Below, piece after piece: positions 1 to 28,869 of a stretch of DNA of 28,869 bases. The notes beneath the pieces are model-generated. The model did no database searches and had not been told where the DNA came from. It was given only the letters and a program-made list of their open reading frames with translations. The translations under genes and the position numbers were made by a program. This stretch comes from a virus. Within the stretch, counting starts at the first letter, position 1. Each line of letters opens with the position of its first letter. The DNA lies in the IMG/VR virus record IMGVR_UViG_3300023115_000080, positions 1-28,869 of that record; one strand, 5' to 3'.

Positions 1-325
1 TCTTGGCGTCAAGGAATAGGTTTTTAGCACTGGTAGGTTCTATATGACGATATTTTAGTTGCAGCAATTCATCTCTCATCTCACGACCAAACATCTGGAG
101 TTGCTGCCAGAAGTTGACAAGAGGTTCATAAAGATCATTAACCCAGATCTTTAGATTTGGATACTTCTTAGTGATATGAATGGCAACGCTACCACCACCA
201 AGAAATGGTTCGCGGAATTCATCATACTCCCTAAGATCAGGGAAGTATTGATCCATCTTGGTGCAAGCACGGGACTTGCCTCCAGGGTAGCGTAAGGGTG
301 TTTTATAACTTTTCAGACTGCTCAT
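1..325 (-). CDS. dam: DNA adenine methyltransferase, D12/Dam class (C-terminus beyond window)
   Basis: Transfers a methyl group from S-adenosylmethionine to N6 of adenine in DNA. The visible N-terminal 108 residues carry the class signature: TPLRYPGGKSR (residues about 8-18), which binds AdoMet and DNA, then FREPFLGGGSVAIH, the FxGxG AdoMet-binding motif I, then WVNDLYEPLVNFW, typical of D12 enzymes. The catalytic DPPY motif should lie beyond the left edge and cannot be checked. The start is the ATG at 325, which overlaps the end of the preceding gene by 23 bases and gives MSSLKSYKTPLRYPGGK. It is the last visible gene of the cobS-clamp-clamp loader run. Likely roles, by inference, are protection from host restriction or marking of phage DNA. 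Family assignment is firm; target sequence is unknown. Confidence 0.9.
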   Translation of the reverse strand, partial: MSSLKSYKTPLRYPGGKSRACTKMDQYFPDLREYDEFREPFLGGGSVAIHITKKYPNLKIWVNDLYEPLVNFWQQLQMFGREMRDELLQLKYRHIEPTSAKNLFLDAK

Positions 326-521
326 AATCTTTCGGATGATACTTCAAAAATTCCCAGAAAGTCATCTTCATTTCTTTCTGTGTCATACCGCAGTGTTTTG
401 CGGCAGCAGGTAAAGTCATTTTAGCACGAAACAATGCCATATTTGCCTGCTCAACAAGTTGGGGTGTAGTCTTCACTTTTGGTTCTACCAGTTTAGTTTT
501 ATCGATAACGAGTAGGCCCAT
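303..521 (-). CDS. Small conserved phage protein with possible helix-turn-helix
   Basis: 72 residues, function unknown. The start chosen is ATG 521 rather than the in-frame TTG at 536, because GGGAG sits six bases before this ATG, one of the clearer ribosome binding sites in the window. The segment TLPAAAKHCGMTQKEMKMTF (about residues 36-55) has the spacing of a helix-turn-helix (helix, CGMT turn, helix), so DNA binding is possible but only inferred. It overlaps the 60-aa membrane gene upstream by 23 bases and the dam gene downstream by 23 bases, so translation of the three is probably coupled. No membrane segment or signal peptide is seen. Confidence 0.7.
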   Translation of the reverse strand: MGLLVIDKTKLVEPKVKTTPQLVEQANMALFRAKMTLPAAAKHCGMTQKEMKMTFWEFLKYHPKDYEQSEKL

Positions 522-681
522 CCAATTCTCCCACAAGTGTATAAGTAAGTCTATTTACGCTTTCTGCCATAACACGGTATCCAGCACCCACATAGAGTTG
601 CCCAAATACTACGGCAACCGTACAAACTCCCCAGAAGTAATAATACATTCTGGACTTTATTTGGTGTCGTTTGTTTTTCAT
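499..681 (-). CDS. Small single-span membrane protein
   Basis: 60 residues, function unknown. A basic N-terminus (MKNKRHQIKSR) is followed by one hydrophobic, aromatic-rich span (about residues 12-34, YYYFWGVCTVAVVFGQLYVGAGY), giving a predicted N-in/C-out inner-membrane protein with a short soluble tail. The in-frame TTG at 687 is rejected in favour of ATG 681, which follows the TGA of the upstream gene after two bases. It overlaps the next gene. It sits among replication genes, but nothing ties it to replication. Confidence 0.7.
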   Translation of the reverse strand: MKNKRHQIKSRMYYYFWGVCTVAVVFGQLYVGAGYRVMAESVNRLTYTLVGELDGPTRYR

Positions 682-683
682 GA

Positions 684-971
684 TCAAAGTACCAGTTTTT
701 TGCTAGGTGCTTTGATTACAGAGAACATCTCTTCATATTGTTCAACAACTTGTCCTTGCGCCTCAGCAATATACACAACGTATTTTTTAGTCACTTCCAG
801 TTCCTCATTTTTACCTTTTAGAAGAGGAGACCAGGGAGCAAAACCCATTTGACCATTACCAGCAGGAACGGCAACAATAGGATTGCAGATGATCACAGAA
901 TCATCTTTTTCCTCAATCAGGTCTGCGATAACATCTTCACCAGACCACATACGAATAAGTTTTACATTCAT
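684..971 (-). CDS. Small beta-rich protein, possible Sm-like fold
   Basis: 95 residues, function unknown. The N-terminal half reads VKLIRMWSGEDVIADL, then VIICNPIVAVP, then FAPWSPL, an order of short beta strands that recalls Sm-like proteins; that fold is inferred by eye. A second gene in the window (15725-16141) has the same motif order: KLISGEEIFAL, NPVIMKV, VKPWMDIP, then a helical end containing YEKYL, where this protein has YEEMF. The two look like diverged paralogues. It follows the 163-aa unknown gene after six bases. Confidence 0.7.
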   Translation of the reverse strand: MNVKLIRMWSGEDVIADLIEEKDDSVIICNPIVAVPAGNGQMGFAPWSPLLKGKNEELEVTKKYVVYIAEAQGQVVEQYEEMFSVIKAPSKKLVL

Positions 972-977
972 TTAAAG

Positions 978-1469
978 TTACACTCCAGTAAAAATTCCAA
1001 CAATAGTTCCCTTTGGGGGATTATTTTTTGGTTTATTTGTTCTAGTAAATCCATCCTGATCCACTTTACTATAATATCTAACTGGTCCAGGATTTTTAGT
1101 AACATTGGAGGGTTTTGGATTTAATGTTACATTTTTACCATTGCCACCCTTGTTACTACTTTTCCATTGAGTCTTTTGAGATTTTCCAGGTTTTAATTTT
1201 ACAACCTCTTCAGTGATTTCAACTTCTTTTTCAAAATCAATCATCAAATCTGCAGAGTGTAATGAATACATTGTTTTGCCCCAATCATATTGAGATAAAA
1301 GGGTTGGTTTTTCATAGCAATAAAGTTGCTTCAAATCTTCATCATAATAAACTTTTACTCCATTAGACTTGACAAATTCCCAACCAAATTTTTTCATCCA
1401 CTTTTTTGGATCTACACCAAAAGTTGATGTCTGCTTTCCAAATTTCAGATAATATCTAGTTTTAATCAT
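978..1469 (-). CDS. Unknown protein directly after clamp loader gp44
   Basis: 163 residues, not recognised. Residues 1-90 are rich in aromatic and charged residues (DPKKWMKKFGWEF, then KVYYDEDLKQLYCYEKP) and look globular. The last 70 residues are low complexity, rich in Lys, Asn, Pro and Gly (KSSNKGGNGKN, NKPKNNPPKG), probably disordered and basic. The start ATG overlaps the gp44 stop as ATGA, so it is probably translated with gp44. In T4 this position holds gp62, the small clamp-loader subunit; I see no resemblance to gp62 and do not call it so. Confidence 0.7.
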   Translation of the reverse strand: MIKTRYYLKFGKQTSTFGVDPKKWMKKFGWEFVKSNGVKVYYDEDLKQLYCYEKPTLLSQYDWGKTMYSLHSADLMIDFEKEVEITEEVVKLKPGKSQKTQWKSSNKGGNGKNVTLNPKPSNVTKNPGPVRYYSKVDQDGFTRTNKPKNNPPKGTIVGIFTGV

Positions 1470-2407
1470 TTGAAGTTACACTCCACCATTAATTCAGTTA
1501 GACAAGCAAGCATATTTATTTCCTGATCGGCTACAAATGCCGACTGATACTGATACTTAGCAATAACAAGCACAGCAGCAGGAACACTATTGTTTTCAAG
1601 GGATGTATAACAAGCATCGTAAATACGACGCATAAGGACAGTAGTATCATTGTCCATGTTAGAAACCACCCACTTCCGAACTTCTGAGAAATTCTTTTCT
1701 TTAAGGTTTTTAACGAGTTCATTTACGGCAACATCAGAGAAAGTAGCAAGAATGCCAGAGTCAATCTTCCCACTTACAGAATAACGCTGACACTCATTCA
1801 GCACTCGCCGCCAATCGGGGAAGTGCTTATTAATCAGTTCTACCAGGACCTTGTTATCATATTCAACACCTTCTGTATCCAAGATTTCTTGGATACGCTT
1901 GAAGAACTGTGCTGCGATACCCTGTCGCTCCTTTCCTTTGATGGAGAAGTCAATGACGGCACATCGACTGTGGAGGGGTTCAAGGATCTTGTTCTTGTAG
2001 TTACAGGTGAAGATGAAGCGGCAGTTGCCAGCAAACTCCTCAATAAACGCCCGTAGGAGGAGTTGTACATCGTTGGACGTGTTATCTGCCTCATCAATGA
2101 TGATGACTTTGTGTTTAGAATCTGATGTAAGCGAGACGGTCGAAGCGAAGTTCTTCGCATTGTTTCTGACAGTATCGAGGAATCTACCCTCGTCGGATCC
2201 ATTGATGACATATACATCTGCTCCAAGTTCATTGCACAGTGCTTTGGCAACCGTAGTTTTGCCGATACCAGGAGGACCTGCTAACAGCATATTGGGGATT
2301 TCGCCCTTATTTAGAAACTCCTTAAACATCTGCTTGGCAGAGTCGGGGAGAATACATTCATCAATAGTCTTTGGGCGGTATTTCTCAACCCAAATAAAAT
2401 CACTCAT
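1466..2407 (-). CDS. 44: Clamp loader large subunit gp44 (AAA+ ATPase)
   Basis: ATPase subunit of the replication clamp loader, which opens the gp45 ring and places it on primed DNA. With the ATG at 2407 the protein is 313 residues, close to T4 gp44 (319). It opens with WVEKYRP, the usual start of RFC/gp44 proteins. Walker A is GPPGIGKT (44-51), Walker B IIIDEAD (102-108), and the arginine-finger motif SRC lies at 147-149. An in-frame upstream start at 2422 is less likely since it would add five residues before the conserved MSDFIWVEKYRP. Its partner gp45 lies upstream in the same run of genes; the small subunit gp62 is not visible here. Confidence 0.96.
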   Translation of the reverse strand: MSDFIWVEKYRPKTIDECILPDSAKQMFKEFLNKGEIPNMLLAGPPGIGKTTVAKALCNELGADVYVINGSDEGRFLDTVRNNAKNFASTVSLTSDSKHKVIIIDEADNTSNDVQLLLRAFIEEFAGNCRFIFTCNYKNKILEPLHSRCAVIDFSIKGKERQGIAAQFFKRIQEILDTEGVEYDNKVLVELINKHFPDWRRVLNECQRYSVSGKIDSGILATFSDVAVNELVKNLKEKNFSEVRKWVVSNMDNDTTVLMRRIYDACYTSLENNSVPAAVLVIAKYQYQSAFVADQEINMLACLTELMVECNFK

Positions 2408-2594
2408 TATCAAGAACCTCAATGTGAGACAAAAACTGCGCTGGAGTATTCCACCACATCATCTGAGTGTCTTCCCAGTTATCAAAAATTACAAAATCAC
2501 CATGAGCATCCACCAACTTATATCGGTGACGAATGTATGGTTCATTGGACGTTTCAGTAAAATACCGAGAGTCCTTTTTATCAATCAGTTTCAT
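2400..2594 (-). CDS. Small unknown protein
   Basis: 64 residues, not recognised. The start is ATG 2594 (MKLIDKKDSRYF); the in-frame TTG at 2606 is rejected because the ATG sits just after the upstream TAA. The sequence is soluble and mixed (YKLVDAHGDFVIFDNWEDTQ), with a Trp pair (MMWWNTP), probably a small beta-containing fold. Its end overlaps the start of gp44 by eight bases, so the two are probably translated together. Confidence 0.65.
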   Translation of the reverse strand: MKLIDKKDSRYFTETSNEPYIRHRYKLVDAHGDFVIFDNWEDTQMMWWNTPAQFLSHIEVLDNE

Positions 2595-2596
2595 AA

Positions 2597-3106
2597 TTAA
2601 ACCCAATCAGGTTTGCGTTGGGGCATACGAAGATAGTTGTCTTTCACCCAAGGTTTGGATGCAATATACATCTTGTATGCGTCAAAAGTAGAAATACTAG
2701 TATCAAACTTGTATTCCTCAGGCATTGCCCGTGCGAAAGGAGTTACTTCATCCAACTTACCCTTAGGGAAAAGATAGTATGCATGAGTCAATGTCCCCTC
2801 ACAAGAGTGAGTCTTATTATAGCGCAAACTATACTCTTGGCACAAGTTCAATCCCCACTTGATAAGCCAATAGGCATTATCCACCGTTTCCGCCGCCCAT
2901 TTGGTGCATGGGTGGTTGCGAAATGCCCCCTTCGCTGTCTTATAGGCAGTGCCGTCTTGCTTGGGAAGAACCCCATAATCATGATACCAGGGAGAAGCAA
3001 TAATGCTAAGCATTTGGCAGCACTCAAGCGGCATCTTGACAATGTGCTTGTCAGGAAGACAGATGGCACTTTCAGCAGGGAATGGATTTGTGACAAAGAT
3101 GTTCAT
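2597..3106 (-). CDS. Conserved phage protein with DKHIVKMPLE and HPCTKW motifs
   Basis: 169 residues from ATG 3106, which overlaps the upstream stop as ATGA (an in-frame GTG-type extension to 3139 is rejected). The family is recognisable by its motifs: an N-terminal NIFVTNPFPAESA, then DKHIVKMPLECCQMLS (about 19-34), a central HPCTKWAAETVDNAYWL, and LCQEYSLRYNKTHSC. I have seen this pattern in phage proteins sometimes labelled as pyrimidine-dimer glycosylase-like, but I cannot confirm that function, and conserved His, Asp, Lys and Cys residues only suggest an enzyme or metal site. It lies among replication genes. Family existence is fairly sure, function open. Confidence 0.75.
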   Translation of the reverse strand: MNIFVTNPFPAESAICLPDKHIVKMPLECCQMLSIIASPWYHDYGVLPKQDGTAYKTAKGAFRNHPCTKWAAETVDNAYWLIKWGLNLCQEYSLRYNKTHSCEGTLTHAYYLFPKGKLDEVTPFARAMPEEYKFDTSISTFDAYKMYIASKPWVKDNYLRMPQRKPDWV

Positions 3107-3558
3107 CGAAAGAACTGCATGAGATATCCTAACCCCCATTGTAGGGTGTTGGGAGGGATATCGTCAACGTTTTCTTCTAAAAGTTTTTTTGCTGCGACTA
3201 AACGTTCAACACCACAAGCTTTCGCTGATGCTTCCGAAATTGAATTGAATTCACGGAGTGCTTCATCATCCCCCTGCTTATATCCACGAACATAATAATC
3301 TCTTGCTTGCCGCATGAGTTCTTCAGTTTCTGGAGCAAAGGTAATTGTTTCTTCCTTCAAAGGGATTTGCATTCTTTTCATACAAGACATGCTAAACTTC
3401 ATTGCACGGCGAGTGTCATCGATGGATAAAGCATAATCTTCTCCATCTCGGAATGCATACTGAATAATACCATTAGTACATTCCATCACACGCAAAATGG
3501 CAATCTTGTCTAACTCTTCGTTTGGTAGATTATTATAAAGTTCTTTCCAATTTTTCAT
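3103..3558 (-). CDS. Unknown helical protein
   Basis: 151 residues, not recognised. It appears mostly alpha-helical, without membrane segments. The middle carries EELMRQARDYYVRGYKQGDDEA and the last third EASAKACGVERLVAAKKLLEEN, like a tetratricopeptide-type helical pair, though no firm repeat is seen. The start overlaps the stop of the upstream membrane gene by four bases, and its own stop overlaps the following gene as ATGA, so it is embedded in a tightly coupled run between speD and gp44. Confidence 0.65.
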   Translation of the reverse strand: MKNWKELYNNLPNEELDKIAILRVMECTNGIIQYAFRDGEDYALSIDDTRRAMKFSMSCMKRMQIPLKEETITFAPETEELMRQARDYYVRGYKQGDDEALREFNSISEASAKACGVERLVAAKKLLEENVDDIPPNTLQWGLGYLMQFFR

Positions 3559-3773
3559 AACGAAAGTTGAATAATTTTAGAGGCATCAATTGCAGAGAAA
3601 AATGTTTCCAAACCAACGATATCCCAAGTCTTAATCTTAACAGCAAATGGAAGCATTGCTACGTTTCCAAATAGGCGGATCCAACATCCCCAATAAACAG
3701 AAACATAAAGAATAAAAAAGTATCCAATAATTAAACAGATACTTCCCAAGACACGTAGTTGATTTGCGTTCAT
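3555..3773 (-). CDS. Small two-span membrane protein
   Basis: 72 residues, function unknown. Two hydrophobic stretches are visible: about residues 7-29 (VLGSICLIIGYFFILYVSVYW) and about 31-45, less hydrophobic (IRLFGNVAMLPFAV). It should sit in the host inner or thylakoid membrane. The ATG overlaps the speD stop as ATGA, so it is translationally coupled to speD. Nothing in the sequence shows what it does. Confidence 0.65.
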   Translation of the reverse strand: MNANQLRVLGSICLIIGYFFILYVSVYWGCWIRLFGNVAMLPFAVKIKTWDIVGLETFFSAIDASKIIQLSL

Positions 3774-4108
3774 TCAAGTGGTCTCACAAATTCGTTGGAA
3801 ACAATGTCTCTAGCATCCATTGCTTCATACATGTATGTTACACCAGCACGAGGAACTGTGTGTTCTCCACATGTAAAAACGTCACAAACTGCCATACCAA
3901 CCTCTGGCCAAGTGTGAATACTGATATGAGACTCAGCGAGCAGAACAACAGAAGTCACACCTTGTGGATCAAACTTGTGGGAGGAAAGATCCAATAAGGT
4001 ACTCTTACAGAGTTCTGCTGCCTTCACAAGAACATTGCGAACATGCGCTTCATCATCCAAAAGTCCAAAAGGACAACCCTTAAGGGTAAAGAGAATGTGC
4101 CTCATCAT
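3770..4108 (-). CDS. speD: S-adenosylmethionine decarboxylase proenzyme (SpeD)
   Basis: Decarboxylates S-adenosylmethionine to give the aminopropyl donor for spermidine synthesis. The bacterial-type proenzyme cuts itself to form a pyruvoyl cofactor. The cleavage motif AESHISIHTWPE is clear: cleavage between Glu59 and Ser60. His65 (processing) and Cys80 (proton donor) fall 5 and 20 residues after the serine, as in the Thermotoga enzyme. At 112 residues it is slightly short but the catalytic parts are complete. The start overlaps the gp45 stop (ATGATG). speD is a known auxiliary gene of cyanophages; here it is fused into the replication operon, so it is probably expressed with clamp genes before late genes. 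Confidence 0.93.
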   Translation of the reverse strand: MMRHILFTLKGCPFGLLDDEAHVRNVLVKAAELCKSTLLDLSSHKFDPQGVTSVVLLAESHISIHTWPEVGMAVCDVFTCGEHTVPRAGVTYMYEAMDARDIVSNEFVRPLE

Positions 4109-4779
4109 CCAAAGGTGGAATCAGGTTCCAGAGCAATGTAATACTTGAGGTTGTAACGAGTGTTAGTGAATTGAGAAAGCAGTTTAGAAGAAACAACAAC
4201 ATCATATGCACCAGGAATAATCTTGATGTTTTCTACTTTGAAATTGAAAGTAAATTCCTGATCGGTTTCACCAACAACAATAGCATACTCATTAGAAGTA
4301 TCATTCTTCTTATCACGAACCACCAGTTTGATGACACCTGCTTCACCAACTGCAGAGAGATCAGGTAGTTGATACACTGCTGCTGCTTTCACCAGTTTCT
4401 CCAGAGATGCACTGTCCAATTGGAAACAAACATCTTGAGAAGGAAGTTGAATGTCTTTCTCAGGGGGAGAAATAATAACATTAGGATCGGCAAAGAAATA
4501 CTTCACACGACGCTTACCTTCTTTGATACTCAGATAAGATGCTTCATTGAAGTCAAGATCAGGATCCTGGTGAAGACTCAAACCATTTAGAAACTGATTA
4601 AGATCATAGATGGCAAAATCACGAGGAAACTCTTCTTTGATATCTGCCTCTGCCAGAATGTTCTTAGCGACAGAAATAGTACGAAGACGGTTACCCTCTT
4701 TCACGAGGATAGAGTTGTTGATACCTGCAAAGTTCTTAAGAATAGTCAGGGTATTATCAGAGAGTTTCATGTTATTCAT
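4105..4779 (-). CDS. 45: Sliding clamp gp45
   Basis: Trimeric DNA polymerase processivity clamp; in T4 it also links late transcription to replication through gp33/gp55. 224 residues, close to T4 gp45 (228). It opens MKLSDNTLTILKNFAGINNSILVKEGN, the typical start of phage T4-type clamps, and ends in a beta-rich second domain (ISPPEKDIQLPSQD onwards). The ATG at 4779 overlaps the upstream stop (ATGA); ATG 4770 (MKLSDNT) is an equally possible start and would match many relatives. The gene is followed by speD with an ATGA overlap. Clamp loader gp44 is about 1.7 kb downstream in the same direction. Confidence 0.94.
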   Translation of the reverse strand: MNNMKLSDNTLTILKNFAGINNSILVKEGNRLRTISVAKNILAEADIKEEFPRDFAIYDLNQFLNGLSLHQDPDLDFNEASYLSIKEGKRRVKYFFADPNVIISPPEKDIQLPSQDVCFQLDSASLEKLVKAAAVYQLPDLSAVGEAGVIKLVVRDKKNDTSNEYAIVVGETDQEFTFNFKVENIKIIPGAYDVVVSSKLLSQFTNTRYNLKYYIALEPDSTFG

Positions 4780-5219
4780 TGATTGTAAGTTTCGCGTTGT
4801 GCATTCTTATCGTTGAAGTGCATCAGAAGTACAGCATAATGCAGAATCTTCATAATATCACGGCGGGCAGTGCCTTTCTTATCATAACGAGAGGCATACT
4901 TGAGAATATTAGAACGGCAGAATGCTTCTCCGTCACCACATGCTTCAATCAGGTCCAGCGTTTGAATTTTATCATCACCAGAAGAGTAATGTTGATTGTA
5001 TGTTGCGGAAATATATTCTTCCAATTCTTTGATGATTCGTGATTCGCTGTACTTGTAACGTCGATCAGTTTTTTCAGTCATTTTGTTTTGAATTAAGAAT
5101 TCGTAGTCACTGTGACCCCAAGGAGTCATTCCGTCATTAACGGAGTACGGATATTCATCCATTTTTAGTTCATCATAAAGTAAAGACCAGGAATTAACCA
5201 TAGCAGAAAAGGAAATCAT
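4776..5219 (-). CDS. DUF3310-like protein
   Basis: 147 residues. The region at about 75-135 fits the phage DUF3310 family: YNQHYS, LDLIEACGDGEAFCRSNILKYASRYDKKG, then a helix ending ILHYAVLLM. These proteins are common in phages of many kinds and are often called nucleotide-kinase-like, without firm evidence; the conserved helical hairpin recalls MazG-type folds. The N-terminal 70 residues are poorly conserved-looking. The start could be ATG 5219 (26-base overlap with pebS) or ATG 5201 (MVNSW, 8-base overlap); neither has a clear ribosome binding site. It lies between pebS and gp45. Confidence 0.75.
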   Translation of the reverse strand: MISFSAMVNSWSLLYDELKMDEYPYSVNDGMTPWGHSDYEFLIQNKMTEKTDRRYKYSESRIIKELEEYISATYNQHYSSGDDKIQTLDLIEACGDGEAFCRSNILKYASRYDKKGTARRDIMKILHYAVLLMHFNDKNAQRETYNQ

Positions 5220-5874
5220 TTACAAGTGATTCTGCTTTTTCTTTTCCAAACTTGCTGGAAAGATATCCACTTACAGGATCCAGGCGTTTCATATATTTGT
5301 CGAAATCCCCGTAAGTAGAAGAAACAGCAAACCCACTAGGTTTCTTTGATTCTAGCATTTCTTTGTATGCTTGTAAATAGGCACGGAAGTCATCAAGATA
5401 ATCATTGACCTGATCCATCGTGCATTTGCGAACAAATACATTCTCGGAGAAGTGATTACCAGGTTCAAAGAATCTGAATGAACCATCTGCCTTTGGGAGA
5501 TCTGGATGAGAGAACAAATAGTTTTCCACTGGGTGTTGGAAGTCAAATACAATAATAACCTTCTTATCAAAGAAACCCATCAAATCCATCCCGAAGCAGG
5601 GTAGATTCTCACCCGTCTTTGGATAGATGATGTTGTTATATATGCAAGACTTTCCATCCCAAATCTCAACTTCCCTGGACTTGAGAACATATTTATTGTT
5701 ATATATCTTGGCGGAGAGGGAGGTGCCGTTGTCCTCCCAGTCTGCCCAGTCACAAATGTTCTCGAAGTCAGGAAACGTTTCCCACAGTACCTTCTTGTAC
5801 TGGTTCCACAGGGAGTTGGAAGTCGGCGTCAACTTTGTCATAGAGTTCAAGGAATGCTTGTTTGGTTTCATCAT
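5194..5874 (-). CDS. pebS: Phage phycoerythrobilin synthase / ferredoxin-dependent bilin reductase (PebS)
   Basis: Reduces biliverdin IXalpha to phycoerythrobilin with electrons from ferredoxin (by the PebS reaction, in two steps). The core matches phage bilin reductases: YPKTGENLPCFGMDLMGF, KKVIIVFDFQHP, FRFFEPGNHFSENVFVR, and LDPVSGYLSSKFGKEKAESLVNDFLF. The two catalytic aspartates expected from PebS (Asp105 and Asp206 in the P-SSM2 enzyme) are present in CFGMD and RLDPV. Length (226) fits PebS (233). PcyX is the alternative phage family; the closer match by eye is PebS. ATG 5874 and ATG 5841 are possible starts; both lie inside cobS, which it overlaps out of frame by 74-107 bases. It lies in the cobS-gp45-speD-gp44 run and is probably expressed early or mid infection. 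Confidence 0.92.
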   Translation of the reverse strand: MMKPNKHSLNSMTKLTPTSNSLWNQYKKVLWETFPDFENICDWADWEDNGTSLSAKIYNNKYVLKSREVEIWDGKSCIYNNIIYPKTGENLPCFGMDLMGFFDKKVIIVFDFQHPVENYLFSHPDLPKADGSFRFFEPGNHFSENVFVRKCTMDQVNDYLDDFRAYLQAYKEMLESKKPSGFAVSSTYGDFDKYMKRLDPVSGYLSSKFGKEKAESLVNDFLFCYG

Positions 5875-6871
5875 CAAATCGGTTTACACAGACTTGAATT
5901 GCTTTTGCTTTGTCTTGGAAGATAGAATAGGCACGAATGATATGTACCAGACGGCGAGTGGAAATGATTTCTTCAATACCACCATCATAGAAGGTCTTAC
6001 GGATGATGTCAGCCCAGTCAGTCAGACGCTTGCAGAAATCAGAATCACTAACACCCAGAGAAGAAGAAATACCCTCAAGGATCTTCTGCTCAGTCTTAGG
6101 AGTCGGATACTCCTGCTCAAAGGTCACAGGGAAACGCTCAAGGAATGCCTCATTAAGCACATTGGTGCCGATGAAGCGTCCATCATCACTACCCTTACCT
6201 TTGGTGTTGGCAGTGGCAATAACATTGAAACCAGCAGCAGGTTTCACCCAACGACCAATCTTCTTGAGGAAGACACCCTTACCTTCTAGAATGGACTGAA
6301 GGCAGAGGATCTTATTGGAAGCCAGGTCAATCTCATCAAGGAGAAGGACTGCTCCACGTTCGAGTGCTTCGATGACGGGACCGTTATGCCATGCGGTGTT
6401 CCCATCAACAAGCCTAAAACCACCGATAAGGTCATCTTCATCAGTCTCAATAGTAATATTTACACGGATCAGTTCGCGTCCAAGTTGGGCACAAGCTTGC
6501 TCAACAGAGAACGTTTTACCGTTGCCAGAAAGACCCGTAATGAACGTAGGATAGAAAAGACGAGATTGAATAATTTTGCGAATATCGCCAAAGTTACCAA
6601 AGCGGACGAAGGTATCATCTTTTTCGGGGATAAGATTTTGTTGTTCCTGAACGGGAACAATTGCAGCAGGAGCCTGATAGGTTTGCTCCATTTGTTCCCG
6701 AACAGTAAGATTCCACTTACCACGACCAGTTTTGTATTGCTCAAGTTTCTTAGTAACGGTCTGGTAGTTAGAACCATTCATAGCACACCATCCACGAATA
6801 TCAGCAGAAGTAACGGACTCACCGTAAACTGCCTGAAGAGAAGTAATGATGTAGTCAGCAGAGATGGTCAT
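5768..6871 (-). CDS. cobS: CobS-type AAA+ ATPase
   Basis: AAA+ ATPase of the MoxR/CobS group; the cellular CobS drives cobalt insertion with CobT and CobN. 367 residues. Walker A is GLSGNGKT (113-120), Walker B AVLLLDEID (174-182), sensor 1 ATANTKGKG (219-227), with an arginine in EAFLERF (246). The first 60 residues form a separate small domain (SADYIITSLQAVYGESVTSADIRGWC), which looks phage-specific. The ATG at 6871 follows a TATAAT box at 6902-6907. The tail after KVDADF is variable and overlaps pebS. The CobT-like partner lies directly upstream. No CobN is seen in the window, so true cobaltochelatase activity is unproven; a general ATPase/VWA remodelling role is an alternative. Confidence 0.9.
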   Translation of the reverse strand: MTISADYIITSLQAVYGESVTSADIRGWCAMNGSNYQTVTKKLEQYKTGRGKWNLTVREQMEQTYQAPAAIVPVQEQQNLIPEKDDTFVRFGNFGDIRKIIQSRLFYPTFITGLSGNGKTFSVEQACAQLGRELIRVNITIETDEDDLIGGFRLVDGNTAWHNGPVIEALERGAVLLLDEIDLASNKILCLQSILEGKGVFLKKIGRWVKPAAGFNVIATANTKGKGSDDGRFIGTNVLNEAFLERFPVTFEQEYPTPKTEQKILEGISSSLGVSDSDFCKRLTDWADIIRKTFYDGGIEEIISTRRLVHIIRAYSIFQDKAKAIQVCVNRFDDETKQAFLELYDKVDADFQLPVEPVQEGTVGNVS

Positions 6872-6901
6872 TTGTTTGGGATTTGTTTTTCAACTGAAGT
6901 T

Positions 6902-6907
6902 ATTATA
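6902..6907 (-). promoter_or_regulatory. Sigma70-like -10 box of cobS
   Basis: Minus strand TATAAT, 31 bases before the cobS ATG. A TTGAAA occurs 15 bases further upstream, inside the hairpin of the preceding terminator; the spacing is shorter than ideal. Probably an early promoter recognised by host RNA polymerase. Confidence 0.55.
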
Positions 6908-6910
6908 TAC

Positions 6911-6936
6911 GAAAAAAGGGGGTTTCAAAACCCCCA
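6911..6936 (-). terminator. Rho-independent terminator after the proline-rich gene
   Basis: On the minus strand GGGGGTTT, loop TGA, AACCCCC, then TTTTTT: a GC-rich stem followed by a T run. It lies 24 bases after the 56-aa late gene and directly before the cobS -10 box, so it separates the late unit from the cobS unit. Confidence 0.85.
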
Positions 6937-6959
6937 GTGTGCGGTTTTTAAATTGGACC

Positions 6960-7130
6960 TCAACCTTCGCCCCATCCTTTTTCTTCAACACTTTCTTCAA
7001 CGACAGGTTCAAATTTAGGTTCTGGTTTAGGAGCAGGTGCTGGTTTTGGTGCGGGTTTAGGAGCAGGTGTAGGTTCTGGAGTGGTTCCTGTTAGGGGTCT
7101 TCCAGCAATACGATCTAAAAATCTAGACAT
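6960..7130 (-). CDS. Proline-rich small protein, late-expressed
   Basis: 56 residues, function unknown. It starts MSRFLDRIAGRPLTG, continues with a strongly periodic Pro/Ala/Lys segment (residues 18-39, repeated APKP and PEP units), and ends with an acidic stretch (EPVVEESVEEKGWGEG). The middle is probably an extended linker joining a basic/hydrophobic head to an acidic tail. A late promoter octamer overlaps the stop of the CobT-like gene 21 bases before this ATG, and a terminator follows, so it is a one-gene late unit. It fills most of the gap between the CobT-like gene and cobS. A small virion or adaptor protein is one guess; nothing proves it. Confidence 0.7.
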   Translation of the reverse strand: MSRFLDRIAGRPLTGTTPEPTPAPKPAPKPAPAPKPEPKFEPVVEESVEEKGWGEG

Positions 7131-7150
7131 CGTTATAAAAAATTTTTAAT

Positions 7151-7158
7151 TATTTATT
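7151..7158 (-). promoter_or_regulatory. Late promoter before the proline-rich gene
   Basis: Minus strand AATAAATA, matching the T4-type late octamer (NATAAATA). It overlaps the TAA of the CobT-like gene and lies 21 bases before the ATG at 7130. Confidence 0.6.
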
Positions 7159-9295
7159 AGGCAACAAGCTCCACAAACTCTCCAAGGATTTTTTTATTCA
7201 TTTTCTTAGACTTGAGACTCTTGGCAAAAGCAGATTTGATTTGAGTCTTAGTAGCATCTTCAGCAACCTCAAAGTCAGCATCCTGAGAAAGGGCATTAGC
7301 AGAAATACCAAAGTAGGAATGATATCCAGACTTCTTGATAGTGAATGCCCTTTCTTTCCTCCAGATACTCATGGTCTTCTCGTGCTCAGGACCGAAGTAT
7401 CCACAGTAGCGGCGAATGAAACCACCAGCATCACGGGACTCAAGCACACGGATACCAATGAAGTTGATATCCTTGAAGTTATCGCGGAGGTTGCGAAGAA
7501 GAATATCAGTGAATTCATACCACTCACAATCAAGAGAGTAGGACATACCAGTCTTACGATCACGGAGGAAAGAATTAGGTCCAATGTAATTGGTGCCCAT
7601 AAAAGGTTCATCCTCCCAGCGGCGCTGAACTTCACGGTGATACTTGGGCATTGCTGCTTCACCATCAGTCAAGATTACACACTGAACTTTCTGGAGTTTG
7701 TTCTCCTTTTGGAAATTGGGAAGAATTTGATGGAGAGAAACAAGAGTTTCATTCAAGGGGGTTCCAGAAAGACTCATACCATAAGGAATTTGATAACGAG
7801 TGAAAGTGTTCCAACGGAAGGCATGGGCAAGACGGAACAGATTCTTCATCTGTTCTTCCAAAGTTTTACCATTAGTCTTGCTAGTGAGCATATTCATGAG
7901 AGAGAACCACTCACCAACCTGAACCAAACCATCCTTTTTGGTATAGGCAAGTTCACGAATATTTGCTTTACCATTCTCATCATAGGAAACTAGAGGATAG
8001 TCACTGGTGAAAGCATAAACCTCAAAAGGAATAGCAACCTTCTTACAGAACCAAACAAGGTTAAAGAGTTGCTTGACGGTATCGAGCATCACATCACTCA
8101 TAGAACCAGACCAGTCAAGGATAAACACCAGACCGTGATTCTTACCGTCAGCAAGGGTAGTGACTTTCTTGAAGAGGTCTTCATTGTATTTGTAGGTGTG
8201 AAGTTTGGTGCAGTCCAGCACACCAGTGCGAGCAGTAGTAGCACGAGCATAGGAGTCTGCTGCCTTACGGCACTCAAACTCTTTCACAAGATAATTGACT
8301 TCTTTCTGTGCCGAACGTTTGAACTCTACAAACTTCTTATCAACTTCACCAAAGATTTCCTCATGGGTGTGCTCCTGTTCTTCGATCCAAGAACCCCAGT
8401 ATTCTTTACACTTATCATGAATTTCAGCATTAGGAACAATGATTTTTTTCAAATCAAGTTTTGGCAACTCAAGATAAACATTCTCAGGACCACCATTCTC
8501 AACGAGTTGCTTGAGTGCTTCCTCAAGCGACTCCATAGTTTTAACCTCTGGTTCCTCATTGGTTTCACCACCAGCAGAAGTAGGTTGCTGCTCCTGCTCA
8601 GCAGTGCCACCATAAGAATCGGTTTCACCAGGCTGCTCCTGCTGATCATTCTCACCCTCAGGTTGATCAGAAAAATCAGAAGCACCTTGATTAGAACCAG
8701 AAGTCTGAGACTCCAAATCATCCATGGGAGTCTTCATTTCTTCTTCCTGCTTCTGCTTACAAAACCTATAGAGCTTCCAAGCAGCAGCAAGAACATCAAC
8801 AAAAGTTTCAGTCTCTCCAATCAAGGTGACAAGTTCTTTCTCATCATCCTCAAAAGGAACATCTACAAAGTTTCCAATCTTGTAATAAAGATTAACCTTA
8901 TCGGCAAGATTATAGGTAGTAATATCTTCATCTTCAAGTTGGAAGAAATCTTGCTCAGCAAGCTCTCCATACCCTTTGTAGAAGGTCTTGGAGAGACCCG
9001 CATACCGACGCTTCATCAGTTTTTCGATACGAACGTCCTCAACCACATTCACAAACTGTGGAGGGATCTTGTGCTCCTTCAACCAATCCTCATCGGGAGT
9101 ATAGAGAGCATGTCCCACTTCATGACCCACCAGGAGATCATAGACGGTGCTGCTTGCCTTCTCCCACATAGGAAGAGTCAGCACACGAGTGTGGACATTA
9201 AAGCAGGCAGTCTCCACCTTCTTGTGCTCAACCACCAGGTCCTCAGTGGCAAGGAGTTTAGCAAGTTGGGACTTGATTTCGTGGCGAACGGTCAT
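7157..9295 (-). CDS. CobT-like HExxH/VWA protein, partner of CobS
   Basis: 712 residues. Domains in order: an N-terminal zincin-like region with HEVGH (58-62) and a following NVVEDVRIEK (Glu at about 86), the pattern of a metal-binding HExxH...E site; an acidic, Gln/Gly-rich linker (about 180-255); a helical region; and a von Willebrand A domain with a MIDAS-type DWSGSMS (394-400). This is the layout of CobT-like VWA proteins that work with MoxR/CobS ATPases, and cobS is the next large gene. The start is ATG 9295, not the in-frame TTG at 9325, because that TTG lies over a TATAAT promoter box at 9317-9322. The intact HExxH raises the possibility of peptidase activity. Substrate is unknown. Family assignment is sound; reaction is inference. 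Confidence 0.85.
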   Translation of the reverse strand: MTVRHEIKSQLAKLLATEDLVVEHKKVETACFNVHTRVLTLPMWEKASSTVYDLLVGHEVGHALYTPDEDWLKEHKIPPQFVNVVEDVRIEKLMKRRYAGLSKTFYKGYGELAEQDFFQLEDEDITTYNLADKVNLYYKIGNFVDVPFEDDEKELVTLIGETETFVDVLAAAWKLYRFCKQKQEEEMKTPMDDLESQTSGSNQGASDFSDQPEGENDQQEQPGETDSYGGTAEQEQQPTSAGGETNEEPEVKTMESLEEALKQLVENGGPENVYLELPKLDLKKIIVPNAEIHDKCKEYWGSWIEEQEHTHEEIFGEVDKKFVEFKRSAQKEVNYLVKEFECRKAADSYARATTARTGVLDCTKLHTYKYNEDLFKKVTTLADGKNHGLVFILDWSGSMSDVMLDTVKQLFNLVWFCKKVAIPFEVYAFTSDYPLVSYDENGKANIRELAYTKKDGLVQVGEWFSLMNMLTSKTNGKTLEEQMKNLFRLAHAFRWNTFTRYQIPYGMSLSGTPLNETLVSLHQILPNFQKENKLQKVQCVILTDGEAAMPKYHREVQRRWEDEPFMGTNYIGPNSFLRDRKTGMSYSLDCEWYEFTDILLRNLRDNFKDINFIGIRVLESRDAGGFIRRYCGYFGPEHEKTMSIWRKERAFTIKKSGYHSYFGISANALSQDADFEVAEDATKTQIKSAFAKSLKSKKMNKKILGEFVELVA

Positions 9296-9316
9296 AGGTC
9301 TGTTGCGTATGAACCT

Positions 9317-9322
9317 ATTATA
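9317..9322 (-). promoter_or_regulatory. Sigma70-like -10 box of the CobT-like gene
   Basis: Minus strand TATAAT directly after a terminator hairpin, 21 bases before the ATG at 9295. No good -35 is seen at the usual distance, so strength is uncertain. Confidence 0.5.
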
Positions 9323-9325
9323 CAA

Positions 9326-9352
9326 AAGAACCCCGCTGTTTAGGCGGGGTCA
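9326..9352 (-). terminator. Rho-independent terminator of the fibre/sulfotransferase unit
   Basis: Minus strand stem ACCCCGC / GCGGGGT with loop CTAAACA, then TTCTTTTG. The T run is imperfect, but the stem is fully paired and GC-rich. It lies in the gap after the 83-aa gene and before the CobT-like gene. Confidence 0.75.
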
Positions 9353-9397
9353 TGTGACGGTTCATCAACTGTCTTTGGGTATAATTATTTATCAGTA

Positions 9398-9649
9398 TCA
9401 AGATGCAACAAATGCTTCTCCAAGTTCTACTGCTTCTTGGAATCCTACAAGTCTTGGTGATGCAGAATCAATAACTTCTTGTTTCCCAAGAATAATCTTA
9501 ATGTGTTTTGTATTTTGTGTGATTATACTATGAATTTCTTCACTATGAGTACCTTCTGTAACAAGACGACGAACTAAATCTTCACTATGTCCTGTAGATT
9601 CAAGTGTTCTTTCCAAGTTGAATGTTGCTCGTCTTTTTGAGTCTGGCAT
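9398..9649 (-). CDS. Unknown 83-aa protein after the sulfotransferase
   Basis: 83 residues, not recognised. It begins with a basic segment (MPDSKRRATFNLER) and continues as a mixed helical/beta soluble protein (STGHSEDLVRRLVTEGTHSEEIHSI, then HIKIILGKQEVID). AGGAG lies seven bases before the ATG, partly inside the sulfotransferase stop codon, so it should be well translated and coupled to that gene. It is the last gene of the late fibre unit. A role with the fibre or with sulfation is possible from position only. Confidence 0.7.
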   Translation of the reverse strand: MPDSKRRATFNLERTLESTGHSEDLVRRLVTEGTHSEEIHSIITQNTKHIKIILGKQEVIDSASPRLVGFQEAVELGEAFVAS

Positions 9650-9659
9650 TTAATTACTC

Positions 9660-10493
9660 CTATTGTACAATGTTTAATTTTTGTCTCCAAAAATCCATTC
9701 CTTTACACTTATTTAAAATGTTTTTAGAGAGAATTTCTGATGGATCTGGTGCAGTTGATTCAAGTTTAGAATGAACTTGGTGCATATCAGCAAGTCCATA
9801 AGTTCTCAAATCTTGTTCTTGGTTTTGATTCTTCAAATTATCAAAGGTATGTTCATAATATTCTTCACCAACAAATTCATACAAAGATTCAAGAGTTTCT
9901 TCTGGATTATTTACCAAGTCTTTATATTCAACAAAATGAATATTGTCTGCAAATCCTTGCTTTAGTCCTTTTTGAATTGCATCTAAACTTTGACCAAGAA
10001 TTCCTTGAGGACCAGCAATATATTCACAACGATTATCATCACTCAAGGGAATATTAAGTTTAACAAGTTGTTCATCAATAAAGTTAATTCTTTCCTGACC
10101 TTCTTTATAGGGATTACGACGAATCATCATAATCATTGAAGTGAGAATTTCATCAATATCTCTCACAGGACAAATAATCTTTGCTTGTTGACCAATATAA
10201 CCTTGAATATAAGGAACTCTTGCAGTCCAAGCACGATTCTTATCAATTACTACAGGTTTCTCAACATCATCATAGAATTGATCAATAATTGAAGAGATAA
10301 TATTCTTTGCTTGTTCTGGTTTTGGATATCCAGTAAAGAGTTCATTATTTGCTAAATGATTTTCCACAGTATACATTGTGGATAAAACTGGACTTGAAGG
10401 ACCAGAATAAAATCTTGGATTTTGATTTAAAATCGCAGAAAGGACGGTACTACCAGAACGAGGTAGTCCTGCCATAAAATAATAAGTTTTCAT
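9660..10493 (-). CDS. Sulfotransferase family protein
   Basis: 277 residues with the fold signature of PAPS-dependent sulfotransferases, which move sulfate from PAPS to hydroxyl or amino groups. The 5'-phosphosulfate-binding loop is GLPRSGSTVLSAIL (from residue 9). A second conserved stretch, IICPVRDIDEILTSM (about 106-120), corresponds to the RDxxD region that contacts the 3'-phosphate. Residues near FVEYKDLVNNPEETLESLYEFVG match the usual C-terminal helix of this family. It lies 13 bases after the fibre gene and is probably expressed with it as a late gene. Acceptor is unknown; the fibre itself, another virion protein or a host surface glycan are candidates by inference. Confidence 0.87.
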   Translation of the reverse strand: MKTYYFMAGLPRSGSTVLSAILNQNPRFYSGPSSPVLSTMYTVENHLANNELFTGYPKPEQAKNIISSIIDQFYDDVEKPVVIDKNRAWTARVPYIQGYIGQQAKIICPVRDIDEILTSMIMMIRRNPYKEGQERINFIDEQLVKLNIPLSDDNRCEYIAGPQGILGQSLDAIQKGLKQGFADNIHFVEYKDLVNNPEETLESLYEFVGEEYYEHTFDNLKNQNQEQDLRTYGLADMHQVHSKLESTAPDPSEILSKNILNKCKGMDFWRQKLNIVQ

Positions 10494-10506
10494 AAATTAA
10501 TTTCTA

Positions 10507-11916
10507 TCAAACTGCAGTAGTTGTAAGTGTACCATCAGTATTTACACTCAATCTCCAAGCAACTCCGTTGGAATCAGTAAGTATAACACCCTCTGAAGTA
10601 TTAACACCAACTTTAACATCACCCCCAACTTGAAGTTTCGTTGTTGGATTTGTGGTTCCTATACCAATATTGAAGTTTTCATTACCCACAATCCAATAAT
10701 CAGTATGACCGCCAGATCCAGTGGTTTTTATACCAATTGCAAGTTGAGTGCTCTTATGTGGTTCTGGAGCATCAAAATCACCCCTGAATGCATTAGTACC
10801 AACACCAATGATAACTTTATGATCTACCGTTGTGGTATAGTCACCAAAACCACCTGTATGAGCACCAAGGAACATACTCCACGATGTTGTGGCAGAAGCA
10901 TATCCTGCACCCTCTCCTAAGAAAACATTTTCTCTTCCACCATCATTATCAGAACCAGCGCCGCCACCAATATAAACATTTCTAGAACCACTATAGTTTT
11001 GACCAGCACCAGCACTATTACCAATAATAATATTAGAAAAAGCATCAGTTGATGAATTGAGACTATATCCAGAATATCGACCCAGGAATATATTATCCGT
11101 TCCTGTAGTATTGGCCTGTCCTGCAAACTGTCCAATGGCAATATTACGTGATCCAGTGGTATTATATGCTCCTGCATATCTACCAATAAAGACATTCTGA
11201 TTTCCAGTGGTGTTATATTTTCCTGCAGACGAGCCAAAGAAGTTATTATCATCTCCACCAGTGTTAGAATATCCCGCATATGAACCAATGAAGTTATTTT
11301 GATGTCCATCGGTATTGTTAATTCCAGCACTATAACCACCTATGAAAACATTATTATAACCAGTGGTGTTAGCACGCCCAGAATAAAGACCAAAGAAGTT
11401 ATTATAATATCCAGTGGTGTTGTTTTCTCCCGCATAAAGACCAAAGAAGTTATTACCAGTTCCAGTAGTGGTTAATTTACCTGCACCACCACCAATAAAG
11501 TTGTTATTAAGTCCTTTCCAATCACCACCTACTTTTGGGGTCAGGTTTGGTCCTGTATTTTCATCGCCAATTAGAACATTTGTTGATGGATAAGCATATC
11601 CCAGAACAGTTCCAAATCCAATTACTTGAGAATCAAATGTTGAACCAACTTGTAGTTTCGTTTGTGGATTTGTGGTCCCCACTCCAACATTAGAAGTTGT
11701 GTTAATTCCTGCTCCTGTTGATTCCCAGTAGGATTCCCCACCTCCACCTCCACCACCGATAGTAGTGCCACCAGCAGTGGAACCATCTGATAGTTTGAGG
11801 GAGGCAACACTGGGGTTATAGAATACTTCTCCTTCATTTCCAATAAAGGCATCAGGGTCAGTTGCTCCAAGTTTTTCTACAAGAAGTCTATAAGTAGTGT
11901 TGGTTGATAAAGACAT
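10507..11916 (-). CDS. Repeat-rich tail fibre / adhesin-like structural protein
   Basis: 469 residues. The N-terminus (GNEGEVFYNPSVASLKLSDGSTAGG) matches the start of many cyanophage fibre or virion surface proteins, followed by a Gly run (54-60). Residues about 138-354 are a run of roughly a dozen repeats of about 17 residues, consensus NNFFGxYAGxxNTTGxx. The repeat flanks carry two copies of GTTNPxTKLQVG (about 80-91 and 420-431). The end, WRLSVNTDGTLTTT, is also typical of cyanophage surface proteins. The Gly/Asn-rich IG..AG pattern suggests a trimeric beta-structure like YadA-type adhesin heads, which is inference. There is no intramolecular S74 chaperone. A late promoter lies 25 bases upstream. 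Host recognition is the likely role. Confidence 0.82.
   Translation of the reverse strand: MSLSTNTTYRLLVEKLGATDPDAFIGNEGEVFYNPSVASLKLSDGSTAGGTTIGGGGGGGESYWESTGAGINTTSNVGVGTTNPQTKLQVGSTFDSQVIGFGTVLGYAYPSTNVLIGDENTGPNLTPKVGGDWKGLNNNFIGGGAGKLTTTGTGNNFFGLYAGENNTTGYYNNFFGLYSGRANTTGYNNVFIGGYSAGINNTDGHQNNFIGSYAGYSNTGGDDNNFFGSSAGKYNTTGNQNVFIGRYAGAYNTTGSRNIAIGQFAGQANTTGTDNIFLGRYSGYSLNSSTDAFSNIIIGNSAGAGQNYSGSRNVYIGGGAGSDNDGGRENVFLGEGAGYASATTSWSMFLGAHTGGFGDYTTTVDHKVIIGVGTNAFRGDFDAPEPHKSTQLAIGIKTTGSGGHTDYWIVGNENFNIGIGTTNPTTKLQVGGDVKVGVNTSEGVILTDSNGVAWRLSVNTDGTLTTTAV
10855..11505 (-). repeat. About twelve 17-residue (51-base) tandem repeats within the fibre gene
   Basis: Successive units such as NNFFGLYAGENNTTGYY, NNFFGLYSGRANTTGYN, NNFFGSSAGKYNTTGNQ, NVFIGRYAGAYNTTGSR and NIAIGQFAGQANTTGTD, mostly 17 residues, with two or three longer or degenerate units towards the C-terminal end. 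The underlying DNA repeats are diverged, so the array is old or under selection at protein level. Confidence 0.85.
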
Positions 11917-12080
11917 TTTATTTTATACAGACTTTTTATGTATTTATTAAAAAAAGCGTCCCCTTGCTGGAGACGCTTCTTGAGTGCTTGGCGGCGTGCC
12001 TTTGCTTGTCGGAGTGCTTGTGGTTTAAGTTTTCGTTTCTGTTCTTTCTTGGAATGGTGCTGCCAATTTGGAGTGTTCAT
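11877..12080 (-). CDS. Basic small ORF after gp46, reading through a terminator
   Basis: 67 residues. The first 40 are strikingly basic (KKEQKRKLKPQALRQAKARRQALKKRL) and look like a nucleic-acid-binding helix. The ATG overlaps the gp46 stop as ATGA, the typical arrangement for a real gene here. However, the reading frame then passes through a terminator hairpin, a late promoter octamer and into the start of the fibre gene before stopping. The C-terminal 25 residues (NKYIKSLYKIKCLYQ...) are therefore probably not meaningful, and most transcripts would end without the stop codon. The gene may be functional, truncated or decaying. Confidence 0.5.
   Translation of the reverse strand: MNTPNWQHHSKKEQKRKLKPQALRQAKARRQALKKRLQQGDAFFNKYIKSLYKIKCLYQPTLLIDFL
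11941..11948 (-). promoter_or_regulatory. Late promoter of the fibre unit
   Basis: Minus strand AATAAATA directly after the T run of the gp46 terminator, 25 bases before the fibre ATG. Matches the late octamer and its spacing elsewhere in the window. Confidence 0.65.
11948..11978 (-). terminator. Rho-independent terminator of the gp55-gp47-gp46 unit
   Basis: Minus strand stem AAGCGTCTCC / GGGGACGCTT (one T-G wobble) with loop AGCAA, then seven T. It lies within the reading frame of the basic small ORF. Confidence 0.8.
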
Positions 12081-13807
12081 TCTTCTTGTGCCTGTGAAGA
12101 CACCATACGGGAAAAACCTTTGACTTTTTCGAACCTTATGACACTTTCGAATTTGTCATGAAGATCTGCTTTGTGGGAAATCACAAAGATATTAGCATCC
12201 TTAATCACATAACGAATAATCTTAAGGAACTCATCGGTTCCAAATCCATCAAGAGAACTATCAAACACCTCATCCATAATCAGCAGATTAGTATTAACGG
12301 AGTTTTTGACTCGGGCGACTTCTCTCCAAGTGAAGAGTAGGGCAAGGTCGATTCTCATTTTTTCACCCTCACTGAAGGAACTATAAGAAAAGTCTTCGTG
12401 AATGGGCGATTTTACCGTTTCGTTAAATTCTTCATCCAAATGAAAATTAATATAAAAGTCCATCATCTGTAGGTAACGATTGACCTGCTGATTTATGAAC
12501 GGAAGATACTTCTTAATGATCTTCGTCTTAACGCCATCGTCCCTGAGTAGGGAATAGGCAAAATCGTAATAAACGATTTCCTGTTTTTTGTCTGCTAAGT
12601 ATTCGAATGTTTTTTGGAGACTTTCTTTAAATTCCTCTAGCTTCTCATGTTCAGTATTTCGGTTTGCAAGGTTCTCGGCAATTGTTTGAATTTCATTTTC
12701 AAGATCTCTGATTTGTCTCTGGTTGAGGGAAATCCGAGTATTGTTTTGAGAAATGCCATGCGTGAGTTTTGTAATCTCCTGGGAAAGTGCGGTGAATTGA
12801 CGCTCTCTTTCTTGTTCGAACTTGATGGTGTTTTCGAGTTCTTCGTAACCTTCCTTGAGTTCCTTTGCTTTATTTTGTGCGTCCGTAATTCTATTTAACC
12901 GAAACTCTTCCTCAATAGTCTGAGTACAAGTAGGGCATACCGTATTTTCTGTGAAAAACTTATGTTCTTTCGTAATCGCAGATACTTTCTGGGAGATTTT
13001 ACCTCTGAGATTGTTTAGTTTTACTAACTTTTCACCAGCACCAGTTACAGTTTCCTGCTCATGTACTAATAGATCAATATCATCTTGAATACTTTCATTA
13101 TCTTTTAAACAATCACCAACTTCAGAATCTAAATTGGCAATCTTTTCTTTGTTGGCATTGATATTGGCATTACCACGATTCTCCAACTCTTCGATGAAGT
13201 TCTGTTGCATCTTCATCTTATCTTTTAGAGTTTCTTTCTTCAACTCTAAGGATTTGATTTGATCTTTTTGGGTGCGGATCTTGTCTTTGATAATTCCATT
13301 CATCGCAGAGAAGATACGAATATCTAGAAGGTCCTCAATAACTTCACGGCGATTAGCAGAAGTCAACTGCATGAAAGGCACAAAAGTGCTGCTACCCAAA
13401 ATTACAATCTGAGTAAAAGACTTGTAGTTTACCTTGAGAATATTTTCTTCTAGAATACGTTGATTGGAACGGTCATCTGCCTCTTTATGGAGAGGAGATC
13501 CATTTACCTCAATATCAAAGATATTTGGCTTAATCCCACGACGTACAAGATACTCTCTGTTATTAACAGAAAATTCAATCTCCACACAACAATCTTTCTC
13601 GTTAGTTGTGTTTGGAAGTTGTGGTTTATTAATCTTACGAAATGGTTTATTAAAAAGAACAAATGTCAGGGCATCCAGAATTGTGGATTTACCAGCCCCA
13701 TTTGTTCCAATGATAAGGTTAGTACTATGTTTTTGAAAATCAACTTCAGTCCACTGATTTCCCGTAGAGAGGAAATTTTTCCATTTAATCTTGTGAAAAG
13801 TTATCAT
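12077..13807 (-). CDS. 46: Recombination nuclease subunit gp46 (Rad50/SbcC-like)
   Basis: ATPase subunit of the gp46/gp47 complex, which resects DNA ends for recombination-dependent replication. 576 residues, close to T4 gp46 (560). Walker A GTNGAGKS (34-41); two long coiled-coil arms around a zinc hook CPTC (291-294); ABC signature SFSEGEKMR (477-485); Walker B LLIMDEVFD (508-516). Opening MITFHKIKWKNFLSTGN is typical. The start overlaps the upstream DUF3110-like gene by 23 bases. In T4, gp47 and gp46 are near neighbours; here the DUF3110-like gene separates them. Confidence 0.96.
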   Translation of the reverse strand: MITFHKIKWKNFLSTGNQWTEVDFQKHSTNLIIGTNGAGKSTILDALTFVLFNKPFRKINKPQLPNTTNEKDCCVEIEFSVNNREYLVRRGIKPNIFDIEVNGSPLHKEADDRSNQRILEENILKVNYKSFTQIVILGSSTFVPFMQLTSANRREVIEDLLDIRIFSAMNGIIKDKIRTQKDQIKSLELKKETLKDKMKMQQNFIEELENRGNANINANKEKIANLDSEVGDCLKDNESIQDDIDLLVHEQETVTGAGEKLVKLNNLRGKISQKVSAITKEHKFFTENTVCPTCTQTIEEEFRLNRITDAQNKAKELKEGYEELENTIKFEQERERQFTALSQEITKLTHGISQNNTRISLNQRQIRDLENEIQTIAENLANRNTEHEKLEEFKESLQKTFEYLADKKQEIVYYDFAYSLLRDDGVKTKIIKKYLPFINQQVNRYLQMMDFYINFHLDEEFNETVKSPIHEDFSYSSFSEGEKMRIDLALLFTWREVARVKNSVNTNLLIMDEVFDSSLDGFGTDEFLKIIRYVIKDANIFVISHKADLHDKFESVIRFEKVKGFSRMVSSQAQEE

Positions 13808-14063
13808 TCAATTTCGGGGGAATAACGATATCGTTCGGTGTCACCACAGCGTACTTGTAATTATACATCCTACAAGTCTTTATGGCAAGAGCATCATCAA
13901 CTTCTACTACATCCATTTCGGATTCTTCTTGTTCTTCCAGCAACAAAGCATAACGAGTGGCATCATCCTCTTCTTCAAATAAGAAGAGGACTTTATCTCC
14001 GTCTTGATCAATTACAGCATAAGCACCATCATCTTTACGATCTCTGATTGCTAAAAGAAACAT
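13785..14063 (-). CDS. DUF3110-like protein between gp47 and gp46
   Basis: 92 residues. The core VLFLFEEEDDATRYALLLEEQE, followed by DVVEVDDALAIKTCRMYNYKYAVVTP, resembles DUF3110, a short domain found mainly in cyanobacteria and plastids (typically ...VLMFE.EDDATRFALLLEAQDF...). The function of that family is not known. It is joined tightly on both sides (TAATG with gp47, 23-base overlap with gp46), so it is co-expressed with the recombination nuclease. A host-derived origin is inferred. The family match is from memory of the motif and is moderately sure. Confidence 0.75.
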   Translation of the reverse strand: MFLLAIRDRKDDGAYAVIDQDGDKVLFLFEEEDDATRYALLLEEQEESEMDVVEVDDALAIKTCRMYNYKYAVVTPNDIVIPPKLNDNFSQD

Positions 14064-15097
14064 TACTCTACTTCACACGCTTCTCTGTAAATACTCTGAA
14101 AGATATTTTTAATTCGATCTTTGTCAAGAGATACCTCAGACTCTTCAATATATCTATTTAAGATTGTCATTGTGTTTTCATCTTCACTGATTTCAAAATC
14201 TTCACTCTCTTGAATTTCAAAATTTTCAATGATCTTTAAATCTTGAACTCCAACACTGTAAAGTTTATCGATGAACTTTTCAAAGTCTTTTGGTTTGGAC
14301 TTTTTACGAACAATGACCTTAACATTCTTGTTTTCATACTCTGTAGCATCAAACATTTGATGTGGAGTATCCTCATAGTAGATGTTATAAAACATCTTAT
14401 ATGGATTATTTACGGAAAAATGCTCTAGAGTTTCTGTATCGAAGATATGGAATCCACGAGTATCATTTACATCCGTCCAGAACATCTCATAAGGATTGCC
14501 TAGGTAGAAGATTCGTCCATCATTCGATCTAGTGTGATAGTGTCCCGAGTAGACACGCTCGAACTTCTCAAATAGTTTGCTCTCAGTACCGTGCTCCATG
14601 ACGAGCGATCGATTAACTCTAAATCCTTGGAGTTCCAAGTGCCCCATCGCACACCTGCAAACAGTCTTTTTAATAGTGTTGAGAGATAATTCTTCATTTT
14701 CTTGATTAATCCAGGGTAAAAATAAAATATCAAGCCCACCAATATTCACTTCTGTGGGCTTACTATAAGTTTTAATATTGGTATAAGTTTGAAGAAGCAA
14801 TTCTGGTGAATTCACTTCATTCGTGTTCTTGTAGTATGTGTCATGATTACCAACGATCATATGCACATCATACTCCTTCAAAGGATCAAAGACAACTCGC
14901 TTTGACCATTCAAGACTTTGATAATCAATCGACTTACGACTATCGAATGCATCACCCATGTGAATAACTGTAGTTACACCATGTTTTTTTAAAGCTGGAA
15001 AAAAGACATTTTTGTAAAACAGTTCAAAGTAATCATGGAGATGTTTTGATCCTTTGCGGGCACCGTAATGGGTATCCGTAATAATGGCAACCTTCAT
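14063..15097 (-). CDS. 47: Recombination nuclease subunit gp47 (Mre11/SbcD-like)
   Basis: Metal-dependent nuclease subunit that works with gp46 in DNA end processing. 344 residues (T4 gp47: 339). All phosphoesterase motifs are visible: DTHYG (Asp8, His10), HMGDAFDS (Asp49), VGNHDT (Asn84, His85), MGHLELQG (His153) and SGHYHTR (His186, His188). The C-terminal part is the gp46-interaction region, less conserved. The ATG overlaps the gp55 stop as ATGA, so it belongs to the gp55 unit. Confidence 0.96.
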   Translation of the reverse strand: MKVAIITDTHYGARKGSKHLHDYFELFYKNVFFPALKKHGVTTVIHMGDAFDSRKSIDYQSLEWSKRVVFDPLKEYDVHMIVGNHDTYYKNTNEVNSPELLLQTYTNIKTYSKPTEVNIGGLDILFLPWINQENEELSLNTIKKTVCRCAMGHLELQGFRVNRSLVMEHGTESKLFEKFERVYSGHYHTRSNDGRIFYLGNPYEMFWTDVNDTRGFHIFDTETLEHFSVNNPYKMFYNIYYEDTPHQMFDATEYENKNVKVIVRKKSKPKDFEKFIDKLYSVGVQDLKIIENFEIQESEDFEISEDENTMTILNRYIEESEVSLDKDRIKNIFQSIYREACEVE

Positions 15098-15609
15098 CGA
15101 GTCTTATATTGAATATTATCCTTAATCGTATTATAGTCGCTCATGCTGCCAGAAAGCAAGCTGTCATCAACCATCATAACTTCATCAAAACCAGTCTTCT
15201 CGATAATTTTAGTTTTGATTTCCAGTTGCTTTTTCTCTTTCTGAATGCGTCTCAAGAAGGCATAGTGAATAATTTGAGTGAAGTAAGCAAATGGGTTACT
15301 ACTCTTGTTTGGATCAAAATTATGAATATATTGAATACAATTTTCAATACCATCAGAAATCATGTCATCTCGGAACATATAGTTCACGAAATTCGGTTTG
15401 TAAGAAAGGTGAGTGGCAATCTTGAGGAAACACTCTCCAAGATAATTTGGGATGGTTGGTTTGCCTTCCCAATGCTTCGCCCTATCTTCCCTAGTGGGTT
15501 CTCTACCGTTGAGCTCTAAGAAACTTTTTTCTACTTTTGATCTATAGACGATCAGTGCTTCTAGAAGTTCTTTGTTATTGACGTAATGTTCTGATTTCTT
15601 TTTAGGCAT
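15094..15609 (-). CDS. 55: Late sigma factor gp55
   Basis: Small sigma-like factor that directs host RNA polymerase to late promoters. With ATG 15609 it is 171 residues (T4 gp55: 185); the in-frame TTG at 15624 is less likely. The stretch NYLGECFLKIATHLSYKPNFVNYMFRDDMISDGIENCIQYIHNFDP, then NPFAYFTQIIHYAFLRRIQKEKKQ, is the sigma region 2 homology that binds polymerase and the late octamer. Acting sites are the NATAAATA boxes annotated here. It is preceded by a strong sigma70-like promoter, so gp55 is made before late genes, as expected. Confidence 0.95.
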   Translation of the reverse strand: MPKKKSEHYVNNKELLEALIVYRSKVEKSFLELNGREPTREDRAKHWEGKPTIPNYLGECFLKIATHLSYKPNFVNYMFRDDMISDGIENCIQYIHNFDPNKSSNPFAYFTQIIHYAFLRRIQKEKKQLEIKTKIIEKTGFDEVMMVDDSLLSGSMSDYNTIKDNIQYKTR

Positions 15610-15644
15610 GACATTGTTATTCAATTAAAAAATGTTATGTATAT

Positions 15645-15672
15645 ATTATACCATATTTTGAAAGCTTGACAA
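15645..15672 (-). promoter_or_regulatory. Sigma70-like promoter of the gp55-gp47-gp46 unit
   Basis: Minus strand -35 TTGTCA (15667-15672), 16-base spacer, -10 TATAAT (15645-15650), 35 bases before the gp55 ATG. One of the best promoter matches in the window. Its -35 overlaps that of a plus-strand promoter-like sequence. Confidence 0.75.
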
Positions 15673-15694
15673 GTTATCAAAATCTCAGTAGAAT
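15666..15694 (+). promoter_or_regulatory. Plus-strand sigma70-like promoter (possible antisense transcription)
   Basis: TTGACA (15666-15671), 17-base spacer, TAGAAT (15689-15694): a near-consensus promoter facing right, against all genes. No plus-strand gene starts nearby. If active it would make RNA antisense to the Sm-like-looking gene and possibly uvsW. It may instead be a by-product of the palindromic -35 shared with the gp55 promoter. Confidence 0.45.
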
Positions 15695-15724
15695 ACCTTT
15701 GTTAGGGTTAAAGATCAATAATAG

Positions 15725-16141
15725 CTAGCTTTCTTTGATACCCTTATAGATTCTTTCCAAGAACTTTCTTGCTTTATCTACTGAAGTTACATATCCCATT
15801 TTATCAGATATCTTTACTTTATTGGGTTCAGAGGTAATGTCATCATTATCTTCTTCCTCATCTTCTTCTAAGTATTTTTCATAAAAACTTATAATTTTTT
15901 TATCACTTACTTCACTCATTGTGATAATCTTATCAAGTTTCAAAACATAAAGATCATCGGTAGGAATATCCATCCAGGGTTTTACCTTCACATAAATTCC
16001 ATGAGGACTTTCCAATACTTTCATAATTACTGGATTTTGAAGTAGAAGAATAGGGTCGCCATCATTTTCATCAATGCTCATGAGAGCAAAGATTTCTTCT
16101 CCAGAAATTAATTTAATTGCTGCGTGGAATTCATCTCCCAT
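15725..16141 (-). CDS. Possible Sm-like small protein (paralogue of the 684-971 gene)
   Basis: 138 residues, function unknown. The first 60 residues (HAAIKLISGEEIFALMSI, ILLLQNPVIMKVL, VKPWMDIP) form a pattern of short strands, followed by KLDKIITMSEVSDKKIISFYEKYL. After an acidic run (EEDEEEDNDD, about 93-102) a basic helical tail follows. The strand order is shared with the 95-residue protein at 684-971. The ATG overlaps the uvsW stop (TAATG), so it is the last gene of the uvsW unit. RNA binding would fit an Sm-like fold but is only a guess. Confidence 0.7.
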   Translation of the reverse strand: MGDEFHAAIKLISGEEIFALMSIDENDGDPILLLQNPVIMKVLESPHGIYVKVKPWMDIPTDDLYVLKLDKIITMSEVSDKKIISFYEKYLEEDEEEDNDDITSEPNKVKISDKMGYVTSVDKARKFLERIYKGIKES

Positions 16142-17607
16142 TAGTTTTTAAGCGAAATGTTGACAATATCGTAATTAAAGTTTTCTTCGTTATAAACTTT
16201 AATTCTTTCTATTAGATGATTAAGTGTATAATTTTTCCTGGACTTGTAACTGATGTCGTCAGCGATATCATAAAGAGTTGCCTTTGTTTTGTTATTGCCT
16301 TTTCTAAGGACTCTTCCGATACTTTGTAGGTTTCTAATTCTAGATTTTGAAGGAGAGGCAAAAATGACATTATGAAGATTTTTAATATTAATTCCAGTAG
16401 AGAATGTGCCGTATGAAGCAACGATAATTGCGTTATTTTCCTTCTCAGTAATCTCCCTTACCTTTTCTCTATCTTCTGTTGCTACACCACCATGAACAAA
16501 AAATACATGACGATCAGCGGTCAATTTGCTACTATTTATTAATTCGTAAAGTGGTTGTCCATGCCCTTCAACACGGGAAAATAATATGAGCGTATTACCT
16601 TTAAGATCAAGGGCAAGGTTACGTATAAACTTGTTGCGTCGTTCATGGTTAATAATGTACTGGACTTCTTCTTCAAAGTTTTCAAACTTATGTGCGGGGT
16701 GTTTCAATAGAAGCACGTTGATATCTAACTTGGCAACATGCCCCTTCTTCATCAGTTCTTCTGTTCTGATGATTTTGTAGGAGGGACCGAATAATCCCTC
16801 CAATACCCATTTATGAGTTTGAGTTCCATCAAGAGTGCCTGTAAAACCAAATCTGTATTTCGCATCAGAAAGTTTTCCCATTATAGATATTAAAGACTTA
16901 GACTTAAACTGGTGTGCCTCATCTCCAACAACCACATTAAATCTTGAAAAGTATTTACGAGGAAGTTTGTAGATGGACTGCCAGGTCGTGATAATGACCT
17001 GTGAATCGGTCTCTCTTTCCTTTCCCGCATATATCTTGTGGCAAAATGAACCTACATCCCAGCCGTAATCTGCAAAGTCTTTATACATTTGCTCTACAAG
17101 CGAAGTCGTCGGAACGACTATCAGAATATTTTGTCCTTTCTCAACGTAATATCGGACAAGACAATATATCATCAACGACTTTCCAGAAGCAGTTGGAGAT
17201 ATCAGCAACTTTCTATTATGTCTTAAAGCGTCGTATACTCCCTCTACTTGATATTCCCGGGGAGAATACTTGCAAATAGAATTCATATAATCTTTCACAC
17301 CTTCCTTTGAGATAAAATCATTGACCTCAAATGGAAGACCATAAAATTTATTATTTGTAAATTCGTAAGTGTAACCGTGATCGTCACAAAACTTTGTTAC
17401 CTTATCTAATAACCCAACGTATATCTCTCCAGTTTGGGTATTAAATAAACGAATTTTTCCGTCCCAGTACTTATTTCGGTACTGAGGCATAAACTTTGCA
17501 CCTGGTACATCAAAGGTAAATTGGTCTGCCAGTTCATAGAAGACGTGTGGTTCTGCCTTTACCTGTAGATATACTTCATTCTTTTTTGATATAATCAAAT
17601 GAGACAT
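16141..17607 (-). CDS. uvsW: DNA/RNA helicase UvsW
   Basis: Superfamily 2 helicase that remodels branched DNA and R-loops and helps switch T4-type phages from origin to recombination-dependent replication. 488 residues (T4: 503). An N-terminal DNA-binding domain of about 110 residues precedes the helicase core: motif I SPTASGKS (137-144), motif II DEAH (229-232), motif III TGT (256-258), motif VI QSIGRVLRKG (428-437). A late octamer sits 24 bases before the ATG, which agrees with the late expression of uvsW in T4. Confidence 0.96.
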   Translation of the reverse strand: MSHLIISKKNEVYLQVKAEPHVFYELADQFTFDVPGAKFMPQYRNKYWDGKIRLFNTQTGEIYVGLLDKVTKFCDDHGYTYEFTNNKFYGLPFEVNDFISKEGVKDYMNSICKYSPREYQVEGVYDALRHNRKLLISPTASGKSLMIYCLVRYYVEKGQNILIVVPTTSLVEQMYKDFADYGWDVGSFCHKIYAGKERETDSQVIITTWQSIYKLPRKYFSRFNVVVGDEAHQFKSKSLISIMGKLSDAKYRFGFTGTLDGTQTHKWVLEGLFGPSYKIIRTEELMKKGHVAKLDINVLLLKHPAHKFENFEEEVQYIINHERRNKFIRNLALDLKGNTLILFSRVEGHGQPLYELINSSKLTADRHVFFVHGGVATEDREKVREITEKENNAIIVASYGTFSTGINIKNLHNVIFASPSKSRIRNLQSIGRVLRKGNNKTKATLYDIADDISYKSRKNYTLNHLIERIKVYNEENFNYDIVNISLKN

Positions 17608-17630
17608 AACCCATAAGTATCACCTATGGA

Positions 17631-17638
17631 TATTTATT
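17631..17638 (-). promoter_or_regulatory. Late promoter of uvsW
   Basis: Minus strand AATAAATA overlapping the stop codon of the 71-aa gene, 24 bases before the uvsW ATG. Confidence 0.6.
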
Positions 17639-17849
17639 CTTTGACTTTAAACGTATATTCTAATATCAATCTTTCTAGAAAATCTTTCAGACCTTCTAAT
17701 CTTTCTTTTTTATCTGGACAAGAAACCCAATTTTGAAGATGGAGATTTATTGATTCGTGAATCTGCCTCACATCTTCAATTCCCATGTCCATTGATACGA
17801 ATGGTATATTTTCATCAAAATCTTTTTCGTAAAGATAATCTTCATCCAT
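17634..17849 (-). CDS. Small unknown protein between uvsY and uvsW
   Basis: 71 residues, not recognised. Acidic N-terminus (MDEDYLYEKDFDENIPF) followed by helical segments (EDVRQIHESINLHLQNW and EGLKDFLERLILEYTF). The ATG overlaps the uvsY stop (TAATG), so it is translated with UvsY. T4 has a small gene, uvsY.-2/-1 type, near uvsY, but no similarity is evident by eye. An acidic helical partner of UvsY or UvsW is possible from position only. Confidence 0.65.
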   Translation of the reverse strand: MDEDYLYEKDFDENIPFVSMDMGIEDVRQIHESINLHLQNWVSCPDKKERLEGLKDFLERLILEYTFKVKE

Positions 17850-18280
17850 TAGTTAAAACCTGCTTGGAAACGATGCCACTCTATGGCATTCTTGATTTGA
17901 AAAGTTCTATTAGAAATCGTTTTAATAACTTCTTCAAGAAACTTTAGCATGATGTCGTAGTATCTAATTTTTAAGTCAATTTTATTCAGTTTCTCATCGG
18001 CATCCATATGCCTTTGTATTGCCTCTTTGTCCCTAACCTTGTATGGAAAGGGGTCTTCAACATAAACCTCTGCTGGTGCCTTTCCTGTGTAGTAATTGTA
18101 ACGTTCTAGTTTAATTCTACTATAAGTTTCCCTTGCTTTTTCGCGCAATAAAGTGATTGTATTATAAAGAGTATAATATTTTGCATGTAGTTGGGGAATT
18201 TTTAAAGATTCATCATGCAAATTGTCAGGATCAATGAAAGAGTCTCTCTGCCACATCTCCTGAATCTCATCAAGATTCAT
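17849..18280 (-). CDS. uvsY: Recombination mediator UvsY
   Basis: Loads UvsX recombinase onto gp32-coated single-stranded DNA. 143 residues (T4: 137). The N-terminus MNLDEIQEMWQRDSFIDPDNL corresponds to T4 RLEDLQEELKKDVFIDSTKL, the middle has ERYNYYTGKAPAE where T4 has RLDYYSGRG, and the C-terminal helix ends KNAIEWHRFQAG where T4 has KHIQDMRAFEAG. The ATG overlaps the stop of the tube-fold gene as ATGA. uvsX is not in the window. Confidence 0.93.
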   Translation of the reverse strand: MNLDEIQEMWQRDSFIDPDNLHDESLKIPQLHAKYYTLYNTITLLREKARETYSRIKLERYNYYTGKAPAEVYVEDPFPYKVRDKEAIQRHMDADEKLNKIDLKIRYYDIMLKFLEEVIKTISNRTFQIKNAIEWHRFQAGFN

Positions 18281-18822
18281 AAGGGATTTCCGTCGGTTCC
18301 TAAGATATTATACACAGTATACTTGAAAGTCACATCAGCTGTAAAGTAGTTGATGTCGGTATCAGAAGATTCAAATTCCAATGAAGAAAGGGAAATTGGA
18401 AAAAGATCTTTAAATTTAACTAAAGCAGTATCTCTGTAATTGCTATTGAGAATCCTTAGTGTTCCGTCACTAAATGCTTCTTTTTCATCTCTTAGACCAT
18501 CTTCATTTGTTGTAAAATCTGCAAATTGTTGAGCAGTTTCTGGGAAACCAAGACCAGTTAGCCAATTATGAATGGTCATATAATTTTCCATACTCTCATC
18601 AACATAAAACCTTAGATTGAAGTCACCATAAATTAACTTCTCTCCAGGAACATCAATATCTTTAAGATATGATGGTTGAATTGCAGTTCCGAGAGTTATC
18701 TCTGGTAATCTAGCAGATGTTACAAAAAAAGAAACTTTTTGGTATTTTGCCAGAGTAAATCTAAACCCAACTGGCGAAAGAAAATTTCTATTCTGTATTT
18801 GATTATCAAAAGCAGATGCCAT
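18277..18822 (-). CDS. Tail-tube-fold protein, possibly tail completion protein gp3
   Basis: 181 residues. Two regions parallel gp19 of this window: SFFVTSARLPEITLG...VPGEKLIYGDFNLRFYVDES next to gp19's FLVKAAALPASNITP...RTFDTWTITVINDTD, and VKFKDLFPISLSSLEF...FTADVTFKYTVY next to gp19's YKFYDIFPTNISQIDL...FTVEMQVHW. This is the tail-tube fold. In T4-like cyanophages a gene at this place, after gp23, has been annotated as gp3 (tail terminator); a second tube paralogue or a baseplate tube protein are alternatives. It lies between a small unknown gene and uvsY, with an ATGA overlap into uvsY. Confidence 0.7.
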   Translation of the reverse strand: MASAFDNQIQNRNFLSPVGFRFTLAKYQKVSFFVTSARLPEITLGTAIQPSYLKDIDVPGEKLIYGDFNLRFYVDESMENYMTIHNWLTGLGFPETAQQFADFTTNEDGLRDEKEAFSDGTLRILNSNYRDTALVKFKDLFPISLSSLEFESSDTDINYFTADVTFKYTVYNILGTDGNPL

Positions 18823-18824
18823 GA

Positions 18825-18983
18825 TCAGTCACTAATGATGAGACTATACCACTCATCGCTCATACCACTGATAATTTTATCTGCACCTTCCTTATCTTGA
18901 GTATAACCCTCTTTGATGAGATGATCTACGACTCTCTCATAGTGCTCATGAATAACCTTTGCTTCTCTTGGAGTTGGTTTCAT
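18825..18983 (-). CDS. Small unknown protein after the gp23 terminator
   Basis: 52 residues from ATG 18983 (MKPTPREAKVIHEHYERVVDHL). An upstream extension to 19028 is rejected: it would start within the gp23 terminator. The protein is helical and soluble, ending DEWYSLIISD. It ends two bases before the tube-fold gene's ATG. Not recognised. Confidence 0.6.
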   Translation of the reverse strand: MKPTPREAKVIHEHYERVVDHLIKEGYTQDKEGADKIISGMSDEWYSLIISD

Positions 18984-19003
18984 CTTACTAATAGTTTTAT
19001 TTT

Positions 19004-19011
19004 TATTTAGA
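19004..19011 (-). promoter_or_regulatory. Possible late promoter after the gp23 terminator
   Basis: Minus strand TCTAAATA, one mismatch from TATAAATA, 21 bases before the ATG at 18983 and directly after the terminator T run. Placement fits the other late boxes; sequence match is weaker. Confidence 0.4.
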
Positions 19012-19038
19012 TAAAAAAAGAGGGGCATATGCCCCTCT
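19011..19038 (-). terminator. Rho-independent terminator of the capsid gene
   Basis: Minus strand AGAGGGGC, loop ATAT, GCCCCTCT, then a run of seven T: a perfect 8-bp stem. It lies 27 bases after the gp23 stop and is the strongest terminator in the window. Confidence 0.92.
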
Positions 19039-19064
19039 GAGTATGATCTTGTGAATCCGATGGA

Positions 19065-20483
19065 TCACATGAGGTTTTGAACCTTGACTCTTCTGTAGTA
19101 ACGGTTTCTGTTAACTGCCAGGCGTCCAAGGGACTCGGTGGTTCCTTCAGCGAATGGGTTGGCAACAAGACCATAACGGGTCTTAAAGCCAATTTTTGGC
19201 TGGAAGGTGTTCTCACCAACGGCACGAACCATTTGGAGAGGAACATATGGGCAATAGAACAGACCTGCGTCATAAGGTGAAGAACCCTTATAACCAACAA
19301 CGTAGTACTGGTCAGCAGCGAGGTTTGCAGAATAAGGATCGATATAAACACGATACTTACCTTGCAGAACACCAGCGAAGGTGTTACCAGTGTCATCAAC
19401 GTTGAGGTTAGCGTTGAGAGCAGGGGTGTAATCCAGAACACCTGCCATGGTGAGGGCGGAAGCAACGTCTGCAGAGCAGAGGATCATGTTGCCCTTCCCG
19501 CGACGAGTTCTCTGGGCGATTGCGTTTGCATCGCGCTCGATCTGGAAGATCAGACCCTTGAACTTCTCAACGGACCAACGACCGTTGCTGTCAACGTCGA
19601 GGTCGAAAGCACCTGCGGTAGCAACGTTGGTTTGAGCACCCGATTCAGCAACCTTATAAACGGTTCTGATGACTTCGCGGTTGATCTCAGCAAGAATCTC
19701 AGTGGAGAGAATGTTTGCGAGTTCCGCTTCAGCATTAAGACCGTGGATTGCCTTCAGGTCCTGAGCAAGCTCAAGGCTGTATTCTGCTTTCAGAGCTCTG
19801 CTCTTAGCAGTAACGGTGACCTTCTCGATCGAGAATGCCATCTGGTTGAATTCACCAGCAGTGCCGTCGCCAAGTGCTTCAGCATCTTCGGTGTCCATAC
19901 CACGACCAGTTGGGTATGTACCAGCAGCTTGTGAACCTTCTGGGTTCAGAGCAGCAGGGTTGAACGCCGAGATAGCAGCGGTAGTACCGAAACCAACAGT
20001 ACCGTTGGTGAGGTTGCCTTCGTTCTGGGTGTAACCAGCAGACTCAAGGTTGAAGTTGCTGTCCTGACCCGAGAAGGAGTTATCTGCTTCGTTGAAGAAT
20101 GCCTCAGTTCCGCTCTGGTTGGTGTAGCGGGAGCGCATTGCGAAGATCAGTCCAGTAGGACCGTTCATTGGCTGAACGCCAGCGAGGTCATAAGCGACCA
20201 AGTTTGGCATTGAACGTCTGATCAGGGAGATCAGAACAGGGTCGAAACCTGCGGTTGGGGATCCAGCACCTGCCGAGAAACCTGCGGTTGAACCAGATGA
20301 ACCGGTGCCATTGGTTGGTGCTTCTGAAAGGAACTCACGCTCTTCGCGGATTGCCTTTTCTTGGTTCTCCAGGAGAACTGCGGTAACCATTCTGCGATGG
20401 GAATCCTTAATAGGATCAAGACCATCATAGTCTAGAACTGGTGCCCACTTCTCCTGCAGATGCTCGGTATTGAACATTTGCAT
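19065..20483 (-). CDS. 23: Major capsid protein gp23
   Basis: Forms the hexamers of the head. 472 residues, shorter than T4 gp23 (521), as in cyanophages. The N-terminal piece (about 54 residues) should be removed by gp21: LSE at 52-54 followed by Ala fits the T4 cleavage rule (I/LxE). Conserved stretches include RSMPNLVAYDLAGVQPMNGPTGLIFAMRSRY and ALKAEYSLELAQDLKAIHGL. The first ATG (20483) is chosen over the third-codon ATG because AGAGGT lies nine bases before it. A weak late-type octamer lies 37 bases upstream. It is followed by a strong terminator. Confidence 0.97.
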   Translation of the reverse strand: MQMFNTEHLQEKWAPVLDYDGLDPIKDSHRRMVTAVLLENQEKAIREEREFLSEAPTNGTGSSGSTAGFSAGAGSPTAGFDPVLISLIRRSMPNLVAYDLAGVQPMNGPTGLIFAMRSRYTNQSGTEAFFNEADNSFSGQDSNFNLESAGYTQNEGNLTNGTVGFGTTAAISAFNPAALNPEGSQAAGTYPTGRGMDTEDAEALGDGTAGEFNQMAFSIEKVTVTAKSRALKAEYSLELAQDLKAIHGLNAEAELANILSTEILAEINREVIRTVYKVAESGAQTNVATAGAFDLDVDSNGRWSVEKFKGLIFQIERDANAIAQRTRRGKGNMILCSADVASALTMAGVLDYTPALNANLNVDDTGNTFAGVLQGKYRVYIDPYSANLAADQYYVVGYKGSSPYDAGLFYCPYVPLQMVRAVGENTFQPKIGFKTRYGLVANPFAEGTTESLGRLAVNRNRYYRRVKVQNLM

Positions 20484-20519
20484 TTGATTTTTACCTCTTT
20501 GGAAGTGTTATAGTTTGAT

Positions 20520-20527
20520 TTTTTATG
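20520..20527 (-). promoter_or_regulatory. Possible weak late promoter of gp23
   Basis: Minus strand CATAAAAA, one mismatch from NATAAATA, 37 bases before the gp23 ATG, the same distance as the gp22 box. In T4, gene 23 has its own late promoter. Low confidence on sequence. Confidence 0.3.
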
Positions 20528-20536
20528 ATAAAGAGA

Positions 20537-21685
20537 TCACTTTTTAGAAGCTCTGCCGAGTGTCTGTAGGTAGGCAGACATCATTGGAGAATATGATTCT
20601 TGAATCTGTTGCTCCTCGGTTTTTACCTCCTCAGAAACAGTTTCGGTTTTGCTTCTTTGAGTACCAGCATTAGTTGGGAAATATGATTCTCTCAACTTAA
20701 CTAGTTTCTCACGATAGTTAGCTTCACTATCAAACTCAACATTTTCTGCAAGAGAAGCGAGTTTATCCTTCTGCGAAAGTGCTAGACCTTCAGCTACCTC
20801 AGCGAAAATTACGTCTGAAGTGGATTCTGCTAATCTCTTATTAAGAGCAACGTTTCTTTGAATTTGCTCGTTGAGTTTAGTCTCCATTTCATCAAGCTTA
20901 TCTACCATATTCTCGATAACATCATATTTATCTTCAGGGATGGATACATAATGATCTTCAAAAAGACCCTTCATTCCAGCAAGGAATGATTCGGTCATTT
21001 CGGTCTTAAGACCGTGCTCAATTGCGAGAGTGTTCTCTGCGATCCACTCATCGGCAACATACTCTAGGTAAGCGTCAAGACGCTCAGTCAATTCTGACTT
21101 AATTGATTGAACTTCTTCAATCAGTGCTGCTTCGTATTGTGCTTCGATTTGCTCTTTTACTTCAGCAACCTTTGTCTTGATAGCAGTTTCAAAAATGGTA
21201 CGTGCTTTCTCTTGGAATTCCTCAGAAAGATCTTCACCAGTGAAGAGTGCTTGAACATCTTCTTCGACACTGTATTCTGCTTCAACCTCTTCGGTTTCTT
21301 CAGCGACCTCTTCGGTCTCTTCTTCAGCAACTACTTCGCCTTCTGCTACTTCTTCCTCTGCTACGATTTCCTCTTCAGCAGAATCAACGGTTTCAACAAC
21401 CTCTTCTTCTGCTTCTGATTCTTCTTTCATACCAGCAGGCATGGGATCAGCAGGCTTAGCGCCTTTGGTGACAACATCCTTAACTTGCTTAAGGGTTGCA
21501 CTAGGCTCCTTTAGTTTTGCCGAGTCGTCATCGACTTTGTAATTGTCTGGAGTAGGTCCGCCGAGATCTTCCCAACTCGCAGTTTGACCTGGGGTGTCCA
21601 GATCCAACTTTGGCATGGGATCGGCTGCCTTTGCTCCTTTGGTTACTACGTTTTCCATTTCTTGTAAATTGCTACCAACGGACAT
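20537..21685 (-). CDS. 22: Prohead scaffolding core protein gp22
   Basis: Main internal scaffold of the prohead, degraded by gp21 during maturation. 382 residues (T4: 269), longer than the T4 protein because of an N-terminal extension. Residues 88-143 are extremely acidic (Glu/Val/Ala runs), and the rest is helical coiled coil, as expected of a scaffold. Two near-identical blocks, VVTKGAKxADPMP at 13-25 and 71-83, mark an internal duplication. A possible gp21 site is LSE at 153-155. Late octamer upstream, gp23 downstream after 53 bases. Confidence 0.88.
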   Translation of the reverse strand: MSVGSNLQEMENVVTKGAKAADPMPKLDLDTPGQTASWEDLGGPTPDNYKVDDDSAKLKEPSATLKQVKDVVTKGAKPADPMPAGMKEESEAEEEVVETVDSAEEEIVAEEEVAEGEVVAEEETEEVAEETEEVEAEYSVEEDVQALFTGEDLSEEFQEKARTIFETAIKTKVAEVKEQIEAQYEAALIEEVQSIKSELTERLDAYLEYVADEWIAENTLAIEHGLKTEMTESFLAGMKGLFEDHYVSIPEDKYDVIENMVDKLDEMETKLNEQIQRNVALNKRLAESTSDVIFAEVAEGLALSQKDKLASLAENVEFDSEANYREKLVKLRESYFPTNAGTQRSKTETVSEEVKTEEQQIQESYSPMMSAYLQTLGRASKK

Positions 21686-21721
21686 TTGTTTTGTTAGATT
21701 TTTTTAAATATAATCTGTATT

Positions 21722-21729
21722 TATTTATA
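21722..21729 (-). promoter_or_regulatory. Late promoter of gp22
   Basis: Minus strand TATAAATA, an exact T4 late octamer, 37 bases before the gp22 ATG and just after the gp21 stop codon. Confidence 0.75.
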
Positions 21730-21731
21730 AA

Positions 21732-22382
21732 TTATAGATTTGATAAGAAATCTTGGAACAATTCCAGTTTCTTTTCTTCAAGCATTTTTTGGTCAACGAG
21801 AGTATTAATTCTCTTTTGAGTTTGTTCTGCGAGTTTTTCTCGGAGAATTCCTCCTTCCCAAACCCACTCTTTTCCTTCCATAATTCCTGAAACAAAAGCA
21901 TCAGGAGCAGAAGGATCAGCGACGATATCAGCAGCAGTTGCTAACATGAAGTCTTCGCCAACAATTTTATGACCCTCATTTGTGGTTCTTAGTGAACCAA
22001 CACCACGAGAAGAAACACCAAGAGTGACGCCTTCACCGATTAAGGATTTTGCAATCTTACCCATTGGGGTATCAAGAAGTTGTGCCTTGCCCATGAAGTT
22101 TGAACCTTCTTTGACAAGTGAAACGATCTTGTGGGAAACACGGTCAAGATTGACGGTAGGACCATCAGGATGACCGAGTTCGCCAAGGGCACGACCCTTA
22201 GCAACGAAAGTTTCGTTGTATCTCTGCACTTCTTTTGCGAGAGTGTTCATAGGATACATGCGACCATTACGGTTGCAGATGTCTCCCTGAAGGAAAACTC
22301 CCTCAATATACATTTTCTTTTCAGCACCTTTTCCTTCGGTGATGAATTTAACGTCTGATACTTCTTCTGTGATAAGTTTCAT
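21732..22382 (-). CDS. 21: Prohead maturation protease gp21
   Basis: Serine protease that trims gp23, gp22 and other head proteins once the prohead is complete. 216 residues (T4: 212). The catalytic histidine is in LGELGHPDGPTVNLDRVSH (His71) and the serine in GVTLGVSSRGVG (Ser124 or Ser125), the pattern of the herpesvirus-assemblin-like phage proteases. It lies between the 90-aa unknown gene and scaffold gp22. Its own likely target site, LSE|A, is visible in gp23. Confidence 0.93.
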   Translation of the reverse strand: MKLITEEVSDVKFITEGKGAEKKMYIEGVFLQGDICNRNGRMYPMNTLAKEVQRYNETFVAKGRALGELGHPDGPTVNLDRVSHKIVSLVKEGSNFMGKAQLLDTPMGKIAKSLIGEGVTLGVSSRGVGSLRTTNEGHKIVGEDFMLATAADIVADPSAPDAFVSGIMEGKEWVWEGGILREKLAEQTQKRINTLVDQKMLEEKKLELFQDFLSNL

Positions 22383-22386
22383 TTGT

Positions 22387-22659
22387 TTACCCAGTAAATC
22401 CTACTTTTGCACCAACAACACCACCTGCACTAGCAAATACTGTATATGCTGCATTTTTTTCTAGATATTCTGTAGTTGTCCCCAACATAGTAAATGTTCC
22501 AACTCCTGTTCCGCCAGCAGTTTCCTGAACGGTAATAACTATGGCATTTGAGCTGGTATTTACAAGTCTAACTACCGTAGCTTCAGAAAAACTGACGCCA
22601 ATACCGGCAGAAGTTGGGACGCTTACTTCATCTCCCTTTAATAAGGTTCTTGTTGCCAT
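22387..22659 (-). CDS. Unknown small beta-rich protein in the head module
   Basis: 90 residues, not recognised. It is nearly all short beta strands with many Thr, Val and Gly (VVRLVNTSSNAIVITVQETAGGTGVGTFTML), with almost no charged core, like a small beta-sandwich or head decoration protein. The ATG overlaps the stop of the gp67-like gene (TAATG) and gp21 follows after four bases, so it is expressed with head genes. T4 has gp68 near this place, but this sequence does not look like that helical protein. A minor capsid or decoration role is inferred from place and composition. Confidence 0.7.
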   Translation of the reverse strand: MATRTLLKGDEVSVPTSAGIGVSFSEATVVRLVNTSSNAIVITVQETAGGTGVGTFTMLGTTTEYLEKNAAYTVFASAGGVVGAKVGFTG

Positions 22660-22844
22660 TATTCTTGATCCTCGTTAGACTCGGTGTCATCAACCTGTTC
22701 ATCTTCACCGAACATAGAATTGGCAACCCCAGGACGAAGTCCTTCGATTTTTTCTCCTGCTTTACCATACAAAAGTTCTTTGATTTTGTCGGTAATATCT
22801 GAAGCAGCAGAATCGGTTGCGATCAAATCGACAATGTCTTCCAT
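22659..22844 (-). CDS. 67: Probable prohead core protein gp67
   Basis: 61 residues (T4 gp67: 80). Residues 1-45 are helical (EDIVDLIATDSAASDITDKIKELLYGKAGEKIEGL) and the tail is acidic (EDEQVDDTESNEDQE), the same plan as T4 gp67, which starts MEGLIEAIKSND and ends in a long acidic run. It follows the portal gene, as in T4. The late octamer at 22870-22877 lies 26 bases upstream. Sequence is too short for certainty; position is the main support. Confidence 0.65.
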   Translation of the reverse strand: MEDIVDLIATDSAASDITDKIKELLYGKAGEKIEGLRPGVANSMFGEDEQVDDTESNEDQE

Positions 22845-22869
22845 AAAAATTTAATATAACAGTATATTT

Positions 22870-22877
22870 TATTTATA
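22870..22877 (-). promoter_or_regulatory. Late promoter of the gp67-like/gp21 unit
   Basis: Minus strand TATAAATA, an exact late octamer that contains the portal gene's TAA stop codon, 26 bases before the ATG at 22844. Confidence 0.75.
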
Positions 22878-24555
22878 TCTCTGCCTTTTTAGTATCTTTT
22901 TGGAAATTGGCATCGACATCAGTTGCCTGTGCTTCAAGGTCTGGTTCAACTGGAACGTCTCCCATTCCCATTTCCAAACCATCTTCACCTGGCAATGGCT
23001 CTCCAGTTATTGGATCGACGGCACTAGGATCTGGAATAATTCCATCCTTGATTTCTTGTTCGATTTGCTTATCAATATCGATAATCTCAGCATCAGTTTG
23101 GCGTAAGATCTTCTTACGAACATACTCAACAGAGTAGTACTTACCAATATAAGGTTCGATGGTTGCTGCTAAACCAAGTCTTTCGTTCATCAACTCAGAC
23201 TCTTTAAGTTCAGCGAACTGATTATCATAAATGAAGTCATATTGAATATGATCTTCCATTCTTTCCCAGTCTTCTGGGGTGATGATATTCTTAAGAATCA
23301 ACTGAGTGCGAAGCATGTCATTAAACATGTTCGAAAAACGCTTTCTCAGTCTTCCAACAAACTTGGAGAATTTTAGTTCGTCTCTTAGAATTTCTGAAGA
23401 ACGACCGAGATTGAATCCACCATCATTTGCGATTCTGGATTCTGGAACCCCAAGTGCTCTATAGAGTTTCTTCTGGAAGTATTCAATATCTGAGAGTTCT
23501 CCCAGATTCTGGCCACCTGGCAGGGTGGTGATCTCAGTACCACGACCACCTTCTCTACGTGGTAACCAGAAATCCTCCATCATGGACATGAACTTGCGGT
23601 CATCACGAACTTCGCCAGTATTAGCATCATAAACAAGTTTATTTCTATAACGAGACATTACGTCGCGTAAATATTGTTCTGCCTTAACTTTAGGAAGATT
23701 GCCAACATCAATATAGAAAATTCTACGCTCGGGTGCTCTGGAAAGTCTGTAAATAACCAGAGAATCCTCAATCATTCTAAGTTGATTGAGTGCTTTAATT
23801 GCTTTATGAAGATAAGAAAGTACTGATCCCTTGTTTCTATCTACAAGACCAGAAGTGCAATATGTGATAGAATCTTTAGCGATCTTAATTGATTTTTGTG
23901 CCTGGGTGTTTCTAGATGAGAAAGAACCCATTGGATAACTTGGATTTGGAGTATAGATGTAATACTCTTCTATCTCTGGATTTAAAATATTGACATCACT
24001 TTCTTTATTCCTAACTAGAGCATTTCCTCTGTCTTGATTAGGTTCTTTTTTCATTTGCCTTACGGCTTTCATTTTCATAGGATCGATGTAACGAATTTCC
24101 TGAATACCACTATCAGGACTCTTAACATCAATAACCTTCAAATAATAAAGTCTTCCATCAACATACCAATTTCTGAAAATCTCATGGCACTTTCTGTCAA
24201 AGTCCATGAGTTCTTTAATATATCTGAACTCTTGACGAATTACACTTTTGATTTTATCGCTTGCATTTAAATTTGATAATTCAATCTCAATGGGAGAATC
24301 ATACAAATCACTAACGATTGCTTCATTAACAACATCTTCGATAGCAGCATCACACTCTGGGTGAAGTGCCATTTCACGATATCTACGAATTAGATCGTAC
24401 TCAGTTCTATATACACCTTCAATATCTACGTACTGACCATAAAACCCGCTCTGTATAAAATGGTCAACCCCGTCCTCATCATTTTGAGGAACGGGGGACA
24501 CTACAGAGTCGGGTTTTTGCTCATTCTCAATTGAAAAACCAAAAAGTTTTGCCAT
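22873..24555 (-). CDS. 20: Portal vertex protein gp20
   Basis: Dodecameric portal through which DNA enters and leaves the head. 560 residues (T4: 524). Recognisable stretches: GVDHFIQSGFYGQYVDIEGVYRTEYDLIRRYREMALHPECDAAIEDVVNEAI, then LRMIEDSLVIYRLSRAPERRIFYIDVGNLPK, then FWLPRREGGRGTEITTLPGGQNLGE, all typical of T4-like portals (this is the gene used as a cyanophage diversity marker). The C-terminal tail is Pro/Gly/acidic-rich. It has its own late octamer 32 bases before the ATG. Confidence 0.97.
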   Translation of the reverse strand: MAKLFGFSIENEQKPDSVVSPVPQNDEDGVDHFIQSGFYGQYVDIEGVYRTEYDLIRRYREMALHPECDAAIEDVVNEAIVSDLYDSPIEIELSNLNASDKIKSVIRQEFRYIKELMDFDRKCHEIFRNWYVDGRLYYLKVIDVKSPDSGIQEIRYIDPMKMKAVRQMKKEPNQDRGNALVRNKESDVNILNPEIEEYYIYTPNPSYPMGSFSSRNTQAQKSIKIAKDSITYCTSGLVDRNKGSVLSYLHKAIKALNQLRMIEDSLVIYRLSRAPERRIFYIDVGNLPKVKAEQYLRDVMSRYRNKLVYDANTGEVRDDRKFMSMMEDFWLPRREGGRGTEITTLPGGQNLGELSDIEYFQKKLYRALGVPESRIANDGGFNLGRSSEILRDELKFSKFVGRLRKRFSNMFNDMLRTQLILKNIITPEDWERMEDHIQYDFIYDNQFAELKESELMNERLGLAATIEPYIGKYYSVEYVRKKILRQTDAEIIDIDKQIEQEIKDGIIPDPSAVDPITGEPLPGEDGLEMGMGDVPVEPDLEAQATDVDANFQKDTKKAEI

Positions 24556-24586
24556 TATAATCTTTGAACTACTGGTTAATATAATC

Positions 24587-24594
24587 TATTTATT
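24587..24594 (-). promoter_or_regulatory. Late promoter of portal gene
   Basis: Minus strand AATAAATA next to the gp19 stop codon, 32 bases before the gp20 ATG. It lies inside an inverted repeat with arms GGTTAAT / ATTAACC (24574-24598). Confidence 0.65.
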
Positions 24595-25180
24595 AACCAA
24601 TATTTTCTCCACCAGCGTTAGCACCAACACCTTTAGAAGCTTCCCACCAATGAACTTGCATTTCCACAGTGAATTCTTCTAAAGTATCGGTGGTTTCATA
24701 TGAAAGATCAATCTGACTGATATTTGTTGGGAAAATATCATAGAACTTATAAGTTCTAAGAGTTGATCCATCACGATCTAGTTGATGAACAAAAGCATCT
24801 GCCTGATAATCTGCTGGATTTTGAAGACCAGTAGCATCAGATAGTTTGTTGATTGAGTTCATCCACTTCTCAAATGCCGAGCGAATGATGAAGTCAGTAT
24901 CATTGATAACTGTGATTGTCCAGGTATCAAATGTTCTGTCTCCAGCAATTTTCAGGATTCTTCCTCTGAAATTAACTTCAATTGGAGTAATATTTGATGC
25001 AGGCAGCGCTGCTGCCTTTACCAAGAATCTTGCTTTTTCTTTAACATCATTGGCAATGCCAAGATCAGATGGAAACGCAAGTTCTACTTCAAATAGGTTG
25101 GGTCTTGCACCACCACCAACCAGCTTGCTTTTGAAACCGGTAATTGTTCTTAGTGGTGGTCTATTGAATTGATCTGCCAT
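24593..25180 (-). CDS. 19: Tail tube protein gp19
   Basis: Forms the hexameric rings of the inner tail tube. 195 residues (T4: 163). Sequence features: FLVKAAALPASNITPIEVNFRGRILKIAGDRTFDTWTITVINDTDF, and YKFYDIFPTNISQIDLSYETTDTLEEFTVEMQVHWWE, the conserved strands of the tube fold. AGGA sits ten bases before the ATG. There is no late octamer in the 23-base gap after gp18, so it is probably transcribed with the sheath. A second gene in the window (18277-18822) shares the fold. Confidence 0.95.
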   Translation of the reverse strand: MADQFNRPPLRTITGFKSKLVGGGARPNLFEVELAFPSDLGIANDVKEKARFLVKAAALPASNITPIEVNFRGRILKIAGDRTFDTWTITVINDTDFIIRSAFEKWMNSINKLSDATGLQNPADYQADAFVHQLDRDGSTLRTYKFYDIFPTNISQIDLSYETTDTLEEFTVEMQVHWWEASKGVGANAGGENIG

Positions 25181-25203
25181 GGTTTTAGGTTCCTTTAATT
25201 AAA

Positions 25204-27423
25204 TTAAACAGTACCGACTACTTCATCGAACGAAACACCAGTTCTGGTGGCAACAAAAGTAAGACCAATGAAGTTAATTGATCTTGCTGGTTTTACGAAG
25301 ATGTCCGCAACAAACTCATTGTTATCAATAATTGCGGCAGTATTGTTTGTTTCATCACAAATGACTCTAAAGTCAAAGATACCTCTCTTTGCTTGAACAT
25401 CACGAAGGAATGGTTCAACAGTATTTACAAAGTTGGTTCTTGTGATCTCATCGTTGAACTCAAACATCTGATCTCTTGCAGCAGCAGAGATTGCATTCTC
25501 AAGGTAGATGAACAATCTGCGAACATTGATTCTATCAAAAGCAGATGCTCTTCCAAGTCCAGTCTTATCACCAAAGAGTGTAATACCTGCTCCAGGAGAG
25601 AAGATAACTGGATTAACTCTGTTTGAGTATAATTTATCTCTCTGTGACTTGCTTGGATTGTATGCAAGTTTTACTGCATTGAGGATTGCACCTCTAGCAG
25701 TTCCTGCAGGTGAGAACCATGGGAAGTTATTGATATCATTTCTAGCACACAGTCCTGCCATATCACCATTAAGTGGAACATAGCGGAAAGTATCGGCAAA
25801 TCTATCATACATGTACTTGTATCCACTGTCGAATACAGCAAAAGATGAAGATGTGATTGGTGAGTAGAATGAAATTACGTTATCTGTGATCGTTGCATCA
25901 GAATTAACTGTTACACTTCCAGAAGTTGTGTCATTTAGGAATGCCTTTCTATATGGAGAAACAAATGCAATTGCATCCTTTCTCAAATCTGCAACGGCAA
26001 TCAGTTTGTTTGCCAGTGCTTGAGCAACTTCTTTTTCATGATTTGCTGATCCCATCAATAGGAAATCAACATCATACTGATCAGTATTTTCAAATAGATC
26101 GTAACCAGCAACTAGACCAGAGAGGGATACTTCCATTGATCCAGTTGAACCAATGCCAGTAGAACCATCGTAGTTCTTACCCCAACTCAAAGTATAGTCT
26201 TTTGCACCAACTACATCAAAGGTAACTCCTTGTGCATTTCGGTTCCAACCACCAACAGAGGAAACAAATTGATCGTTATAGGAGCGAGATCCACCAACGG
26301 TCCCAAAACCAGAAGATACTGTATCACTGGTATTTGCAGCTCCAGCAAATACATATCTTGAGTTTGTTGCAAGATACTTTCTCCAATATGAAGGAGATCC
26401 TACAGAGAACTCTGCATCTTTTGCCTTAGAAAGATTGAGATGCTTCTCAAGGATTGTTCCAGCATTTCCTGTAACTTCACCTTTATCATCTATTACAAGA
26501 ACATGAATTTCATCATTCTTTGATGATCTTGCGGCAGCAAAGGCAGTTGTTCCTGGACGATCTGCAACGTTACTCCAATTAATTGTTGAGTTGGTTAATG
26601 TGATTGTTTGTTGATCATACCAATCTAACGCAGCAGTAATAGATGATCCATATCCAGTTAGATTATTACCATCTTGTTTGACGATAACAACCCCAGGATT
26701 AGTTCCACCCAGTCCAACTCCATTATTTCCAGTGAATGCCCAAGCACCACCTTGCTGATAAGAAACTGCAGTTTCTGTACCACCGGCAGAAACGTGTGAG
26801 ACAATTTTAACATCTACCTGACTGGTTCCAATACCAAATCCAGTGATAACTCCTCTTAGATATCCATCAATAACTGATGTTGTTCCAGCACCAGCAACTG
26901 TTTTTGAGATTTTCTGAGTAACACCCATTCCAACTGTAGCGTTGTTGGTATTAACTCCAGTTAGTCTCTGATCCGCTTTTCCATCAACTACGGCAACGAC
27001 TAATCCATTTGCCCAAGATCCTGGATTTCTTGCTGCAAAGGTTGCGTTTGTAAATGCTGTAGCGTCATATCCCTTATTATTATAATCATCCAAACTAAGG
27101 ATCTTCAATACCTGAGTTGTGCCAAAACCAGCATTAGCATTATTCAGTTGTGTATCATCAGATCTTACTACTCTGAGGGCACCACCATATGCTAGATAAG
27201 ATGAAGCAACCATCCAATGTTCATAGTGCTTATCACTATCAACTGGTTCTCCAAAATTATCAATTAAATCTTGTTCGGTTTCAATTAGTGTTGGGAGGTT
27301 AACGGGTCCTTTGGTAAACGGAGCAACAAGAGCACCTACTTTATCTGATGCTGCGTTTACTCTACCTACAGTTAGGTCAACCTCTCTTACTACAATTCCA
27401 GGAGATGCTAAATTTAGAGGCAT
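25204..27423 (-). CDS. 18: Contractile tail sheath protein gp18
   Basis: Sheath subunit that contracts to drive the tube into the host. 739 residues (T4: 659). The start SPGIVVREVDLTVGRVNAASDKVGALVAPFTKGPVNLPTLIETEQDLIDNFGEP is the standard sheath opening, and the end (RINVRRLFIYLENAISAAARDQMFEFNDEITRTNFVNTVEPFLRDVQAKRGIFDFRV) the conserved C-terminal core. The middle is a variable, Gly/Thr/Asn-rich surface domain, longer than in T4. A late octamer lies 36 bases before the ATG. Confidence 0.97.
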   Translation of the reverse strand: MPLNLASPGIVVREVDLTVGRVNAASDKVGALVAPFTKGPVNLPTLIETEQDLIDNFGEPVDSDKHYEHWMVASSYLAYGGALRVVRSDDTQLNNANAGFGTTQVLKILSLDDYNNKGYDATAFTNATFAARNPGSWANGLVVAVVDGKADQRLTGVNTNNATVGMGVTQKISKTVAGAGTTSVIDGYLRGVITGFGIGTSQVDVKIVSHVSAGGTETAVSYQQGGAWAFTGNNGVGLGGTNPGVVIVKQDGNNLTGYGSSITAALDWYDQQTITLTNSTINWSNVADRPGTTAFAAARSSKNDEIHVLVIDDKGEVTGNAGTILEKHLNLSKAKDAEFSVGSPSYWRKYLATNSRYVFAGAANTSDTVSSGFGTVGGSRSYNDQFVSSVGGWNRNAQGVTFDVVGAKDYTLSWGKNYDGSTGIGSTGSMEVSLSGLVAGYDLFENTDQYDVDFLLMGSANHEKEVAQALANKLIAVADLRKDAIAFVSPYRKAFLNDTTSGSVTVNSDATITDNVISFYSPITSSSFAVFDSGYKYMYDRFADTFRYVPLNGDMAGLCARNDINNFPWFSPAGTARGAILNAVKLAYNPSKSQRDKLYSNRVNPVIFSPGAGITLFGDKTGLGRASAFDRINVRRLFIYLENAISAAARDQMFEFNDEITRTNFVNTVEPFLRDVQAKRGIFDFRVICDETNNTAAIIDNNEFVADIFVKPARSINFIGLTFVATRTGVSFDEVVGTV

Positions 27424-27458
27424 CTTTCTGTTCTCCTAATCCAGAATATTTCTGAAAT

Positions 27459-27466
27459 TATTTATT
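27459..27466 (-). promoter_or_regulatory. Late promoter of gp18
   Basis: Minus strand AATAAATA, 36 bases before the sheath ATG, in the 81-base gap after the zinc-protein gene. Confidence 0.65.
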
Positions 27467-27504
27467 AAAAAGGGTATTTCCAATGGGAAAACAGTGCATG
27501 AACA

Positions 27505-27732
27505 TTACCAATCTGGATATTCCCAGTTTGAACTGTGGGGTTTTTTATTTCTATTTGCTTTAACTCTGTTAATAGTACATTCTTTGCACTCATAGGAATA
27601 TGAGGATAATACCATATTATTTTTCCTAGTTCTGTAGAATCCTTCTATTAGATTCTTTCTTATATTGCAAGTTCTACAGATACGCTCAGAAAGAAATAGA
27701 TGTTCTAGTTCAAACTGATCATCTAAATCCAT
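27505..27732 (-). CDS. Small zinc-binding protein (two CxxC)
   Basis: 75 residues. Two CxxC pairs, CRTC (19-22) and CKEC (49-52), about 30 apart, make a zinc ribbon; between them lies KNLIEGFYRTRKNNMVLSSYSYE and after them a basic tail (RVKANRNKKPHSSN). The layout recalls the zinc-binding half of HNH nucleases, but no HNH catalytic His-Asn-His is seen. The ATG overlaps the terminase stop (TAATG), so it is coupled to DNA packaging genes. A DNA-binding helper is a possible role, unproven. Confidence 0.7.
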   Translation of the reverse strand: MDLDDQFELEHLFLSERICRTCNIRKNLIEGFYRTRKNNMVLSSYSYECKECTINRVKANRNKKPHSSNWEYPDW

Positions 27733-28869
27733 TACTTATAATCCCACATGTATGACATATCACCATATTCATCAGTGTACCATCGGTCACCATCATTATC
27801 AACAAATGTCATTTCATCTAGACCATCACTAATAAATCCAAATGGTGCCATGTCTTGTTCTATTTGATTTTTCTGTTCTTCATAAATTCTCTTACGGACA
27901 TCATTGTCCGTCATCTCTTTGAAATAATCCTGAGCAACTAACCAGGAAAATATAACCAGGCACATCGCCAGGTCATCGTTACATCCCTCTTCTGCTTCGA
28001 AGGAGTTATGGCGCTGAGCAAATGTTGTTAGTTCTGAAATAATTTCATAATCAACAGTCAGTAACTTATCATCTTCAAGAAGTGTCTTTAAGTTTGAGCA
28101 TCCCAACTTTTTGACTGCTGCAGTCATTCTCACACCAAGTTGAGATTTTTTACCACTAAATCCAGATCCTACGATTTGACCGGCACGACCTCTCATCGCA
28201 CACATTAGCACATTTTCGTACTCTAGATCGAAGTGAAGAATATTTGCTACTTGATCTCCAATATCATTAACTTCAATCAGTAACCAAGCATCATTATATC
28301 CCTTTGCAACATCATGTATAATATTTGGGAATAGCATAGGTTTGATTTCATTGTTCCTATACTTACCAACTACCTTATATGGAAACTCTGTAATATCAAA
28401 AACGATGAATGCAGAGTAATCGTTACCCAAACCACGGGCAACGTCAACAGTAATTAAATAATTATGTTCTTCTTTAGGATGCTCGTAAATATCCAATCCA
28501 GCATTTCTTTTGATTGGACTTTCATATACAAGATTCCTAAGTTTTGCTGGATTGATAAGAGTGTTGACCGATCCTAGGAATTCGCACTCAAACTCAACCT
28601 TGAACTGTGCTTCCGAAGTGTTGGCAATGGTCTGTTCCTTCCATGCCTCATCTCTACCAGGAACCTCAGACCAATGAACATCAGTTGGTGTGTATTCGTT
28701 CTTGCCTCTTTCCGCATCGTGCCACATGCGGTAGAAGTGATTCATACCCCTTGGGGTAGAAACGATAATTACCTTTGTGCTCTGTCCAGAAGAAATAGTA
28801 GGATAAACAGAGGCAAAGAAGTCATCAGCAATGTGATTCGGGATGAACGCGAACTCGTCAAGAAAGATG
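27732..28869 (-). CDS. 17: Terminase large subunit gp17 (N-terminal part beyond window)
   Basis: Packaging motor ATPase and headful nuclease. The window holds the last 378 residues. They begin inside the ATPase domain at Walker B (IFLDEFAFIP), with the coupling motif STPRG about 30 residues later. The nuclease domain follows, with the three RNase H-type acidic residues placed as in T4 gp17: LITVDVARG (T4 Asp401), LLIEVNDIG (T4 Glu458) and CNDDLAMCL (T4 Asp542). The reading frame is open to the right edge; Walker A must lie outside. An internal ATG at 28745 is not the start. Confidence 0.97.
   Translation of the reverse strand, partial: IFLDEFAFIPNHIADDFFASVYPTISSGQSTKVIIVSTPRGMNHFYRMWHDAERGKNEYTPTDVHWSEVPGRDEAWKEQTIANTSEAQFKVEFECEFLGSVNTLINPAKLRNLVYESPIKRNAGLDIYEHPKEEHNYLITVDVARGLGNDYSAFIVFDITEFPYKVVGKYRNNEIKPMLFPNIIHDVAKGYNDAWLLIEVNDIGDQVANILHFDLEYENVLMCAMRGRAGQIVGSGFSGKKSQLGVRMTAAVKKLGCSNLKTLLEDDKLLTVDYEIISELTTFAQRHNSFEAEEGCNDDLAMCLVIFSWLVAQDYFKEMTDNDVRKRIYEEQKNQIEQDMAPFGFISDGLDEMTFVDNDGDRWYTDEYGDMSYMWDYK

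Follow-up and report, generated by a model that had tools for sequence, protein, structure and literature searches.

Results

Organization of the locus

The window, that is, the whole stretch of DNA analyzed here, comprises the 28,869 bases of IMG/VR record IMGVR_UViG_3300023115_000080 and is a fragment of a T4-like cyanophage. The T4-type genes by which Kyanoviridae are recognized (gp17, gp18, gp20, gp23, gp44-47 and UvsW) are all present. The locus consists of three ORFs on the minus strand, encoding proteins of 712, 56 and 367 aa, together with the sequence features listed in Table 1. The large protein, whose length is counted from an ATG with an alternative TTG start called 10 codons upstream, matches PHROG 459 ("peptidase") with E = 8e-270, and proteins of this type are present in 463 phage records. 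The 367-aa ATPase matches PHROG 249 (E = 7e-141), which PHROGs labels porphyrin biosynthesis. The closest named relative is S-SRM01, with 71% and 80% identity for the two genes of the pair. The ORFs, the PHROG matches and the phage records bear out the preliminary description of a 712-residue protein with HEVGH, NVVEDVRIEK and DWSGSMS motifs beside a CobS-type ATPase. The gene pair is already known, and the window holds a further member: the cyanophage core genes cobS (T4-GC 150, PHROG 249) and "peptidase" (T4-GC 146, PHROG 459) are of the same families and occupy the same position between gp46 and gp45, with no difference in principle.

Table 1 Features of the gene pair and its surroundings, in window coordinates.
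Feature	Position	Strand	Basis or remark
367-aa MoxR-family AAA+ ATPase ("CobS", PHROG 249; PF07728)	5768..6871	-	Profile matches
Walker B LLLDEID	6326..6346	-	Sequence motif
Walker A GLSGNGKT	6512..6535	-	Sequence motif
TATAAT, possible -10 box	6902..6907	-	Upstream of cobS-like gene; sequence
Intrinsic-terminator-like hairpin (GGGGGTTTTGAAACCCCC TTTTTT)	6918..6935	-	3' of small gene
56-aa proline-rich small gene, M[SG]RF.[DE]L family	6960..7130	-	ORF and homologues
AATAAATA, gp55-type late promoter of small gene	7151..7158	-	Overlaps stop of 712-aa gene
712-aa protein (PHROG 459 "peptidase", also called cobT)	7157..9295	-	Zincin-type N-domain, acidic linker, helical stalk, VWA/MIDAS
VWA domain	7442..8146	-	Predicted fold
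MIDAS DWSGS	8102..8116	-	Site completed by T512 and D544; DWSGSMS = residues 394-400
Long helix preceding VWA domain, residues 311-357	8225..8365	-	Within region common to CobT
Low-complexity acidic linker, residues 188-250	8546..8734	-	Predicted disordered
Zincin-type N-domain, residues 8-187	8735..9274	-	Predicted model, pLDDT 90.7, pTM 0.86
NVVEDVRIE, residues 83-91	9023..9049	-	Predicted third ligand E86, on next helix, 24 residues past H62
HEVGH, residues 58-62	9110..9124	-	Predicted zinc ligands H58, H62; predicted catalytic base E59
TATAAT, possible -10 box	9317..9322	-	22 nt upstream of 712-aa gene
Terminator-like hairpin	9329..9351	-	Between upstream late motif (9386-9392) and 712-aa gene

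The CobS-like ATPase

The 367-aa protein is a member of the MoxR family of AAA+ ATPases. It matches PF07728 (AAA_5) with 64.9 bits (cut-off 22) and carries TANTKG, AFLERF and STRRL in addition to the Walker motifs; Walker A and B, sensor 1, the arginine finger and sensor 2 are kept in 175-182 of 182 relatives. Against TIGR01650, the CobS equivalog model, it reaches 64.8 bits (E = 7e-18), compared with a curated cut-off of 558.55. As expected of a MoxR-VWA two-gene system, the neighboring gene encodes a VWA protein with an intact MIDAS, and of the 214 loci holding both genes, 210 have the ATPase gene next in line and in the same orientation. Counts of phage organisms also agree between the two genes. 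For Staphylococcus phages with a CobS-like ATPase, no HExxH/VWA partner was found in the neighboring ORFs checked.

A metallopeptidase-like site in the 712-aa protein

Searches of Pfam, NCBIfam and the PDB with the sequence of the large protein yielded no informative matches. The model of its VWA domain is matched best by the MIDAS of Midasin/Rea1 (Z 16.2) and by NorQ-bound NorD (Z 15.4). In a set of 83 diverse relatives reaching as low as 29% identity, no change occurs at the MIDAS residues D394, S396, S398, T512 and D544 or at H58, E59, H62, N83, E86, D87 and R89 of the N-domain. The N-domain is the most conserved part of the protein, with 20 of its 180 positions invariant, and the HExxH of H58-E59-H62 followed by E86 on the next helix is an arrangement of the gluzincin type. 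All 150 complete relatives retrieved with C-terminal seeds, which lie clear of the motif, keep HExxH, and among them synonymous change is free at the HExxH codons; searches seeded within HExxH or NxxED do not enter this count. Apparent losses in nine survey proteins were ruled out as truncations at locus ends, and a tenth, in XG4, was ruled out since the domain sits on a separate ORF there.

The top PDB matches to the N-domain model are nearly all zinc metallopeptidases, among them ArdC, the minigluzincins selecase and abylysin, Ste24, Wss1 and IrrE, with Z-scores up to 7.3, all below the tool's trust level of 8. The minigluzincins (selecase, abylysin and jannalysin) and ArdC resemble the predicted fold in that the HExxH helix precedes one that carries a Glu, but at 10-16% identity and Z below 8; unlike the phage protein, they have neither a VWA domain nor an ATPase partner. 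The N-domains of CobT and NorD do not appear in the fold-match lists, an absence that carries no evidential weight.

Kinship with other MoxR-VWA systems

Profile comparison relates the VWA region to CobT (probability 95.8, E = 7e-9) and links the N-domain to CobT-like proteins (99.7%) and to CbbO (96.6%, E = 5e-10). When the N-domains of the phage protein and of canonical CobT are compared directly, the match is not significant (E = 0.03), and the link to CobT (PF06213) runs through intermediate L188-type proteins; in a survey of planctomycetes for CobT, no genome exceeded the cut-off except that of L188 itself. The 712-aa protein has no match to the CobT models PF06213, PF11775 and TIGR01651 up to E = 1. 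Judged by these profiles, the phage N-domain is a relative of the corresponding domains of CobT and CbbO. Since HExxH is lost from the CobT N-domain (21 of 21) and the catalytic Glu is replaced in all 19 CbbO proteins sampled (mostly as HMxxH, with both His and the ED helix kept), the phage N-domain would represent the intact version, and the conservation and homology data favor a predicted intact peptidase site. Most of the cellular N-domain homologues in the sample are CbbO proteins of RbcL-CbbQ-CbbO operons.

Free loss of HExxH among relatives that keep the VWA domain had been named in the preliminary description as evidence against a peptidase. Such loss occurs outside the family, in CobT, in CbbO (catalytic Glu) and in two of eight more distant phage pairs that retain the VWA domain (Nican01 and ANB28), but never within it; the distant phage pairs suggest that some machines can do without the peptidase.

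Several known systems share the plan of the phage pair. CobS-CobT of the aerobic cobaltochelatase (PDB 9uka, 9ujv) also combines a MoxR ring with a VWA adaptor, and CobT has a related N-domain and pre-VWA/VWA region; canonical CobT, however, lacks the HExxH residues, the phage proteins fall below every curated CobS/CobT cut-off, and cyanophages have no CobN. The CbbQ-CbbO Rubisco activase and NorQ-NorD likewise consist of a MoxR ATPase and a VWA adaptor, with a VWA fold in NorD close to that of the phage protein and the same N-domain, as HMxxH...ED, in CbbO, but their proteins are larger and divergent. In group 2.2 jumbo phages, a MoxR ATPase lies beside a vWA protein with an N-terminal metallopeptidase (Iyer et al. 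2021, PMC7824862); the window pair has this same domain architecture, by which the two are likened, although these phages are another T4-related branch and cyanophages belong to group 2.1. The viral MoxR-VWA pair p618/p892 of ATV differs in lacking a peptidase domain and in acting on the virion tail (PMC7824862).

Gene neighborhood and transcription signals

The neighbors of the pair are replication genes and not structural genes: gp46 lies upstream in 147 of 161 loci and gp45 downstream in 79 of 83, and in other phages the pair adjoins DNA polymerase III alpha or primase/helicase. Phages that infect Pelagibacter, Ochrobactrum, Salmonella and E. coli carry the same pair.

The 56-aa ORF belongs to a genuine gene family, as a survey of homologues showed, although the window's protein is missing the C-terminal helical module of many other members. 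A late promoter of its own (consensus NATAAATA; PMC2984593) precedes the small gene in 67 of 69 distinct homologues, whereas a late promoter was found within 60 nt of vwa in 0 of 226 relatives and of cobS in 4 of 206. TATAAT lies no more than 60 nt upstream of the 712-aa-type gene in 81 of 162 relatives. Because of this separate late promoter, the suggestion that the small protein serves the pair as an adaptor or substrate finds no support; the gene is, moreover, often absent from the loci of relatives, and the middle of its protein is unconserved.

Discussion

We read the pair as a two-part AAA+ remodeller with a built-in metallopeptidase, not a cobaltochelatase, whose targets probably lie near the replication cluster, and give this reading a probability of roughly 0.6. 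The CobS-like MoxR ATPase would be the ring motor and the 712-aa protein its VWA adaptor, with the MIDAS domain docking on the ring; this physical partnership is suggested by analogy with CobST, NorQD and CbbQO. The disordered acidic linker may provide reach, and the zincin-type N-domain would bind metal via H58, H62 and E86 and appears built for peptide-bond cleavage with E59 as the base. Likely targets would be protein complexes of the middle infection phase, in or near the replication, recombination and late-transcription cluster that holds the pair, although the position of genes speaks only indirectly to substrates.

Published readings of these genes clash. Liu et al. 2021 (PMC8651126) named the pair cobST and considered the "peptidase" label a mistake, whereas Iyer et al. 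2021 (PMC7824862) took the metallopeptidase as real, proposing a metallopeptidase-vWA protein with a MoxR ATPase for sister jumbo phages. The latter reading is thus not new with us; our tests favor its architecture over the cobST label. The confusion is explained by CobT itself sharing the N-domain.

The same machine might instead be a chaperone or protease of virion assembly with structural proteins as substrates. Iyer et al. 2021 (PMC7824862) proposed this role for group 2.2 jumbo phages, in which the domains are arranged in the same way, taking the tail proteins p618/p892 of ATV as their analogy. The late gene between vwa and cobS agrees with this role, which we nevertheless hold to be rather unlikely given the scarcity of late promoters at vwa and cobS themselves and the fact that phage groups without close kinship to one another, several in number, all show the pair linked with genes of replication. 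Kyanoviridae also own a gp21-type prohead protease.

HExxH can bind metal without cleavage, and the N-domain could use its metal for structure, sensing or cofactor delivery in a machine that only remodels. CbbO, with its His pair and ED helix but no catalytic Glu, may itself be such a case, and therefore the fold would serve MoxR machines without catalysis. For the phage protein we consider this improbable, since E59, on which catalysis depends but metal binding does not, never varies (83/83).

Equally improbable, in our judgment, is that the pair replaces missing CobS and CobT, inserts cobalt together with host CobN and raises cobalamin, as Liu et al. 2021 (PMC8651126) and earlier cyanophage papers held. 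The profile-level kinship of both domains with CobT fits this proposal, as do the hosts: of 41 Cyanobiaceae genomes, 31 have CobN above cut-off and none has CobT, and CobS turns up there only as phage contamination. The earlier observation that the window, a fragment, encodes no CobN stands and extends to every cyanophage record, which counts against the proposal; as an argument, the absence from the window carries little weight, given that CobN is present in the hosts. Also against it are the "CobS" score far beneath its curated cut-off, the failure of the VWA protein to match any CobT model, and an HExxH that the phage protein always keeps and true CobT lacks. Phages of Pelagibacter, E. coli and Salmonella have the pair too, and the last two hosts are not known to use the aerobic CobNST route. 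The unmet CobS/CobT thresholds, the strict HExxH, the unrelated hosts and the replication neighbors probably make a remodelling or peptidase machine the better description, as had been supposed initially. Rubisco activase-like action of the pair on host Rubisco, which is of form IA, is recommended by the CbbO operons among the cellular homologues but is highly implausible, as phages whose heterotrophic hosts lack Rubisco carry the same pair.

A broader proposal, which we advance tentatively, is that the two genes encode a novel type of ATP-driven metalloprotease, with substrates passed on to a fused zincin by a MoxR ring and a VWA adaptor; CobT and CbbO (perhaps also NorD) would be descendants or sisters whose protease domain died stepwise, and cyanophage "cobS" would be a replication-phase protease motor and no B12 gene. 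With the site lost by degrees, from HExxH in phages through HMxxH in CbbO to none in CobT, the question of how MoxR adaptors arose becomes open to direct test, and the pair in E. coli phage PhiR41_1 offers a route to a laboratory host. In marine cyanophages, cobS has a long-standing place among the core auxiliary metabolic genes, and ecology papers use it as a marker of B12 metabolism by viruses; should the pair prove to be a remodeller or protease, that reading would be wrong for one of the sea's most abundant virus groups.

The gene pair and its neighbours

The virus record, 28,869 bases in full, is a T4-like cyanophage fragment in which gp44 (clamp loader), gp45 (clamp), the SbcCD-like gp46/gp47, UvsW, gp23 (capsid), gp20 (portal), gp18 (sheath) and gp17 (terminase) are recognisable, all on the minus strand. 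The gene for the 712-residue VWA protein (vwa), a small gene and the cobS-like ATPase gene are placed between gp46 and gp45. The preliminary description of an HExxH- and VWA-containing protein, a small ORF and a CobS-type ATPase was borne out, as the ORFs and the HEVGH, NVVEDVRIEK, MIDAS and AAA+ motifs were all located; the MIDAS is complete (D394, S396, S398, T512, D544).

Features of the vwa–cobS region of the window and their coordinates
Feature	Position	Strand	Remarks
712-aa VWA protein	9295 (start ATG)	-	HEVGH, residues 58-62; NVVEDVRIEK, residues 83-92
56-aa ORF	7130-6960	-	Between vwa and cobS
MoxR/CobS-type ATPase	6871-5768	-	Full set of AAA+ motifs
Bilin reductase	5194-5877	-	Ferredoxin-dependent, PcyA/PebS type (PF05996, E 4.5e-16); reading frame overlaps 3' end of cobS-like gene
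speD (S-adenosylmethionine decarboxylase)	3770-4108	-	PF02675; adjoins sliding clamp gene
Sulfotransferase-family gene	9660-10493	-	Between gp46 and vwa
469-aa protein	10507-11916	-	Many NNFFG..AG..NTTG repeats; late motif at 11941; weak likeness to virion structural/tail-spike PHROGs

The 712-residue protein belongs to PHROG 459, 'peptidase' (E 8e-270), and the ATPase to PHROG 249, 'porphyrin biosynthesis' (E 7e-141). The large VWA protein was found in 463 of 50,697 phage records, nearly all Kyanoviridae, with organism counts matched by those of the full-length ATPase; all cyanophage T4-like genomes studied share 25 genes, cobS among them (PMC3037559). Phage contigs carrying the pair were also found binned as host in bacterial and archaeal assemblies (L169, L172, L174 and other genome_contigs matches), including a 188-kb contig in Nonlabens xiamenensis and a 161-kb contig in a Chloroflexi MAG.

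A strictly conserved HExxH site

The AlphaFold2 model of the N-domain (residues 1-187; pLDDT 90.7, pTM 0.86) places HExxH on helix 49-65 and NxxED on the following helix 79-97, with E86 24 residues after H62. Zinc metallopeptidases (ArdC, selecase, abylysin, ZMPSTE24, Wss1, IrrE, BlaR1) account for almost all of its best matches in the PDB, which makes a zincin-type fold likely, though with Z-scores of at most 7.3 not proven. In the full-length model the linker is disordered, and the VWA domain is closer in predicted structure to the Midasin/Rea1 MIDAS (Z 16.2) and NorQ-bound NorD (Z 15.4) than to ordinary VWA domains (12 and below).

The N-domain is the best-conserved part of the protein. A nine-phage alignment that extends to Pelagibacter phage Mosig (34%) and Ochrobactrum phage OC (23%) has few invariant columns, and these include H58, E59, H62, N83, E86, D87 and R89; all seven are also invariant in 83 relatives with identity down to 29%. 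Since some searches were seeded inside the motif, retention of HExxH was counted only in relatives retrieved from seeds elsewhere: it was kept in all 79 complete proteins from one such search and in all 71 from a C-terminal-seeded one, and survey proteins without it are cut at the locus end. The codons of the three HExxH-site residues vary synonymously. Together, these comparisons suggest a peptidase site under strict selection. In Pseudoalteromonas phage XG4 (L252, 4851-7108; a record marked UNVERIFIED, with an apparently frameshifted ATPase), the HExxH and VWA domains are on two separate, neighbouring, overlapping ORFs in swapped order, and the HExxH domain is thus a module in its own right; a similar split has been reported in HHTV-2 (PMC8651126).

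Kinship with CobT and CbbO

A planctomycete protein (L188) adjoining a MoxR ATPase carries HECAH, matches PF06213 (8.5e-14) and PF11775 (3e-20), and matches PHROG 459 via its N-domain. In profile comparisons, N-domains of this type were linked to that of the phage (probability 99.7), and CobT to the VWA region of the phage protein (95.8). Canonical CobT lacks HExxH in 21 of 21 Rhodobacteraceae, as does the segment of the CobT structure (PDB 9uka) aligned to the HECAH stretch. Searching 299 Pseudomonadota genomes with the phage N-domain profile retrieved a series of 745-802-residue proteins with HMxxH...ED. Profile comparison with the phage N-domain gave a probability of 96.6 (E 5e-10), and we identify these proteins as CbbO because RbcL and a CbbQ-type ATPase adjoin most of those whose surroundings were fetched. 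We know of no description of this zincin-like N-domain in CbbO of Rubisco operons (L305, L307, L308, L309, L314).

The profile links and site comparisons therefore show one domain that occurs in three forms: with the full site in cyanophages and in some CobT-like proteins from bacteria or prophages; with both histidines and ED but no catalytic glutamate in CbbO; and with none of the HExxH residues in CobT. Each form was observed; the direction of change among them we infer from sequence. On this evidence, the phage peptidase domain, the dead domain of CobT and the half-dead one of CbbO are one and the same.

Replication context and the small gene

For sister phages, most of a remodelling and peptidase interpretation had already been published. 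In the jumbo phages of their group 2.2, Iyer et al. 2021 (PMC7824862), who place cyanophages in group 2.1, described a MoxR ATPase accompanied by a vWA protein that bears a fused metallopeptidase at its N-terminus; they proposed a role in virion assembly, including processing of structural proteins. Against this role stands the repeated linkage of the pair to replication genes. Where flanks sufficed, 147 of 161 loci have gp46 on the upstream side and 79 of 83 have gp45 on the downstream side. In the unrelated phages SSU5, PhiR41_1, ANB28, RHph_Y2_11, B1VFA and Nican01 the pair comes before DNA polymerase III alpha, and in ICP2 before primase/helicase/polymerase. Because this linkage recurs across unrelated phages, we prefer a replication-phase substrate to a virion-assembly one.

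The 56-residue product had been suggested as an adaptor or substrate of the machine, to which nothing except position ties it. Members of its family start with M[SG]RF.[DE]L, followed by a middle that varies and is rich in Pro, Ala and Glu; many also have a C-terminal helical module, which the form in the window lacks. The late motif ATAAATA occurs no more than 45 nt upstream in 67 of 69 distinct homologues, versus 51 of 4,900 random windows; within 60 nt it precedes 0 of 226 vwa and 4 of 206 cobS genes, and widening the stretch to 200 nt finds it in just 5 of 162 distinct sequences upstream of vwa. In the window, a strong terminator-like hairpin follows the small gene, and another separates vwa from a late motif 91 nt before it. 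Its own motif, rare before vwa and cobS, and the hairpin that follows mark the small gene as late, inserted into an operon of the middle type. The window holds 13 ATAAATA sites, all on the coding (minus) strand (expectation 6.8 over both strands). The C-terminal module of longer members (e.g. L035, L055) weakly matches prohead protease inhibitor PHROGs (E 0.001-0.03), and a late inhibitor or head protein is a possible lead.

Cobalt chelatase or peptidase machine

Liu et al. 2021 (PMC8651126) named the pair cobST, called the peptidase annotation a mistake and proposed that the pair hijacks host CobN. The host argument cuts both ways, because Cyanobiaceae have what this proposal needs: CobN exceeded its cut-off in 31 of 41 genomes, and in none of the 41 was a native CobT or CobS found. 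The labels fail their own thresholds: the ATPase scores 64.8 bits where CobS demands 558.55, and no CobT model was matched by the VWA protein. CobN was found in no cyanophage record searched. Phages of Pelagibacter and Ochrobactrum, Salmonella phage SSU5 and E. coli phage PhiR41_1 carry the same HExxH-bearing pair as well; E. coli and Salmonella are not known to use the aerobic chelatase. A near full-length CobN-like gene was seen in a record labelled Pseudomonas phage Y13 (OQ572414.1, 16457-20014), which could be mislabelled or contaminated.

The first interpretation is thus partly supported: a two-part remodelling or peptidase machine is favoured over a chelatase by the strict HExxH, the failed CobS/CobT cut-offs and the replication context, but a role for the small gene in it is not supported. 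To the published readings, our analysis adds evidence for a site under strict selection, a domain shared with CobT and CbbO, the failure of the chelatase labels, a replication context and a separate late small gene.
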